From: Prochlorococcus sp. MIT 1307
GTDB taxonomy: Bacteria; Cyanobacteriota; Cyanobacteriia; PCC-6307; Cyanobiaceae
Length of the DNA: 64,000 nt
NCBI RefSeq assembly: GCF_034092395.1
Contig: NZ_CP139301.1
Coordinates: forward strand, 186,001-250,000
Direction of reading: 5' to 3'
Positions within the stretch are counted from its first letter, which is position 1, and every line of letters begins with the position of its first letter. A program made the position numbers and the translations under genes. The notes beneath the pieces were generated by a model that saw nothing but the letters and a program-made list of their open reading frames with translations, had not been told where the DNA came from and searched no databases. This document shows positions 1 through 64,000 of the stretch, piece after piece.

Positions 1-1518
1 GAGCCCATAGATTTTGCTCATTCTTCTTTAGAACCCATACTTCAAGAAACATACGGAATTATGGTATATCAAGAACAGATAATGAAAATAGCTCAGGATT
101 TGGCTGGTTACACATTAGGAGAAGCTGATTTATTACGCAGAGCAATGGGTAAGAAAAAGGTTGCCGAGATGCAAAAGCATAGAGATCATTTTGTTAAAGG
201 ATCTACTAGTCAATCAGTTGACCCTAAAGTTGCTAATGAACTATTTGATCAAATGGTTTTGTTCGCTGAATATTGCTTTAATAAAAGTCACTCAACAGCA
301 TATGGAGCAGTTACTTATCAAACTGCATATTTAAAAGCTCATTATCCAGTTGCATATATGGCAGCTTTATTAACAGTTAATGCTGGCTCTACTGACAAGG
401 TTCAGCGTTATATCTCTAATTGTAATTCCATGGGCATAGAAGTTACGCCTCCAAATGTGAATGCCTCTGGAATTGATTTTACGCCAGATAAAAATAGAAT
501 TTTGTTTGGACTTTCAGCGGTAAAGAATCTTGGTGATGGTTCAATCAGGCAATTAATAGCTAGTCGTGAAAAAGACGGGCCATTTAATTCATTAGCAGAA
601 ATTTGTGATCGAATTCCTTCAAATGTTTTGAATAAAAGAGGCTTAGAGGCACTTATACATTGTGGAGCACTTGATTCGATAGCACCAGACGCGAACCGGG
701 CACAATTAATAGCAGATCTTGATTTACTTGTTGATTGGGCTGCTTCCAGAGCTCGTGATCGTATATCTGGACAAGGGAACCTTTTTGACCTAATCAATGA
801 GGTCTCTGCTAATGAAGAACAAACGGATTTTTCTACGGCACCAAAAGCAGCTAAAACTACTGATTACTCCCCTAGTGAAAAGTTGAGACTGGAAAAGGAG
901 TTAGTAGGTTTTTACCTTTCAGATCACCCACTTAAACAGCTTTCACCTCCTGCAAAGTTGATAGCGCCTATAGGCCTTATTAGTTTGGATGATCAATCTG
1001 ACAAGACAAAAATTAGTGTTGTTGCCATGATCTCTGAGATGCGTCAAGTGACTACTCGTAAAGGTGATCGTATGGCTATCCTTCAATTGGAGGATTTAAC
1101 TGGAAACGCTGAAGCAGTTGTATTTCCAAAGACTTATGCCAGATTGTCAGACTTTCTTATGCTCGAAGCTCGGTTGCTTGTTTGGGCATCTGTTGATCGT
1201 AGAGATGAACGAGTTCAACTAATTGTCGATGATTGCAGGACTATTGATGATCTTCGCCTTTTACTTGTAGATTTACTCCCAGAAGAAGCTAATGATATAG
1301 AAGTTCAACATCGTTTAAGAGAATGTCTCTATAAACATAGGCCAGGGAAAGATGAGTTAGGCATAAAGGTTCCAGTTGTTGCTTCTATTAAGCAAGGGGA
1401 AAAAGTTCGTTATGTAAGACTTGGGCATCAGTTTTGCGTCGGGAATGCAAATGCAGCACTTAATTCATTGCAAAGTCAATCCTTCAGTGCTAACTATACT
1501 GAATACTTATTAACCTAA
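1..1518 (+). CDS. dnaE: DNA polymerase III alpha subunit, C-terminal part (5' end outside window)
   Basis: Replicative DNA polymerase, catalytic subunit. The frame is open from base 1, so the gene begins upstream; about 505 residues are present. Visible are the end of the polymerase core (AGYTLGEADLLRRAMGKKK near bases 100-160), a helix-hairpin-helix-like stretch (FNSLAEICDRIPSNVLNKRG, bases 583-642) and a C-terminal OB-fold (bases about 1010-1140). The residues AEYCFNKS at bases 268-291 are the classic insertion point of the cyanobacterial DnaE split intein. Here they are continuous, so this is an undivided DnaE with no intein at that site. The catalytic aspartates lie outside the window. 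The gene ends with TAA just before a 7-bp tandem repeat. Confidence 0.97.
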   Translation, partial: EPIDFAHSSLEPILQETYGIMVYQEQIMKIAQDLAGYTLGEADLLRRAMGKKKVAEMQKHRDHFVKGSTSQSVDPKVANELFDQMVLFAEYCFNKSHSTAYGAVTYQTAYLKAHYPVAYMAALLTVNAGSTDKVQRYISNCNSMGIEVTPPNVNASGIDFTPDKNRILFGLSAVKNLGDGSIRQLIASREKDGPFNSLAEICDRIPSNVLNKRGLEALIHCGALDSIAPDANRAQLIADLDLLVDWAASRARDRISGQGNLFDLINEVSANEEQTDFSTAPKAAKTTDYSPSEKLRLEKELVGFYLSDHPLKQLSPPAKLIAPIGLISLDDQSDKTKISVVAMISEMRQVTTRKGDRMAILQLEDLTGNAEAVVFPKTYARLSDFLMLEARLLVWASVDRRDERVQLIVDDCRTIDDLRLLLVDLLPEEANDIEVQHRLRECLYKHRPGKDELGIKVPVVASIKQGEKVRYVRLGHQFCVGNANAALNSLQSQSFSANYTEYLLT

Positions 1519-1520
1519 GT

Positions 1521-1558
1521 TGTGATATGTGATATGTGATATGTGATATGTGATATGT
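1521..1558. repeat. 7-bp tandem repeat (TGTGATA), about 5.4 copies
   Basis: Five perfect head-to-tail copies of TGTGATA followed by TGT fill the whole gap between the convergent dnaE and PAM68-like genes. The array ends on the PAM68-like stop codon (minus-strand TAA at 1560-1558). No function is evident; such arrays usually vary in copy number by slippage. Confidence 0.95.
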
Positions 1559-1995
1559 TATCCCTTATTTTTTGTTAACTCACTAAAGGCATCTCGAACC
1601 TTTCCTATATTTGGCCTTATATTTTCTAACCCCAATAAACTGCCAGCAGAGAGCTCCCAACTTGCAGAAAGTATTCCATAACTTAGGCCTAATAGACCCG
1701 TTAAAAAGCAAGCTGCTGATGTTAGTAATGTTAATGCTGGAGGAATATCTGCAATACCTCTACTGACTAATAAATAACTAATTATAAAAACACTCATTCC
1801 ACTAAAAGTGGGAAGCCCCGTTGTGATAGCAATTCTGCGGGCCATTCTATTTGCAACTTCTTTTGGTATAGCAGATTCTCTTTTTGAAGCTTTGCTATTG
1901 GGCGATTGCTTTAATGCCTTTCCAGTGCTTCCAGGTTTGGCCGCCGCACTTTTGCCCGCAGGCTTGAAAGGCTTGGGTGGGGGGATTTCGGCCAT
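1558..1995 (-). CDS. PAM68-like photosystem II assembly protein (DUF3464 family)
   Basis: A 145-residue protein with a proline- and lysine-rich cytoplasmic N-terminus (IPPPKPFKPAGKS near residue 4) and two hydrophobic helices, roughly residues 60-82 and 86-110. This is the arrangement of cyanobacterial and chloroplast PAM68, a thylakoid factor that helps assemble photosystem II intermediates. ATG start at 1995. It lies downstream of rpsO on the same strand, 46 bases away, and converges on dnaE. The family call rests on overall pattern and length; the role is taken from the family. Confidence 0.8.
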   Translation of the reverse strand: MAEIPPPKPFKPAGKSAAAKPGSTGKALKQSPNSKASKRESAIPKEVANRMARRIAITTGLPTFSGMSVFIISYLLVSRGIADIPPALTLLTSAACFLTGLLGLSYGILSASWELSAGSLLGLENIRPNIGKVRDAFSELTKNKG

Positions 1996-2041
1996 ATTCT
2001 TTTAATAAGTTAAAAGGACGAGATTGGATCCCGATTTTTTT

Positions 2042-2311
2042 TCACCCTCTAATCCCCAACTTAACTACAAGGTCGTTATAACGCTTTTCACTATGCTCCC
2101 TCACATAATTAAGTAAGCGCTTTCTTCGTCCAATCATTTTTAACAAACCTTTTCGCGATGAGTAGTCATGATTACTTTTTTGAAGATGGCCACTGAGCTT
2201 GGAGATGCGCTCACTAAGCATTGCGACTTGTACTTCAACAGAACCTGTGTCAGTAGCGTGCTTCTGATAAGAGTTGATTAGTTTTTGCTTTTCTGCTGTA
2301 TCGAGCGGCAT
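2042..2311 (-). CDS. rpsO: 30S ribosomal protein S15
   Basis: 89 residues, the normal length of bacterial S15. It starts [18 protein letters not shown] and carries the conserved rRNA-contacting stretch around [16 protein letters not shown] and the C-terminal [17 protein letters not shown]. It binds 16S rRNA in the central domain early in 30S assembly. It lies between ruvA upstream (51-base gap) and the PAM68-like gene downstream on the same strand. A weak stem (around 2017-2033) with a T run lies just past the stop but is not a clear terminator. Confidence 0.97.
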
Positions 2312-2362
2312 GTCTTGAAAAGTGCTTTGATTTTAAAAACTTAATTTAACCCCTTAAGCTCC

Positions 2363-3049
2363 TTATAACCTGGATTCGTTGCTTAGCCAAATCAAGCTGG
2401 CTTTGAGTAATCCTTCAATACCTTCTAGAGATGTTCCTAAATCTGTAATTTTTGAGGTCTTTGTAGATTTGGTTTGTGCTTCACTTGCCATTGCTTGTAT
2501 TGCGCTATTGATTTCTATATCGTCATAACCCAGTGTTCTTAGGGTTTCTTGCAGTTCGATGATATTTGAAGCTTTGAAAGGAAGTTTTTGCAAATCAATT
2601 CCCTCTATTCGCGAGTTGTCGGTTTTCACCTCACTGAACTCTGAGAGTTTGTTGCGTAATTCGATTGAAAGTCTTTCGGCAGTTCTTTTTCCTATTCCTT
2701 GGGCTTTTGAAAGTTTGTGAATGTCTTGATGAATTATTGCAGTTACTAATTCATCAATTTGATTTTGCTCCAATAGTGCAATGGCCATTTGTGGGCCAAC
2801 TCCGCTTACTCCTATAAGTATTCTGAAGAGGTCTCTTTCACTTCTCGTCTGGAATCCATATAGATGATCAGCATCATCCCGCTTTACTTGATGGATCCAT
2901 AGAGTCAATTGGTCAATTGAGTTAATTAAGGCTAGATGACGTGGTAAGAGTTGAATTTCATAGCCAACTCCTGAACAAGCCAAAACAATTCCTTGCCTTA
3001 GTGATTGCCTCCAGTTGTCTATCCTTTGCCCATGAAGCCAGCTAATCAT
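2363..3049 (-). CDS. ruvA: Holliday junction branch migration protein RuvA
   Basis: 228 residues. RuvA binds four-way DNA junctions as a tetramer and loads the RuvB motor for branch migration. The order of parts fits: N-terminal OB fold (residues 1-65, starting MISWLHGQRIDNW), tandem helix-hairpin-helix domain (LIGVSGVGPQMAIALL near 78 and LSKAQGIGKRTAERL near 113), a variable linker, and the C-terminal RuvB-binding three-helix domain (ETLRTLGYDDIEINSAI near 168). It is slightly longer than the usual 190-205 residues because of the linker and tail. ATG at 3049; no LexA-type box was seen upstream. Confidence 0.97.
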   Translation of the reverse strand: MISWLHGQRIDNWRQSLRQGIVLACSGVGYEIQLLPRHLALINSIDQLTLWIHQVKRDDADHLYGFQTRSERDLFRILIGVSGVGPQMAIALLEQNQIDELVTAIIHQDIHKLSKAQGIGKRTAERLSIELRNKLSEFSEVKTDNSRIEGIDLQKLPFKASNIIELQETLRTLGYDDIEINSAIQAMASEAQTKSTKTSKITDLGTSLEGIEGLLKASLIWLSNESRL

Positions 3050-3113
3050 TGGTTTTCTCTTGACTTAAGCATGCTGAGTCTTGGGATGGTTCTGTTTTTT
3101 TTCTTCTTTTTGC

Positions 3114-3536
3114 ATGAGACATCTCTTTCAACGGATTTGCCCTTTAATTCTGGCGTTAGTTTTATGCATTACACAGTACGGGTGTTTTAGCTCAACCAGG
3201 CCTCCCAATTCAGTCTTGATGGATGCACTTGAACTCCAAATTAATATCACGCAGAACGCACTTACAGATTTCCTAGATCTTGATGAGGGTGTCTCTAAAG
3301 TGTTAGGGGTTAAAGTTGATTCAAGTGCATTTATGGATTATGAGAATGGAAGACTCTTATTAGTTTATGGTCATGTTGACTACACGTTACCAAGTACGGA
3401 AACAATCAATAGTCCTTTTCAAGTATTTCTTGAAAAAGGGGAGAAAGGTCAGAGTTGGAGCTTGGTGAGGCCTTCATTTATTGCTAATGGTTCATCTAGA
3501 GTATGGAAAAGTTACGCACTTCCTATAAAGTCTTGA
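3114..3536 (+). CDS. Small exported protein of unknown function, lipoprotein-like
   Basis: About 140 residues from the ATG at 3114; an in-frame TTG at 3081 is possible but adds a poor N-terminus. The N-terminus is basic then hydrophobic (RHLFQRICPLILALVLCI) and ends near a cysteine (QYGC), so it may be a lipoprotein signal, although the lipobox is not canonical. The rest is a soluble domain with a conserved-looking core (VDSSAFMDYENGRLLLVYGHVDY is typical of its beta-rich centre). It is divergent from ruvA. I do not recognise a family; it resembles conserved cyanobacterial hypothetical proteins. Confidence 0.65.
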   Translation: MRHLFQRICPLILALVLCITQYGCFSSTRPPNSVLMDALELQINITQNALTDFLDLDEGVSKVLGVKVDSSAFMDYENGRLLLVYGHVDYTLPSTETINSPFQVFLEKGEKGQSWSLVRPSFIANGSSRVWKSYALPIKS

Positions 3537-3669
3537 CATTATATGTTTAAAAGAAGGTTGAAATATCAAAACCTTTAATTGAGAATAATGCTTTATATTG
3601 TTTTTGCTGAATTAATTCTTAAGTCTATTATTTTTATATTTTAAGTTGATTAAATATTAATCTTAGATC

Positions 3670-4059
3670 TTAGCCACCATCTATTTGGCAGCCAAGCATT
3701 GCGCCTGCAGCCCCACCTGCTGGGATCGCCCACCATCTATCTTTCCCTCTTGAGCCAGTAGTGGCAAGCCCTGCTCCAAGGAGCCCTCCAATTAAGGTTC
3801 CCTCACTGCAATCATTTGTATCGCCTATTGGCTGGGTTTGTTGAGTACGTCGTGCTCCAATTGAGCTGCAAGGAACCTGTACTGCTTCATTCCAGGTTCG
3901 AACATAGCCAGGTGAGTTTTTGTTCCCAGGAACGTATTCCTCCCTGTATTCACTACGAGCACATTGACGGGAATCGTTTGCGTATCCAGGTTGTGTACTT
4001 TCAGCTATAGCTGGCGATGCTGCGCTGAGGGCTAAAAGAGTGGCAAGAGCAATCTTCAT
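3670..4059 (-). CDS. Secreted glycine-zipper-like small protein
   Basis: 129 residues. A clear Sec signal peptide (MKIALATLLALSAASPAIAE, predicted cleavage after AIA) precedes a mature part with four or more cysteines (C33, C64, C84, C124 by count). A glycine-rich hydrophobic segment (GGLLGAGLATTG and AIPAGGAAGAMLGC) resembles the glycine zipper of outer-membrane-associated proteins such as the 17-kDa/SlyB type. The location is probably periplasm or outer membrane. Function is unknown. A strong hairpin (4090-4133) lies in its 5' leader. Confidence 0.75.
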   Translation of the reverse strand: MKIALATLLALSAASPAIAESTQPGYANDSRQCARSEYREEYVPGNKNSPGYVRTWNEAVQVPCSSIGARRTQQTQPIGDTNDCSEGTLIGGLLGAGLATTGSRGKDRWWAIPAGGAAGAMLGCQIDGG

Positions 4060-4089
4060 TGGTTTCAGTCGTTAGGCGTACTTTGGTGA

Positions 4090-4133
4090 CAATTGAGGCA
4101 GTAAAACCTTTCTTTTATTCTGCCTCAGAATTG
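4090..4133. promoter_or_regulatory. Stable hairpin in the leader of the glycine-zipper gene
   Basis: CAATTGAGGCAG at 4090-4101 pairs with CTGCCTCAGAATTG at 4120-4133 (12 pairs with a 2-base bulge, 18-base loop). It lies 31 bases upstream of the minus-strand ATG at 4059. No T run follows on either strand, so a leader structure or mRNA-stabilising element is more likely than a terminator. Confidence 0.5.
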
Positions 4134-4339
4134 TAGGTTTAATTAAATATTAGCAGTTTCTACACGCCAGATCAAGCATTGAAGAAGTATTACCAATGTG
4201 TTTGAAAAACTTAATCATTTAAGAATTCTAGGCCTATTGGGCATCTTATTTCTCTCTGTATAGAGGATTTGGTTCTGTAAATCTTCATTGGAGATACTTC
4301 TGCAATTATTTAATTTACAAGTTGATTGTTTCCTAACTA

Positions 4340-5215
4340 TTATAAATATCGAACATTATTGTTATCTATTTTATTTTGGGAGCTTAGACTTAGTATGGTT
4401 GCTACAAGGATAAAAAATGAGCCGATAATTGTCCAATCATTTAACTTCTCGGCAAAAAGTATTATGCCCCAGGTAGATGCAAATAAAACTTGTACGTAAT
4501 TTATAGAACTTGCCTGAGCTGCTGGTATGAGAGTTAAGCCTTCTGTAATCCATATTTGACCGAGTTGAGTAAATATTCCAATGCCTATTAGCCAAACCCA
4601 TTCAACACCTACAGGTATAACCCCGCTACTAAATAAGAATGGTAAGGCTATAGGTACAGATATCAATGGGAAATAGTGAACAATTACCAATGGATGCTCT
4701 TGTCTGGAAAGCTTGCGAACACAGATGTAGGCCATGGCTGTTAAAAAAGCCCCAGTTAAGGCAATAACTACTGATAAAGCAGGTAGTTGAACACTATCTG
4801 TGCTTATCCATTCGGGCTGAACAACCATTAATATTCCCAACCAGCCGACTATCACAGCTATTCCAATACGAAGTCCAAAACCTTCCTTTAAGAATAAAGA
4901 TGCTGCAACTGCGGTAAACATTGGGTATGTGTATTGAAGAACAGTAGCGGAGGCCAAAGGCAAAGTTGTAATGGCTTCAAATACGCAGAACAAGGCAGTG
5001 CTCCCTAGTAGGCCTCGGATTATCAGTAATTTTTTGTTTTTACCCCAAGGTGAGATTTGAGCCCTTTTGATCATTAACCTTGTTATTAGAAGGCTTATAA
5101 GAGCTCTAACTAAAACAATTTCTGCTACAGGAAGTCTCCCACTTAAATGTTTCACGCAAACACTCATTAAGCTAAATGCCCAAGCACTAGCTATTAGGTT
5201 CAAATAACCTTTCAT
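4340..5215 (-). CDS. DMT superfamily (EamA-type) membrane transporter
   Basis: 291 residues from ATG 5215; a TTG at 5275 would add 20 polar residues with no homology, so the ATG is preferred. About ten hydrophobic helices in two repeated halves of five, as in the drug/metabolite transporter family. Family-like signatures are LVRALISLLITRLMI in the first half and TYPMFTAVAASLFLKEGFGLRIGIA and VLFASTWGIILFAEKLN as the paired EamA motifs. It is an inner membrane permease whose substrate cannot be told from sequence. It stands alone, divergent from dnaG. Confidence 0.85.
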   Translation of the reverse strand: MKGYLNLIASAWAFSLMSVCVKHLSGRLPVAEIVLVRALISLLITRLMIKRAQISPWGKNKKLLIIRGLLGSTALFCVFEAITTLPLASATVLQYTYPMFTAVAASLFLKEGFGLRIGIAVIVGWLGILMVVQPEWISTDSVQLPALSVVIALTGAFLTAMAYICVRKLSRQEHPLVIVHYFPLISVPIALPFLFSSGVIPVGVEWVWLIGIGIFTQLGQIWITEGLTLIPAAQASSINYVQVLFASTWGIILFAEKLNDWTIIGSFFILVATILSLSSQNKIDNNNVRYL

Positions 5216-5372
5216 TGTTTTTGAGTAATAGATGCTCACTTCTGTCAGAAGATCAGCTTTGTAGTTTTGCTGCAAATCTTTGTTCTGTTTGTCAAACGAT
5301 GATGGGGATTCATTTCCAGTGCTATGAAAATTTTTAACTAGACCAATCTGTTAGATCCCCCAGAATGTACTG

Positions 5373-7427
5373 ATGGCATCACCCCGTCTCCACCCACGAA
5401 CAATTGAGGCAGTCAAAGAACGTGCAGACATTGTTGATGTGGTTGGAGAACACGTTGTTTTAAAGAAAAAAGGAAGAGAATATGTTGGGATCTGTCCTTT
5501 TCACGATGACAGTAAACCCTCTATGACGGTATCCCCCGTTAAACAGTTTTATTACTGTTTTTCATGTGGAGCCGGAGGAAACTCCATCAAATTTTTGATG
5601 GAGTTTCAACGACAAAGTTTTGGAGATGTTGTTCTTGAGTTAGCGAGAAAGTACCAACTTCCCGTTGAGACCGTTGATGGTTCACAGCAAGAACGTTTGC
5701 GTCAGCAATTTTCACGTCGAGATAAGCTGCATCGAGCACTATCTCTTTCTGCTGGTTGGTTTTCTGATCAGCTACGTTCAGAAAAAGGTTCTAGTGCACT
5801 TAAGTATTTGAGGGAAGTGCGTGGCTTGAGTGAAACTACTATTGAAGCTTTTGATTTGGGATATGCTCCAGATCAGTGGGATGGACTACTTACATATCTT
5901 CAGCAGGTAGAAGGGTTATCTCCAGATTTACTCGAGGCGGCTGGATTGGTTGTTTCACGAAAAGGCGGAGGCGGTTTTTATGACCGTTTTCGTAATCGTT
6001 TGATCGTGCCAATTCGTGATCGTCAAGGACGAGTTATTGGTTTTGGTGGGCGTAGTCTTGATGGTGCAGAGCCTAAGTATTTAAATTCTCCTGAAACAGA
6101 AGTTTTTGAAAAAGGACAGCATCTCTTCGGTCTAGAAAAGGCAGTTAAGTTCATTCGTAAGGAGGATAGAGCTGTTGTTGTAGAAGGCTATTTTGATGTC
6201 ATTGCTTTGCATGCCTCAGGAATTCATAACTCTGTCGCGGCTTTAGGGACTGCTTTGAGTAGTAAGCAAATCACTCAATTATGTCGTTGTAGTGAGAGTA
6301 AAAGAATAGTATTGAACTTTGATGCAGATGGAGCAGGAGTACGAGCTGCCAATAGAGCTATTGGAGAAGTGGAACGTCTTGCAATGCAGGGTCAGCTGGA
6401 TTTGCGTGTTCTTCATTTACCTTCAGGAAAAGACCCTGATGAATTTCTTCAAGAGCATGGTCCTGGGGAATATAGAGCCCTTCTTGATCAGTCTCCACTT
6501 TGGTTGGATTGGCAAATAGATCAGGTTTTGCAAGACCTTGATCTCAGTAAAGCAGATCATTTTCAGTCTGCAGTTAGTGGGTTAGTACAACTTTTAGGCA
6601 AACTGCCTCAGTCAGCAGTGCGAACCCATTATCTCCAAAAGGTTGCTGAGCGTTTAAGTGGTGGACAAGCACGTTTGGCTTTGCAACTTGAGGAGGATCT
6701 TCGTAAGCAAGTAAAAGGTCAGCGTTGGCATGGACGTTCTAATCGAAGGGATCATCTCGGTGAAGGTAGTCAACGTGAACGTAGTGAAGCTGAGATCTTA
6801 CGTTTATATCTACATTGCTCTCCTCATAGGTCTGCTATTCGACGTGAGCTGCGTCAAAGGGAACTTGAAGATTTTGCCTTGCAACATCATCGGTTGTTAT
6901 GGGCAGCAATAACAGACTTGGAAGAAACCAAACTTGGAGCTAGTCGATTAGAAGAAATTATTCGAGGCAATGACTCTGGAGAAGATCTTGCTGATATAGA
7001 TATTGCAAGATTACTCACTGATCAGTTAATGGTTGATAACAATCCACTTTTAACTCGTCTTATGCCCCTTTTAGAGCCAGATGAGGTTCATGTAGCAGCC
7101 ATGTCTGAGCCCCTCCTTCATTTGCGTGGAACGGCTGCTGCTCTTGAGCGACAGAAATCATTGAAGCGATGCAGACATCTTTTGGAAGCATGGAGTGGTC
7201 AAAGGTTGGAAACACTTGAGAGATGCATCTCCTCACTTGTTGAAGAAGAGCGCCATCGACCAGAGGAATCTTTTGATATGGAAAATAGAATAGAAAAAAT
7301 GTTTCAAGAGCTAAATAGTGAAGCCTTGCGCTTTCAAGATCTTTATTACAGCGAACGAAAGCATATTCTTCACTTGGATCAACAACGTTGTGCAGGCTAT
7401 GGAAAGAAGCAGCCCCTCACGGCTTAG
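5373..7427 (+). CDS. dnaG: DNA primase
   Basis: 684 residues. It makes RNA primers for replication with DnaB helicase. The N-terminal zinc-binding domain has C41-x2-H44 (ICPFHDD) and C62-x2-C65 (CFSCGAGG). The RNA polymerase domain contains the TOPRIM core, with E271 in VVVEGYFDVIALH and D317/D319 in LNFDADGAG. A long C-terminal region (about 430-684) would bind helicase. It is longer than E. coli DnaG (581), as is common in cyanobacteria. ATG at 5373. It is monocistronic as far as visible. Confidence 0.97.
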   Translation: MASPRLHPRTIEAVKERADIVDVVGEHVVLKKKGREYVGICPFHDDSKPSMTVSPVKQFYYCFSCGAGGNSIKFLMEFQRQSFGDVVLELARKYQLPVETVDGSQQERLRQQFSRRDKLHRALSLSAGWFSDQLRSEKGSSALKYLREVRGLSETTIEAFDLGYAPDQWDGLLTYLQQVEGLSPDLLEAAGLVVSRKGGGGFYDRFRNRLIVPIRDRQGRVIGFGGRSLDGAEPKYLNSPETEVFEKGQHLFGLEKAVKFIRKEDRAVVVEGYFDVIALHASGIHNSVAALGTALSSKQITQLCRCSESKRIVLNFDADGAGVRAANRAIGEVERLAMQGQLDLRVLHLPSGKDPDEFLQEHGPGEYRALLDQSPLWLDWQIDQVLQDLDLSKADHFQSAVSGLVQLLGKLPQSAVRTHYLQKVAERLSGGQARLALQLEEDLRKQVKGQRWHGRSNRRDHLGEGSQRERSEAEILRLYLHCSPHRSAIRRELRQRELEDFALQHHRLLWAAITDLEETKLGASRLEEIIRGNDSGEDLADIDIARLLTDQLMVDNNPLLTRLMPLLEPDEVHVAAMSEPLLHLRGTAAALERQKSLKRCRHLLEAWSGQRLETLERCISSLVEEERHRPEESFDMENRIEKMFQELNSEALRFQDLYYSERKHILHLDQQRCAGYGKKQPLTA

Positions 7428-7443
7428 TAATTTGATTGATTTT

Positions 7444-7455
7444 ATTGTGCACAAT
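7444..7455. repeat. 12-bp perfect palindrome between convergent genes
   Basis: ATTGTGCACAAT lies in the 78-base gap between the 3' ends of dnaG and the HExxH gene. It is too short a stem for a confident terminator; it could be a protein-binding site or chance. Confidence 0.3.
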
Positions 7456-7505
7456 ACAAATGAAAACCTTGTTGTTTTAGCTTTTAACCACTCCCTTTGT
7501 TCTTT

Positions 7506-7970
7506 TTAAGGGCAAAACTTCTTCAGTGCAGCAATTACCTTCTTGGGTCTGTCTTCCATATAATAAGCCTCTACTTCACGTTCTCTCTTTATATTCCCAA
7601 TACTTGTAGACCCTTTTATTGCTCTTGCTTTATACCATGGGTGTGATTTTCTTTTAGTATTAATGACACCTAGAAGCTTTGAATTATTACAGTCCTGAGC
7701 AACGTGAGTTGCTTCATGTCTAAGCGCTTTTCTAATGGAGATTGCTGTAGCATTATTATTATCACGACCCACTTTGGGTAGGTAAAAACCATTAGTCTCT
7801 TTTATATTTTGAGTGCAAATAACCACTGCACGTTGCCGCTTTTTGGTAAACCCAACATACTTTTTTCCCATTAGGCATAAAGGAGAATTTTCTTCCACTG
7901 AAAAATTTGCTTTGTAGATAAGTTCAAGGATTTCTTTTTCTTTTGCAGTTAAAAATAAAAGGAATTCCAT
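7506..7970 (-). CDS. Small HExxH metalloprotease-like protein of unknown function
   Basis: 154 residues, ATG at 7970, no signal peptide. The centre reads RKALRHEATHVAQDC: a complete zinc-binding HExxH motif (HEATH). A glutamate-rich segment about 40 residues later (REVEAYYMEDRP) could give the third ligand, as in gluzincin-type peptidases. The C-terminus is basic. The stop of umuC lies 36 bases upstream on the same strand, so it may be read from the SOS-controlled umuDC transcript; I see no clear promoter in the gap. Peptidase activity is inferred only from the motif. Confidence 0.75.
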   Translation of the reverse strand: MEFLLFLTAKEKEILELIYKANFSVEENSPLCLMGKKYVGFTKKRQRAVVICTQNIKETNGFYLPKVGRDNNNATAISIRKALRHEATHVAQDCNNSKLLGVINTKRKSHPWYKARAIKGSTSIGNIKREREVEAYYMEDRPKKVIAALKKFCP

Positions 7971-8006
7971 GATTTTCTATTTGAGTTTTTGTTGGTCTGA
8001 ATTTGC

Positions 8007-9281
8007 TTATGATTGAACAATCGGAAGTTGATTGATTCGTGTTGTCGTGTAGCAGCTTAATTGCTCACGGCGTATGTCCCAACTTTGATTGAGAACGCAT
8101 GCCGCCCATTTCACTGTGCCATCTCCATAGCGCTCGTTGAGCTTGTCGATTGTTTGCATTAGACGTTCACGTCTCTTTAGGCTTTCAGGCTTGTAATCCC
8201 TTAGAAGGTTTGGTTGTAGATGATCAGTGCTCTGAAGTTTTTTCATTATCACTCCAGCCTTGACTAGAAGGCAATAAGGCCGGAATATTTTCTCTGTCAA
8301 TGTCAATGCTTCTGCTAGAAGAACGGCCGTGTCGTTGCTTGGTGTGTTTAGTTGAGTTGTTGCGCTTTGCTGATAGAAGGATTCTGAAAAGGGACTTGTG
8401 CGTGTGAATACGGTGATAGTTCCTGCTCGTTGATTGTGCTTTCTTAGCTTTGCACTGGCGCGAATTATGTGGCTATTTATTGCGCGATGTAATTCTTCTA
8501 GGCTTGTTATCGGACGACTGAAACTTTTGCTTACGCAAGTTTGCTGTTTTGGTGGTGTTACTGTCCTGAGAGGTAGGCATACTTTCCCTTGTAATTCTTT
8601 TTGTAGTCTTATTCCTGTTACCCCGAACTTTGTATGTAGTTCGTTGCTAGGCATATCGCGTAGTTGCTGAGCTGTATTAATGCCTCGCATTCGACACCAA
8701 CGAGCGATTTGGGGTCCTATTCCCCAAACGTCTTCGATGTTAATAGTCTTGAGCCATGATGTTTGGTCCTTATTTATTTGTAGGTCAAAGACACCAGCAT
8801 GAGCTGATATGTTTTTTGCGAGGTAGTTAGCAATCTTGGCTTGGCTCTTGCTACCCCCGATACCGATAGAAATGGGTAATCCTAGGTTTTGATATATTAA
8901 TGCTCGTAGTTGACGAGACCAGGGACGTAAGTCGTAATCAGGTGGACGACTGATTTGAGCAAAGGCTTCATCAATGGAATAGATTTCTATGTGTTCACAA
9001 TGTTTTTTTAATAAACCCATTAGACGTTGACTCATATCACCGTATAAGGCGTAATTGGAGCTGCGTACGACTACACCGAGCTTTTTTAATTTATGTTGGA
9101 TCTTGAAGTATGGTTGGCCCATTGAAATGCCGAGTTTCCGCGCTTCTGAGCTGCGAGCCACGATGCAGCCATCGTTGTTAGATAGCACTACTACTGGGCG
9201 ACCAGAGAGCGATGGATCTATGTTTTGTTCACATGCGGCGTAGAAATTATTGCCATCGATTAGTGCTGTTGCTTGAGTCAT
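8007..9281 (-). CDS. umuC: DNA polymerase V catalytic subunit UmuC
   Basis: 424 residues. Y-family translesion polymerase that, with processed UmuD, copies past damaged bases during the SOS response. The N-terminal catalytic signature is present (ALIDGNNFYAACEQNIDPSL at residue 6, with the metal-binding Asp). YSIDEAF near residue 102 carries the second acidic pair, and thumb helix-hairpin-helix features follow (EDVWGIGPQIARWC near 184). The C-terminus matches UmuC rather than DinB. Its ATG overlaps the umuD stop by 4 bases (ATGA), so the two are translationally coupled. Confidence 0.96.
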   Translation of the reverse strand: MTQATALIDGNNFYAACEQNIDPSLSGRPVVVLSNNDGCIVARSSEARKLGISMGQPYFKIQHKLKKLGVVVRSSNYALYGDMSQRLMGLLKKHCEHIEIYSIDEAFAQISRPPDYDLRPWSRQLRALIYQNLGLPISIGIGGSKSQAKIANYLAKNISAHAGVFDLQINKDQTSWLKTINIEDVWGIGPQIARWCRMRGINTAQQLRDMPSNELHTKFGVTGIRLQKELQGKVCLPLRTVTPPKQQTCVSKSFSRPITSLEELHRAINSHIIRASAKLRKHNQRAGTITVFTRTSPFSESFYQQSATTQLNTPSNDTAVLLAEALTLTEKIFRPYCLLVKAGVIMKKLQSTDHLQPNLLRDYKPESLKRRERLMQTIDKLNERYGDGTVKWAACVLNQSWDIRREQLSCYTTTRINQLPIVQS

Positions 9282-9730
9282 TTTGATGATGTAATGCTTT
9301 TGAGATTGTGAATTGAATGCACTGCTACACCCCAGATCTGCACGTTTTCGTATTGCTGTAGGTCAATGGGTAGATAGTTGGGATGCTCTGCTTCTAGATA
9401 CAGCACTCCATTTTTGAGAACAAGTCGTTTCAGCGTGAAGGCGCCATCTAGTACAGCTATCACGATGTGACCGGGACGTGGGTTGAGGCTACGGTCTACA
9501 ACGAGGAGATCGCCGTTATGAATTCCGGCGCCAGTCATAGAGTCACCGCTTACACGAAGCAGAAAGGTGCTTTCGGGATGTTGAATTAGATACTCGTTGA
9601 GATCGATACCGATATCGATATAGTCGTCGGCAGGGGAAGGGAAGCCTGCTGAAACGCATTCATTCGCTAGCGGTAGGAATAATTTCGATTGCTTTGCTGG
9701 TAGGACGACTAGCACCTGCGAATCCTTCAC
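9278..9730 (-). CDS. umuD: UmuD, self-cleaving SOS mutagenesis subunit (S24/LexA-type peptidase)
   Basis: About 150 residues from GTG 9730. A TTG at 9739 (inside the inverted repeat arm) and a GTG at 9715 (which gives nearly the E. coli N-terminal length) are alternatives. The cleavage site SAGFPSP (Ala-Gly) is present. The catalytic Ser is in VSGDSM and the Lys in GAFTLKRL, so RecA-stimulated self-cleavage to UmuD' is expected. A LexA-type box lies just upstream. It is first gene of a umuD-umuC pair. Confidence 0.94.
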   Translation of the reverse strand: MKDSQVLVVLPAKQSKLFLPLANECVSAGFPSPADDYIDIGIDLNEYLIQHPESTFLLRVSGDSMTGAGIHNGDLLVVDRSLNPRPGHIVIAVLDGAFTLKRLVLKNGVLYLEAEHPNYLPIDLQQYENVQIWGVAVHSIHNLKSITSSK

Positions 9731-9792
9731 AAGAAGCAAGACAGAGAGCTCAATAGTACACCAATACTACTGAGCTCTCTGTCTTGCTTCTT
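9731..9792. repeat. Perfect 22-bp inverted repeat enclosing the SOS box
   Basis: The arm at 9731-9752 is the exact reverse complement of 9771-9792, with an 18-base loop (9753-9770). There are no mismatches over 22 pairs and pairing stops at both ends. It lies directly before umuD; the possible TTG start is inside the proximal arm. No T tract follows on either strand, so it is not a simple terminator. Confidence 0.97.
9754..9769 (-). promoter_or_regulatory. LexA-type SOS operator of umuDC
   Basis: The minus-strand 16-mer TAGTATTGGTGTACTA matches the palindromic cyanobacterial LexA box (TAGTAC-N3-TGTACTA type) with one main departure (GTAT for GTAC in the left half). It is centred about 31 bases before the GTG start and sits exactly in the loop of the inverted repeat. 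Known family biology (LexA represses umuDC) fits. Repression by LexA here is inferred. Confidence 0.8.
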
Positions 9793-9884
9793 CCCGGAGG
9801 GTGGGTGGAGTTTGTGTACTTGGCGGTTTCAGGGCTAGATGCTTATTTGCTAGTAGGGCTTGATATTTTGACCGGCTTTAATTG

Positions 9885-10322
9885 TTAGCTCCGATGATAT
9901 GGGCCTCCGTGAATAATGGTGGTAGCTCGATAGATTTGCTCCACAAGTAATAAGCGAGCAATCTCATGGGGGAATGTCATAGGTGAGAGGCTTAAGCAAA
10001 GGTCGGCCATCTTTTTTATTTCAGGTGCGATACCGTTAGCTCCACCTATTACAAAAACAAGTCGCTTTGAACCTAATGCTTTTAGATACTCAGCAAAGGG
10101 AATAGAGGCGAGAGGCCTTCCTTCTTCCATCAGAATGATTAGTGTTTCATTGTTTTTTAGTTGAGTTTGTATTGCGTCAGCTTCTTTTTGTGGACTTGAG
10201 TCTTTTAATTCAGTAATTGTTAAGCCAGGTAGACGTTTTAGGTATAACTCAAGACCTTCACTTATCCATTTTTTGCGGATTTTTCCTATGGCAAGGATTC
10301 GATAACGCGACGGATTCAGCAT
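9885..10322 (-). CDS. rlmH: 23S rRNA (pseudouridine1915-N3)-methyltransferase RlmH
   Basis: 145 residues from ATG 10322 (an ATG at 10340 would add six residues). SPOUT-class methyltransferase acting on the 70S ribosome at helix 69. The diagnostic C-terminal knot is intact: [13 protein letters not shown] for SAM binding, [24 protein letters not shown] and the final GGPYHRS. It lies 28 bases downstream of an unknown gene on the same strand and 150 bases before umuD, whose expression has its own operator. Confidence 0.96.
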
Positions 10323-10350
10323 GAGTGAATCAGAGGTCAATGATTTGCAT

Positions 10351-10737
10351 CTAATCTTCCTCTTCTAATAGAAATCTATTGAACGAAGAATAGAGAATTT
10401 CTTCCTTGGTTTCTTTTTTTGACTTCTTTTTTGGTGCTATTTGCTTTGCCTCGGAACTTGTGTTCGTTGTTTTGTTGCTTTGATGATTATGGCCTAACTC
10501 TTTGGTCTCAATTTCTTTTAGTCTCTGTATTAAATGTGTAGGGACGTTCCCATCTGGACTTGCATTCATTAACTCTTGGAATAACAATTGAGGATTGTTT
10601 GTGGTTTCTATGGGGTGAGAGGTGTCGTTGGTGCGACTTTCTTTTTGCTCAAGAGGAGGCTTCGGCTTCGGCAGTTCTCGTGGAAGCTGACGAATTAACT
10701 TTTGAAGATGCTCGCGACTACGAGGGTCAAATGTCAT
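10351..10737 (-). CDS. Unknown conserved-type protein, 128 residues, charged
   Basis: 128 residues, hydrophilic, no membrane segment. It begins [22 protein letters not shown], has a low-complexity middle (poly-Lys/Thr, [11 protein letters not shown]) and ends in an acidic tail (LLEEED). The short N-terminal helix ([15 protein letters not shown]) looks the most constrained part. Its ATG overlaps the stop of the upstream 88-residue gene by 4 bases and rlmH follows after 28 bases, so the three are probably one transcript. No function can be assigned. Confidence 0.7.
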
Positions 10738-11000
10738 CGGATGAGGAGATTGTATTTTTTAAAGGAGCGGGGACTAAGACCTTTTTTAGGTCCATATTCG
10801 ACTTCTTCTCTTAGAGCTTGTCGAAGTTGTTCAAAAGGAAGATCGGTGAAGCTGTCGTCGTCAGCAAGTGCCGAGGGCAAATCAAGATCGCTTAAATCAG
10901 CGACCTGTGTGGTGTTGTCAATAGCGGTTAAGCCTGGCTGCTGGAGAGGAAATAAAAAGAAGATGGCAGCAGCGGCCAAGGCCATTAGGCGGGCACGCAT
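10734..11000 (-). CDS. Small exported protein of unknown function
   Basis: 88 residues. N-terminal signal peptide or anchor (MRARLMALAAAAIFFLFPLQQ), then an acidic region (ADLSDLDLPSALADDD) and a basic C-terminus (GPKKGLSPRSFKKYNLL). First gene of the probable transcript with the 128-residue gene and rlmH. It resembles small conserved picocyanobacterial proteins without known function. Confidence 0.65.
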   Translation of the reverse strand: MRARLMALAAAAIFFLFPLQQPGLTAIDNTTQVADLSDLDLPSALADDDSFTDLPFEQLRQALREEVEYGPKKGLSPRSFKKYNLLIR

Positions 11001-11383
11001 AGCAACAGGAATTAATTGGTAAACCTTAGATCTGCTTGTTAAAGGATGAGGGGTCGGTCGGTAGGACTGTGAGATATTGAATGGGATGTAATTCGTTTTG
11101 GGGTTAGAGAATACACCTCAAAATTACTAGGATGGATATTTAGCATCTATCTCAGTTTAGGTTTTTAGTTGTTTTGGAAATATGATTCTTCTGGTGATGA
11201 TGAGTTTGTTTTAAGATTGAAGGTTGGGAAATAAATCTTATTTGTTTCTAAGAGAATTCCTTTAAGAGGCGCAGTGTTTTCTTCAACCTCTCTTCGTTGT
11301 CTGATCTGGTTTTAAATAAGAGTTAGAATTTTCAGTCTTAATTACTATTCAAGTGTTTGGTATGTATTTGGGTAGTTAAGGCT
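11001..11383. other. 383-base intergenic region between divergent genes
   Basis: Separates the minus-strand 88-residue gene from ksgA and must hold both promoters. It is AT-rich with no tRNA-like fold and no strong inverted repeat. A 35-codon minus-strand ORF ending near 11039 has no features arguing that it is real. I see nothing else supportable here. Confidence 0.5.
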
Positions 11384-12226
11384 ATGCCTTTTTCGGGACA
11401 CATTGCACGAAAGCGTTTAGGGCAGCATTGGCTTAAGGATGTATCTGTGTTGGAATCTATTGTTGAGGCTGCGGATCTTCAGTGTGGTGATAGGGTTCTG
11501 GAAGTAGGACCTGGACGAGGTGTCCTGACAGAACGGCTATTAGCATCTCAAGTTGCAGCAGTTCATGCAGTTGAATTGGATGCTGATCTTGTTGTGGGAT
11601 TAAAGGAGCGTTTTGCTAGCCAACCACGTTTTACTCTTCAACAAGGAGATGTTCTGTCGATTCCATTGACTCCTCCTTGTGGAATCCTTTCGAACAAAGT
11701 TGTTGCAAATATTCCATATAACATCACTGGACCATTGCTCGAACGGTTGGTGGGGCGTTTAGGGAAACCTATTGAAAGGACTTATAAGTTGCTTGTACTT
11801 CTTCTGCAAAAGGAAGTGGCAGAGAGGATTCTGGCTCGACAAGGCCAAAGTAATTTCAGTGCGCTTAGTGTAAGACTGCAGTTGCTGGCTAAATGCAGAA
11901 GTATTTGTCAGGTGCCACCAAGTTGTTTTCAACCGAGACCCAAAGTTCATTCACAGGTTATTTCTATTGAGCCTGTGGATGAAGAGCATCGTTTGGATTC
12001 AGCGTTAGCACTACGCGTAGATGAGCTGCTTCGTAAAGCTTTTACTTCTAGAAGAAAAATGTTGCGCAACTCGCTTAGAGAATTAGGCTCATTGAATGAA
12101 TTAGAGGGGTGCGCGAAAAACGCTGGAATTAGCCTTGATCAGCGGCCACAAGAGGTGTCCCCTCAAGAATGGTTAGTAATGGCAAAGAATTTCAACTTTA
12201 GTAATGAAGTTAGTAAGCAATTATGA
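11384..12226 (+). CDS. ksgA: 16S rRNA (adenine1518/1519-N6)-dimethyltransferase
   Basis: 280 residues from ATG 11384 ([19 protein letters not shown]); a TTG 27 bases upstream is less likely. It dimethylates two adenosines in helix 45 of 16S rRNA late in 30S assembly. Motifs are [16 protein letters not shown] (SAM motif I), the acidic VELDADL, and the catalytic [14 protein letters not shown]. The C-terminal [16 protein letters not shown] matches the family. The stop overlaps the ispE start (ATGA at 12223-12226). Confidence 0.97.
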
Positions 12227-13182
12227 GCACCTCTTACAGACCTTTTGATACGGGGCATTTACTAAGAATTAAGGCTCCCGCAAAAATCAACCTCCATTTA
12301 GAAGTACTTGGTCTAAGGGCAGATGGGTTTCACGAATTAGCGATGGTTATGCAGAGCATCGACCTGGCTGACTACCTTGAAATAACTAGGAACGAAGATG
12401 GAGAAATAAACCTTTCTGTTGATGATCCAAACTTAAGTACAGGAGATGACAATTTAATTATTAAAGCGGCGCGATTGATTCGTGATAACTCGGGAGTGAA
12501 AGGCTTGGGTGCGAATATTCATCTCTGTAAGAAAATCCCTATTGGGGCCGGTCTTGCTGGAGGTTCTAGTGATGGGGCCGCTACTTTGTTTGGGTTAAAT
12601 TCTTTATGGGGGCTTGCTTTTACAAGAAAGAAATTGATTTCTTTGGCTGCTGAACTTGGTTCTGATATTCCTTTTTGTTTAGAGGGTGGCACTCAATTAT
12701 GTTTCGGCCGTGGCGAGAAACTGGAATCTTTAAAAGCGTGTAGTCCTTTTATGGCAGTTATCCTGATTAAGGACCCATCTGTAAGTGTCTCTACTCCTTG
12801 GGCTTATGGACGTTGTAGGGAAATTAGGGGCGCTCATTATCTAGAAAGTGAATCTGATTTTGAAAGGTGCCGTCAACAATTAAGGGATGAAAATTGGTTG
12901 AAAAATTGGAGCATCTCAGAACCACCACCACTGAAAAATGATCTTCAGAAAGTAGTCGCTCCTGAAATTTCCTCTGTTCAGAATGGGTTGGAGTTACTTT
13001 CTGAATTGCCAGGATCACTTGGTGTTGCAATGAGTGGTTCTGGCCCTAGTTGCTTTGCTCTTTATTCCAGTTACAACAAGGCCAAGGATGTTTTTGATCA
13101 GAACAGAGAACGATTATCAACTTCAGGATTAGAAAGTTGGTGTTGTTCTTTTCAACCTCAAGGAGTTACCTCTGAATCATGA
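12223..13182 (+). CDS. ispE: 4-diphosphocytidyl-2-C-methyl-D-erythritol kinase
   Basis: 319 residues. GHMP-family kinase of the MEP pathway that phosphorylates CDP-methylerythritol, feeding carotenoid, phytol and quinone synthesis. Motifs are [22 protein letters not shown] at the N-terminus, the ATP-binding [17 protein letters not shown] near residue 107, and the C-terminal [12 protein letters not shown]. It overlaps ksgA by 4 bases upstream and the DUF3082 gene by 4 bases downstream, a ksgA-ispE pairing common in bacteria. Confidence 0.97.
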
Positions 13183-13508
13183 GTGATTCAAAAAATCCAA
13201 TATTAAAAGGAGAAGAGGAGAAATCGATATCTCCGCAAAAAGGTCCACTTAGTTTTTTTTCTGGTGCTATTACCAGTATTTTCTTGTCCTGGATCTGTCT
13301 TGAGTTAAGTCAGAGAATGGTGATCTATTTCACTCTTCATTCGCCTGCCTACTCTTCCCCAATAGCTCAAAGTGTAGCTTCAGGATTCAAAACACTGGTC
13401 ATAGGAATAAGTTTCTTAGCTACATTTACGTTTGGTTTCATCGGATTAGGGCTAATCCTTGTATTTATTCGCAGTCTCTTTGATGGCAATGCACGAGAAT
13501 CTACTTAG
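13179..13508 (+). CDS. DUF3082 family membrane protein
   Basis: 109 residues with a polar N-terminus and two long hydrophobic helices, about residues 25-45 ([20 protein letters not shown]) and 70-100 ([21 protein letters not shown]). A proline-rich loop ([17 protein letters not shown]) lies between them. Length and layout fit the cyanobacterial DUF3082 family of unknown function. It is translationally coupled to ispE (ATGA overlap). Confidence 0.75.
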
Positions 13509-13551
13509 GATTTGAGCATCTTATTTATAAGGGTTATTAGGTTTTAAGTAG

Positions 13552-13647
13552 ATGACACTTCACGACCTTGGTTTACTGATTCTTTTGCTGAGCCCTGGGA
13601 TGCTTCTCTCAGTATTGCTTTTGTCTACATTTGCTGCAGGAGGTTAA
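13552..13647 (+). CDS. Candidate 31-residue single-helix membrane protein
   Basis: A short ORF from ATG 13552 to TAA 13645-13647. It encodes MTLHDLGLLILLLSPGML followed by LSVLLLSTFAAGG: a short polar start, then one continuous hydrophobic helix ending in small residues. This is the composition expected of a single-pass thylakoid or inner membrane peptide. It lies between the DUF3082 gene and pdhB on the same strand, and its stop codon is inside the left arm of the pdhB leader stem. Expression is unproven. Confidence 0.55.
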   Translation: MTLHDLGLLILLLSPGMLLSVLLLSTFAAGG

Positions 13648-13693
13648 TAGGCATAGGCTGATATAGCGTGGCCTATTAATCCGGTTCTACCGG
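13644..13693 (+). promoter_or_regulatory. Structured leader of pdhB (two hairpins)
   Basis: TTAATAGGC (13644-13652) pairs perfectly with GCCTATTAA (13671-13679), 9 pairs with an 18-base loop. A second stem follows at once: CCGGT (13681-13685) with ACCGG (13689-13693). The pdhB GTG is 15 bases further on. No T run follows, so this may be a leader structure influencing pdhB translation or mRNA ends rather than a terminator. Confidence 0.5.
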
Positions 13694-13708
13694 GATCGCA
13701 TTGAAGCT

Positions 13709-14692
13709 GTGACAGGGACACTTCTTTTTAACGCTCTCCGAGAAGCCATCGATGAAGAGATGGCAAGAGATCCACGTGTATGTGTGATGGGCGAAGATGT
13801 TGGTGCTTATGGCGGATCGTACAAAGTCACTAAAGATCTGTATGAGAAGTATGGGGAGCTAAGAGTTCTCGATACTCCCATTGCAGAAAATAGTTTTACT
13901 GGAATGGCTGTAGGAGCAGCTATGACTGGTCTTCGACCAATTGTTGAGGGGATGAATATGGGGTTCCTTTTGTTAGCTTTTAATCAGATCTCCAACAACA
14001 TGGGGATGTTGCGGTACACAAGTGGAGGAAATTTCACTATTCCCACTGTTGTTAGAGGACCAGGGGGAGTTGGGCGCCAACTTGGGGCAGAACATAGTCA
14101 GCGGTTAGAAGCTTATTTTCATGCTGTCCCTGGAATAAAGATTGTTGCTGTAAGTACTCCAACTAATGCGAAAGGACTTATGAAAGCAGCCATAAGGGAT
14201 GACAATCCTGTTCTTTTCTTTGAGCATGTTCTTCTCTATAACCTCAGTGAGGAGCTCCCAGAAGGTGATTATGTTTGCGCTTTAGATCAGGCCGATCTTG
14301 TTCAAGAGGGAAAAGATGTCACATTGATTACTTACTCACGTATGCGACACCATTGTTTAAAGGCTACTGAGCTATTGAAGGCAGATGGAATTGAGGCTGA
14401 ATTGATTGATTTAATAAGTCTCAAGCCATTTGACATGAAAACAATTTCAAAATCTATAAAAAAAACACACCGTGTCATTGTTGTTGAGGAATGTATGAAA
14501 ACTGGTGGAATAGGAGCAGAGTTGATTTCTTTAATTACTGAAGAATGTTTTGATGATCTTGATGAAAGACCTATTCGTCTTTCTAGTCAAGATATACCTA
14601 CTCCCTATAACGGCCAATTAGAAAATCTCACAATTATTCAGCCACATCAAATAGTTGAGGCTACACAGAAGATGATTCGCAAGGGACTCTGA
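13709..14692 (+). CDS. pdhB: Pyruvate dehydrogenase E1 component, beta subunit
   Basis: 327 residues from GTG 13709 ([18 protein letters not shown]). It forms the alpha2-beta2 E1 enzyme that decarboxylates pyruvate with thiamine diphosphate and feeds acetyl-CoA to lipid synthesis. Family motifs are [60 protein letters not shown] (active-site His) and [17 protein letters not shown]. secD follows after 4 bases on the same strand. The alpha subunit is not in the window. Confidence 0.96.
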
Positions 14693-14696
14693 ATTT

Positions 14697-16178
14697 ATGG
14701 CACGCCAACAAGGCTGGTTTGCTTTGATTCTTGCGCTGGCTTTTTCTGCTGGTGCGGTTTTTATAAGCTTTCCACTTCAGTTGGGTTTGGACTTGCGTGG
14801 TGGCAGTCAGCTAACTCTTCAGGTTCAACCCACGGAAGAAATTACCCGAGTTGATAGTGAACAGCTTGAGGCGGTGAAAGCTGTTATGGATCTTCGGGTT
14901 AATGGATTAGGTGTTTCTGAATCAACTATTCAAACCATTGGTTCAGATCAACTGGTGGTTCAACTTCCGGGTGAGCAGGATCCCTCACGTGCCTCGGAAA
15001 TACTAGGTAGTACAGCTTTGCTTGAATTTAGGGCTCAGAAACCTGGAACTCAAAATGAGCTTAGAAATCTGCAAAGAATTAAACGACAAGCTGAAGGAAT
15101 CCTCAAATTCTATGGAGAGCGGGGAAATTCACTAAATAGCCCTTCAGATGTTGAGCTAAATACTGAGCAAATTGCTTTAGCTCAAAAAACTCTTGGTATT
15201 GAGATTACTTCTGAAAATGATGTCGATCAACTTGAACAATTGATAGATAAAGCACAATTCAAAATAGCTGAACTTTTTGAACCAGCCTTTTTTACTGGCA
15301 ATTTGATTAAGGCAGGCAGTCGTCAGGAGCAAAACGGTTCTGGATGGGAAGTCACGCTTACCTTCAATAGTGAAGGCGGAGGAAAATTCGCGGACCTAAC
15401 TAAATCAATAGCTGGTACAGATCGTTTACTGGGAATTGTTCTTGATGGAAGGTCTATTAGTGAAGCAAAAGTTGGTCAACAGTTCAAGATGGCTGGAATT
15501 ACTGGAGGTGCGGCAACTATTAGCGGTAATTTCACTGTTCAGGATGCACGCGATTTAGAAGTCAAACTTGATGGTGGCTCTCTCCCTTTGCCTGTAGAAA
15601 TCCTCGAAGTAAGAACGATTGGACCAACACTTGGAGCTGCAAATATTCGTAGAAGTCTTTCCTCGGCACTTTCTGGCCTTGCATTGGTCGCAATCTTTAT
15701 GTTGCTTGCTTATCGATTAGCAGGCTTTGTGGCTGTAATTGCTTTGAGCCTGTATGCATTATTTAATCTTGCTGTTTATGCGTTAGTTCCTGTAACTCTT
15801 ACCCTCCCAGGCATAGCAGGTTTCATTCTTAGTATTGGGATGGCTGTTGATGCAAATGTTCTAATTTTTGAGCGTGTCAAGGATGAATTGAGGAGAGGAA
15901 ATACTCTTATTCGCTCTATAGAAACTGGATTCTCAGAGGCCTTTTCTTCAATTATTGATGGCCATCTGACTACACTTATTAGCTGTATCGCTCTTTTTTC
16001 CTTAGGTACTGGATTTGTTAAAGGGTTTGCTGCGACATTAGGAATAGGAGTGGTGTTGAGTTTATTTACTGCACTCAGTTGCACACGTACGCTTTTGAGA
16101 TTTCTTATGAGTTACCAAAAATTAAGACGCCCTACAAATTTTCTACCTGCAAACCAAATACCATCTTCACAATTTTGA
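14697..16178 (+). CDS. secD: Protein translocase subunit SecD
   Basis: 493 residues. Membrane partner of SecYEG that uses the proton gradient to help release exported proteins. It has an N-terminal helix, the signature LGLDLRGGSQLTLQV near residue 29, a large periplasmic P1 domain (about 45-310), then five C-terminal helices. The latter contain GIAGFILSIGMAVDANVLIFERVKDELRRG with the conserved transmembrane Asp. It precedes secF by 3 bases. Confidence 0.97.
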   Translation: MARQQGWFALILALAFSAGAVFISFPLQLGLDLRGGSQLTLQVQPTEEITRVDSEQLEAVKAVMDLRVNGLGVSESTIQTIGSDQLVVQLPGEQDPSRASEILGSTALLEFRAQKPGTQNELRNLQRIKRQAEGILKFYGERGNSLNSPSDVELNTEQIALAQKTLGIEITSENDVDQLEQLIDKAQFKIAELFEPAFFTGNLIKAGSRQEQNGSGWEVTLTFNSEGGGKFADLTKSIAGTDRLLGIVLDGRSISEAKVGQQFKMAGITGGAATISGNFTVQDARDLEVKLDGGSLPLPVEILEVRTIGPTLGAANIRRSLSSALSGLALVAIFMLLAYRLAGFVAVIALSLYALFNLAVYALVPVTLTLPGIAGFILSIGMAVDANVLIFERVKDELRRGNTLIRSIETGFSEAFSSIIDGHLTTLISCIALFSLGTGFVKGFAATLGIGVVLSLFTALSCTRTLLRFLMSYQKLRRPTNFLPANQIPSSQF

Positions 16179-16181
16179 TTA

Positions 16182-17204
16182 ATGACCAGATCTTTTTCTT
16201 ACAATTCCAATAAAAGTTCTCTAAGAATCCGGCTTTGCAGCCGCCGACATTTTGTTTGGTGGACTTCAGGAATTTTTGTTGCACTTAGCCTTTTGGGGTT
16301 GTTACTTTGCTTTTTTAATCCTTCTATTAAGGCCCCACTTCGTCCTGGAATTGATTTTACTGGTGGTACGCAAATTCAGCTAGAAAGAACTTGTGATCAC
16401 TCCTGCGATGAACTTAGTACGACAAAAATTTCTGAAATTTTGAGGAATTTATCTATTTCAGAAGAAGAAACAAAATCCTTTCCAAAAATATCAGATGCGA
16501 AAGTTCAATTTCTTGATGATTCGAAATCATTAGTGCTGAGACTTCCATTTTTGTCTGCTTCACAAGGTCAATCTGTAATAGCAGCTATGGAGCCGATTGC
16601 CGGACCTTTCCAGCCTGGTGGTCAGGCTATTAATACAATTGGCCCAAGCCTTGGTGGGCAGCTACTAAAAAGTAGTTTGATATCTCTTTTGGCAGCCTTT
16701 GCAGGTATTGCTTTATATATAAGCCTTCGATATGATCAAAGATTTGCTGTATTGGCCTTAATAGCGCTGGGTCATGATGTGATTATTGTTTGTGGTGTTT
16801 TTGCTTGGCTAGGATTGCTTTTCTCTCTAGAAGTTAATAGTCTTTTTGCTGTTGCGTTATTAACAATTGCAGGTTATTCCGTCAACGACACTGTTGTTGT
16901 ATTTGATAGAATTCGTGAACGTGCTCGCGTTAATTCTTCCCTGGATTTGGCAGAGCAAATTGATAGGGCAGTCTCTTCAACATTAACGAGAACTCTTTAC
17001 ACTAGTGGAACAACACTTTTGCCTTTATTGGCATTGATTTTCTTTGGGGGGAGTACTTTATATTGGTTTGCTATTGCGTTGGCATTGGGAGTTGTAATAG
17101 GTAGTTGGTCTAGTATTGCACTGGCTCCTTCATTATTAAGTTTAAGCAGTTCAAATATTCCAGTGCCAATTGAGACTCAATCAGAGGATAAAGTTGAGAA
17201 ATAA
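16182..17204 (+). CDS. secF: Protein translocase subunit SecF
   Basis: 340 residues. One N-terminal helix, then RPGIDFTGGTQIQLE (SecF signature), a smaller periplasmic domain, and five helices with TIAGYSVNDTVVVFDRIRERAR holding the conserved Asp. It works with SecD, encoded 3 bases upstream. An insertion rich in Ser, Lys and Asp (about 78-110) makes the periplasmic part somewhat longer than in E. coli. Start ATG at 16182. Confidence 0.97.
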   Translation: MTRSFSYNSNKSSLRIRLCSRRHFVWWTSGIFVALSLLGLLLCFFNPSIKAPLRPGIDFTGGTQIQLERTCDHSCDELSTTKISEILRNLSISEEETKSFPKISDAKVQFLDDSKSLVLRLPFLSASQGQSVIAAMEPIAGPFQPGGQAINTIGPSLGGQLLKSSLISLLAAFAGIALYISLRYDQRFAVLALIALGHDVIIVCGVFAWLGLLFSLEVNSLFAVALLTIAGYSVNDTVVVFDRIRERARVNSSLDLAEQIDRAVSSTLTRTLYTSGTTLLPLLALIFFGGSTLYWFAIALALGVVIGSWSSIALAPSLLSLSSSNIPVPIETQSEDKVEK

Positions 17205-17205
17205 C

Positions 17206-17406
17206 TTGAGAAATTTTTTTTATTATACATATCGACATTTTATTCCACTAAGTTTGATTCTGGTTTCGATTTGGGATCTTCGAATAGAAATAAGACTTTT
17301 AATTGAGGACTTTACATTTAGCGCCTTGTTTTTTGCTATTGGCCACCACCCCCTAGCGATCATTGTTTTATTATTAAGTGCCTCGATTATACGTCAATAT
17401 GATTAA
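17206..17406 (+). CDS. Small two-helix membrane protein downstream of secF
   Basis: About 66 residues from TTG 17206, directly after the secF stop; an ATG at 17170 inside secF would add 12 polar residues. Hydrophobic helices are FIPLSLILVSIWDL and HPLAIIVLLLSASIIRQYD, joined by RIEIRLLIEDFTFSALFFAIG. The IWDLRIEIRLL stretch looks like a constrained motif. It resembles small conserved cyanobacterial membrane proteins found after secF; function unknown. Confidence 0.65.
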   Translation: MRNFFYYTYRHFIPLSLILVSIWDLRIEIRLLIEDFTFSALFFAIGHHPLAIIVLLLSASIIRQYD

Positions 17407-17446
17407 CAAAAAATGTTCTAATATTTGTACTACTTATTTGATTCAC

Positions 17447-18448
17447 TTAGACCCATTTGTCCATTACTTTTTTAATAAGCAGGTCTTGAATACAGACTTG
17501 TAAAGTTACTGTAAGTGGTAGAGCTATCAATAGTCCAGGTAGTCCTAATAACGCACCTAAACTTAATTGTGCCATTAATGCAACCGTAGGTAATAAATTT
17601 ACTGTTCGACTTAATAAAAATGGTGTTAATAAAAATGCCTCTATGTTCTGTAGGATGATTCTAAGAATTAGTACTTTTAGCATTAATATAGGAGAAATAA
17701 TTAATGCAATACCTAATGGCAATAATGTTGCTGTTGTTGGTCCAATTGTGGGCAAGAAAGTAAGTATTCCACATACAAGTGCACTAAGAAGGGCTAGAGG
17801 AACTTTTAGAATTGAAAGACCTAGCCAGGTTAAGAGAAAAACGCTTGTTGCTGAGATTGTCATACCTTCTAGCCAGCCTCCCAATGCAACTCTGCAATTA
17901 TCAAGTAGTGTTGAAACTTCGCTTCTAAAAGGCCTAGGGGTTGCTGAAATAATTATCTTTCGATGGGATTTGGGGTCTAATGTTAGAAGGATTGAAAGCA
18001 CACTTATCAGCAGTAGTTGAATTAAGCTGTTTGCAGCATCCCCAGCGAAGCCAAGTAATTTTGCCCCATAAGGCTGTAATCTTTCCCAGTTGAATTGGTT
18101 AGGTATAGATTCTTTAATTTCAGCTAAAAGAGGTTGACTTGTAATTATTAACTGAAGCTTTGAGTCTAAAGCTGGTAAAAGTGTTCCCAGTTCTTTTACT
18201 TGTGTAATTAATTCAGGAATTAACAGCTGAAATATTAAGGCTCCAGAGATTATTAAAATAAATAGAACAAGACATAATGCAAAGCTTCGAGGTATTTTTA
18301 ATTGTTTTTGTAGTTTCTGTATTAGTACATCTAGCGTAACTGCTAAAACTATTGCGCCAAAAAAAACCATAAGTACCCATCTTAACTGCCATATAAGTAA
18401 GGCTAGAAATAATAATGTTAAAAATGCAATTAATTTACGAGAAGTCAT
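17447..18448 (-). CDS. AI-2E family (PerM/YhhT-type) membrane permease, copy 2
   Basis: 333 residues from ATG 18448, which overlaps the upstream paralogue's stop by 4 bases (ATGA); an ATG at 18472 is the less likely start. About eight hydrophobic helices. The C-terminal part carries the family's conserved glycine/proline-rich segment (LVCGILTFLPTIGPTTATLLPLGIAL) and GLPGLLIALPLTV. This family includes the autoinducer-2 exporter TqsA and Na+/H+ antiporters; the substrate here cannot be told. It is one of a tandem pair with the next gene. Confidence 0.88.
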   Translation of the reverse strand: MTSRKLIAFLTLLFLALLIWQLRWVLMVFFGAIVLAVTLDVLIQKLQKQLKIPRSFALCLVLFILIISGALIFQLLIPELITQVKELGTLLPALDSKLQLIITSQPLLAEIKESIPNQFNWERLQPYGAKLLGFAGDAANSLIQLLLISVLSILLTLDPKSHRKIIISATPRPFRSEVSTLLDNCRVALGGWLEGMTISATSVFLLTWLGLSILKVPLALLSALVCGILTFLPTIGPTTATLLPLGIALIISPILMLKVLILRIILQNIEAFLLTPFLLSRTVNLLPTVALMAQLSLGALLGLPGLLIALPLTVTLQVCIQDLLIKKVMDKWV

Positions 18449-19524
18449 CTTGCGAGATGTTTCTTTTTCCATGGATCTAGCAAATCTTTAATGACAATTT
18501 CTTTGATCAAAACTTGAAGAACGACTGTTAATGGCAAAGCAAGTATTAATCCAATTGGCCCAAAAACCACAGTAAATATAAATTGAGCGGTAAGTGTTAA
18601 TCCTGGAAGTAGCTTGACTTGATGATGCATTACGGAAGGAGTTATTAGATAACTTTCAAGATTTTGTATAAATATGTACATTCCTAAAACTGCAATCGCT
18701 TTCCATGGCTCATCAAGTAATGCTACTGACATAGGGAATATCGTACTTATAACTGGTCCTACATTTGGTATGACATTCAGAATGCCAGCTAAAATAGCAT
18801 TGGCAATTACTAGTTTTACACCCAAAATTGATAGGCCAATTCCTGCTAGTAGGGCCACACATAAAGAACTAATTAAAACCCCAACCATCCAATTACTAAG
18901 GGCTTTACCGCAATCAAGAAGTATCCTTCGAGCTCTTCGTCTATAAAAGGAAGGAATCAGAAGAATTGAAACTTCTCTATAAGCAATTGGTTGAATTGAA
19001 ATCATTAGACTCACAGCGAGAATAAATAGGACTTTTAAGAAAACACTTCCTACATTTCCAGCTAGATCGAGAATCTTTTTGATTCCATCCCCAACACCAG
19101 TAGCTAATGTTGAACTATCAGGTAAGGGATTAAATCCATTTGCGAAAAATTGCCTACCAATAGTTCCTTCTTGATAGTCTCCATAAATCATTTCGTTCAC
19201 TTTCTCTAAATTCTCTCTGGCAATGTCTGAGAGTGCACTCGCTGCATTAGGAAGTTGAACTATTAACTGTTGGAATTCTTCTGCAAATGGTGGTAAGACA
19301 ATAATAAATATAAGGCTGACGAAAATTAATATGATGGAGAGGCTAAACAGCAAAGCTATAGGCCTAGCAATTGGAATTATTGAACGTAACTTTTCTACAA
19401 GCGTGCAAAGCGCCATTGCTAGCACAATTCCAGCAAAAATCTGAATAAGTATTTCTTTTAGGCTCCATAGAATTACCCCCGCTGACAAAAGAGCCGATAG
19501 GGCTAGCCAATGGGGAAGTTTCAT
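18445..19524 (-). CDS. AI-2E family membrane permease, copy 1
   Basis: 359 residues, the same architecture as its downstream neighbour. N-terminal helices are followed by a polar central loop (VEKLRSIIPIARPIALLFS and the QLPNAASALSDIARENLEKV region), then the conserved AILAGILNVIPNVGPVISTIFPM and GPIGLILALPLTVVLQVLI. Divergence between the two is high, so the duplication is old. The psb28 stop ends 2 bases upstream, suggesting a psb28-permease-permease transcript. Confidence 0.9.
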   Translation of the reverse strand: MKLPHWLALSALLSAGVILWSLKEILIQIFAGIVLAMALCTLVEKLRSIIPIARPIALLFSLSIILIFVSLIFIIVLPPFAEEFQQLIVQLPNAASALSDIARENLEKVNEMIYGDYQEGTIGRQFFANGFNPLPDSSTLATGVGDGIKKILDLAGNVGSVFLKVLFILAVSLMISIQPIAYREVSILLIPSFYRRRARRILLDCGKALSNWMVGVLISSLCVALLAGIGLSILGVKLVIANAILAGILNVIPNVGPVISTIFPMSVALLDEPWKAIAVLGMYIFIQNLESYLITPSVMHHQVKLLPGLTLTAQFIFTVVFGPIGLILALPLTVVLQVLIKEIVIKDLLDPWKKKHLAR

Positions 19525-19526
19525 TC

Positions 19527-19892
19527 TTATTTTTTTGCAGAATTGTCGGTATAACCCATGCCATGGCTTTTTGCATATCTTTGGGCAAAACGCATGAAGC
19601 GTTCAAAGTCGACTTCTGATTTCCATGTATAAGTGGCTTCAAGAGCACTAGCCTCGCCATTTACAAAGCGAGCATTTACTTCTCTAGTAACCAATTCTCC
19701 TTCTTCGTCAATAAGAAGCATGCCTTTCAAATCTGTCAATGATTCTTTTGTGAGAGCTTCAGGGCTATCGAATATGAAGAAAGCTTGACCAGTCCTGCCG
19801 TCTCGACTTCTCGTTAGACGTATTTCAGGCACAACAGGTTCATCTATACCCCGAAAGAATTGAATCGCTGCAACTGCGTTGGATTTAGTCAT
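19527..19892 (-). CDS. psb28: Photosystem II assembly protein Psb28
   Basis: 121 residues. Soluble cytoplasmic-side protein that binds CP47-containing photosystem II intermediates (RC47) during assembly and repair. The N-terminal [25 protein letters not shown] and the middle [13 protein letters not shown] and [12 protein letters not shown] match the family, as does the C-terminal [19 protein letters not shown] at 19892. Slightly longer than the usual 110-115 residues. First gene of the probable operon with two permeases. Confidence 0.96.
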
Positions 19893-19942
19893 GGAGTCCT
19901 GCGAAAGTTGAATAATAGTTAAAAGGTGATGTATGTCGTTAG

Positions 19943-19958
19943 TCTCAACTAGTTGAGA
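19943..19958. repeat. 16-bp perfect palindrome at the mnmH stop
   Basis: TCTCAACTAGTTGAGA overlaps the last codons and TAG stop of mnmH (19949-19951). As RNA it can form a 6-pair stem with a 4-base loop, without a following T tract. It could be a weak terminator or processing stem, or a protein site. Confidence 0.4.
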
Positions 19959-21016
19959 AGCCCTTCTCTAAGGAGTTTTTCAACTGCTAAATCTGCCGTC
20001 TTACCAGTTAAGTCAACTGTCTTTCTTTTGGGACTCCTTGCTAACTCATAGTCGTAGCAACGATCGTAATAATCGAGCATTGCTACGCAGGCTTGCTCCC
20101 AGTTTTCATTTTCGATAGCTGTTTTAGCCTCTTTTGTTCGCTGTGGCCCAAGTCTTCGACTAATCCTTGTAACAGCATCTATAAGAGCATCTTTATCATG
20201 ATTTGAATAGACTTTCACCAATTGTTGAATTCTTTCTTTTTGTGATCGACATATTTCCAGAATCGGAGCTTTTTTCATTTGTTTGAACAATTCATTTGGG
20301 ATTCTGCATCGACCTAAACTTGCACTTTCTGCTTCTAACCAAATGTACTGAGCTGGGTTTTTTTTGCAATTTTCAAGGGTTTCAGCGAGTAGATTTTCAT
20401 AGAGTTCTGAGGTTGGTTGAGGAGGAAGTCCAAGACTTCCAAAACTGCTACCTCTGTGGTTGGCTAATCCTTCTAAATCAATTGTAAAAAGGCCTGCTTT
20501 TTTCATTGAATATAGAAGATCTGTTTTTCCTGTGCCAGTCTTTCCACCAATTAACTTGAGAGGCAATTCCTTTTGAAATTGTTTTAGTACCCAATTTCTA
20601 TAAGCTTTATATCCTCCAATCAGAATTACAGGTTTTAAATTTAATAAATTAGCTAACCAACTAACACTTGCTGAGCGCATACCACCTCTCCAGCAATAAA
20701 GTTTTAGACAATATTTATTTATTCCATCGTTATTTGTGTTACCAACTTGCTGACTTAAAGATTGTAACTTCCCCTTTAGGACAGGAATTTTTGGCCCTAT
20801 AAATTTTAATCCAAGTAATATTGCCTTTTCTCTACCTTCGTTTTTATAGCTTTTGCCTACTGTTGCCCTTTCTTCATCGCTAAATAATGGAAGACTAATG
20901 GCTTCTGGCCAATGCCCTTTATTGAATTCAGAAGAACTTCTTATATCTATTACTGGGCCATTGATCTGTCTGAAGGTTTCTATAGGCAGATAGGTTTGTA
21001 GGCCAATACCTGACAT
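19949..21016 (-). CDS. mnmH: tRNA 2-selenouridine/geranyl-2-thiouridine synthase
   Basis: 355 residues from ATG 21016 ([15 protein letters not shown]). A start at 21094 would overlap the divergent gun4 gene and adds an unrelated N-terminus. It has an N-terminal rhodanese domain with active-site Cys in [12 protein letters not shown], followed by a P-loop ([15 protein letters not shown]) and the family region [15 protein letters not shown]. It replaces sulfur by selenium at U34 of some tRNAs, or geranylates it. No selD was seen in this window. Confidence 0.93.
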
Positions 21017-21056
21017 AGTGGACTTATGCCTGGTCAGTTGAGACCGGTTGCTATTC

Positions 21057-21806
21057 ATGCTTTCTGAAAACTCCCATTCATCTGATATCAGCATTGAAGA
21101 GTTGTTAGAGCAATTCTCTAACGGCTCCTCAAGGAAACGTCGTGGCCTTATTAAATCAATAGAAGCTCGAGCTAAAGAAATTGCTTTGTTGGGGCCAGAC
21201 GCATTAGCACCTTTTTCTCCTCAGGGGGATGATTGGGCTGCTGGCTGGATTCTGCAGGTTATTCACAGAAATCAACCAGATGCCATCTCAAAGCTAATTT
21301 CTCCTGACTCAACTGGATGGTTTCACACTGAGTCTCTTGAAGGAATTGATTATGCCTCTTTCCAAAGTTCTCTCCTCTCTGAAAATTTTGAGGATGCTGA
21401 CCGATTTACTAGTGCAATACTTCGGCAATTAGCAGGTCCAGAAGCTGAAGAACGCGGTTATGTCTATTTTAGTGAAGTTGGAACCATGTCTGGAGTTGAC
21501 CTAGTCACTTTGGATAGGCTTTGGTTTGCTTACTCCCAAGGTAGATTTGGCTTCTCAATTCAGGCTCGCCTTTTAAACTCACTAGGAGGTCGTTACGATC
21601 GTTTGTGGCCTCGAATTGGCTGGAAAGAAAATGGAGTATGGACTAGATATCCGCATGCTTTTTCATGGTCAATAACTGCCCCAGAAGGGCATATGCCTCT
21701 TGTGAACCAACTTCGCGGGGTCCGTTTAATGGATGCTCTTTTGAATCATCCTGCACTTCTTGTACGTCGAGAGGAGGGGACTTCTGGCTCAACATTTTCA
21801 AATTAA
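21057..21806 (+). CDS. gun4: GUN4-domain protein, Mg-chelatase regulator
   Basis: 249 residues from ATG 21057 (a TTG 9 bases earlier is possible). An N-terminal helical-repeat-like domain (about 1-125) precedes the GUN4 core: DLVTLDRLWFAYSQGRFGFSIQARLL, then GGRYDRLWPRIGWKENGVW and APEGHMPLVNQLRG. GUN4 binds protoporphyrin IX and Mg-protoporphyrin and stimulates Mg-chelatase in chlorophyll synthesis. It is divergent from mnmH by 40 bases. An anti-sigma-type kinase gene follows 38 bases downstream. Confidence 0.94.
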   Translation: MLSENSHSSDISIEELLEQFSNGSSRKRRGLIKSIEARAKEIALLGPDALAPFSPQGDDWAAGWILQVIHRNQPDAISKLISPDSTGWFHTESLEGIDYASFQSSLLSENFEDADRFTSAILRQLAGPEAEERGYVYFSEVGTMSGVDLVTLDRLWFAYSQGRFGFSIQARLLNSLGGRYDRLWPRIGWKENGVWTRYPHAFSWSITAPEGHMPLVNQLRGVRLMDALLNHPALLVRREEGTSGSTFSN

Positions 21807-21844
21807 CCCTTTAGCAACTATTTTGAAAAAGGATTAAGGCAGTA

Positions 21845-22297
21845 ATGATGCGTATCAGCTCATTCAAAGCTGTTCAGCATCTATATTCTTTTTGTGTTCT
21901 TTTAGTGTCAAGGAAATTCCGGTGGGCTGACTTTTCATTTCCTTCAACACTTCAGCTATCTTCGTTCCTTGAGATTCTTATGGAGCCTATTTCTCAAAGT
22001 GAATCTACTGAAAAAATACAGCTGGGTCTTCAAGAAGCACTTGTGAATGCTGTTTTACATGGCAATAGTGGAGACCCTTCAAAACATTTAAGGGTTCGTC
22101 GAATACTTACTCCAAATTGGTTTGTATGGCAAATTCAAGATGAAGGAAAAGGAATCCCAATAGATGAACGGTGTGCATCATTGCCTACTGATCTTGATGC
22201 TAATCATGGGCGCGGACTGTTCATAATTCATCATTGTTTTGATGATGTTCGTTGGAGTCGCCGAGGTAATCGTTTGCAGCTAGCAACTCGACGATGA
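21845..22297 (+). CDS. RsbW-type anti-sigma/HATPase serine kinase domain protein
   Basis: 150 residues, essentially one GHKL ATPase domain. N box GLQEALVNAVLHGN, G1 box DEGKGIP, G2 box NHGRGLFIIHHC. The layout matches anti-sigma regulatory factors (RsbW/SpoIIAB type) that phosphorylate anti-anti-sigma proteins or bind sigma factors. No partner gene is adjacent. The role is inferred from the domain alone. It lies downstream of gun4 on the same strand. Confidence 0.88.
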   Translation: MMRISSFKAVQHLYSFCVLLVSRKFRWADFSFPSTLQLSSFLEILMEPISQSESTEKIQLGLQEALVNAVLHGNSGDPSKHLRVRRILTPNWFVWQIQDEGKGIPIDERCASLPTDLDANHGRGLFIIHHCFDDVRWSRRGNRLQLATRR

Positions 22298-22302
22298 AAT
22301 AA

Positions 22303-22545
22303 TTAGCGATCAGGACAACTAGGAGCTTTTATTTCTCGTTTTACCCATCGCATTGATTGATTTATAAGCTCAGTGATATCAGCTTCTTTCCCACCAGAGA
22401 TAAGTTGAACCAGTGCTCCAGCAAGTAATTCTGCAGCTCTTCTGTTTGGGTCGTTTTTATATTTATGCCAATTTTTATCGTTAAGGCTTAGTTGAGCATG
22501 GAGCTTAATGGAAAGATCTTGAGCCTTTGATGGCCATTTCGTCAT
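22303..22545 (-). CDS. Small conserved-type protein of unknown function
   Basis: 80 residues from ATG 22545 (GTG 22557 would add four). Predicted helical and soluble: KAQDLSIKLHAQLSLNDKNWHKYK, then RRAAELLAGALVQLISGG and the C-terminal MRWVKREIKAPSCPDR. The stop is 5 bases from the stop of the convergent anti-sigma gene. It resembles a small cyanobacterial family without known function. Confidence 0.7.
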   Translation of the reverse strand: MTKWPSKAQDLSIKLHAQLSLNDKNWHKYKNDPNRRAAELLAGALVQLISGGKEADITELINQSMRWVKREIKAPSCPDR

Positions 22546-22712
22546 TGGTTTAATCACTCTTCGTTAGAACAATATTAATCTTTTAAAATAAGACAACGAT
22601 GCTACAGGCATTTAGTAATAGTAGCGACGAGATCTTTGTATGTTAACTAGGCCATATAGTTGAATTATAGGTTACATGTTGATTTGACTTATAACTTAAG
22701 TCCTTTAAGTGA

Positions 22713-23786
22713 CTAATTATTGACTTTTATGGGTTTAGTTGCACTCCATACTCTTGTCATAAAGTAAGATTCTGCAGTTATAGATTGAAAGCCACTATTA
22801 ATTAACTTTTCGTCAATATCATCATTTATATAGTCACGGTAATAAGGCTCATGAAAGACCTTATGAAAATCTTCCATGATAGGAGAGAACTGAGGTGAGT
22901 CAGCAATTTGAATTGAGTCGGCTAGTACTAGTACACCTCCAGGTTCTAGTACTCTCCAGCACTCTTTAAGTACATTTTGCCTCGCATTCTTTGGTAGTTC
23001 GTGTAATAGAAATACACATGTTAAAGCTTGCATGCTTTCATTTGGGAAAGGCATTTCCTCTGCATTGCCTCTTATTAATTGTGCAAACTCTTCACCTCTA
23101 GAGTTTAGATATCGACTTGCTTGTCTAAGATAAGCTCCTGAGAGGTCTATTCCAATTAATTCTTCGTCCTTTAAGGCACTTCGTATTTGTTTTAAAGTTC
23201 GGCCTGTACCAGTTGCAACATCAAGTACTTTCAAACTTTCTTTTGGCCTATTGCTGAACCTTTTAAGACCTCTTTTTAATGGGGCAATAATTCTCCTTCG
23301 CATGGAATCTGCTGTTCCATTAAAAAGAATTTCAACTTGTAAATCATAAAGTTCTGCTGAATAATCACTAAGGTACCCATCTGTTTGATGATGAAAATTT
23401 TGAAGGTAATAGTCTGGGTATACATTTTTGTTTATTTTAATGGGTATATCTCTAGTTCTTTTTTGTTTCCTTCTTTGCCAGGTGGAAGGCAGATCGAACC
23501 AAATTAATGGGTATCTTGCTGCCCATTCAAGCCAGGGTGCATCAAATAGTTGACTTTTTGGATATATGCCTTGTTCAGCATCAAGCCAGTCTAATTTTTC
23601 CAAAGCGGCAACTGAGCGACGAAGCTCATAAAATAATTCTGCAGGTATAGGTTTTGTATTTGGGATAGCATCTGGTGCTATCAATTCCATCAATTTGGAG
23701 CTCAAATGTTTATGGGCAAGTCCTGCAAGTCCCTTGCCCTGTTGAAGTGTTTGATAGGCGATCTTTGTGAAGTTTGTCTCAGCCAT
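22713..23786 (-). CDS. Class I SAM-dependent methyltransferase, cyanobacterial type
   Basis: 357 residues. A long N-terminal region (about 1-185), with YPLIWFDLPSTW and YLQNFHHQTDGYLSDYSAELYD, precedes a Rossmann methyltransferase domain. Motif I is KVLDVATGTGRTLKQI, the acidic motif II end is LIGIDLSG, with LRGNAEEMPFPNESMQAL and a post-I HELP motif. The C-terminus has PYYRDYINDDIDEKL. The N-terminal extension is typical of a conserved cyanobacterial family; the substrate is unknown. ATG at 23786. Confidence 0.85.
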   Translation of the reverse strand: MAETNFTKIAYQTLQQGKGLAGLAHKHLSSKLMELIAPDAIPNTKPIPAELFYELRRSVAALEKLDWLDAEQGIYPKSQLFDAPWLEWAARYPLIWFDLPSTWQRRKQKRTRDIPIKINKNVYPDYYLQNFHHQTDGYLSDYSAELYDLQVEILFNGTADSMRRRIIAPLKRGLKRFSNRPKESLKVLDVATGTGRTLKQIRSALKDEELIGIDLSGAYLRQASRYLNSRGEEFAQLIRGNAEEMPFPNESMQALTCVFLLHELPKNARQNVLKECWRVLEPGGVLVLADSIQIADSPQFSPIMEDFHKVFHEPYYRDYINDDIDEKLINSGFQSITAESYFMTRVWSATKPIKVNN

Positions 23787-23933
23787 AAATGCTGTTATGA
23801 GTCTTTTGCTGCTCTTGCCTAGACTCTACTGTGAAAAAAAGGATTCTAATTGTTTTAGTTATAGTTTATTAATTGAATTCTATTGATTTCTGCTTGCGTT
23901 ATTACATGAGCTGTTCCTTATCCTTAAACTAGA

Positions 23934-24317
23934 TCAAAATTGCGTCGTATTTGATTTAAATTTTCCTGGACAGTTTTTGATTGGGATTCTTATTAGTACT
24001 TCCCTGATTTCAATCCAATTGTAGTTTGGCTCTATTTTTTTTAATCCGTGAATGGATTCCTTAATTAGCTTCGATGCTTTTTTGGCTTCTAAGCATATTT
24101 TGTTTTTGTCTTCTCCACGTAAATACAATTCTAAATCCTCTAGACTTTTGTTAACAAGCTCTAATTCCTTTTCTGCATTCTTTCTTCTTAATGATCCTGC
24201 TTCTATAGTTTCTAGCAGTGTTAATAAAAATATTATTAGAGCTAATATATTTAGTAGAATTCTGAAATTGTATTTCAAAGATCTCCTGACAATTTTTAAT
24301 CTAGTCTTCGCTCCCAT
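23934..24317 (-). CDS. Membrane-anchored coiled-coil protein, unknown
   Basis: 127 residues, ATG at 24317. A basic N-terminus (KTRLKIVRRSLKYN) precedes one transmembrane helix (LLNILALIIFLLTLLE). A charged helical region likely to be coiled coil follows (RRKNAEKELELVNKSLEDLELY), then a short tail with two cysteines. It lies downstream of glnA beyond a strong hairpin. Unusually AT-rich codons suggest a poorly conserved, lineage-specific gene. No family recognised. Confidence 0.6.
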   Translation of the reverse strand: MGAKTRLKIVRRSLKYNFRILLNILALIIFLLTLLETIEAGSLRRKNAEKELELVNKSLEDLELYLRGEDKNKICLEAKKASKLIKESIHGLKKIEPNYNWIEIREVLIRIPIKNCPGKFKSNTTQF

Positions 24318-24339
24318 TAATTAGTTCATAAAATGGTAA

Positions 24340-24386
24340 TTTATCAATAAAAGATCTAAGCAGTATTTAGACCTTTTATTGATAAA
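24340..24386 (-). terminator. Long hairpin downstream of glnA, likely terminator or 3' stabiliser
   Basis: TTTATCAATAAAAG (24340-24353) is perfectly complementary to CTTTTATTGATAAA (24373-24386). After one mismatch, TCTAA/TTAGA extends the stem inward, leaving a 7-base loop. It begins 36 bases after the glnA stop on the minus strand. The stem is AT-rich and the following T content is modest. Confidence 0.6.
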
Positions 24387-24421
24387 TGATTTTATTTAAA
24401 TATTGAAATATAGATTGTCAA

Positions 24422-25843
24422 TTATGCGTCGTAATACATAACGAACTCATGTGGGTGAGGCCTTTGACGCAATTGTTGGACTTCTTCGTATTTTATCTGG
24501 ATCCAATTGTCTATGAAATCTTCGCTAAAGACACCTCCCTCAGTAAGATATTTATGGTCTGACTTAAGATAACTAAGTGCTCCATTTAATGAAGATGGGA
24601 CTGTTGCAATATTTGCCAGTTGTTCTTCTGGTAATTCAAATAAGTCAACATCAACACCATCCCCAGGATCTATTTGGTTTTTGATCCCATCTATTCCAGC
24701 CATCATCATTGCACTGAAAGCTAAATATGGGTTTGCCATTGCATCACCTGGGCGGAATTCAAACCTCTTTGCTTTTGGATTAGGTCCAGTTAGGGGGATT
24801 CTTACAGCTGCTGATCGGTTGCCTTGGGAATAAACAAGATTTACTGGGGCTTCAAAACCAGGGACAAGACGTTTATAACTATTAGTTGTTGGGTTGGTAA
24901 ATGCTAGGAATGATGGCGCATGTTTCAGGATTCCGCCGATATACCACCTCGCAGTTTGTGAAAGGTTTGCATATGTTCCTTCTCCAAAGAAAAGAGGTTG
25001 TCCACTTTTCCATAGACTTTGATGAACGTGCATACCAGTACCATTATCATTGAAAACTGGCTTTGGCATAAATGTAGCTGTTTTGCCATATTTTTTGGCT
25101 ACATTTCTTACTACATATTTATATGTCATTACGTTGTCGGCTGCGTTAATTAATTCGGCAAATTTCATTCCTAATTCATGTTGTCCTGCACCGGCAACCT
25201 CGTGATGATGTTTCTCTATAGGTATCCCTAGTTGACCCATCTGGAGCAACATCTCTGATCTAATATCTTGAGCGGTATCGTTAGGTGCTACAGGGAAATA
25301 TCCTTCTTTAATCTGGATCTTATAGGCAAGGTTTCCTCCTTCTTCAATCCTTCCTGTGTTCCAAGGTGCTTCGATTGTGTCGACGCTGTAGAAACATCCT
25401 CCTTCGCTGGAGTTATAACGAACATCATCAAACAGGAAAAATTCAGGTTCGGCCCCGAAGAAGGCTGTATCTGCAAGGCCAGTGGAGGCGAGGTGATTAA
25501 GAGCTTTTTGAGCTAATGATCTTGGGCACCTTGCATAAGGTTCTCCACTGCGTGGCTCCTGAATTGAGCAGATCAAGCTTAAGGTTTTATGGCGATAAAA
25601 AGGATCTATCCAAGCTGTATTGGCATCAGGCACCATGGCCATATCTGATTCGTTAATTGCCTTCCATCCGCGAATTGAGGATCCATCAAAAGCAAGTCCA
25701 CTAGTAAATGCTTCCTCATCAACCATGTCAGATGTGACAGTTAGGTGTTGCCACTTGCCATGAAGGTCTGTGAATTTTAGATCAATTAATTCAATGCTTT
25801 CATCTTTTATTTGACGGAGGACGTCCTGGGGAGATTTGCCCAT
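24422..25843 (-). CDS. glnA: Glutamine synthetase type I
   Basis: 473 residues. ATP-dependent amidation of glutamate, the main entry of ammonium in cyanobacteria via GS-GOGAT; dodecamer in the cytoplasm. Catalytic motifs are [11 protein letters not shown] (beta-grasp), [13 protein letters not shown], the [17 protein letters not shown] metal-binding stretch, [13 protein letters not shown] and [18 protein letters not shown]. At the position of the enterobacterial adenylylation tyrosine (NLYDLP) this protein has DLFELP, Phe402, so adenylylation control is not expected. A perfect NtcA promoter lies upstream. Confidence 0.98.
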
Positions 25844-25876
25844 GGGTATTGGCTAACTAAGTAGAGATAGTTTTTA

Positions 25877-25882
25877 AAGTTA
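25877..25882 (-). promoter_or_regulatory. -10 element of the NtcA-dependent glnA promoter
   Basis: TAACTT (minus strand) fits TAN3T and lies exactly 22 bases after the NtcA site, the spacing of class II NtcA-activated promoters. It is 34 bases upstream of the glnA ATG. Confidence 0.8.
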
Positions 25883-25904
25883 GTAAGTGTGTGAAACTAG
25901 TTTT

Positions 25905-25918
25905 GTATCAATAAGTAC
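25905..25918 (-). promoter_or_regulatory. NtcA binding site of glnA
   Basis: GTACTTATTGATAC on the minus strand is a perfect GTA-N8-TAC palindrome. With the -10 hexamer 22 bases downstream it makes the full GTAN8TAC-N22-TAN3T architecture known for NtcA, the CRP-family nitrogen regulator that responds to 2-oxoglutarate. Activation of glnA under nitrogen limitation is inferred. Confidence 0.88.
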
Positions 25919-26096
25919 CATTTTGTATTCTTTTTTGGCTTGGAACAAGTTGGGTCTCAAGTCCTTGAATTTTGGTAGGTCTTGGTTCTTGAATCCTCAT
26001 TTGCTGTTATATCCCATTGCAATCTCTCAAAGAATTTTCGCGGCTTAATGCTTGCCTGTTTAGGCTCAGAACTAATTGACCTTTACCAGGGCCTTG

Positions 26097-27254
26097 GTGA
26101 CTCTCCAAACCTTTTTCCCTGTTGCTGAAGACCACCACAAAGTTTTTGGACAAATATCCGTCCCCACAAGGCTTTTGCTTGGGCCTGGTCCATCTAATGC
26201 ACATCCGGATGTTCTAAAAGCACTAGCTCTACCACCTGTTGGGCATTTGGATCCTTTTTATGTTGATTTAATGAGTGAAGTTCAAGAGTTGCTTCGCTAT
26301 GCCTGGCAAACGGATAACCGCTTAACTCTTCCAATGAGTGGTACTGGGAGTTCAGCTATGGAAGCAACAATAGCTAATACTGTTGAGCCAGGGGACAAGG
26401 TTTTAATAGCAAATAATGGATATTTTGGAAGTCGCTTAATTGATATAGCAGAAAGATATCGAGCCGATGTTGTGACTATAGAAAAGCCTTGGGGTGAAGC
26501 ATTCTCACTAGGTGAAATTGAAGAAGCAATATTGCTCCATAAACCTACGGTTTTGGGAATAGTTCATGCAGAAACGTCAACAGGTGTCTGTCAACCAATG
26601 GAAGGGATTGGTGGCCTTTGTAAAAAACATGATTGCCTTTTGCTTTTAGACACAGTCACTTCACTTGGAGGAGTACCTCTATTTATAGATAAATGGGGGG
26701 TAGATCTTGCTTATAGTTGTAGTCAAAAGGGATTAAGTTGTCCTCCTGGACTTGGTCCTTTTACAATTAGCTCTAGGGCAGAAGAAAAACTCAATTCACG
26801 AGTAGGCAAAGTGCCTAACTGGTATTTAGATGTATCTCTTTTGAATAAATACTGGGGTAGTGACCGCGTCTATCACCACACAGCGCCAGTAAATATGAAT
26901 TTTGCGATGAGAGAAGCACTACGGCTTCTTTCTGAAGAGGGTTTAGAAAACTCTTGGACACGTCATAGAACTAATGCTGAACGCCTATGGGACGGGCTTC
27001 AGAGCCTTGGGTTAGAACTTCATGTCCAAAAAGAGTTACGGTTGCCTACATTGACGACTGTTCGCATCCCTGATGGAATAAATGGGAAAGCCTTTACTCT
27101 TCATTTGTTAAATAATTTTGGTATAGAAATAGGAGGAGGTTTGGGGGCTTTGGCTGGGAAGGTATGGAGAATTGGCCTAATGGGTTACAACTCTACGTCT
27201 GAAAATGTAGATAAGTTACTTAATCTTTTTGATACAGAATTGTCTAGTTTTTAA
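26097..27254 (+). CDS. Alanine-glyoxylate / serine-pyruvate family aminotransferase
   Basis: About 385 residues; GTG 26097 is chosen, and TTG 26076 is an alternative. PLP fold-type I enzyme of class V. LLLGPGPSNAHPDVLKAL starts the fold, MSGTGSSAMEATI binds the cofactor phosphate, HAETSTGVCQPM and LLLDTVTSLGGVP carry the cofactor Asp, and YSCSQKGLSCPPGLG holds the Schiff-base Lys. In cyanobacteria this family works in photorespiratory glyoxylate or serine metabolism. Divergent from glnA. Confidence 0.92.
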   Translation: MTLQTFFPVAEDHHKVFGQISVPTRLLLGPGPSNAHPDVLKALALPPVGHLDPFYVDLMSEVQELLRYAWQTDNRLTLPMSGTGSSAMEATIANTVEPGDKVLIANNGYFGSRLIDIAERYRADVVTIEKPWGEAFSLGEIEEAILLHKPTVLGIVHAETSTGVCQPMEGIGGLCKKHDCLLLLDTVTSLGGVPLFIDKWGVDLAYSCSQKGLSCPPGLGPFTISSRAEEKLNSRVGKVPNWYLDVSLLNKYWGSDRVYHHTAPVNMNFAMREALRLLSEEGLENSWTRHRTNAERLWDGLQSLGLELHVQKELRLPTLTTVRIPDGINGKAFTLHLLNNFGIEIGGGLGALAGKVWRIGLMGYNSTSENVDKLLNLFDTELSSF

Positions 27255-27738
27255 GTTTGGATTTACGCCTTAACTTGAACCATTGTTCAAGTTGTAATCT
27301 TACATCTTCACTCAAAATTCCACCTTTGACAATCATCTTGTGGTGAGCACTTTTTTCCTTGGCTAAATTTAGTGAACCACCTAAAGCGCCTCTTTTTAGG
27401 TCTGAAGCCCCATAAATGATTTGTCCCATTCTTGCCTGAATGAGTGCTCCTGCACACATTGGACAAGGTTCTAAAGTAACGATTAAGGTGCAATTATTGA
27501 ACCTCCAGTCGTTTTGTATTAGAGATGCTTGCTTAAGAGCAATGAGCTCTGCATGCCCAAGGGGATCTTTTTCTCTCTCTCTGCAGTTGCTTCCACGGCC
27601 TATGCAATGGCCTTTACTATCAAGTATGACAGCACTTATCGGAACCTCCCCATACAAACCAATATTTTGAGCTCTTGTAAGGAGCTTGAACATCCATTCT
27701 TCACTTTGCAGTGTGCTTAGCTCAATGGGTTTAGACAA
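27244..27738 (-). CDS. tadA: tRNA-specific adenosine deaminase (A34 to inosine)
   Basis: 164 residues. Zinc deaminase that makes inosine at the wobble base of tRNA-Arg(ACG). The His and catalytic Glu are in GHAELIALKQAS; the two Cys ligands are in LEPCPMCAGALIQARMGQIIYG. SDLKRGALGGSLNL is the usual following segment. The stop overlaps the aminotransferase 3' end by 11 bases (convergent). ATG at 27738. Confidence 0.94.
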   Translation of the reverse strand: MSKPIELSTLQSEEWMFKLLTRAQNIGLYGEVPISAVILDSKGHCIGRGSNCREREKDPLGHAELIALKQASLIQNDWRFNNCTLIVTLEPCPMCAGALIQARMGQIIYGASDLKRGALGGSLNLAKEKSAHHKMIVKGGILSEDVRLQLEQWFKLRRKSKLKN

Positions 27739-27813
27739 TGGGTTATCTCTGAATTAATGCCTGATCAAACAATGCTATTAAGAGGGAAAATGAAATTAGG
27801 TTTTCTGTAGCTC

Positions 27814-29223
27814 TTGGCTGGTAACAAACATATAAAGCCAGGTCCTTCATTAGAACCGTTTGCTTCTCCTGATCATTTAGATCTAGAGCTGCAATCGTTT
27901 CTCGAAGATGCCTCATCTCGCCTTTGCGATTGGTTCGGAAAAGCAAGTCAGAATGGCCCATTGCCAGCACTTAGTGTCATGCCAGGGGTGGCACCTGCGC
28001 TTGATGGTTTGACGAGAAAAGCTCTTTTGGATGATTTGCAATTAATTATGGATGGAGCATTTCAACCATCTCATCCAGGGTCATTAGCTCATTTAGATCC
28101 ACCTCCTTTAACAGCATCGATAGTCGCAGATTTGATATGTGCTGGTCTTAATAACAACCTTTTGGCAGAAGAACTTTCTCCTAGCCTTTCGAGACTAGAG
28201 AGAATGCTTTGCCAATGGTTCACTAAACGTCTTGGAATGCCACCTCAATCAGGCGGTGTTGCGGCCAGCGGTGGAAGCCTTAGCAATCTTATGGCGTTAG
28301 TCGTAGCTCGTCAGTATTTAGGTCTACAGAATGAACCTAAAGCTGTCGTTTTAGCGAGTGAAGATGCACATGTGTGTTTAGCAAAGGCAGTCAGAGTAAT
28401 GGGCCTTGATGAAGACGCTTTACAAAAGGTAGGTACCAATAATGAGGGTCAGATTTCAATTGAGTTACTCCAATCCCATTTAAATAGGCTGAGATCTGAA
28501 GGTAGAAAATGTTTTGTTTTGGTAGCAACTGCAGGTACAACTGTGCGTGGGGCGATTGATCCGTTAGTAGAACTAGGTCGATTTTGTGCTCGAGAAGATC
28601 TTTGGTTTCATGTCGATGGTGCTATCGGAGGAATCTTCGCGCTATCGAAACAAACCAATTCGATTGTTAATGGTATTTCTTCAGCCGATTCGGTGACTAT
28701 TAACCCACAGAAGCTTTTAGGGATTACAAAGGCATCATCGTTGTTGCTTGTAGCTAACCGATTAAATTTAATTCAAACTTTTTCTACTGGATTGCCATAC
28801 ATCGAACCTGCATGGGGAGAGGATGCTCATGGAGGCGAGATGGGAATTCAGGGCACTAGACCGGCGGAAGTTTTAAAATTATGGCTTGGATTGCGACAAC
28901 TTGGGGAAAAAGGAATTGAACGGTTGCTTAAGGATTCAATTGATCGACGTAGATCTTTTCAGAAGCAGCTTGATGTATCAAAACTAAGTGTGATTACAGG
29001 ACCGCTTCATTTGATTTCATGTACTCCGAAATCTTTTAACCAAAATCAATCAGCTAGATGGTCTAAAGAAACTCGACGGAGCTTATTAGATGAGAAATTT
29101 ATGCTTTCTAGGCCTTTTCATAATGATCGTTATTACCTTAAAGCTGTTATGGGTAACCCACATACTCAGTTGACTCACCTTAGTAAATTGGCGAATTTGT
29201 TGAACCATTCTGTCGGGATTTAA
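27814..29223 (+). CDS. PLP-dependent group II decarboxylase (diaminobutyrate/tyrosine decarboxylase-like)
   Basis: 469 residues from TTG 27814; no ATG precedes the conserved part. It has the group II decarboxylase layout: HPGSLAHLDPPPLTASIVADL near residue 89, SGGVAASGGSLSNLMALVVAR (phosphate binding), WFHVDGAIGGIFAL with the cofactor Asp, and TINPQKLLGI with the Schiff-base Lys. Substrate (diaminobutyrate, aspartate, tyrosine or other) cannot be told. It is divergent from tadA by 75 bases. A 58-residue ORF follows 4 bases later. Confidence 0.88.
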   Translation: MAGNKHIKPGPSLEPFASPDHLDLELQSFLEDASSRLCDWFGKASQNGPLPALSVMPGVAPALDGLTRKALLDDLQLIMDGAFQPSHPGSLAHLDPPPLTASIVADLICAGLNNNLLAEELSPSLSRLERMLCQWFTKRLGMPPQSGGVAASGGSLSNLMALVVARQYLGLQNEPKAVVLASEDAHVCLAKAVRVMGLDEDALQKVGTNNEGQISIELLQSHLNRLRSEGRKCFVLVATAGTTVRGAIDPLVELGRFCAREDLWFHVDGAIGGIFALSKQTNSIVNGISSADSVTINPQKLLGITKASSLLLVANRLNLIQTFSTGLPYIEPAWGEDAHGGEMGIQGTRPAEVLKLWLGLRQLGEKGIERLLKDSIDRRRSFQKQLDVSKLSVITGPLHLISCTPKSFNQNQSARWSKETRRSLLDEKFMLSRPFHNDRYYLKAVMGNPHTQLTHLSKLANLLNHSVGI

Positions 29224-29227
29224 TCAA

Positions 29228-29404
29228 ATGCCAGAATCACCTACAAAAGCACGTTGGGTAGCAATAGTTACGGGTGCATTTTCAATATTAATAGCATTAA
29301 TCTATCTGGTTTTGATTACGGTTTTAGATGCTCGTGGTCCGATGCTCCCTCCCCCTCCCGAAGCCCTGGGCGCGGTGGTAGTTGTCTTTGTTGATTTTTT
29401 CTAA
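29228..29404 (+). CDS. Candidate 58-residue single-pass membrane protein
   Basis: ATG 29228 to TAA 29402-29404, starting 4 bases after the decarboxylase stop. It encodes MPESPTKARWVAIVTGAF, one hydrophobic helix (SILIALIYLVLITVL), then DARGPMLPPPPEALGAVVV. The N-terminal two-thirds look like a real membrane protein; the last 30 codons run antisense over the 3' end of the GTPase gene (29316-29404). Small ORFs of this type occur in picocyanobacteria; function unknown. Confidence 0.6.
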   Translation: MPESPTKARWVAIVTGAFSILIALIYLVLITVLDARGPMLPPPPEALGAVVVVFVDFF

Positions 29405-30923
29405 GAGGAACAATTACTCGACGGACTGCCAATTCCATAAACTTTTGAAGAGATGAATCCCGTTTGTTCAGATCGTAATGATGTTGAACAACTTCTTGGA
29501 TACCACCATCTCCCCAGTCTTGATCTTGTTGAAAGTAGGTGATAAAGCTTGCACCTGCTATTCGTGTTAGCCATGCAGCAGCAATACCTTGAATTGCTTT
29601 CCCTACTAATAATGAAGGTAGATTGATACTGAGTGCTGAGCCAATAAGGGATACTCCCCCTTTTATTATTCCTAGCCCAGCCAAAGTTCGTCCTACCGAA
29701 ACTGTTAACTCTTGTGCCCGGTCTTTAGTTAGTTGTACTCCATATATACGAGCAACCTCTATTACCATTTGTGCATTAACTGCTGCTGTTACAAGAAGAT
29801 CTGCTCCTGGTAAAGGGGTTGCGACGACAACACCACTACTTATCCAGCTGTATCTGTCTACACACTTCCTGGCAACTTGTTTTCGTTGACTATTAAGTAG
29901 TTTTTTACCTTTGTCTCCAAGATTCCGACATTGAAGCAGAATATTATCTGCTAGAAGTTCCTCCCCATCATCATGTAGGACTTTCGCTAGTCGACGTAAG
30001 AGTTTATTTATCTCAGCCGGAGGTTGCCATGGTTGTTCTCCTGGAATCGGAACTGACTGTGGAGAAGCGCAACATGGAATGACATCTTCTGAATCAACTA
30101 AACCCTTACAGTGTCGCCTTAACAAAGCAAGAAGCCTTCGCTCTTCTTCTTCGCCGCGTAGATCACATTTGTTTAAGACGATTAATAGCCGTTTCCCAAG
30201 GTTAGTCAGACTTTTTATGACTTCAAGCTCGGCTGAGCGCAAGTCACTATCTACAACGACAACCATAAGATCTGCACTACTTGCGCGTAGTCGTGCTTCT
30301 TTCTCACGGCTATATCCATCTTTGCCTGCTTCTAGAATTCCCGGTGTATCTATTAGTTTTAGGCCTCTATCTAACCTTTTAAGTCTTAGCCGGTAAATTT
30401 GACTTGATTTTGTTGAACCCATCTGGGCTCCAACTCTACCAACCACTTCATTAAGTATTGCTCTTATAAGAGATGTCTTGCCACTAGATCCAGTTCCAAA
30501 AATAACTACTACTAGATCTCCTCTTGCAAGTTCTTTTTCGACACGGTCTCTATCTTGCCTAAGACCTTCAGTTGCAACATTGTCCTGTAAACGTTCTAAT
30601 AATCGATCTATACTCTTTAAACTTTGCTTTGCTGCTTGATGTCTATTCTTTGGAATTAATGTTTGGCTTTTAGAGTTTATACTTTGATTCGATATTTTAT
30701 TAAGAAAGGACTGAAACCACGGCCAACCTACTTGAATTATTAGGGCCAATAGCAGGCAACCGGCTAGAAATAATACAGGCCCTACTAACCAATAGGGGAG
30801 GAAGTATTCAAGAGAATAACGAACTTCATTAATTAATCGTAGAAATCCTCCTATTACTGCTCCTGTGAGGAGTAATAGGATAAGTCCACCAGAACTATAA
30901 ATTAGTAATTTCTGGCGATTCAT
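29316..30923 (-). CDS. Membrane-associated dynamin/Era-like GTPase with DUF697-type C-terminus
   Basis: 535 residues. Two N-terminal transmembrane helices (LIYSSGGLILLLLTGAVIGG and LPYWLVGPVLFLAGCLLLAL), then a GTPase domain: G1 IFGTGSSGKTSLIRAI, G3 LIDTPGILEAG, G4 LIVLNKCDLRG. The C-terminal part (about 345-480) is hydrophobic with GADLLVTAAVNAQMVIEVARIYG, as in DUF697/YcjF-like proteins. Its role is unknown; relatives are conserved in cyanobacteria. lspA ends 4 bases upstream on the same strand... its own ATG is at 30923. Confidence 0.85.
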   Translation of the reverse strand: MNRQKLLIYSSGGLILLLLTGAVIGGFLRLINEVRYSLEYFLPYWLVGPVLFLAGCLLLALIIQVGWPWFQSFLNKISNQSINSKSQTLIPKNRHQAAKQSLKSIDRLLERLQDNVATEGLRQDRDRVEKELARGDLVVVIFGTGSSGKTSLIRAILNEVVGRVGAQMGSTKSSQIYRLRLKRLDRGLKLIDTPGILEAGKDGYSREKEARLRASSADLMVVVVDSDLRSAELEVIKSLTNLGKRLLIVLNKCDLRGEEEERRLLALLRRHCKGLVDSEDVIPCCASPQSVPIPGEQPWQPPAEINKLLRRLAKVLHDDGEELLADNILLQCRNLGDKGKKLLNSQRKQVARKCVDRYSWISSGVVVATPLPGADLLVTAAVNAQMVIEVARIYGVQLTKDRAQELTVSVGRTLAGLGIIKGGVSLIGSALSINLPSLLVGKAIQGIAAAWLTRIAGASFITYFQQDQDWGDGGIQEVVQHHYDLNKRDSSLQKFMELAVRRVIVPLRKNQQRQLPPRPGLREGEGASDHEHLKP

Positions 30924-30926
30924 TTG

Positions 30927-31415
30927 TTAAGATGGTTGATCTGGCATCTTTTTTTTGTACTTAACAAGCTCTTCAATAAAAAAGCAGATTACAGCAAGAT
31001 TAATGACAATGTCGGCTAAATTAAATATTGGGAAGTTAATAGGTATTAGTTCAAGAAAATCATTCACATATCCAACTCTCCATCGATCTATTCCGTTTCC
31101 AATGCAACCACCTAGAAGAAAAGATAAACCTAATCCTCTAAAAGTAAGAAATGACTTGCTTCTCCATATCCATATAATTAATCCGATAGACACAGAAAGA
31201 CTTAAAAAACCTAATATATGTGTAGATTTATTGAATAAACTAAATGCTGCTCCTGTATTTTGGACTAAACGTAATTGGATTAGATTAGGTATTAATATTA
31301 AATATTGTTTTTCTTTAAGCACTTGAATTGCTATGATTTTGCTTAACTGATCAGAAGCAATAACTAAAGTGCTCAAAAGAAAAATAAATTTTCTTTTTAA
31401 TAGAATTTTTCTCAT
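30927..31415 (-). CDS. lspA: Lipoprotein signal peptidase (signal peptidase II)
   Basis: 162 residues from ATG 31415, which overlaps the bioY stop by 4 bases (ATGA); an upstream ATG at 31469 is less likely. Aspartic membrane peptidase that removes signal peptides from diacylglyceryl-modified prolipoproteins. Four hydrophobic helices. SDQLSKIIAIQVL near the N-terminus, LVQNTGAAFSLF, and the catalytic aspartates in GGCIGNGIDRWRVGYVNDFLEL and FNLADIVIN. Confidence 0.95.
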   Translation of the reverse strand: MRKILLKRKFIFLLSTLVIASDQLSKIIAIQVLKEKQYLILIPNLIQLRLVQNTGAAFSLFNKSTHILGFLSLSVSIGLIIWIWRSKSFLTFRGLGLSFLLGGCIGNGIDRWRVGYVNDFLELIPINFPIFNLADIVINLAVICFFIEELVKYKKKMPDQPS

Positions 31416-32014
31416 GCGATAAAAAGTAAACCTCTTAATGCAATTGATAAAACTCCTATGGCTGGACATAGGAGTATTTGGGAAGGTAAAGGAGCGATTG
31501 AATAGCTAAATAGAAGTTCAGGTAGAGTCTCTTGCCAACTACCTATTGCCGAACCAATTATTAAATAAAGTCCTCCCCAAATTTGTAGAATGATTATTCC
31601 AGCTAAAGCACATAAGGCAAGAGTAATTAAATCAATACTCTTGCTTTGCTGTAAAAGACGACCGCTTATCCAAGCAGCTGGTATAAAACCAGTTAGATAC
31701 CCGAAACCAGGACTTGCCAGATAATTGAGACTTCCGCCCTCATGAAATATTGGCATATAAAAAAGGCCAATAACTAAATAAGCCAATGTGGCTATTACAG
31801 CAGCTCTTGGGCCGAAAACAAGAGCTGAGAGCAGTAGAGCGGGTACTTGGAAGGTACTAGCAAGAGGAACTGCTTTTGGAGTGAAATCTAGTCCTGGCAG
31901 GATCAATGCAGTAGGAGTGAAACCCCCTACCATCATCATCATGAGAGCTGCAAGTGCACCGCTCCAAATTGCCAAAGCTCGCACATAATGATTACAACTT
32001 TTACCATCCTGCAT
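31412..32014 (-). CDS. bioY: Biotin transporter substrate-binding subunit BioY
   Basis: 200 residues, about six hydrophobic helices. S component of an ECF-type biotin uptake system. Family features are VPLASTFQVPALLLSALVFGP after the first helices and GGSLNYLASPGFGYLTGFIPAAW (biotin-binding region). No bioM/bioN or EcfAT genes are adjacent, as is common in cyanobacteria with solitary BioY. Translationally coupled to lspA. Divergent from the DUF3148 gene by 26 bases. Confidence 0.93.
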   Translation of the reverse strand: MQDGKSCNHYVRALAIWSGALAALMMMMVGGFTPTALILPGLDFTPKAVPLASTFQVPALLLSALVFGPRAAVIATLAYLVIGLFYMPIFHEGGSLNYLASPGFGYLTGFIPAAWISGRLLQQSKSIDLITLALCALAGIIILQIWGGLYLIIGSAIGSWQETLPELLFSYSIAPLPSQILLCPAIGVLSIALRGLLFIA

Positions 32015-32040
32015 TAGGAAAGAGACAATTACTAGCTTGT

Positions 32041-32277
32041 ATGGACCTATCTATTGGTGACAAAGTCTCTTTAGTCGTTCCTTTGTCCTATCTAAAGACC
32101 GCAGACCCTAAGCCAATGCTTAGGCCTCCTGACCTAGTTTCTTCAGAAGAGATAGGGGAAATTGTCGGATTTAATGCAATTGATATCGCGAGAGTAAGGT
32201 TTCGACGTGGAGTTTTTTTGATTCCTACTGACCATCTTTCTAAAATCTGCCACGATGATCTTGATCAGTCTGACTGA
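32041..32277 (+). CDS. DUF3148 protein (chloroplast CRR42-like, NDH-related)
   Basis: 78 residues from ATG 32041; longer readings in the same frame run into bioY and are unlikely. SH3-like small protein with the family signature LKTADPKPMLRPPDLVSSEE, then GEIVGFNAIDIARVRFRRGVFLI. The plant relative CRR42 is needed for assembly of the chloroplast NDH complex, so a role with NDH-1 is possible; that is inference. Family assignment from the PMLRPPDL motif. Confidence 0.8.
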   Translation: MDLSIGDKVSLVVPLSYLKTADPKPMLRPPDLVSSEEIGEIVGFNAIDIARVRFRRGVFLIPTDHLSKICHDDLDQSD

Positions 32278-32305
32278 GATAGATCTTTAATACATATCAG
32301 ATGTG

Positions 32306-33565
32306 TTAATAGCGCCATTTATTTGCTAGCTTTCCTATCGTTTCTTTAGGGCCACACAAGCTTAGAAGTGGCTTATTGAAATATTTATGAGCGATATTTT
32401 GAAGGTCTTTACTTGTGATTTCTTCAATTTTTTTGATACTTTCTTTATCGTAATTATCTCCCAATCTGAATGCTCTTAATAGAGCTTTTCTTTCTGCACA
32501 TTGGGCTACTGTTTGAGACCCATGAGCTATTTGACCTCTATATTTTGCTCGTGCTAATACTAATGATTCTTCAGAAAGTGATGTTTGTTTAAGATTCTCC
32601 CAGATTTCCAAAATAAGTTGAAGGGTTAATTCAGCTTTTTCTTCACTGGTTGATACATGTAGCAGAAAAGGTGCTGTTCTTTCACGTGTTGGATGATGTA
32701 CACCTACTTCATATGCAACTCCGTGCTTTTCTCTAAGTTCTCGGAAAAGTAAACTAGACATTCCTGAACCTAAATGACAATGGAGTAGACGTAAACCCAA
32801 GTCATCTTCATGACCATGACCAATTGTTGTTTGCCCTAGCATTAACACGACTTGTCCAGTGGGCTCTGCTTCTAAGGTGATTGTTGAATTATTTTTATTT
32901 ATGTAGTTAGTCAGTTGCTCTTCTTTGGATGTTTGAATTGAAATTTCTTTCTTCTTAGATAGCAATTCATTAAATGGTCTTATTTTATATAGTCTTTCTT
33001 TTAAATCATTGGGAAAAATCCCTGAAATAGCCATCACTTGATTTTCATCAACCAGCCTTTTAGCAATTGGTAAGAGATTTTGACGCTTAAGTGTTTTGAC
33101 ATCGTTTGTTATACCCAAAGGGTCGTGACCATAGGGCCCTTTACCATAGGCAAGATGTCTCCATCCATCAAAAGCCACTTGAAAGGGGTTTTCTTTTTGT
33201 CTTTGAAGTGCTTGAAGCGTTAACTCCCTTTCTAGTTCTACCTGATCGGAATCAAGATGTGGATTTGTTATCATCCATCCAATAACAGGTAGTAGTTGTT
33301 GAGCATCACTATCGGAACACTTGAGGCTAATAAGTAGTCCATCTTCAGTTGTATCGCAACGGAGTCCTGCACCACAACCTTCTACAAGATTGGCTAGCTC
33401 TAAGTTGTTGTAGGGACCACAACCTCTACTTATTACAGACCCTAGTAATTGATGAGCTCCTTTTTCATCGTCCGGATCTAAGCTGCTTCCTCCTTTAATC
33501 CAAACTTTTGCTGCCAAGATCCCTGGAGCTTGAATTGGATCTAAAGCGATATCAAGTGGGCTCAT
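32306..33565 (-). CDS. M16 family peptidase subunit, inactive-type partner
   Basis: 419 residues with the pitrilysin/MPP fold. At the place of the zinc motif HxxEH it reads H38-QLLG (GAHQLLGSVISRG), so the Glu and second His are missing and it cannot be a zinc peptidase alone. The C-terminal half keeps the substrate-binding features (SSLLFRELREKHGVAYEVGV). The layout fits the non-catalytic partner of a two-chain M16 protease. Its ATG overlaps the upstream active subunit by 4 bases (33562-33565). Confidence 0.9.
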   Translation of the reverse strand: MSPLDIALDPIQAPGILAAKVWIKGGSSLDPDDEKGAHQLLGSVISRGCGPYNNLELANLVEGCGAGLRCDTTEDGLLISLKCSDSDAQQLLPVIGWMITNPHLDSDQVELERELTLQALQRQKENPFQVAFDGWRHLAYGKGPYGHDPLGITNDVKTLKRQNLLPIAKRLVDENQVMAISGIFPNDLKERLYKIRPFNELLSKKKEISIQTSKEEQLTNYINKNNSTITLEAEPTGQVVLMLGQTTIGHGHEDDLGLRLLHCHLGSGMSSLLFRELREKHGVAYEVGVHHPTRERTAPFLLHVSTSEEKAELTLQLILEIWENLKQTSLSEESLVLARAKYRGQIAHGSQTVAQCAERKALLRAFRLGDNYDKESIKKIEEITSKDLQNIAHKYFNKPLLSLCGPKETIGKLANKWRY

Positions 33566-34758
33566 GATTCGACTTCAGAAGGCTTGGCAATTAATGTGCA
33601 ACTAAGTTCAGGTTTTAGCTGACAAAAAATTTCATCTTTAAGTTTCGAACCTGACCAATAATCGATGTATTCCAAGGGCTCAAGTAGACCTTGAGGACGT
33701 TCCCAAAGGGTTTGTGCACCAGCTAGAGCTGCTACTTGGCTTGTTGCTTCAAGATTGAAGCAATGACCATTCCTGACGAGGTGACAAGCTCGATCTAGTT
33801 CATGTTTTTTGGGGAATGAATTTATACTTTCGCCCAGGATTTTATGAATTTCTTCTTCAACTCTGTCCAAGTTTTCTTCTCTACAACAAGCTTCAAGTAA
33901 AATTAATCCACCTTTTTCTAAGGAAGTTACATCCATATCAATAGTTTCGACTATTTGTAGATCTTCTCTTAGGTGTTTTACAAGGCGACTGCAGCGGCCT
34001 TCAGCCAGAAGTGAAGTAGCAATATCAGCACCCATAATAATTTTTTGTTCCTTAGCAGGGGCTATGGGCCATGCCATTAACAATCGCGATGATTCGAGCC
34101 GAGGAACTTCAAACTCTTGTCTGAGCTTTTGAAATGGAATGTTTGTAGAGGTTTTGGTGGCTAAATCTGGCTTGGAACTTTTCTCTAATTGTGAGAGCAA
34201 ACTCTTTTCAATCAATTTATCTATATTTTGGGGGAGGGCTCCGGCAATTGATAGGCAACAGTTCTCAGCGGTATAAAGCCGACGATGAAAACTTCTCATT
34301 TGTTCAGGGGTACTTTGTTTGAGACTTTTCTTGTATCCAAGGATGGGCCTCCCATATGAATGGTCACACCAACAAGTACTCAATAATTTTTGAAAGGCTT
34401 TTTCATCTGGTTGATCATTCTGTTGGGCTATTTCTTCAAGTACTACTTCTCTTTCCATTGCGTAGGCACTTGGAAGAAGAGCCGGTTGTAGTACAAGGTC
34501 CAGTAAAAGGTCTAATGCTGGTGCGACTACCTTGGGTGGTACAAGTACATGAAAATGTACGTCATCAAACCCAGTAGCAGCATTGCTGCTACCACCAAGT
34601 GCTTCAATCTTTCTATCAAACTCTCCTGCATCATTGTTATTACTTCCTTTGAAGACCATGTGTTCAAGAAAGTGTGCAATGCCTTCTTCTCCAGGCCATT
34701 CATTGGAACTGCCTGCTTTAAACCAGAGGTCCAGACAAGTCAGTGGAGCCTCTTTCAT
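33562..34758 (-). CDS. M16 family zinc peptidase, catalytic subunit (5' end uncertain)
   Basis: 398 residues from ATG 34758. Zinc motif H29-FLEH33 in EEGIAHFLEHMVFKGS, with the third ligand Glu in MEREVVLEEIAQQND about 76 residues later. Homology-like sequence continues in frame upstream of this ATG for about 25 codons (LHHWALQNDTLCVIAP, the usual first beta-strand of M16 proteins). That stretch has no ATG, GTG or TTG, only CTG or ATT, before an in-frame TGA at 34845-34843. The true start is therefore probably upstream and non-standard. Confidence 0.9.
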   Translation of the reverse strand: MKEAPLTCLDLWFKAGSSNEWPGEEGIAHFLEHMVFKGSNNNDAGEFDRKIEALGGSSNAATGFDDVHFHVLVPPKVVAPALDLLLDLVLQPALLPSAYAMEREVVLEEIAQQNDQPDEKAFQKLLSTCWCDHSYGRPILGYKKSLKQSTPEQMRSFHRRLYTAENCCLSIAGALPQNIDKLIEKSLLSQLEKSSKPDLATKTSTNIPFQKLRQEFEVPRLESSRLLMAWPIAPAKEQKIIMGADIATSLLAEGRCSRLVKHLREDLQIVETIDMDVTSLEKGGLILLEACCREENLDRVEEEIHKILGESINSFPKKHELDRACHLVRNGHCFNLEATSQVAALAGAQTLWERPQGLLEPLEYIDYWSGSKLKDEIFCQLKPELSCTLIAKPSEVES

Positions 34759-34872
34759 TGGTGCTATGACACAAAGAGTGTCGTTTTGCAGAGCCCAATG
34801 ATGGAGATTGGGCCCTTGAATTGAAATTGTCAGAGTTGGCTTTCAAAACCCCATTCTTATCTTAATGCTGTC

Positions 34873-35613
34873 GTGTTGTTTAATCCCTCAAAAAGTGAAC
34901 AAAGGCTTCATCCCTTTTTGGAATCCCTAGCAAATCTAATTAGGCTTCGCAGATCTGTTTTGCCTCGTCTAATCCCATTAGAGTTAAATTCTGATTTGCT
35001 AGATATTAAAGGTAAATTAGATGGAGATGATTTGTTTATTCGTAACGAATTTCATCGTGCAAGAGGGATAAGAAAGGTTCATCTAGAGATTGCAAGGATT
35101 GGTTCAGGCTTAGAGATCCTTCACTGTGTCTTTTTTCCTGAGCCAACATTTGATATCCCGATATTTGGAGTAGATATTGTTTCTCGAAATGAGTCTATTC
35201 TTGCGGCTGTTGTTGATCTTTCTCCAGTTGATAAAGATTTGCCTTTAATTATTCAGAAGAAATTGTCAGACCTCTCTCTTCCAATCTTTAGACATGTTAG
35301 ACAATTGCCTGACTGGGGGGATATTTTTTCTAATTATGTACAGTTTATACGACCTGATGGAAGAGAAGAAGAAGAGTCTTTTCTGAAAATTGTTGATTCT
35401 TATTTAGAAATCCTATGCACTACATTGTCTTTGTCAGAACCTGACTTGCTTGATTCTGCCCTTACGATTGGTAGGCTTAATTATCAGAAGTACTATTGCC
35501 TACAACAAAGACGCAACGACAAAACTAGAAATGTACTGGCGAAGGCATTCAGTCCTCAATGGGCCGATCGCTATATAAATACACTGTTATTTGAGGATCC
35601 AACCAATTTATGA
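34873..35613 (+). CDS. pcyA: Phycocyanobilin:ferredoxin oxidoreductase PcyA
   Basis: 246 residues from GTG 34873. Four-electron reduction of biliverdin IXa to phycocyanobilin with ferredoxin. Catalytic residues match Synechocystis PcyA with an offset of 4: E72 (VHLEIARI), H84 (ILHCVFFPEP) and D101 (FGVDIV), so it should be active. Prochlorococcus lacks phycobilisomes, and the bilin may serve photoreceptors or residual phycoerythrin. Its stop overlaps the devB-like start by 4 bases (ATGA), so it is the first gene of a pcyA-devBCA operon. Confidence 0.96.
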   Translation: MLFNPSKSEQRLHPFLESLANLIRLRRSVLPRLIPLELNSDLLDIKGKLDGDDLFIRNEFHRARGIRKVHLEIARIGSGLEILHCVFFPEPTFDIPIFGVDIVSRNESILAAVVDLSPVDKDLPLIIQKKLSDLSLPIFRHVRQLPDWGDIFSNYVQFIRPDGREEEESFLKIVDSYLEILCTTLSLSEPDLLDSALTIGRLNYQKYYCLQQRRNDKTRNVLAKAFSPQWADRYINTLLFEDPTNL

Positions 35614-36518
35614 AGCCAAAATTTCTAATATTAATTATTTCACCAGTTCTTGGATTTTTCTTAGCATCTTTGTTCTCTACATTTGTTGAGAGGTCAAAGG
35701 AGGCAACTGAAATTAAATCATCAGAACCTCTTGTCATACCTCTTGAGTCTGTAGCAGCTTTAGGTCAGTTGTCACCATTAGGGGAGGTAAGAAGTCTTGC
35801 GGCTCCGATTAGTGGCTTTGGAGGTACCCCGAGAGTTGCAGAGTTGTTAATCAAAGAAGGGGATTTCGTGAAGAAAGGACAAGTATTAGCGATTTTTGAT
35901 AATAAGCCTCAAATCCTTGCTGATTTGTCTGGAGTTAGAGCAAGAATTAAGACTCTTAGCATAAAAATTAAATTGCAGACTAGACAAGTTGCTCGTTTCA
36001 AACAAGCAGCAAAACAGGGTGCCGCATCAATTGTAAATCTTGAAGATAAAGAGGATGAACTAATTAAACTTGAAGGCCAAAGACTGGAAGCACTTGCAGA
36101 ACTTATAGGTCTAGAAGCTGACCTTAATGATAGTCAGCTCAAGAGTCCTATTGATGGAGTGGTTTTAAAAATTAGTTCTAGAGTGGGTGAACGCCCAGGA
36201 GAAGAAGGAGTAGTAGCAGTAGGTGCTAATCACTCTATGGAAGCTCTTATTGAAGTATATGAATCTGATATTAATAGGGTTTCAGTCGGTCAATCAGTTT
36301 TGTTGACTAGTGAGAACGGAGGTTTTAAAGGGACCCTTAAAGGCAGAGTTAAAAGAATTAGCCCACAGGTTAGACAAAGGAAAGTTTTATCTACCGATCC
36401 AACAGGAGATGCTGATGCAAGGATTGTGGAGGTACGTGTAACTTTAGAGCCAAAATCTGCAGAACTGGTTAAGTCACTTACTGGCATGAAAGTAATAGCC
36501 AGATTTAAGTTATCGTGA
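35610..36518 (+). CDS. devB: DevB-type membrane fusion protein of ABC exporter
   Basis: 302 residues. HlyD-family periplasmic adaptor: one N-terminal helix (FLILIISPVLGFFLASLFS), then the lipoyl half AALGQLSPLGEVRSLAAPISG and VAELLIKEGDFVKKGQVLAIFDN. A coiled-coil hairpin (about 105-170) follows, then the second lipoyl half SPIDGVVLKISSRVGERPGEEGV and a beta-barrel. The match is to DevB of the heterocyst glycolipid exporter family, widespread also in unicellular cyanobacteria. It overlaps pcyA and devC by 4 bases each. Confidence 0.9.
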   Translation: MKPKFLILIISPVLGFFLASLFSTFVERSKEATEIKSSEPLVIPLESVAALGQLSPLGEVRSLAAPISGFGGTPRVAELLIKEGDFVKKGQVLAIFDNKPQILADLSGVRARIKTLSIKIKLQTRQVARFKQAAKQGAASIVNLEDKEDELIKLEGQRLEALAELIGLEADLNDSQLKSPIDGVVLKISSRVGERPGEEGVVAVGANHSMEALIEVYESDINRVSVGQSVLLTSENGGFKGTLKGRVKRISPQVRQRKVLSTDPTGDADARIVEVRVTLEPKSAELVKSLTGMKVIARFKLS

Positions 36519-37687
36519 AATTATGGCATTGGAAAGGTAGGAGGATTCCCCTCTCATGGTTGTTGCTTTCTAGGCAACCTTTGAGGCTATTTGTAGCTCT
36601 TGCTGGTATTTGTTTTGCTGGAATACTTATGTTTATGCAATTAGGCTTTCGTGATGGTTTGTTTGATGCAAGTGTCACTGTTCATAAATTATTTGACGCT
36701 GATTTGGTATTGATGAGTCCCCGTTCTATGAGTTCTATAAGCATGAGTGGTTTTCCAAGACGAAGGCTTATACAAGCTATGGCCCATAAGGATGTAATAG
36801 GAACCACACCTGTTAATTGGAATTTTCTTCTTTGGAGGAATCCTGAAACTCTTTCAACAAGGTCAATACTTGCATTGGGTTTTGAGCCAGGTGATCCGTT
36901 ATTAAAAAACCCTGAATTTGCTTCAAAGGCTCAACCATTAAAAATTCGTGGAAGAGTGTTGTTTGATGAGCTTTCTAGAGACGAGTTTGGCCCTATCCCA
37001 ATGTGGTACAGAAATGGGCGCATTATTGAAACAGAAGTAGCAGGGAAAAGAGTAAGAGTTGCAGGCTTAGTAAGTTTGGGACCATCTTTTGGTGCTGACG
37101 GGAATTTGATAACTAGTCGAGAAACTTTTATGCAATTATTACCATCATCTCCACCTGGGAGTATTGAAATTGGCCTTATTAGATTGAGGCCAGGGTCAAA
37201 CTCAGAGTCTGTTGCTAAGTCAATAAGTAAAAGCTTGCCTGGAGATGTAAAAGTTCTGACTAGGCAGGCTTTTATTGATTTTGAAAAAAATTACTGGCGT
37301 ACAAGTACCTCAATTGGCTTCATTTTTACTCTTGGTGCAGCTATGGGTTTTGTAGTTGGATGTGTGATTGTTTACCAGATTCTTTATAGCGATGTAAGTG
37401 ACCATCTCCCAGAGTATGCAACTCTTATGGCTATGGGTTATAAATTAAAAACTTTGCTTGGGGTTGTTGCTCGAGAAGGGATTTTACTTGCTGTCATGGG
37501 TTATATACCTGCTTATTTGTCCGGTCAGGCTTTATATGCTTTAGTTCGAAATTCAACAAAATTACCTGTAGCAATGGATCCACAAAGGGCTTTTCTCGTT
37601 TTTTTATTGATATTGGTTATGTGCATGGGCTCTGCATTAGTAGCTATGCGACGTTTAGCAGATGCCGATCCAGCTGAGATATTTTAG
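36515..37687 (+). CDS. devC: DevC-type ABC exporter permease
   Basis: 390 residues, GTG start overlapping the devB stop (GTGA). FtsX-like permease (MacB-type fold): a first helix (LFVALAGICFAGILMFMQLGF), a large periplasmic domain (about 45-265), then three C-terminal helices (IGFIFTLGAAMGFVVGCVIVY, LLGVVAREGILLAVMGYIPAY, AFLVFLLILVMCMG). It matches DevC in length and in RDGLFDASVTVHKLFDADLVL. Substrate unknown. Confidence 0.92.
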   Translation: MKLWHWKGRRIPLSWLLLSRQPLRLFVALAGICFAGILMFMQLGFRDGLFDASVTVHKLFDADLVLMSPRSMSSISMSGFPRRRLIQAMAHKDVIGTTPVNWNFLLWRNPETLSTRSILALGFEPGDPLLKNPEFASKAQPLKIRGRVLFDELSRDEFGPIPMWYRNGRIIETEVAGKRVRVAGLVSLGPSFGADGNLITSRETFMQLLPSSPPGSIEIGLIRLRPGSNSESVAKSISKSLPGDVKVLTRQAFIDFEKNYWRTSTSIGFIFTLGAAMGFVVGCVIVYQILYSDVSDHLPEYATLMAMGYKLKTLLGVVAREGILLAVMGYIPAYLSGQALYALVRNSTKLPVAMDPQRAFLVFLLILVMCMGSALVAMRRLADADPAEIF

Positions 37688-38415
37688 TGGATACAATTCC
37701 TTCTCGTGTTACTTCTAAATATGAGAACATATCTATGTCAAGTATTCCTTCTATAGAAATTGATGGGCTGAGTCACTGGTTTGGAAAAGGCACGATGCGA
37801 CGGCAAGTTCTTGATTCAATTTCTATGCAGATAAACCCCGGCGAAGTGGTATTACTTACTGGACCCTCTGGCTGTGGTAAAACAACTTTACTTACATTAA
37901 TAGGAGCACTTCGCAAAGTTGAAAAAGGCAGTCTTTCCGTCTTTGGTCATCAATTAAAAGGCTCTGCACGTAGAACGCGACAAAAATTGCGACGTCAAAT
38001 TGGCATGATTTTCCAGGGACATAATCTCCTTCGTTGTTTGACTGCTGAACAAAATGTTCAAATGGGGGCTGACTTAATTGCGGGATTGTCCTATCGGTCT
38101 CGCCGAGATCAGGCACGTGAATGGTTAAGGGCTGTTGGTCTTGAAGATCAAATGAGTAAGCTTCCTCATGATCTCTCTGGTGGTCAGAAGCAGCGAGTGG
38201 CAATTGCAAGGGCACTTGCGGCTCAACCAAAATTGTTATTAGCAGATGAACCAACTGCAGCACTAGACAGTGTTACTGGTAGGGAAATTGTTGATTTATT
38301 AAAGAAATTAGCTTTAGATCAATCATGTTCTGTTCTTATGGTCACTCATGACCCAAGAATTCTTGATGTTGCAGATCGTCTTTTAAAGATGGAAGATGGC
38401 AGATTGCTTGTTTAG
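37687..38415 (+). CDS. devA: DevA-type ABC exporter ATPase
   Basis: 242 residues from GTG 37687, which shares a base with the devC stop (TAGTG); ATG 37735 is an alternative that removes a loosely conserved leader. Walker A LLTGPSGCGKTTLLTLIGA, Q-loop IFQGHNLL, signature LSGGQKQRVAIARAL, Walker B LLLADEPTAALDS, H-loop VMVTHD. It powers the DevBC exporter. Last gene of the pcyA-devBCA operon. Confidence 0.94.
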   Translation: MDTIPSRVTSKYENISMSSIPSIEIDGLSHWFGKGTMRRQVLDSISMQINPGEVVLLTGPSGCGKTTLLTLIGALRKVEKGSLSVFGHQLKGSARRTRQKLRRQIGMIFQGHNLLRCLTAEQNVQMGADLIAGLSYRSRRDQAREWLRAVGLEDQMSKLPHDLSGGQKQRVAIARALAAQPKLLLADEPTAALDSVTGREIVDLLKKLALDQSCSVLMVTHDPRILDVADRLLKMEDGRLLV

Positions 38416-38460
38416 CTTGTAGAGGTTGGATTGTTATCATTGAATTGATATTCCAAAGAC

Positions 38461-38616
38461 ATGGCAAAACGTAGAAACCTCAAAAAAGAAAAGCAGGAGC
38501 GCAACCGTGCATATGCTCGGAAATTTAAAAAGCGTAAACTTCGTAATGATGGACGAGGTGAAGGGGCAGGAAATGGAGTAACTGGTACTGCCAACAATGG
38601 AGGAGCAGCAGACTGA
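38461..38616 (+). CDS. Small very basic protein, 51 residues
   Basis: ATG 38461 to TGA 38614-38616. The N-terminal half is strongly basic and helical (MAKRRNLKKEKQERNRAYAR then KFKKRKLR), and the C-terminal half is glycine/asparagine-rich (GRGEGAGNGVTG). It looks like an RNA- or ribosome-binding small protein and resembles conserved picocyanobacterial hypotheticals. It lies 45 bases after devA on the same strand. A weak hairpin (38616-38646) follows. Confidence 0.7.
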   Translation: MAKRRNLKKEKQERNRAYARKFKKRKLRNDGRGEGAGNGVTGTANNGGAAD

Positions 38617-38646
38617 GCTTCATTGATATCAACCTTCAATAAAGCT
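38616..38646 (+). terminator. Possible terminator after the 51-residue gene
   Basis: AGCTT-C-ATTGA (38616-38626) pairs with TCAAT-A-AAGCT (38636-38646) with one internal mismatch. An eight-T run begins about 16 bases later, too far for a classic intrinsic terminator. Low certainty. Confidence 0.35.
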
Positions 38647-38713
38647 AATTGCTGTATCATCTTTTTTTTCTTTCGATAGGCTGTTAACTTTTTAGAGAAT
38701 TTGGTATTTAAGG

Positions 38714-39646
38714 GTGTTCATAAGCGTCGTAATACCTACCTATAATCGCAAGCCGATTTTAGAGAAGTGCTTAAATGCGCTTGAGAGTCAGCTTCTAAAT
38801 TCTTCCATAGAAGATTATGAAGTAATAGTTGTAGATGATGGTTCTACTGACGGTACACCAACTTGGCTCAGGCATGAGAGGGCTAAATTCCCCCACGTTC
38901 GCTTAGTTGAGCAAAAACATGCAGGCCCTGCTGAGGGCCGCAACCGTGGTGTTTCTCAGTCGCGTGGAGAAGTGATTGTTTTTATAGATAGTGATTTAGT
39001 AGTTACTAAAACTTTTCTGTCTTCTCATGTAAAGACTTTGACTCGTTCCTGGCGAAGTCAGGCAGATCGACTTTGCTTTACCTATGGAGCGGTGATTAAT
39101 ACTGCTAATTTTGACAATCCCACTTCTGAACCTCATAAGCTTCAAGATCTTTCATGGGCATATTTTGCAACTGGTAATGTGGCTATCGATAAAGAGGTTT
39201 TAAAATCTTCTGGCCTTTTTGATACTGCTTTTTGCTTATATGGTTGGGAAGATTTGGAACTAGGTGAAAGGCTTAGAAAAATGGGAGTAAAGCTGGTGAA
39301 ATGTCCTCAAGCTGTTGGTTACCATTGGCACCCTCCCTTAAGCCTGGATCAAATTCCTCTCTTGGTAAAAGTTGAGAGGGAAAGAGCAAAAATGGGGCTT
39401 GTTTTCTTTAAAAAACATCCGACGCTTCGTGTTCGTTTCATTATTCAATACACCTGGCTCCATTTATTTCTATGGGAGGTTTTAACCCTTAGAGGTTTTA
39501 TTAATGAGCGAAGCCTCAGGCCCCTACTGGCTTTGTTGATTAGGAAAGGACATCCAGGTTTAGCAATGGAACTACTTAGAATTCCTTTAAATCTTTTTGG
39601 AGTTAGAGCAATCTACAAAGAAGCCTCTATTAGGGGCATCCGTTGA
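38714..39646 (+). CDS. Family 2 glycosyltransferase
   Basis: 310 residues from GTG 38714. GT-A fold: ISVVIPTYNRKPILEKCLNAL, the nucleotide-binding EVIVVDDGSTDGTPTWL, GPAEGRNRGVSQSRGEVIVFIDSDLVV with the metal-binding DSD, and WEDLELGERLRKMG (the ED acceptor-site motif). It probably adds a sugar to cell-surface polysaccharide or lipid. It stands alone before rpsB. Confidence 0.92.
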   Translation: MFISVVIPTYNRKPILEKCLNALESQLLNSSIEDYEVIVVDDGSTDGTPTWLRHERAKFPHVRLVEQKHAGPAEGRNRGVSQSRGEVIVFIDSDLVVTKTFLSSHVKTLTRSWRSQADRLCFTYGAVINTANFDNPTSEPHKLQDLSWAYFATGNVAIDKEVLKSSGLFDTAFCLYGWEDLELGERLRKMGVKLVKCPQAVGYHWHPPLSLDQIPLLVKVERERAKMGLVFFKKHPTLRVRFIIQYTWLHLFLWEVLTLRGFINERSLRPLLALLIRKGHPGLAMELLRIPLNLFGVRAIYKEASIRGIR

Positions 39647-39673
39647 CAGGCCTTTTGATAAATTAGATAGGTA
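39643..39673 (+). promoter_or_regulatory. Possible rpsB promoter
   Basis: TTGACA at 39643-39648 (overlapping the glycosyltransferase stop) is a perfect -35 hexamer. An AT-rich stretch with TAGATAGGTA at 39664-39673 could hold the -10, although no hexamer is at the ideal 17-base spacing. Confidence 0.4.
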
Positions 39674-39696
39674 AATACAAACACGCACACCTGCTC

Positions 39697-39775
39697 GTTT
39701 CGGGTGATGGCTGTCTTGATCAAGTACTTTTCTTGACTGACTTTCATCCCTGTCAGGTGGAGGCGAACCCGAAAC
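39697..39775 (+). promoter_or_regulatory. Structured rpsB leader (possible three-way junction)
   Basis: GTTTCGGGT (39697-39705) pairs perfectly with ACCCGAAAC (39767-39775), closing 61 bases just before the rpsB ATG at 39786. Inside are two further stems: TCAAG/CTTGA (39720-39724 with 39732-39736) and CTGAC/GTCAG (39737-39741 with 39752-39756). Ribosomal protein leaders are often autoregulatory; control by S2 here is only inferred. Confidence 0.5.
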
Positions 39776-39785
39776 CCAAAAAAAC

Positions 39786-40502
39786 ATGGCTGTAGTAACT
39801 CTCTCCGAGATGATGGAGGCTGGTGCGCATTTTGGACACCAGACACGTAGATGGAATCCAAAAATGTCGCGCTATATCTATTGCGCGAGAAATGGAGTTC
39901 ACATTATTGATTTAGTAAAAACCGCTGTGTGCATGAATAGTGCATATAAATGGACCAGAACTGCAGCCAGGAGCGGTAAGCGGTTTTTATTTGTCGGAAC
40001 TAAAAAACAGGCTTCTGAAGTTGTTGCTATGGAGGCAACTCGTTGTGGAGCGTCATATGTAAATCAACGATGGTTAGGAGGAATGCTTACTAATTGGACC
40101 ACGATGAAAGCTCGTATAGATCGCTTAAAGGATCTTGAGAGGATGGAATCAAGTGGAGCTATAGCAATGAGGCCCAAAAAGGAAGCTGCTGTTTTACGTA
40201 GAGAGCTTGAACGTCTTCAGAAATATCTTGGAGGACTAAAAGGAATGAGAAGATTGCCTGATGTAGTTGTCTTAGTTGATCAACGTCGTGAAACCAATGC
40301 TGTTTTGGAGGCACGTAAATTAGATATTCCTCTTGTATCAATGCTCGACACAAATTGCGACCCTGATCTATGCGAAGTGCCGATACCTTGTAATGACGAT
40401 GCAGTTCGCTCTGTTCAGTTGGTTCTTGGGAGATTAGCTGACGCCATAAATGAAGGTCGTCATGGTTCAAATGATCAGCGGGGTGAGAGCAGTGGAAATT
40501 AA
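39786..40502 (+). CDS. rpsB: 30S ribosomal protein S2
   Basis: 238 residues. It starts [27 protein letters not shown] (family signature 1), with [32 protein letters not shown] and the [19 protein letters not shown] plus [13 protein letters not shown] nucleotide-sugar-like core. It binds late on the 30S back side. tsf follows after 77 bases, the common rpsB-tsf order. The structured leader upstream may regulate it. Confidence 0.98.
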
Positions 40503-40579
40503 ACCCACTTCTCTGCACCTTTCTTTGCTCTCGAAGTAATTTCGCTAGCAACCTATTCACAAATTTCACTTCTAATCCA

Positions 40580-41236
40580 ATGGCGGACGTCTCAGCCAAA
40601 ATCGTTAAAGAATTGCGCGACAAAACTGGAGCAGGGATGATGGACTGTAAAAAAGCTCTAGTTGAAAACGATTGTGATATGACTAAGTCGATTGAATGGT
40701 TGAGACAGAAAGGAATCGCTAGCGCTGAAAAGAAATCAGGCAGGGTTGCTGCAGAGGGCGCAATTGGTAGTTATATCCATACTGGCTCTAGAGTAGGTGT
40801 ACTTTTGGAATTAAATTGTGAGACAGATTTTGTTGCGCGAGGAGATCTCTTTCAGGGACTTTTGAAGGATATTGCAATGCAAGTTGCTGCATGTCCAAAT
40901 GTTGAATATGTAAGTACTGATCAAATTCCAAATCATGTTGTAGAGAATGAGAAATCCATTGAAATGGGGCGAGATGACTTAGCTGGAAAACCAGATCAAA
41001 TAAAGGCAAAAATAGTAGAAGGAAGAATAGGTAAGCGATTAAATGAACTTGCCTTGATGGAACAACCCTTTATTAAAGATAGTTCAATGACAGTTGCTGA
41101 GTTAGTAAAGCAAGTTGCAGGCCAAATTGGGGAGAACTTACAAGTAAGACGATTCTCTAGATACACCCTAGGAGAGGGCATTGAAGTCAAAAAAAGTGAT
41201 TTTGCAGAAGAAGTAGCCTCAATTTCTGAAAATTGA
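40580..41236 (+). CDS. tsf: Translation elongation factor Ts
   Basis: 218 residues, the short EF-Ts form usual in cyanobacteria and chloroplasts. It exchanges GDP on EF-Tu. N-terminal UBA-like [19 protein letters not shown], the TDFV motif in [15 protein letters not shown], and [16 protein letters not shown]. The next gene's TTG overlaps its stop (41233-41236). Confidence 0.98.
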
Positions 41237-42492
41237 TTTTGAATTATAAAGATAAAAATGTTAAGGGATTTGACCCTAAAGAACAGTTAGAACTTCTAAA
41301 GAAAAAGTGTCATATTTTAACGCCAAAGATATATCGTTCATATGAACTTTACTTGCAGGTAATCAGGTCAACGCTTCTAGCCACTGTACGTAATGCAATA
41401 ATTTCTTTGGTTACAGGAAAAGATTTTCATAATCTAGATTTAACGAATATTGAGAATACCAAGAGTTGCCAATTAATGATTGATCAATTAGTTAGAAAAT
41501 GTATCTCGATGCTAACGATTGAGCAAATAATGGACCTAGTAGATCAGATTGAAAGAGAGAATAATGCTTTAATAGATGATGCTAAGAACCAGATGTCTAA
41601 GGAGCTAAGTAGTGGACAGCTAACGAATATTGAATATGAAGAAGATATTTTAGTTGACGGTAAGAATGTAGAACTTACTAGTCAACCACCAATCAATAAT
41701 CCTTCTCAAATAGATGGATGGTTCTTTTCTGATGCTTATGTGGAATCTAATGATACTGCTTCATATGATAACTATAAGTTAAATGATAAATTATTAGATG
41801 ATCACCATACTAACAATGAATTTACAGATCTACCCTTAAACAATAATAATTGGAAAGCTTCGATCAAATCAGCTCCACTTGATATAAGAAAAAGTAGGCT
41901 TGATTCATTAAAATCTCTTTTCTCGATGGCAATTCAAGCTTTTGATGGAAAAGAAAGTCAGAAATTGCCATCTAAACATATTTCTTCACACCGACCTTCA
42001 AATAATGAGACAGATAAAGATAAAGTCTTTTTACTTGATACACCTCAAGATTTGGCAAATTGGACTAACTCTTTTGAAGAAGGTATTTCTAGAAGGTTGA
42101 GAAACCTTTCTCATGCATTAAATATTGAACTCTTAAGAGTTGGAATTTTGAATAGTATTCTTCCTATCACTATTTTAGAGGCAGTTCTGTCTGGACAAAT
42201 GAGTTCTCAAGATTCACAGACTAATATCTTGAGAGTTAATGTGCCCACGAATTCTTCTGGTCTAGTTGAGGGTATAGATATAGCTTGCATCTTGGTTCGT
42301 TTATCTGAATTAGAGTTTGATAATGCCCAACTCAGGAATTTGAGGTTGCAATTGAATCAGTATCAAAAGGATATATCTCAAATGGTGCGACAATACCGAT
42401 ATTGGCAAGGTCGTTCATTGTCTTATGAGATTCACCATAATTGGTGGAAGGACCCTAAAGACTCATCAGCTACCCTCCCCCCAATGAATTAA
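41233..42492 (+). CDS. Unknown protein between tsf and recG
   Basis: 419 residues; TTG 41233 or TTG 41239. An N-terminal helical domain (about 10-110: [23 protein letters not shown]) precedes a long acidic, Asn-rich, low-complexity middle (about 125-285). A C-terminal helical domain (about 290-410) has [34 protein letters not shown] and a closing [20 protein letters not shown]. No catalytic motif. It looks like a conserved cyanobacterial gene whose ends are constrained and whose linker is free. Function unknown; coupled to tsf and followed by recG. Confidence 0.85.
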
Positions 42493-42545
42493 CAGAAGAT
42501 CAACTTAGTGATCTTAGAGCTTGGCTAAAGCCCCTAAAGCAGGCC

Positions 42546-44981
42546 TTGGCTTTGGAAGTAGAGCATGGTTTTAGTGATTTGTTAGGTAGAGATGAAACCT
42601 TTAGCTCTTTCATGGCTCGACAAATTATTGCCATTCCTGATAACAATATAGATAGATCTTTATTGTCTAGATTAAACGATATCTCAAAAAAATATCTACA
42701 ATATGCTGATAATACAGACTCTATAAAGCGCCGCTTGGTATCTAGTACCAGGCAGTTTCTGTATAAATTAGAAAAAGAATTTTGTTTGCCCAGTCAAGAT
42801 CATAAGCTAAGCTTAAATATAAAGAATATTGAAGACTCTAAGATTAGTCCAGGATCAATTTCTCATACAATATTAAGCCTTAGTAGTCCGTTAATTGATG
42901 TCAAGGGTATTGGCGTAAAAATCGCGGAAAAATTAGCATCTATTGGCATTCTCTCCATCAAGGATTTACTCCAAGCCTATCCTAGAGACTATGTCGATTA
43001 CTCATCATTACTTGCTATCAAAGATTTAAAGCCAGGTAAAACAGCAACTTTAGTTGCAACTGTACGACGTTGTAATGGATTCAAGAGCCCTAAAAATAAA
43101 AATTTATCTATTCTTGAATTACACCTTCAGGATAAAAGTGGGCGTATTAAAGTCACTAGATTTTTTGCAGGTTACCGTTTCAGCCATATTTCATATTTAA
43201 AAAGCCAGATAAGGCTTTATCCTCCCGGATCGCTAGTTGCAGTAAGTGGAATGGTTAAAAGTGGCCCTTATGGAAAGACTTTCCATGACCCATTGATAGA
43301 AGTTTTAGAAAATAAGAACTCTTCAATTAAATCTCAAAGTATTGGTCGATTATTGCCCGTTTACTCATTAACTGAAGGTCTTACTGCAGAACGTTTTAGA
43401 AATCTCATGGAAATTGTTTTGCCATTGGCTAAAACATGGCAAGATCCGCTTCCAGAAAATAGATTAAATACCCTTTCTTTACCTACTAAGAGTGAAGCAA
43501 TAAGAGCAATACATAGGCCTTATAACCAAAACTCACTTAAAGCGGCACGTCGCAGATTAGTCTTTGATGAATTCCTTTTATTACAACTGAGTTTATTACG
43601 AAGGCGCATTGCGCTTCGTAAGTGCTCTGCTCCACCATTAAATATTTCATGGGAACGTGATGGATTAGTTGGTCGTTTCCTTGAATTATTACCGTTCTCA
43701 TTAACAAAAGCTCAACAGCGAGTTCTATCCGAAATTGAATCGGATCTTGTTAAACCAGATCCGATGGCCCGTTTAGTACAAGGTGATGTGGGAAGTGGTA
43801 AAACCGTTGTAGCAATAGCAGCTCTTTTAAATGCTGTTCAATCTGGTTGGCAAGGAGCTTTCATGGCTCCTACTGAAGTCTTAGCAGCTCAGCATTACAG
43901 AACATTATGTAAGTGGCTTACTCATCTTCACGTAAATGTTGAGTTACTTACCGGATCTACGCCTCGTAAGCAACGACGTCGAATTTTAGATGATCTCTCA
44001 AATGGATCTTTGAAAATACTTGTAGGCACTCATGCACTTATTGAAGACCCAGTTTCATTTTTACGTCTAGGACTAGTTGTGGTTGATGAGCAACATCGGT
44101 TTGGTGTGCACCAGAGAAATCGATTATTAGCTAAGGGGCTTCAGCCACATCTATTAACGATGACTGCTACACCTATTCCTCGAACGTTAGCCCTTTCTTT
44201 GCATGGCGACTTGGATGTCAGTCAGATTGATGAATTGCCACCCAACCGTACACCTATAAAGACATATTTACTTTCAAGTGCACAAAGAGAAAGGGCATAT
44301 CAATTAATCAGAGATGAAGTTTTAAAGGGTCAGCGAGCCTATTTCGTTTTACCATTGGTGGATGAATCAGAAAAACTTGACCTCCGTTCAGCAATTGAGG
44401 TTTATAAGCAACTAACAGAAGTTGTTTTTCCAGAATTTGTTGTGGGTTTGTTGCATGGACGAATGACTAGTGCTGAGAAGCAGTCTGCTATTCAGGATTT
44501 TGTTACAGGTAAATGTGTGCTGCTTGTCTCGACAACAGTAGTCGAAGTTGGTGTAGATGTAGCTGAAGCAACTGTAATGGTTATAGACCATGCAGATCGT
44601 TTTGGTCTGGCTCAATTGCATCAATTGCGAGGACGTGTTGGAAGAGGAGCAAAAACTTCTCATTGCTTGCTTATCAATGACAGTCAAAATGATCTGGCAA
44701 GGCAACGCTTAGAAGTTCTTGTTAGTTCAAATGATGGGTTTGAAATTTCAGAAATTGACCTGCGTTTACGTGGACCAGGACAAGTTCTAGGCACGCGGCA
44801 GTCGGGGCTACCCGATTTTGCGCTTGCTAGCTTGATAGATGATCACGCAGTTCTTGATGAAGCACGGAAGGAGGCTATCAATATTTTGGAAGATGACCCT
44901 GAGCTTGAAAGAAATCCGCTACTTAAACAGATTGTTGACGAGCATTCGGAGCGTTTAAGCAATAAAGCAAGCTTGAATTAA
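42546..44981 (+). CDS. recG: ATP-dependent DNA helicase RecG
   Basis: 811 residues from TTG 42546. It regresses stalled replication forks. The wedge OB domain begins near residue 170 (TATLVATVRRCNGFKSP region). Helicase core: Q motif PFSLTKAQQRVLSEIE, Walker A QGDVGSGKTVVAIAALL, DEQH box VVVDEQHRFGVHQR, TATPIPRTLALSLHGDLDVSQIDELP, motif V/VI VEVGVDVAEATVMVIDHADRFGLAQLHQLRGRVGRG. Coding-like sequence continues in frame up to 20 codons upstream without a standard start codon, so the real N-terminus may be longer. Confidence 0.96.
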   Translation: MALEVEHGFSDLLGRDETFSSFMARQIIAIPDNNIDRSLLSRLNDISKKYLQYADNTDSIKRRLVSSTRQFLYKLEKEFCLPSQDHKLSLNIKNIEDSKISPGSISHTILSLSSPLIDVKGIGVKIAEKLASIGILSIKDLLQAYPRDYVDYSSLLAIKDLKPGKTATLVATVRRCNGFKSPKNKNLSILELHLQDKSGRIKVTRFFAGYRFSHISYLKSQIRLYPPGSLVAVSGMVKSGPYGKTFHDPLIEVLENKNSSIKSQSIGRLLPVYSLTEGLTAERFRNLMEIVLPLAKTWQDPLPENRLNTLSLPTKSEAIRAIHRPYNQNSLKAARRRLVFDEFLLLQLSLLRRRIALRKCSAPPLNISWERDGLVGRFLELLPFSLTKAQQRVLSEIESDLVKPDPMARLVQGDVGSGKTVVAIAALLNAVQSGWQGAFMAPTEVLAAQHYRTLCKWLTHLHVNVELLTGSTPRKQRRRILDDLSNGSLKILVGTHALIEDPVSFLRLGLVVVDEQHRFGVHQRNRLLAKGLQPHLLTMTATPIPRTLALSLHGDLDVSQIDELPPNRTPIKTYLLSSAQRERAYQLIRDEVLKGQRAYFVLPLVDESEKLDLRSAIEVYKQLTEVVFPEFVVGLLHGRMTSAEKQSAIQDFVTGKCVLLVSTTVVEVGVDVAEATVMVIDHADRFGLAQLHQLRGRVGRGAKTSHCLLINDSQNDLARQRLEVLVSSNDGFEISEIDLRLRGPGQVLGTRQSGLPDFALASLIDDHAVLDEARKEAINILEDDPELERNPLLKQIVDEHSERLSNKASLN

Positions 44982-45302
44982 TATTTTCCACATACCTGAG
45001 ACTCGTCTAATACTGTTGAGATCTTTTCTTGTGAAAGCCCTTACGAAAGGAATATCTAGATATTCTAGGTATATCTAGTGGTAATTCTGTTTTATTTTAA
45101 TAGCTTATTCATCTAAATAAAAAGAACCATTTAGCAAGTAATCTCAACAGATTCTTGACCCATTTCAGGTAAATAGAAAGCCCTTTTTTATTGCTTTACA
45201 ATTCATATAGCATAAAACCTCTTGTATCTGAAATCTAATTAGCTATAAATAGCGAGACACAGCCTGTGGAAAAGTCTTCTAAATTTGTGGAAACTTTGAT
45301 TT
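44982..45302. other. 321-base intergenic region with inverted repeats
   Basis: No ORF of note. It holds a perfect 14-bp palindrome AATATCTAGATATT (45051-45064), a partner ATATCTAG copy just after it, and a 10-bp inverted repeat CTGTTGAGAT (45013-45022) / ATCTCAACAG (45141-45150) that encloses about 118 bases. The motif GAAAGCCC occurs at 45033 and 45177. It could encode a small RNA or only the recG 3' end and the dipeptidase promoter. Confidence 0.5.
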
Positions 45303-46043
45303 ATGAGGTGTTTTGAGCGACGCCCATGGAATGATTTACCGATTGTTGAATCTGGTGAAGAGCTTGTTAAATTAAAGAGCAATTTTTTTTGTCTTGAACC
45401 ACATCCTTATTTGTCACTAGGGGCGCCCTATGGAGAAAATGTTGATCCTTGGAGATTGCGAACTGGTGTATTCAATCGTTTAGTTCTTGCTCAAAACTAT
45501 TTAAAAAAAGATTTTCCTGAATTTCGTTTGGCAATATTCGATGCATGGAGACCTATTCCTGTACAGGCCTTTATGGTGGAGAAATCTATTGAGGACCATT
45601 GCATATTAAGAGGAGTTGACCGAAAGAACCCAGACCATAAAGTTGCCTTTACTCAAGTAGTTAAGGACGTTGAGCAATTCTGGGCCCCACCCAGTCTTGA
45701 TCCTAATAATCCGCCTCCACACAGCACTGGAGGCGCTGTAGATTTAACACTTGCGAATATTCAAGGTAATCTTTTGGATATGGGTAGCAAGATTGATGAG
45801 ATTGGTGATATTTCTTCTCCTAACTACTTTTTATTGACTGCAAAGAAGAATGTTTACTGTGATTTATGGCATCAAAGGAGGCTCTCTCTTGCGATGGTCA
45901 TGAAAAAGGCAGGATTTGTGCAGCATCCCAATGAATGGTGGCACTTTAGTTATGGAGATCAGCTCTGGGCATGGAGTAGAAACTTGCCTGAGGCCATTTA
46001 TGGTTCGTGCACTCCACCAGTAAGTAGAGAGGAAATTGCTTGA
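45303..46043 (+). CDS. D-alanyl-D-alanine dipeptidase, VanX-like (M15D)
   Basis: 246 residues, ATG near 45303. Zinc dipeptidase family. The motif S-x-H-x3-G-x-A-x-D appears as PHSTGGAVDLTL and the second motif as NEWWHFSYGDQLW (catalytic Glu and His ligand). FDAWRPIPVQ is the usual substrate-binding segment. No signal peptide, so it is probably cytoplasmic recycling of D-Ala-D-Ala rather than vancomycin resistance. Its last 46 bases overlap the 3' end of sir on the other strand. Confidence 0.92.
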   Translation: MRCFERRPWNDLPIVESGEELVKLKSNFFCLEPHPYLSLGAPYGENVDPWRLRTGVFNRLVLAQNYLKKDFPEFRLAIFDAWRPIPVQAFMVEKSIEDHCILRGVDRKNPDHKVAFTQVVKDVEQFWAPPSLDPNNPPPHSTGGAVDLTLANIQGNLLDMGSKIDEIGDISSPNYFLLTAKKNVYCDLWHQRRLSLAMVMKKAGFVQHPNEWWHFSYGDQLWAWSRNLPEAIYGSCTPPVSREEIA

Positions 46044-47839
46044 TCGCCTAGATTCCTTACGTGCTCACCAAGACTAATACTTGCTCCGGTGTTTTTCCAG
46101 CTTTTAAGCAAGGGTCTCAGTGTTGATTCTAACTCAGTTATTGGCATGCGTTGCAAATATGGTTTGGCTAGCCTCTCAAGATCAGGGGTGCCTCCTAACC
46201 ATAGTTGATAATCGCCTACACCACTACCTACTAGAGCTAATTCCGCCATATATGGTCTAGCACAACCATTGGGACAGCCTGTCATCCTTATTAGTATTGA
46301 TTTATTGATATCCATCTCTTTTAATAAAGCCTCTACTCGATTAAGGACACCTGGTAAGGCTCTTTCAGCTTCGGTTACTGCGAGACCGCATAATGGAAGA
46401 GCTGGACAAGCAAGGGCATGCTTCTCTAGTCTTTTTACCTTCTCAGGATATTCTATTCCTAAAACTTCCAGACCTCTTTTTACGCTGGATTTTTGAATGT
46501 CTCCAATATTGCACAATAATATATCTTGGTTTGGTGTAAGTCGTATTTCAAGTTGGTAGGTCTCTACAAGTTTTCTAAGGCCTTTCTTTAGATTACCTTT
46601 TAAACGTCCAGATAAGAGAGGTATACCTACAAACCAAATGCCTTTTGATTGACGATTCCAACCCAAATAATCTTTTAATTTCTTTTTTGTTTCAGGGACA
46701 GGCGGCTTGATCTCCTGTTGAAAGTATTTTGTTGTGAGTTCATTTTTAAACCATTGGAACCCCATCTCATGGAGTAGATATTTCATTCGAGCGTGTCTTC
46801 TGGTTTTTCTGTCTCCATAATCTCTTTGTAGTGCCAATACAGACTGTACAAACTCCAAAATATGTTCTCCTGCTACATATCCTAAAAGATCAGCAGTCCG
46901 TGCATATGTCTGTTCATTGTTGTGGGTTCTCCCCATCCCTCCTCCAACATAGACATTACATCCTTTTAGAGTGCCATTTTTCTTCGTGAAGGCTACTAAC
47001 CCTATGTCATGAGTAAGAATGTCTACTGAGTTATCGCCTGGAACAGTCACTGCGCATTTGAATTTACGAGGCATATAAGTAGAGCCATAAAGTGGTTCGT
47101 TTAAGTCGCCGCTAAATACAGCTCCTTGCTTTTGTTTTGTTTTTGCTTTGCTTACTGCTTTATTAGGTTGAATTCTGTATCGCAAGTCTCCATCAACCCA
47201 AAGGTCTAGATAGGAACTTTGTGCTGTAAAAGGTGTTAGAAGGTCAGCAATTTCTTGCGCGAGTTTTCTTGAAGCTGGATAGCCACCATATTCATACGGT
47301 GCTGCTGGTGCCATTACGTTGCGATTGATATCACCACATGCGGCTAGCGTGGACCCTAATGATTTGATAATTGTTCTGATGACTTTACGTAGGTTTTCTT
47401 TCTTGACTCCGTGCATTTGAAATGCTTGTCGGGTTGTTGCTCGGAGTGTTCCATTGCCAAGTTGATCGGAAAGCTGGTCTAGAGCAAAAAATAAGGAAGG
47501 TGGGATTTTTCCTCCTGGGCTTCGTAGTCGGAGCATCATCTGCCAGTCTTTACTAGAGCCTTTTTTGCGATTTTCCCTATTGTCTTGTTGATAACTTCCG
47601 TGAAACTTCAGTAACTGAAGTGCGTCATTAGAAAAATGATCACTTTCGTTCTCAAGCTCAGTTTCAAGAGGCTCTCTTAAATATTTGCTTTCAGCTTTGA
47701 ATCTTTCGAATTTCGTGAGTTCTGATTTATTTGCAATACAAGGAAAGAGGCTTTTATCTGCCGTCTGATCAGACTCTTTATCCCCTTGAATCACGGCACA
47801 ATTTTTTTCCTCCTTTAGGGTAGCTAAACGTACAGTCAT
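45998..47839 (-). CDS. sir: Ferredoxin-sulfite reductase
   Basis: 613 residues. Six-electron reduction of sulfite to sulfide with ferredoxin, using siroheme and a 4Fe-4S cluster. Cluster and siroheme ligands appear as C-x5-C (ACPALPLCGLA) and C-x3-C (MTGCPNGCARPYM). Repeated halves include RSPGGKIPPSLFFALDQLSD and TRQAFQMHGV. Sulfite rather than nitrite reductase is favoured by the CGDINRNVMAPAAP stretch. A hydrophilic N-terminal extension (about 45 residues) precedes the fold. Divergent from glyS by 50 bases. Confidence 0.95.
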   Translation of the reverse strand: MTVRLATLKEEKNCAVIQGDKESDQTADKSLFPCIANKSELTKFERFKAESKYLREPLETELENESDHFSNDALQLLKFHGSYQQDNRENRKKGSSKDWQMMLRLRSPGGKIPPSLFFALDQLSDQLGNGTLRATTRQAFQMHGVKKENLRKVIRTIIKSLGSTLAACGDINRNVMAPAAPYEYGGYPASRKLAQEIADLLTPFTAQSSYLDLWVDGDLRYRIQPNKAVSKAKTKQKQGAVFSGDLNEPLYGSTYMPRKFKCAVTVPGDNSVDILTHDIGLVAFTKKNGTLKGCNVYVGGGMGRTHNNEQTYARTADLLGYVAGEHILEFVQSVLALQRDYGDRKTRRHARMKYLLHEMGFQWFKNELTTKYFQQEIKPPVPETKKKLKDYLGWNRQSKGIWFVGIPLLSGRLKGNLKKGLRKLVETYQLEIRLTPNQDILLCNIGDIQKSSVKRGLEVLGIEYPEKVKRLEKHALACPALPLCGLAVTEAERALPGVLNRVEALLKEMDINKSILIRMTGCPNGCARPYMAELALVGSGVGDYQLWLGGTPDLERLAKPYLQRMPITELESTLRPLLKSWKNTGASISLGEHVRNLGDQAISSLLTGGVHEP

Positions 47840-47889
47840 TTATCGACCGTTTATTCAATAAAGTGTGATATTGCATTACCTAACTCTCC

Positions 47890-50061
47890 GTGGCGACTTT
47901 TCTTCTTGAGGTCGGGACAGAGGAGCTACCAGCAGACTTTGCTCGGCTAGTTACTCCCCAATTGGAGAAGCTAGTAAAAAATGATTTAACCCAAAGGCGT
48001 TTAGATTTTCAACTTGTCAAGTGCACTAGTACGCCTAGAAGAATTGTACTTATTGCTGAGGGAGTGGCTGATTCAGCCCGAGATTTTGAATCGGAATATA
48101 AGGGACCTCCTGCAAATAAAGCTTTTCTGAATGGTTCTCCCACAAAAGCAGCAATAGGTTTTGCAAAGAAATTCGATCTTGACCCTTCTGCTTTGGAAGT
48201 ACGCGAAACATCTAAGGGATCATTTGTCTTTGCAAAAGTTTGTGAGAGTGGTGCAGATGCCAAAGAGTTATTGGGTGAATTGATACCTGGTTGGATTGGA
48301 AATTTGCAAGGACGTCGTTTTATGCGTTGGGGTTTAGGAGAACAACGTTTCTCAAGGCCAGTGAGGTGGCTTGTTGCTTTTTTGGATGAATCTTTGATCA
48401 AAGTTTGCCTTAAAGGTACAGACCCTGAAGTCGTTTCTGGAAGGCAAAGTAAGGGACATAGGTTGCATCAAGATGATGTTGTTATAAGTTCTGCAAAAGA
48501 ATATCAATCAATTTTGAGTAAGTCTGGTGTTCAAATTGACCGAGATAAACGTCAGGGATTGATTCAACAATTAATAATTAATGCATCTAAAGAACTTAAT
48601 GCTGTTGTTGATATCTCTATAGAGTTGTTGGAGGAACTAACTGATTTAGTTGAGTCACCAAACCTAATCATAGGGGAATTCGACCATCAATTTCTTGAGT
48701 TGCCTGCTGAAGTGCTAAGCACTGTCATGCGCGTTCATCAACGTTATATTCCACTATATTTAGATCTTGATTTGGTTGACCCCTTATCTCTTAATGCAAA
48801 GAATACTCTTTTCCCCAAATTCCTATGCATAAGTAATGGATTGCCTTCAGCAAATAAAACTATTAAGCTAGGAAACGAAAGGGTTTTAAGAGCACGACTT
48901 TCAGACGCACAGTTTTTTGTTCAGGCTGATCTTGCCGTAACTAGTTCTGATAGATGTGATCAACTTAGTAATGTTACCTTTGCAGAAGGATTGGGGTCAC
49001 TTCTTGATCGAGTGAAAAGAATTGAGTGGATTTCTAATTCACTCTGTAAATACCTCAAGTATTTAAGTCTTGATAAGCAAATTATTCATAGAGCAGCATC
49101 TTTATGTAAGCATGATTTAGTTAGCCAGATGGTTAACGAGTTCCCTGAGCTTCAAGGAATAATAGGAGCTAAGTATCTTCTTGCTGAAGGAGAGTCTAGA
49201 GATATTTCGTTGGCTGTTTTAGAACACTATTTACCACGTTATGCAGGAGGTGACCTTCCAAAATCAGATGCTGGTTCTATTCTTGCCTTGTCTGAAAGAA
49301 TAGAGTTATTGCTTAGTATTTTTGCTAAAGGAGAGAGGCCTACTGGTTCTTCTGATCCTTATGCATTAAGAAGAGCCGGGAATGGAATATTATTGATACT
49401 TAAAGAAAAAGGTTGGAAATTAAATCTTAATGAACTCTTAGAATATTCTATAAATTACTGGTCAGCTCTATTTACAGAATTAACGATAAACCCAAATAGA
49501 ATCTTATTAGACATATCAGAATTCCTCAGACTTAGAATTATTAGCATTCTTGAAGAATCTGGCATTGATTTTGATATAGCTCAGGCTGTAGCAGGACAAA
49601 CAATAGATATCAAGCGCTTATTATCTGACCCTGTTGATGTATTTACTAGAGCTAATTTGCTTACAGATATGAGAAGTTCAGGTCAATTATTATCAGTCCA
49701 GCAAGTGGTAACCAGAGCTTCACGCTTGGCTAAGAGTAGTTTGCTAGATATAAGTCTTTTAAGTTCTACTAATGTGGTTGATTCTAAGTTATTTGAAAAG
49801 GAAAGTGAGTTTAATATGTTAAAGATTATAAATTCCCTTGAGCCGATTGCTCTTAGCGATCATTCAGATCGATATGTGCTTTTAGCAAAAAAACTTTCTG
49901 AAAGCACATCAGTATTATCCTCTTTCTTTGATGGAGATGGAAGTGTTATGGTTATGACTGATTCAGATGATATTAGAATAAACAGGCTTAACTTGCTGAG
50001 AGTTCTATGTAATCAGGCAAGTATAATTGCAGATTTTGATCAGATAAAAATGATCAAATAA
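47890..50061 (+). CDS. glyS: Glycyl-tRNA synthetase beta subunit
   Basis: 723 residues from GTG 47890. tRNA-recognition chain of the alpha2-beta2 bacterial enzyme; it starts MATFLLEVGTEELPADFA. Family features are FMRWGLGEQRFSRPVRWLVAFLD, VMRVHQRYIPLYLD, LVSQMVNEFPELQGIIGAKYLL (HD-like region) and DPYALRRAGNGIL. The C-terminal anticodon-binding-like domain is present. glyQ is not in the window. Confidence 0.97.
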   Translation: MATFLLEVGTEELPADFARLVTPQLEKLVKNDLTQRRLDFQLVKCTSTPRRIVLIAEGVADSARDFESEYKGPPANKAFLNGSPTKAAIGFAKKFDLDPSALEVRETSKGSFVFAKVCESGADAKELLGELIPGWIGNLQGRRFMRWGLGEQRFSRPVRWLVAFLDESLIKVCLKGTDPEVVSGRQSKGHRLHQDDVVISSAKEYQSILSKSGVQIDRDKRQGLIQQLIINASKELNAVVDISIELLEELTDLVESPNLIIGEFDHQFLELPAEVLSTVMRVHQRYIPLYLDLDLVDPLSLNAKNTLFPKFLCISNGLPSANKTIKLGNERVLRARLSDAQFFVQADLAVTSSDRCDQLSNVTFAEGLGSLLDRVKRIEWISNSLCKYLKYLSLDKQIIHRAASLCKHDLVSQMVNEFPELQGIIGAKYLLAEGESRDISLAVLEHYLPRYAGGDLPKSDAGSILALSERIELLLSIFAKGERPTGSSDPYALRRAGNGILLILKEKGWKLNLNELLEYSINYWSALFTELTINPNRILLDISEFLRLRIISILEESGIDFDIAQAVAGQTIDIKRLLSDPVDVFTRANLLTDMRSSGQLLSVQQVVTRASRLAKSSLLDISLLSSTNVVDSKLFEKESEFNMLKIINSLEPIALSDHSDRYVLLAKKLSESTSVLSSFFDGDGSVMVMTDSDDIRINRLNLLRVLCNQASIIADFDQIKMIK

Positions 50062-50109
50062 AGAACTATCTGATCATTCTTATTGACTTAGGGGTTGCTA
50101 TTTAATTGA

Positions 50110-51471
50110 TCAACTTTTAGTTGCGGTAACTTTTTCCTCGTCTGTGGGTACTTTTATACCTCCCTTTATCGTACATACTTCCAGCATCTTATTTACTTCT
50201 GCATCGTCTCGAACTGTACTAGGTACCGGTTTGTATTTATCAGGTGCAAGTGCCCGCCCTCTTAGAACAGATCCTATGGTCATAAAAGTGAGTTTAATTT
50301 GTTGAAGAGGTTTCATTGCTACAACTGTCTTATATAAATAACTATCGAAAGTAAGTCTTTGAACATCTAAGTCATCACACATTTCTACAAATGCTTCTCT
50401 TGCACCATCATTTGAATAGAAGATATTTTGGAGAATTTCCAGAACTTTGTAAGTAGCTCCATATTTCTTGTCCCATTTAGTAAGGTATTTTTTTAGATCA
50501 CCTTCGCTAGGTATTCTTTTCCCTCGTTGACTTGCCTCGACAATCTCTTCAGCGCACATACGACCACTTTTAGCTGCAAAATAAATCCCTTCACCAGAAC
50601 TTTTTGTTACGTACCCTGCAGCATCCCCAACAAGAGCCATTCTTCCAACCACTCGACGTGGCCGAGGATGTTCTGGAATAGGATGTGCTTCAACCTTTAT
50701 AACCTCGCCATTCACAAGTCTTTTTTTTGCTCTTTCTCTTACACCTACCTGAAGACTTTTTATAAGTGATTGATTCTTTTGCATGGTCCCTGTGCCTACT
50801 GCAACGTGATCATATTTAGGAAAAACCCACCCATAGAAATCAGGTGAAACATCTGTTCCTACATACATTTCAGCAAGATCCTCGTAGTAACTCATTTCCT
50901 TCTCAGGAAGTTTGATTCTTTCTTGAAAGGCAATAGCAACGTTGTAGTCACCCGCATCCATGGCTTTTGCAACGCGGCTATTGGCGCCATCAGCCCCAAT
51001 TATCAGATCAACTTCAAGAGACTTGGTTTCACCAGTAGCATCACCTGATGAGAAATCTGAATAGGTAAGGGTATAGGGGCCTTCACGATTTGTTCCGGTG
51101 TCAATTTTGGTTACCAATCCATTAACCAGGTTTGCTCCTAGTTCAGCTGCACGATTACGCATAAAGGCATCCATAACCTCTCTGCGGCACATTCCTATGT
51201 ATTCATTCTCGGTTTTGCCATAAACCTTGTCTAGGCTTATATCCACTTCGCGATTGGAAGGTGAAATCATTCTCATATTGCGTACTTTTCGATCAATGAT
51301 CGAGTCAGGAAGATCGAACTCGGCCACCATGCAAAGAGGAATTGCACCTCCACAAGGTTTTGCATTATCAAGCTTTCGCTCAAAGATCCAGGTTTTGATT
51401 CCTGCTTTTGCAAGAATTTCTGCGGCACATGAGCCACTTGGGCCCCCACCGATCACTGCTACACGCAACAT
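50110..51471 (-). CDS. chlP: Geranylgeranyl reductase ChlP
   Basis: 453 residues. Flavoprotein that reduces geranylgeranyl to phytyl groups for chlorophyll and tocopherol. The N-terminal Rossmann motif is VAVIGGGPSGSCAAEILAKAG; PCGGAIPLCMVAEFDLP, IGADGANSRVAKAMDAGDY and ALVGDAAGYVTKSSGEGIYFAAKSG are family motifs. ATG at 51471. It stands alone, divergent from the VanY-like gene. Confidence 0.97.
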   Translation of the reverse strand: MLRVAVIGGGPSGSCAAEILAKAGIKTWIFERKLDNAKPCGGAIPLCMVAEFDLPDSIIDRKVRNMRMISPSNREVDISLDKVYGKTENEYIGMCRREVMDAFMRNRAAELGANLVNGLVTKIDTGTNREGPYTLTYSDFSSGDATGETKSLEVDLIIGADGANSRVAKAMDAGDYNVAIAFQERIKLPEKEMSYYEDLAEMYVGTDVSPDFYGWVFPKYDHVAVGTGTMQKNQSLIKSLQVGVRERAKKRLVNGEVIKVEAHPIPEHPRPRRVVGRMALVGDAAGYVTKSSGEGIYFAAKSGRMCAEEIVEASQRGKRIPSEGDLKKYLTKWDKKYGATYKVLEILQNIFYSNDGAREAFVEMCDDLDVQRLTFDSYLYKTVVAMKPLQQIKLTFMTIGSVLRGRALAPDKYKPVPSTVRDDAEVNKMLEVCTIKGGIKVPTDEEKVTATKS

Positions 51472-51583
51472 CTTTTAGGCTTAATTATATATTCGTCAAT
51501 GAAAACTAACTCGCCAAAAGAAATCTCGTAAAGAGTTCTTGCCAACCCCGTTACGATCGATACAAACATTCTTTTTCAAATTT

Positions 51584-52327
51584 GTGGCTCGAGCTGAATC
51601 CGCTCGAAGCAATAACACCGATGATATCCCTCTTGCACGAAGGTCTAATCCAATTAGACCCTCTTCAAAAGGGGTTAGGTTTATAGCTCTTGCATCGGCT
51701 TTCTTAGGTGGTTCAGCGATATTGCTGTATGTAAGCTTTTCATCTCGTTTTATAGGATCAGCACCTTTACTTGGGACTCAGCAATTGCCTTCCTCTGATG
51801 GCCTTTTGCTTGGTCATTTCCCATATCCAGAGGTCTCAGCTCAACAATTGGTTTCGGTCTATCCAGGTTTAGATATTCATAAGGACACCTACAAAGCTCT
51901 TAAATTAATGCGCTCAGCTGCTAGCGCTGATGGAATTGATTTAGTTCTTTTGAGTGGTTATCGATCGCATGATCTTCAAAGACAAATTTTTTATGGAAGA
52001 AAATCAGCTCGAAATCAGATTGCAATTGAAAGAGCAAAAGTTTCAGCTCCGCCTGGATATTCTGAGCACAGCACAGGCTATGCAATCGATTTAGGTGACG
52101 CAAAAAGACGAGAAACTGATTTAGAAGTTGAATTTGAAACAACTGATGCTTTTATATGGCTTCAAAAAAATGCTGCCAAATATCACTTTGTGCTTTCATT
52201 CCCTAGAGGGAATGCACAGAAAGTAAGTTACGAGCCTTGGCATTGGAGATTTGAGGGCACTGTTGATGCTCTTAGGCAGTTTCAGGCCGCCAATGAACGT
52301 GCGCGCACAAGAGAGGCCTCAAATTAA
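51584..52327 (+). CDS. D-alanyl-D-alanine carboxypeptidase, VanY-like (M15B)
   Basis: 247 residues from GTG 51584; a TTG at 51539 would extend it by 15. A short cytoplasmic tail and one membrane helix (ALASAFLGGSAILLYVSFSS) anchor a periplasmic LAS-type peptidase. YPGLDIHKDTYKALKLM, LLSGYRSHDLQRQIFY, the zinc motif SEHSTGYAIDLGD and the catalytic EPWHWRF are present. It trims D-Ala from peptidoglycan stem peptides. Confidence 0.9.
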   Translation: MARAESARSNNTDDIPLARRSNPIRPSSKGVRFIALASAFLGGSAILLYVSFSSRFIGSAPLLGTQQLPSSDGLLLGHFPYPEVSAQQLVSVYPGLDIHKDTYKALKLMRSAASADGIDLVLLSGYRSHDLQRQIFYGRKSARNQIAIERAKVSAPPGYSEHSTGYAIDLGDAKRRETDLEVEFETTDAFIWLQKNAAKYHFVLSFPRGNAQKVSYEPWHWRFEGTVDALRQFQAANERARTREASN

Positions 52328-52451
52328 GTTGTTGAATTTCGCATTTCGCAATCTTTTCTTGATTAATCTTGCTTTGGTTCAAACTTAAAAGGTCATTGAA
52401 GGCAGTTTTATTGGTTACTTATTTCTAAAGTTGAGATAGTCTTTCGCCTTG

Positions 52452-52470
52452 CGCTCTAGAGCGTTTTTTT
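52452..52470 (+). terminator. Intrinsic terminator or attenuator before typA
   Basis: CGCTCTAGAGCG (52452-52463) folds into a 4-pair stem with a 4-base loop and is followed at once by seven T (52464-52470). It could end the VanY-like transcript 125 bases downstream of its stop, but lies only 21 bases before the typA ATG, so any typA transcript from upstream must cross it. Confidence 0.6.
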
Positions 52471-52491
52471 ATAACGGAAGCATTGATTAAA

Positions 52492-54294
52492 ATGAATAGC
52501 AAGGAACAGTCGATCAGAAATATTGCAATCATTGCCCATGTCGATCATGGAAAAACTACTTTGGTAGATGCGCTTCTCACCCAGTCAGGGATCTTCAGAG
52601 ATAATGAGGCCGTCCCGACCTGTATTTTGGACTCTAATGATTTGGAGCGTGAACGTGGGATAACTATTCTGTCTAAAAACACTGCAGTAACATATAAAGA
52701 CACACGAATAAATATTGTTGATACTCCAGGTCATGCTGATTTTGGTGGGGAAGTTGAGAGAGTTTTAGGCATGGTGGATGGGTGCTTATTAATTGTTGAT
52801 GCTAATGAAGGACCTATGCCCCAGACTAGATTTGTGCTTAAAAAAGCCTTGGAAAAAGGTTTAAGGCCAATTGTCTTTGTGAATAAGGTAGATAGGGCAA
52901 GAGTTGAACCTGAGACTGCTGTAGATAAGGTTCTTGATCTTTTTTTAGAACTCGGTGCAGATGATGATCAATGCGATTTCCCCTATTTATTTGGAAGCGG
53001 ATTAGGTGGATTTGCAACAGCAGATATGTCTGAATCTAGTGACACTATGAAGCCGCTTTTTGATTCAATCATTCGTCATGTTCCACCTCCAGTTGGTGAT
53101 GAAACTAAACCATTGCAGCTACAGATTACAACGCTTGATTACTCAGACTTTCTTGGAAGAATAGTTATCGGCAGAGTTCATAATGGAATTATTCGTAATG
53201 GCCAGAATGCTGTATTGATTAAGGAGAACGGCACTGAAAAGCGAGGAAGGATTAGTAAACTACTTGGTTTTGCAGGTTTGGAACGTATAGAAATTGATAA
53301 GGCCTTCGCAGGAGATTTGGTGGCACTAGCAGGTTTTGATGAAGTTAATATTGGGGAGACGATTGCCTGTCCCGATGAGCCCAAAGCCTTACCACTAATT
53401 AAGGTAGATGAGCCTACTCTTCAAATGACTTTTGTTGTCAATGATTCTCCTTTTGCTGGACAAGAAGGAAAGTTTGTAACTAGTAGGCAGTTGCGTCAAC
53501 GCCTAGAGAAAGAATTACTAACTAACGTTGCTTTAAGAGTTGAAGAGACAGATTCTCCTGACCGATTTGCAGTTAGCGGAAGGGGAGAACTTCACCTTGG
53601 AATTTTGATTGAAACAATGCGTAGAGAGGGTTATGAGTTTCAAGTTTCTCAACCGCAAGTGATTTTTCGTACGATTGACGAAATTCCTTGTGAGCCTGTA
53701 GAAACTCTTGTAATGGATGTTCCAGAGTCATCAGTAGGCACATGTATTGAAAAATTAGGAGTACGAAGAGGCGAGATGCAAAATATGGAGACGGGAAATG
53801 ATGGACGTACCCAATTGGAGTTTGTTGTGCCATCAAGGGGTTTGATTGGTTTTAGAGGTGAATTTATTCGTGCAACAAGAGGAGAAGGGATTATGAGTCA
53901 TTCTTTTTTCGAATATCGGCCAAAGGTCGGAGAATTTGATGCAAGAAGAAATGGTGTATTAATTTCATTTGAAGAAGGTGTAGCTACTTTCTATGCTTTA
54001 AAAAATGCTGAAGATAGAGGTCAATTTTTTATTACTCCTGGCACTAAGGTTTATAAGGGAATGATTATTGGAGAAAACAATAGGCCACAGAATCTTGAAA
54101 TTAATATATGTAAAACAAAACAATTGACGAATATGAGGTCTGCAGGAGCAGAAGAATTAGATACTCTGCAATCTCCTATGGAGATTACTTTAGAGAGGGC
54201 TCTTGAATATATAGGCCCTGGTGAGATGCTAGAAGTTACTCCTGAATCTATAAGATTGCGAAAACTGCCTGCAAAGAAGAAAATCAAAAGTTAA
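52492..54294 (+). CDS. typA: Ribosome-binding translational GTPase TypA/BipA
   Basis: 600 residues from ATG 52492 (TTG 52483 adds three). G1 AHVDHGKTTLVDALL, switch I RERGITILSKN, G3 IVDTPGHADFGGEVER, G4 FVNKVDRARV. EF-G-like domains follow and the C-terminal domain is specific to BipA (VPSRGLIGFRGEFIRATRGEGIMSHSF). It assists 50S assembly under stress. Its last base is the first of the DUF309 ATG (TAATG). Confidence 0.97.
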   Translation: MNSKEQSIRNIAIIAHVDHGKTTLVDALLTQSGIFRDNEAVPTCILDSNDLERERGITILSKNTAVTYKDTRINIVDTPGHADFGGEVERVLGMVDGCLLIVDANEGPMPQTRFVLKKALEKGLRPIVFVNKVDRARVEPETAVDKVLDLFLELGADDDQCDFPYLFGSGLGGFATADMSESSDTMKPLFDSIIRHVPPPVGDETKPLQLQITTLDYSDFLGRIVIGRVHNGIIRNGQNAVLIKENGTEKRGRISKLLGFAGLERIEIDKAFAGDLVALAGFDEVNIGETIACPDEPKALPLIKVDEPTLQMTFVVNDSPFAGQEGKFVTSRQLRQRLEKELLTNVALRVEETDSPDRFAVSGRGELHLGILIETMRREGYEFQVSQPQVIFRTIDEIPCEPVETLVMDVPESSVGTCIEKLGVRRGEMQNMETGNDGRTQLEFVVPSRGLIGFRGEFIRATRGEGIMSHSFFEYRPKVGEFDARRNGVLISFEEGVATFYALKNAEDRGQFFITPGTKVYKGMIIGENNRPQNLEINICKTKQLTNMRSAGAEELDTLQSPMEITLERALEYIGPGEMLEVTPESIRLRKLPAKKKIKS

Positions 54295-54683
54295 TGGAAA
54301 AGACTAATAGTGAATCTAATTCCTTGTCTTATGATAAAAGATTCCATAAAGCTATAGCTCTCTTTAACTCTGGAGATTGGTATTCAGCACATGATGTTTT
54401 TGAAGAGTTGTGGCATGAAGGATATGGATTAGAAAGAAATACACTTCAGGGGATTTTGCAAGTCGCAGTTGCTCAATTACATTTAGCAGGTGGGAATAGA
54501 AACGGTGCTATGATTCTTTTTGGTGAAGCATTAGGTCGTCTATCAAGACTAAGTACACCAAGCTTAGGGTTGGATTTAGATAGACTTTGTGAATCTGTTA
54601 AGCAAAGATTGAATATTCTTCATCAAGATGGTGATCCAGAGCAATTTAGTGTCCCATTCCTTTTTCAACAGACTAGAAATTAG
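54294..54683 (+). CDS. DUF309 family protein
   Basis: 129 residues. All-helical small protein with the DUF309 signature FNSGDWYSAHDVFEELWHEGYG and the second helix-turn LQGILQVAVAQLHLAGGNRNGA. The function of the family is unknown. ATG overlaps the typA stop by one base (TAATG), implying coupling. lptA follows after 26 bases. Confidence 0.88.
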   Translation: MEKTNSESNSLSYDKRFHKAIALFNSGDWYSAHDVFEELWHEGYGLERNTLQGILQVAVAQLHLAGGNRNGAMILFGEALGRLSRLSTPSLGLDLDRLCESVKQRLNILHQDGDPEQFSVPFLFQQTRN

Positions 54684-54709
54684 GTAAATTGACTTGATTA
54701 TCTTGCTAG

Positions 54710-55180
54710 GTGCGGGAGTTGGACTTTTCTTGTACTCAACTACTAATTTCTAGTAGGCGCGCTTTAGCAATATTAGTTTTGTCTATTGTTAGTCTCATTC
54801 CTACAAACGCATTAGGGCAACAGACTAATCAAGCTCTAGAGGTAAGAGAAGAGGAAGAAATTATGATTGAGTCTGATAGGCAAAGTTCAGACAGTATGGG
54901 AGCTGTTTTCAGTGCTTACGGGAATGTCAAGATCACTTATCTGAAAAGAGGAATAGTTGCTTCATCCCGTCAAGCTCAATACCTAAAAGATGAAGGAATA
55001 GTCATTCTTACTGGAGATGTCAAATTGATTCGAGAAGGAGGTGATTCTCTTTACGGTCAGCGGGTGGTTTATTTTCTAGAGGATGATCGATTGGTCGCTG
55101 ACTCTCGTACTGGTTCTCAGGTTTTGCTGAATTTGTTTTTTGACACTGCTAAAGAACATGATGGATCATCGAAATTATGA
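54710..55180 (+). CDS. lptA: LptA/OstA-like lipopolysaccharide transport protein
   Basis: 156 residues from GTG 54710. N-terminal signal sequence (AILVLSIVSLIPTNALG), then an OstA-like beta-jellyroll (YGNVKITYLKRGIVASSRQAQYL, GIVILTGDVKLIREGGDSLYG). It should bridge LPS between inner and outer membranes. The order lptA-lptB-lptF, with ATGA overlaps, supports the call. Confidence 0.88.
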   Translation: MRELDFSCTQLLISSRRALAILVLSIVSLIPTNALGQQTNQALEVREEEEIMIESDRQSSDSMGAVFSAYGNVKITYLKRGIVASSRQAQYLKDEGIVILTGDVKLIREGGDSLYGQRVVYFLEDDRLVADSRTGSQVLLNLFFDTAKEHDGSSKL

Positions 55181-55905
55181 GTCTAAATCTTAAAAAGGTT
55201 GCTTTAAAAATAGGCGGTCGGCCACTAGTTAAAGAAATCTCTTTGACCTTGGAACCTGGTGAAGTTGTAGGCCTCTTAGGACCAAATGGAGCTGGCAAGA
55301 CGACAACATTTAATCTGGTAATTGGGCTCCTTCGTCCAGATTCAGGCCAGGTTTTTCTTGATGGAAATTCCGTAAGCGATTGCTCTATTCCAAGTCGAGC
55401 TCGTTTAGGTATCGGCTATCTACCTCAAGAACCTAGTGTATTTAGACAATTGACTGTTCGTGAGAATTTAGATTTAGCTCTTTCTCAAAGTGCCTTGTCC
55501 CCTTCTCTTTGTCGCATACGCAGGGAGGAACTAATTGAGGATTTCCACCTCACTTCTTTTTTAGATAGGCTGGGATACCAGCTTTCTGGAGGCGAAAGGC
55601 GCAGGTGTGAGGTTGCGAGAGCTCTTGCTGTTGGTCGAATTGGACCCAAATACTTGTTGCTTGATGAGCCTTTCGCAGGTGTCGACCCTTTAGCTGTAAG
55701 CGAATTACAGAATTTGATACAAAAACTTCGTAAACGTGGAATGGGTATTCTTATTACTGATCACAATGTACGAGAAACACTTGCTATAACAGAACGTTCA
55801 TATATTCTTAATGATGGCAAAATTCTTTCTTCGGGTCCTTCTTCTCAGGTAGCGGCTGATCCACTTGTTAGACGATACTATCTAGGGGAGGATTTTCAAC
55901 TTTGA
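55177..55905 (+). CDS. lptB: LPS export ABC transporter ATPase LptB
   Basis: 242 residues. Walker A LLGPNGAGKTTTFNLVIG, Q-loop YLPQEPSVFRQLTV, signature LSGGERRRCEVARAL, Walker B LLLDEPFAGVDPLAV, H-loop ITDHNVRETL. The DHNVRETL stretch is typical of LptB. It powers LPS extraction with the LptF-type permease downstream. It overlaps lptA (ATGA) and lptF by 4 bases. Confidence 0.96.
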   Translation: MSLNLKKVALKIGGRPLVKEISLTLEPGEVVGLLGPNGAGKTTTFNLVIGLLRPDSGQVFLDGNSVSDCSIPSRARLGIGYLPQEPSVFRQLTVRENLDLALSQSALSPSLCRIRREELIEDFHLTSFLDRLGYQLSGGERRRCEVARALAVGRIGPKYLLLDEPFAGVDPLAVSELQNLIQKLRKRGMGILITDHNVRETLAITERSYILNDGKILSSGPSSQVAADPLVRRYYLGEDFQL

Positions 55906-57113
55906 AACGAAAAATCATATATTTCCTATCAGAACTTATTGATTTAATTCAAACAATCTGGTACAAAGTATTAATTAATTGGCGTAAGTTACCACTTCTG
56001 GATAGGTGGATACTAGCAGAATTACTTCCCCCCTTATATTTTGCTGTAGCGGCATTTACGGTTGTTTCATTATCAGTTGGGGTAATGTTTGACCTGGTTA
56101 GAAAAATTGTTGAATCAGGCCTGCCTGCTCAAATTGCAATTCAAGTTTTACTGCTAAGACTGCCAAGTTTTCTTGTCATTTCGTTCCCTATGGCAGTGTT
56201 AATGGCAACCTTGTTAGCCTATAGTCGACTTTCCGCTAATAGTGAATTAAAGGCGCTTAGAAGTATAGGTGTTTCTACAAAACGAATGATAGCGCCAGCG
56301 ATTGCATTGGCCTTGTTAATGACTGGAATAACTTTTATATTTAATGACAGTATTGTCCCACTAGCAAACCGTAATGCTGAATTTATTTTAAAGAGTTCTT
56401 TAGGAAAAGCAATTGCTACGGAAGAGGGTGAAGATATAATTTATTCAAGGAAAGGTGAAATTACAGATTTACAAACAGATCAGAAATTAAAAGGTGTTAC
56501 TCATTTGTTTTATGCCCATAATTTCACTAACAATCAAATGAATAAGGTTACTGTAGTTGACTTTTCAAGGCTAGGTTATACACAACTTTTATTAGCAGAA
56601 AGAGCATTTTGGAACGAAAATGAAGGGAAATGGGAATTCCTTGAAGGCAGAATATTGACCCTGTCACCAGATGGAGGTTCTACTACTGCAAAATTTGAGC
56701 GCTATCTTTACCCCTTAGATACAGGTCCTAAGAAAATAGCTCAACTCCCAAAAGATTCAAATGACATGACCGTAGCTGAGGCTATTAGGGCTGCAACTCT
56801 ATATTCAGAAGTTGGCAATGTTAAAGAAGCTAGAAGAATGAAAGTACGTATACAAGAAAAATTCACACTCCCTATGGCATGCGTAGTATTTGGTCTTATT
56901 GGAAGTAGCCTAGGAGCCAAGCCTAATACAAGAACAAGTCGTAGCCAAGGTTTCGGGCTTAGTGTTCTTTTGATTCTTATCTATTATGTTCTTAGCTTTA
57001 CTTTTAGTTCATTAGGAGTTAAGGGTACACTCCTTCCATTTGTAGCAGCCTGGTCTCCGGTCATTATATCTATGCTTGGAGGGGGGGTATTATTAAAACA
57101 AGCTAGTAACTAA
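55902..57113 (+). CDS. LptF/LptG family permease
   Basis: 403 residues from TTG 55902. YjgP/YjgQ family: RWILAELLPPLYFAVAAFTVVSLSVG starts the first helices, then FPMAVLMATLLAYSRLSANSELKALRSIGVS (coupling helix region). A periplasmic beta-jellyroll (about 155-285) follows, then three C-terminal helices. Cyanobacteria usually carry one such gene that probably serves as both LptF and LptG. Last gene of the lptA-lptB set. Confidence 0.92.
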   Translation: MKRKIIYFLSELIDLIQTIWYKVLINWRKLPLLDRWILAELLPPLYFAVAAFTVVSLSVGVMFDLVRKIVESGLPAQIAIQVLLLRLPSFLVISFPMAVLMATLLAYSRLSANSELKALRSIGVSTKRMIAPAIALALLMTGITFIFNDSIVPLANRNAEFILKSSLGKAIATEEGEDIIYSRKGEITDLQTDQKLKGVTHLFYAHNFTNNQMNKVTVVDFSRLGYTQLLLAERAFWNENEGKWEFLEGRILTLSPDGGSTTAKFERYLYPLDTGPKKIAQLPKDSNDMTVAEAIRAATLYSEVGNVKEARRMKVRIQEKFTLPMACVVFGLIGSSLGAKPNTRTSRSQGFGLSVLLILIYYVLSFTFSSLGVKGTLLPFVAAWSPVIISMLGGGVLLKQASN

Positions 57114-57250
57114 TTTCATTCCATTTCCTTTATTATCCCAAAGATGAATTGATTATCTACATATATTGAACTTTTTGACCTAATTTTTTCGATAACAGTT
57201 GAAGTTTTCCAATTCTAATTCAATTATGTTCCTAAATATAAAATCATAAA

Positions 57251-58861
57251 ATGTCTTTAAAATCACCTTTAAACAATAAAAGGAATTTTCAGCCATCATT
57301 GGAGATAATATCAGTCACACTGTTTATAACTATTGGCTTTCTTGCGGCATTTAACCACTCTCTTTGGCGTGATGAAATGCAGGGTTGGTTGGTTGCTTGG
57401 AAAAGTGATACATGGGTTAATTTGTGGAAAAATAACGCTCCTTCTGGGCACCCAGTTTTATGGTCTGCATTGATTTTTCTTGTCAAAGATTTTACTAAAA
57501 CCCCATTAAGTATGCAGTTAATGCATTGGTTTCTGGGAAGCCTTTCTATTATTTGCTTTTGGCGTTGGAATCCTTTACCTGGCTGGCAAAAGACTTTATT
57601 TACATTTGGCTACTTCCCTTTTTGGGAATATTATTTCGTTTGTCGCCATTATGTATTAGCGCAATTAATCACATTTTTATTTTGTAGTTCTTTTCCACTT
57701 CGTCGTAGAACTTATATACCAGCAGCTTTATGTATCGGCCTTCTTGTAAATACTCATGCTTTTTCATGGTCTATAGGTTTTGCTGCTTTAGTTACTCTCA
57801 TTACCGAATGGGTATTTAGCTCTAAACAGCGTAACCTTTACTTACGTAATCGTTTTTGGATTATAGATCTAAGTATAAGTTTAGTTATTGTTCTTTCTTT
57901 AACAGGATTTGCTAGTTTAAGTTTTTTCCAGGTCCGAGAGGCTGTTGATTCTGTTCCAACTACTCTTGATCTTCGTCATTTTTTAAGAGTCGTAGGAAGA
58001 GTTTTTGGTGGCTATATGTTGGTTATCCCTAATTCAAAAAGATTTCTTGATTTATTTATTACTTTAATTTTAACTATTGGCCTTGTTATTACTACACTGT
58101 CTTTCTTGCGCAGATCTAGAGCATCAACGATATTTTTTATTAGTGGGACTAGCTTTATGTTCGCATTTAATTATTTTTTATATCTAGGAATAGGTTCTAG
58201 ACATTATGGTTATTACTTTCTAATTTTGATAGCATCCATCTGGTTAGCACTTCATCCTGGTGAAGAGGCTGAGTTGAATTCATCTCAAATATATAAGGAC
58301 AATCAAACTTTTAATGTTCTATCGAACTTCTTTCCATTCTTACTTACTTTCAGTCTTTCTGTTCATTTTGCTGCAGGTGTTCATAGGGCACTTTATGATT
58401 TTTATGTTCCATATTCTGCAGGAGAAGCTACTGCTACTTATATCAAAGAAAAGGGTTGGGCAGATTTGCCGAAATTTGGCACCCGTGATGTAGAAATTAC
58501 CACTGTATCGGGTTATCTAAATCGAGATATTTATTATCCTGAAATAAAAGCTTTAGGAAGTTATTCCCAATGGAATAACCGTCGTTCACTTAAAAGGGAA
58601 GACACTCTTTACCATGTCAAGTCTTATTTATCTGAACATCCAAACACTCCTGAACTGCTATTAATACTTAGTAGAAAATCAGCCTTTCGTGAACTCCAAC
58701 CTGGAGATGTAATGATTCAAGAAGGTTTGCGCATAGTTGCAGATCAAAGGTTTGAGAGATCTTGGGTCTATCCAGAGCGCTATTATCTTTATTGGGTAGA
58801 AAATATTAAATCTGAAAAGCTTGATATGCAATCTTTTCCAATCCAAAATAGATCATGGTGA
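57251..58861 (+). CDS. Polytopic membrane protein, GT-C glycosyltransferase-like
   Basis: 536 residues with about ten hydrophobic helices and a short C-terminal soluble part. After the first helix comes HSLWRDEMQGWLVAW (an RDE-type acidic motif in the first periplasmic loop) and NAPSGHPVLWSALIFLV, a layout like membrane mannosyl/arabinosyl transferases of the GT-C fold. The C-terminal region (about 400-536) has YSAGEATATYIKEKGW. Preceded by a 137-base AT-rich gap, it seems an insertion between lptF and ccsA. The function is a guess from the motif. Confidence 0.7.
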   Translation: MSLKSPLNNKRNFQPSLEIISVTLFITIGFLAAFNHSLWRDEMQGWLVAWKSDTWVNLWKNNAPSGHPVLWSALIFLVKDFTKTPLSMQLMHWFLGSLSIICFWRWNPLPGWQKTLFTFGYFPFWEYYFVCRHYVLAQLITFLFCSSFPLRRRTYIPAALCIGLLVNTHAFSWSIGFAALVTLITEWVFSSKQRNLYLRNRFWIIDLSISLVIVLSLTGFASLSFFQVREAVDSVPTTLDLRHFLRVVGRVFGGYMLVIPNSKRFLDLFITLILTIGLVITTLSFLRRSRASTIFFISGTSFMFAFNYFLYLGIGSRHYGYYFLILIASIWLALHPGEEAELNSSQIYKDNQTFNVLSNFFPFLLTFSLSVHFAAGVHRALYDFYVPYSAGEATATYIKEKGWADLPKFGTRDVEITTVSGYLNRDIYYPEIKALGSYSQWNNRRSLKREDTLYHVKSYLSEHPNTPELLLILSRKSAFRELQPGDVMIQEGLRIVADQRFERSWVYPERYYLYWVENIKSEKLDMQSFPIQNRSW

Positions 58862-58919
58862 GTTATCAATCTCCTCCATTTAATTGAAAAATTTTGAGTC
58901 TTCTACAACGCTATCTAGT

Positions 58920-59852
58920 ATGCAGGCCTTTTTAAGTGATCCGGTTTTGTTTTTAGGACTGGTATCTTTCTTTTTACTTTTAATTACTCTACCTTTCTCT
59001 TTTTGGGCTACAGGTGGAAATAATTCCTCAAGTATCGCAACGATGTTTGTTGCAGTATCAAATTTTACATTGACTGCTCTTTTGATTCTTAGGTGGTGGG
59101 ATGCAGGTCATTTCCCTATTAGCAATTTGTACGAGTCCCTCTGTTTTTTAGCTTGGGCTCTTACTCTTGTTCAACTTTTACTAGAACGCTCTGTTTCTTC
59201 GCCATTTATTTCAGCTGCTGTAACTCCTATGGCTTTAGGTTGCATTGCATTTGCTAGCTTTGCCTTGCCTGAAGGTCTGCAGGAGGCTTCTCCTTTAGTT
59301 CCTGCTCTTAGATCTAGTTGGCTTGTAATGCATGTGAGTGTAATCATGTGCAGTTATGCCGCGTTAATTGTTGGCTCTTTGTTGTCAGTTATTGTGCTTT
59401 TTACAGATAGAAATCAGGATTTAGTGATACGGAGTAGCTCTATAGGGTCTGGTGCTTTTCGTACTCCAAAAGAACAAGATATATCCTTAGATAATTCTGG
59501 TATCTTAAATCTAAGTAGTGTTGAATTTACTAGAATTGAACGAATAGATAGTTTGAGTTATCGCTCAATTACAGTTGGATTTTTGTTATTAACTTTAGGG
59601 TTAATTAGTGGAGCTGTTTGGGCTAATGAAGCATGGGGAAGTTGGTGGAGTTGGGATCCTAAGGAGACTTGGGCTCTTATATGCTGGTTAATTTATGCTG
59701 CTTATTTACATACTCGATTAAGCCGAGGTTGGCAGGGAAGAAGGTCCGCAATTGTTTCTTCTGTAGGTTTAATTATTATATCTGTCTGCTATATAGGTGT
59801 TAACTTGCTAGGGGTTGGACTACATAGTTATGGCTGGTTCTTTAGTTCATAA
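58920..59852 (+). CDS. ccsA: Cytochrome c biogenesis protein CcsA (ResC)
   Basis: 310 residues from ATG 58920 (TTG 58884 adds twelve). Heme-handling membrane protein of system II cytochrome c maturation; needed for cytochrome c6 and f. About eight helices, with the WWD heme motif [18 protein letters not shown], an N-terminal [13 protein letters not shown] and conserved His in MHVSVIM and GVGLHSYGW. Ccs1/ResB is not adjacent. Confidence 0.96.
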
Positions 59853-59910
59853 AAGAAAAACTTTCCTATTTTTAATTTCTATTCGATGTTTTATTTACTG
59901 AGCAATTTTT

Positions 59911-60582
59911 CTAACCAGGTCTTTTACTGTTTCGGATCCCTTGGATGGCTTCTGCATAACTTGGTTGATTAAAAACCCCAGACCCACTAACTATTGCGTT
60001 TGCACCAGCCTCAATTACTTTCCAAGCATTGCTTGCTTTTATCCCACCATCAACCTCAATCCATGGATCAAGACCTCTTTCATCACAGATTCGACGCAGG
60101 TCAGAAATCTTTTGCACCTGACTTTCAATAAAACTTTGGCCTCCGAAACCAGGGTTGACACTCATAATCAATACGAGATCACAAAGTTCTAAGCAATATT
60201 CCAAGGTGTCTAGTGGAGTACTTGGGTTTAGAACTGCACCAGCCTTTTTACCTAGATCCTTTATCTGTGCAAGGTTTCTATGTAGATGAGGGCATGCTTC
60301 TGCTTGAACATAAATATGGTCAGCGCCTGCTTTAGCAAAATCGGCTACATATTTTTCAGGTTCAACGATCATTAGATGAACATCTAGTGGTTTAGTTGTT
60401 ACAGGCCTCAGTGCCTCGACAATTAATGGCCCAATAGTGATGTTTGGTACAAATCGTCCATCCATAACGTCAACATGAATCCAGTCAGCACCTGCTTTGT
60501 CAACAGCACTAACGTCTTCGCCTAGCCGAGCGAAGTCAGCTGACAGTATTGAAGGGGCAACAACAAGTGGCTTTGTGCTCAT
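59911..60582 (-). CDS. rpe: Ribulose-phosphate 3-epimerase
   Basis: 223 residues. Interconverts ribulose-5-phosphate and xylulose-5-phosphate in the Calvin cycle and pentose phosphate pathway. TIM barrel with [60 protein letters not shown]-type strand, and [12 protein letters not shown] plus [11 protein letters not shown] phosphate-binding ends. ATG at 60582. Divergent from glpX, another Calvin-cycle gene. Confidence 0.97.
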
Positions 60583-60667
60583 AGATCTTTAACTTTGACT
60601 CGAGATTCTATTGATTCATGGGCTTATTGCTTTTGTGAGTTACTTGCACTGATACAGTTGTCGGCGC

Positions 60668-60769
60668 CTAGGAGCTGAGAAACACTGCGGCCCAACATGC
60701 TTTTACTTGAGTAGCGAAATCACTTTCCTCTTCAGTTAAGTCAAGCCCTTCAGGTTTCTTATTAATCAT
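60668..60769 (-). CDS. Candidate 33-residue acidic peptide between rpe and glpX
   Basis: Minus-strand ORF from ATG 60769 to TAG 60670-60668: [34 protein letters not shown] strong Shine-Dalgarno-like AGAGGA lies 4 bases before this ATG. An in-frame ATG at 60781 overlaps it and would add MRGK. It lies upstream of rpe on the same strand. Coding potential is suggested by the RBS and by clean amphipathic content; nothing else supports it. Confidence 0.35.
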
Positions 60770-60790
60770 TTTTCCTCTCATAGCTATCAA

Positions 60791-61795
60791 GTGGATCGCA
60801 CTCTTATTCAAGAAATTCTCGAAGTTGTTGAGCAAGCAGCCATTGCTTCTGCTGAGCTAACTGGTTTAGGAAAGAAAGATGAAGCAGATGCAGCTGCTGT
60901 AGAAGCTATGCGCAATCGCATGGGCAAGATACAGATGCAAGGCAGGATTGTTATTGGAGAGGGAGAAAGAGATGAAGCCCCGATGCTTTACATCGGTGAA
61001 GAAGTCGGAAGTGGAAATGGTCCGGGTGTCGACTTTGCGGTAGACCCATGTGAAGGGACAAATCTATGCGCTAATAGTCAGAGGGGGTCAATGGCAGTTT
61101 TAGCAGCCTCTGACCGGGGTGGTCTATTCAACGCACCTGACTTTTATATGAAAAAACTTGCTGCACCACCTGCAGCAAAAGGAAAGGTAGATATAAGAAA
61201 AACTGCAACTGAAAACATTAAAATTCTTAGTCAATGTCTTGGTTTAGCTGTTAATGAGCTAACTATTGTTGTTATGGATAGAGCCCGTCATAAGGATTTG
61301 ATTTCAGAGATTCGCTCTACAGGAGCAAGAGTTCAACCTATTTCTGATGGTGATGTTCAAGCAGCTATAGCGTGTGGTTTTGCCGGTACTGGGACTCACT
61401 GTTTGATGGGTATTGGTGCCGCGCCTGAAGGTGTCATTTCTGCAGCTGCTATGCGCGCTTTAGGTGGTCATTTCCAAGGTCAATTGGTTTATGACCCTGC
61501 GATTGCACAGACTAGTGAATGGGCTGATTACACGAAGGAAGGAAATATTGCTCGTTTGAATGAGATGGGCATTACTAATATTGACAAGGTTTATCAAGCT
61601 GAGGAATTGGCTTCAGGTGAAAATGTTGTATTCGCAGGAAGTGGAATAACAGATGGTCTCCTGTTCCACGGAGTTAAGTTTGAAAGTGATTGCACACGAA
61701 CAAGCAGCCTTGTTATCAGCACACTTGACAATACAGCTCGATTCACAAATACCATTCATATCAAGGAAGGTGCTAAAAGTATTGCCTTGAGCTGA
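60791..61795 (+). CDS. glpX: Fructose-1,6-/sedoheptulose-1,7-bisphosphatase class II
   Basis: 334 residues from GTG 60791. Dual-function Calvin-cycle phosphatase of cyanobacteria. Motifs are [20 protein letters not shown] (metal-binding Asp/Glu), [21 protein letters not shown] and [22 protein letters not shown] full-length match to the GlpX family, with no class I FBPase nearby. hemA follows after 36 bases. Confidence 0.97.
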
Positions 61796-61831
61796 ACTTA
61801 GTCCGACCTAACATACTGTGGGGGTTTATTT

Positions 61832-63139
61832 ATGCACATAGCCGTCGTTGGTCTTAGTCATCGGACGGCCCCTGTAGAAGTCCGTGAAAAGCTCAGTATC
61901 TCTGAGCAATCTATGGAACAAACCCTTAAGTCTCTAAAGGGTAATGATCAGGTTCTTGAGGTATCTATTCTTAGCACTTGTAATCGTCTGGAGATTTATA
62001 CCTTGTTGAGAGATCACGAATTGGGTGTTGATGCAATTAGAGATTTTTTAAAATCTCATTCAGGTCTTGAAGAATATGATCTTTATCCACATCTTTTTAC
62101 TTTTAAACAAGAAGAAGCTGTTGCTCACTTGATGAGGGTGGCAGCTGGCCTAGATAGTTTGGTTTTAGGTGAGGGTCAGATACTTTCCCAGGTGAAGAAA
62201 ATGCTTCGTCTAGGACAAGATCATCACTCTATGGGGCCTATTCTTAATAGGCTGCTTACTCAGGCAGTAAGTACAGGAAAGAGAGTTCGCAGTGAGACTA
62301 GTCTTGGAACTGGAGCAGTATCGATAAGCTCTGCTGCTGTAGAGCTAGCTCAACTTAAGCTTGGACAATCTCAAGGAAAAGATCAGTTAGTAAGTCTCGA
62401 GCCTGAGAAAGTCGCAGTAGTAGGAGCTGGAAAAATGAGTCGGCTATTGCTTCAACATTTGCAAGCCAAAGGTTGTTCAAAGTTGACACTCGTTAATAGG
62501 ACTAGACCGAGAGCAGAATCACTGGCGTCAGATTTCCCTGATTTGAGTGTTGATTGTCGATTACTTGATGATCTGGATCATTGCTTAAGTTCATCTTCTC
62601 TTGTTTTTACAAGCACAGCCGCAGAGAACCCAATTATCGATGCTTCAAGATTAAAACCTTTGAGATTAGGTTCTCTACGATTAATTGATATAGGAGTACC
62701 TCGAAACATATCAGCTGATGTAGAGGGAATTCCAGGCGTTGATTCTCATGATGTTGATGACCTTCAGGAAGTAGTTTCTCGGAATCAGGAAGCTCGTAAA
62801 CAAGTTGCTCTAGAAGCCGAAGGACTACTCAAAGAAGAAGGTCGAATTTTCCTTGAATGGTGGGATAGCCTTGAGGCTGTTCCTACTATCAATCAACTAA
62901 GAGCAACGCTTGAAGGAATTCGAAGTGAAGAATTGCAAAAAGCGTTAAGTAGAATGGGTCCAGATTTTTCAGCAAGAGAAAGAAAGGTTGTTGAAGCATT
63001 AAGTAAAGGCATTATTAATAAAATCCTTCATACCCCTGTAACTCAGCTTAGGGCGCCTCAATCTCGAGGGGACAGGCAACAGGCACTTAAGGTTGTGGAA
63101 ACCCTTTTTAAATTGGATCTGTCTAATGATGGAAAGTAA
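61832..63139 (+). CDS. hemA: Glutamyl-tRNA reductase
   Basis: 435 residues from ATG 61832, preceded by GGGGG at -12. First committed step of tetrapyrrole synthesis: reduces glutamyl-tRNA to glutamate-1-semialdehyde with NADPH. Catalytic Cys50 in ILSTCNRLEIYTLL, GLDSLVLGEGQILSQVK, NADPH-binding VAVVGAGKMSRLLLQHL and the C-terminal dimerisation helix. glgC starts 124 bases downstream on the same strand. Confidence 0.98.
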   Translation: MHIAVVGLSHRTAPVEVREKLSISEQSMEQTLKSLKGNDQVLEVSILSTCNRLEIYTLLRDHELGVDAIRDFLKSHSGLEEYDLYPHLFTFKQEEAVAHLMRVAAGLDSLVLGEGQILSQVKKMLRLGQDHHSMGPILNRLLTQAVSTGKRVRSETSLGTGAVSISSAAVELAQLKLGQSQGKDQLVSLEPEKVAVVGAGKMSRLLLQHLQAKGCSKLTLVNRTRPRAESLASDFPDLSVDCRLLDDLDHCLSSSSLVFTSTAAENPIIDASRLKPLRLGSLRLIDIGVPRNISADVEGIPGVDSHDVDDLQEVVSRNQEARKQVALEAEGLLKEEGRIFLEWWDSLEAVPTINQLRATLEGIRSEELQKALSRMGPDFSARERKVVEALSKGIINKILHTPVTQLRAPQSRGDRQQALKVVETLFKLDLSNDGK

Positions 63140-63263
63140 TTTATCTAGAAACACCACCAGTGCTTGAAAAACAATCAGCCATTAATCGATCTGCCCTTTT
63201 TGGTAGCTTTAGGAGTCTTTTTTCCAGTAAATTTGATTATCAACGCACAAGTGCGAAAGCAGA

Positions 63264-64000
63264 ATGAAGCGTGTTCTTGCAATAATTCTAGGAGGAGGCG
63301 CAGGAACGCGCCTTTATCCTCTAACCAAAATGAGGGCAAAACCTGCAGTGCCACTTGCAGGTAAATATCGCCTTATTGATATTCCTATTAGTAATTGCAT
63401 TAACTCGAACATCAATAAGATGTACGTTTTAACACAATTTAATAGTGCCTCTTTAAATAGACACTTAACTCAGAGTTATAACTTAAGTGCACCATTTGGC
63501 CAGGGTTTCGTTGAAGTATTAGCAGCACAACAGACGCCAGATAGTCCTTCTTGGTTTGAAGGAACAGCTGATGCCGTTCGGAAGTATCAATGGTTATTTC
63601 AGGAATGGGATGTTGATGAATATTTAATTCTTTCTGGTGATCAATTATATCGAATGGATTATAGCTTGTTTGTAGAACATCATCGTTCTACGGGTGCTAA
63701 TTTAACAGTTGCTGCACTTCCTGTTGATAGTGAGCAAGCTGAAGGTTTTGGTTTGATGCGTACAGATTCTGAAGGCAATATAAAAGAATTTAGTGAAAAG
63801 CCAAAAGGTGCTTCATTGAAAGCTATGGCAGTTGATACATCGCGGTTTGGACTTTCAAGCGAATCAGCAAAGGAAAGGCCTTATTTAGCCTCTATGGGTA
63901 TTTATGTTTTTAGCCGCGAGACACTATTTGACCTTTTAAATAAAAATTCCTCACACAAAGATTTTGGCAAAGAAGTAATTCCAGAATCTCTCAGAAGAGG
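63264..64000 (+). CDS. glgC: Glucose-1-phosphate adenylyltransferase, N-terminal part (3' end outside window)
   Basis: 245 codons from ATG 63264, open to the window end. First step of glycogen synthesis, making ADP-glucose; regulated in cyanobacteria by 3-phosphoglycerate and phosphate. [26 protein letters not shown] (nucleotide-binding and pyrophosphorylase motif), [38 protein letters not shown] and [12 protein letters not shown] are present. [12 protein letters not shown] carries the glucose-1-phosphate-binding Lys region. The beta-helix domain lies outside. Confidence 0.96.

Follow-up and report, generated by a model that had tools for sequence, protein, structure and literature searches.

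LexA-operator palindromes suggest that replication slips repeatedly at the umuD switch in many Prochlorococcus lineages

Why should the predicted LexA operator of a mutagenesis gene lie at the centre of a long and nearly perfect inverted repeat? The question arises at umuD of Prochlorococcus sp. MIT 1307, in the window analysed here (the whole stretch of 64,000 nucleotides). The relevant features, with upstream and downstream given in the umuD sense, are as follows.

8007-9281, minus strand: umuC (Pfam domains IMS, IMS_C and DUF4113)
9278-9730, minus strand: umuD (Pfam domain Peptidase_S24), with a GTG start at 9730
9731-9758, minus strand: downstream arm, perfect over 9731-9752, which would form the umuD 5' leader
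9753-9758, minus strand: TACTAT, a possible -10 hexamer overlapping the operator
9754-9769, minus strand: LexA-type operator, TAGTATTGGTGTACTA, with one mismatch in its core to the published consensus (PMC3091678)
9765-9792, minus strand: upstream arm, perfect over 9771-9792
9885-10340, minus strand: rlmH (SPOUT_MTase), upstream and in the same direction, a possible source of read-through RNA

The original prediction of an exact 22-bp inverted repeat holds to the letter, as 9731-9752 is matched base for base by the reverse complement of 9771-9792. The LexA-type operator does lie at the centre of the palindrome, but not in the unpaired 18-nt loop in which it had been placed. Because the repeat grows inward to 28 nt (9731-9758 and 9765-9792) around a 6-nt centre, the operator belongs to the stem, and its own dyad makes the inner part. 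The sole mismatch in the 28-nt stem is a G·T pair (G·U in RNA). The upstream arm starts 92 nt past the rlmH stop codon, and the downstream arm stops immediately before a GTG (9730-9728) that is in frame with umuD. The TTG start candidate described earlier is indeed inside the arm (9737-9739); the GTG directly abuts the arm. After umuC, an ORF of 154 aa (window 7506-7970, minus strand) carries a metallopeptidase-like motif, HEATHVAQD, and has no Pfam match.

The box itself is of a familiar kind. The 14-mer core upstream of umuDC, AGTATTGGTGTACT, has one mismatch (C5->T) to the cyanobacterial LexA consensus given in PMC3091678, RGTACNNNDGTWCB, and the boxes reported there and in PMC2921402, umuCD included, are of the same type. 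The predicted operator would serve umuD as an ordinary operator, and through TACTAT it would also carry a promoter -10 element. A LexA box at umuD is on record, as is the template-switch mechanism considered below. By a term search, the extended palindromes, in contrast, are not described in the two LexA papers: 'inverted repeat' is absent from PMC3091678 and 'hairpin' from PMC2921402. Neither operator-centred palindromes nor their turnover were found described in the literature covered, which lies largely outside subscription journals.

In a piecewise scan of 864 kb of the 2.03-Mb genome, the umuD stem is the second-longest among 26 stems with a score of at least 14. Across the same 864 kb, a comparable stem centred no more than 75 nt upstream of the start occurs at 5/782 ORFs (a crude ORF call), umuD among them. 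The predicted RNA fold of the repeat is strong (folding z-score -6.9), and Rfam returned only matches far below cut-off (mir-583, mir-2058 and rliD), such as any perfect hairpin may give.

The umuD palindrome of the window is no one-off but belongs to a pattern seen across the clade. Among 128 distinct cyanobacterial umuD upstream regions, collected by searching the family and two genera for UmuD and by fetching further regions, 34 carry a DNA hairpin (z < -3.5) centred on a LexA-type box, and most of the others score near 0. Ungapped arms of length at least 14 are present in 32 of these 34 palindromic regions, reach up to 32 bp and form perfect stems in 23/32; past the arm ends, complementarity is 0.22, the chance level. 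Within the window's own genus, six of the seven genomes with umuD have a palindrome (28 bp in G000, the window's genome, 18 in G001, 15 in G002, 29 in G003, 24 in G004 and 18 in G007), all with differing arms. Compared with the genome rate of 5/782, this frequency gives p = 5e-13 when relatedness is ignored.

The arms are essentially unrelated in sequence. Over the 34 loci, arms pair with their own partners at 16.5 of 20 positions, as against 8.4 of 20 between arms of different taxa. Left arms are barely more similar than shuffled ones, and the closest pairs mostly share one genus. On a weakly resolved umuD tree, built on few columns, the palindrome state changes at least 19 times, with four of the changes forced by starred branches. 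The comparison of relatives proposed with the original prediction has an outcome that was not foreseen: from one relative to the next the arm sequences are random, yet an inverted repeat has been formed anew each time. Single-cell amplification does not account for the palindromes, since single-contig genomes (G000, G010, G084 and G231) carry them. No UmuD relatives were found in viral contigs.

Template switching is the best-supported cause of this pattern; this origin of the palindromes is well supported, whereas any function is hypothetical. The umuD palindromes were probably made by recurrent, short inverted template switches that start from the operator's own dyad or close to it. For the polymerase-level mechanism and the operator's seed role, we infer the following course. 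LexA binding would preserve the short dyad TAGTA...TACTA at umuD, and because binding keeps it there, the dyad would go on seeding short inverted template switches. As the DNA is replicated, the nascent strand would fold back at or near the dyad, and one flank would be copied onto the other, giving a long perfect palindrome that would decay by point mutation until the next rewrite. Such rewriting would have been repeated and independent in Prochlorococcus, in either direction, and the rlmH stop codon and the umuD start would in most cases set the outer bounds of the arms.

Before-and-after cases come from the high-light (HL) clade, in which a pattern that included the flanks was matched by 118 of 266 genomes. 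An 18-bp perfect palindrome is present in two of the 118 (G277 and G626), and HL relatives with an identical right flank have 3-6 mismatches in it. The 3-4 clustered left-flank differences that separate these two genomes from their nearest relatives abolish every mismatch and leave the partner arm unchanged, which is the mark that template-switch correction leaves on a quasipalindrome (PMC6357072, PMC8794818). The dyad involved lies slightly off the centre of the operator. These one-sided clustered changes represent the class; no close relative was found whose flanks are homologous to those of the window's own repeat and would allow such a comparison.

In other cases the template arm can be identified. 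At locus L070, the upstream arm reaches 24 nt into rlmH (PYHRL-stop), and because it lies inside the rlmH coding end, rlmH must have served as template and the umuD leader must be its copy. At L094, the umuD ATG falls within the arm, which extends as far as the rlmH stop, and together the two loci indicate copying in both directions. In genus g56, where copying may have run either way, the left and right flanks are both partly retained. Arms seldom intrude into rlmH or umuD: on the rlmH side the remaining ones end no more than 2 nt from the stop codon or beyond it, and on the umuD side most leave 0-13 nt to a possible start. Such abrupt ends, together with the perfect complementarity of most stems, are expected of template-switch products. 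Elsewhere in the window's genome, the purQ 3' end with its stop codon is repeated as a perfect inverted copy of 26 bp, which lies between the convergent purQ and an aldolase-like gene (L250:9527-9598; G000:C1:259527-259598). With the purQ end as its identifiable template, this repeat appears to be a product of the same process, and it is now perhaps a bidirectional terminator.

The template-switch mechanism is established in general (PMC8794818, PMC6357072). Quasipalindrome-associated template-switch mutation in bacteria (PMC6357072, PMC7202029) likewise perfects imperfect inverted repeats by arm-to-arm copying, and its changes are clustered and one-sided, as they are at umuD. Those systems are known from reporter hotspots, whereas the umuD case recurs naturally, in a whole clade, at a single regulatory site and is apparently anchored by a selected operator. 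Where template switching creates and maintains RNA hairpins (PMC8794818), a single event makes or repairs a perfect stem, as here; that work concerns RNA genes, whereas the present site is a LexA operator-promoter that serves a protein gene and whose arms turn over from species to species. The umuD site offers a natural, repeatedly sampled view of template-switch mutation remaking a promoter across a clade, and it suggests that a selected protein-binding dyad may persistently seed such mutations.

Dyads alone are insufficient, which counts against an account that invokes the seed only. None of the 20 lexA boxes in the same genomes, whose dyad is different and weaker, has arms. The exact core TAGTAY-N4-GTACTA occurs at 50 loci; extension of at least 12 bp is found at 7/9 umuD sites and at 3/41 other sites (Fisher test, 4e-5). 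Two of these three are probably terminators, as L221 lies after amt and has a T run, and L212 sits between convergent genes. TTGACA stands directly upstream of several other LexA-like boxes, where it would constrain the flank; no such -35 element was found at umuD in the window. If the palindromes are neutral, it still has to be explained why they pass over other LexA-like boxes, and the concentration at umuD, with six of seven genomes in one genus, could mean selection for a hairpin.

The strongest alternative to template switching as the whole explanation builds on such selection. In rlmH read-through RNA, the hairpin would sequester the umuD start or be cut as double-stranded RNA, so that the mutagenic polymerase would be made only from the LexA-controlled promoter. 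Pairing alone would be conserved, and template switching would supply new arms. To judge from TACTAT in the box, transcription would start inside the downstream arm, 6-8 nt downstream of the hexamer, and the SOS transcript, because it would contain the downstream arm alone, could not form the hairpin. If so, it is possible that the hairpin hides the umuD GTG in rlmH read-through RNA only. Fold-back inhibition of read-through translation, as described for IS10, would be alike, in that external read-through RNA alone folds and hides the start; the umuD locus differs in having no mobile element.

Several observations are consistent with this function. The gene directly upstream is rlmH, in the same direction, at 33 of the 34 palindromic loci, and palindromes occur at 33/104 loci with rlmH upstream against 1/24 without, but this association is confounded with clade, as the 24 belong mainly to one Synechococcus-like group. 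Palindromes are frequent in the window's own genus, the predicted RNA fold is strong, and downstream arms mostly stop just short of a possible start codon. Most rlmH-umuD pairs, however, lack a hairpin, including 116/118 of the matched HL genomes. Mismatches within the stems have no G·U excess (6 G·U and 5 A·C, small numbers) and do not point to selection at the RNA level. On balance, a selected hairpin is a tentative and rather unlikely explanation. Similarly doubtful is the broader proposal of a conserved structure without conserved sequence, in which selection holds the umuD operator in a hairpin while template switching rewrites the arms; if true, template-switch mutagenesis would itself build the structure that guards a mutagenesis gene. 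Whether leader hairpins are kept by selection or by mutation alone is testable at this mutagenic polymerase gene, and the locus cautions that a perfect hairpin beside an operator is by itself no proof of regulation.

It is very improbable that a DNA cruciform, extruded under negative supercoiling, removes the LexA operator and thereby tunes umuD. Long perfect arms with the operator at their centre in many species would suit such a switch, but extrusion would destroy the operator and the -10 element together, several palindromes have decayed (L034, L042 and L079) and most relatives have none. The earlier proposal that a cruciform alters LexA binding gained no support beyond this geometry. Even less credible is an intrinsic terminator of rlmH. 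The repeat does lie downstream of that gene, and a permissive terminator scan, content with 5 T in 8, accepts it, but the tail after the stem on the umuD strand, GCTTCTTGTG, has no proper T run, in line with the original prediction; moreover, the operator and umuD start lie inside the repeat, and most relatives are without the hairpin. The footprint of an inserted mobile element, or membership of a dispersed repeat family, would suit the resemblance of the arms to terminal repeats but is rejected, because the arm has no further copy anywhere else in the 2.03-Mb genome, the arms differ in every lineage and no element is present.

Other sites in the survey merit a brief description. The window contains a 21-bp AT-rich inverted repeat with one mismatch (24339-24387), which is flanked by a glutamine-synthetase-like gene and a small ORF and is probably a terminator. 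At L203:1481-1536 (G047 contig C12), an operator-like core with 20-bp perfect extensions lies directly before a DUF1651 small-protein gene and may be a second LexA-type site with like behaviour. LexA-like boxes also recur before small uncharacterised proteins (L207, L208, L210, L211, L198, L194 and L192). These include proteins of 77-91 aa, some of them DUF1651-like by eye, and one of 65 aa ('MAPSASP') that has an upstream TTGACA. Such placement suggests a set of unstudied, putatively SOS-linked small genes in Prochlorococcus.
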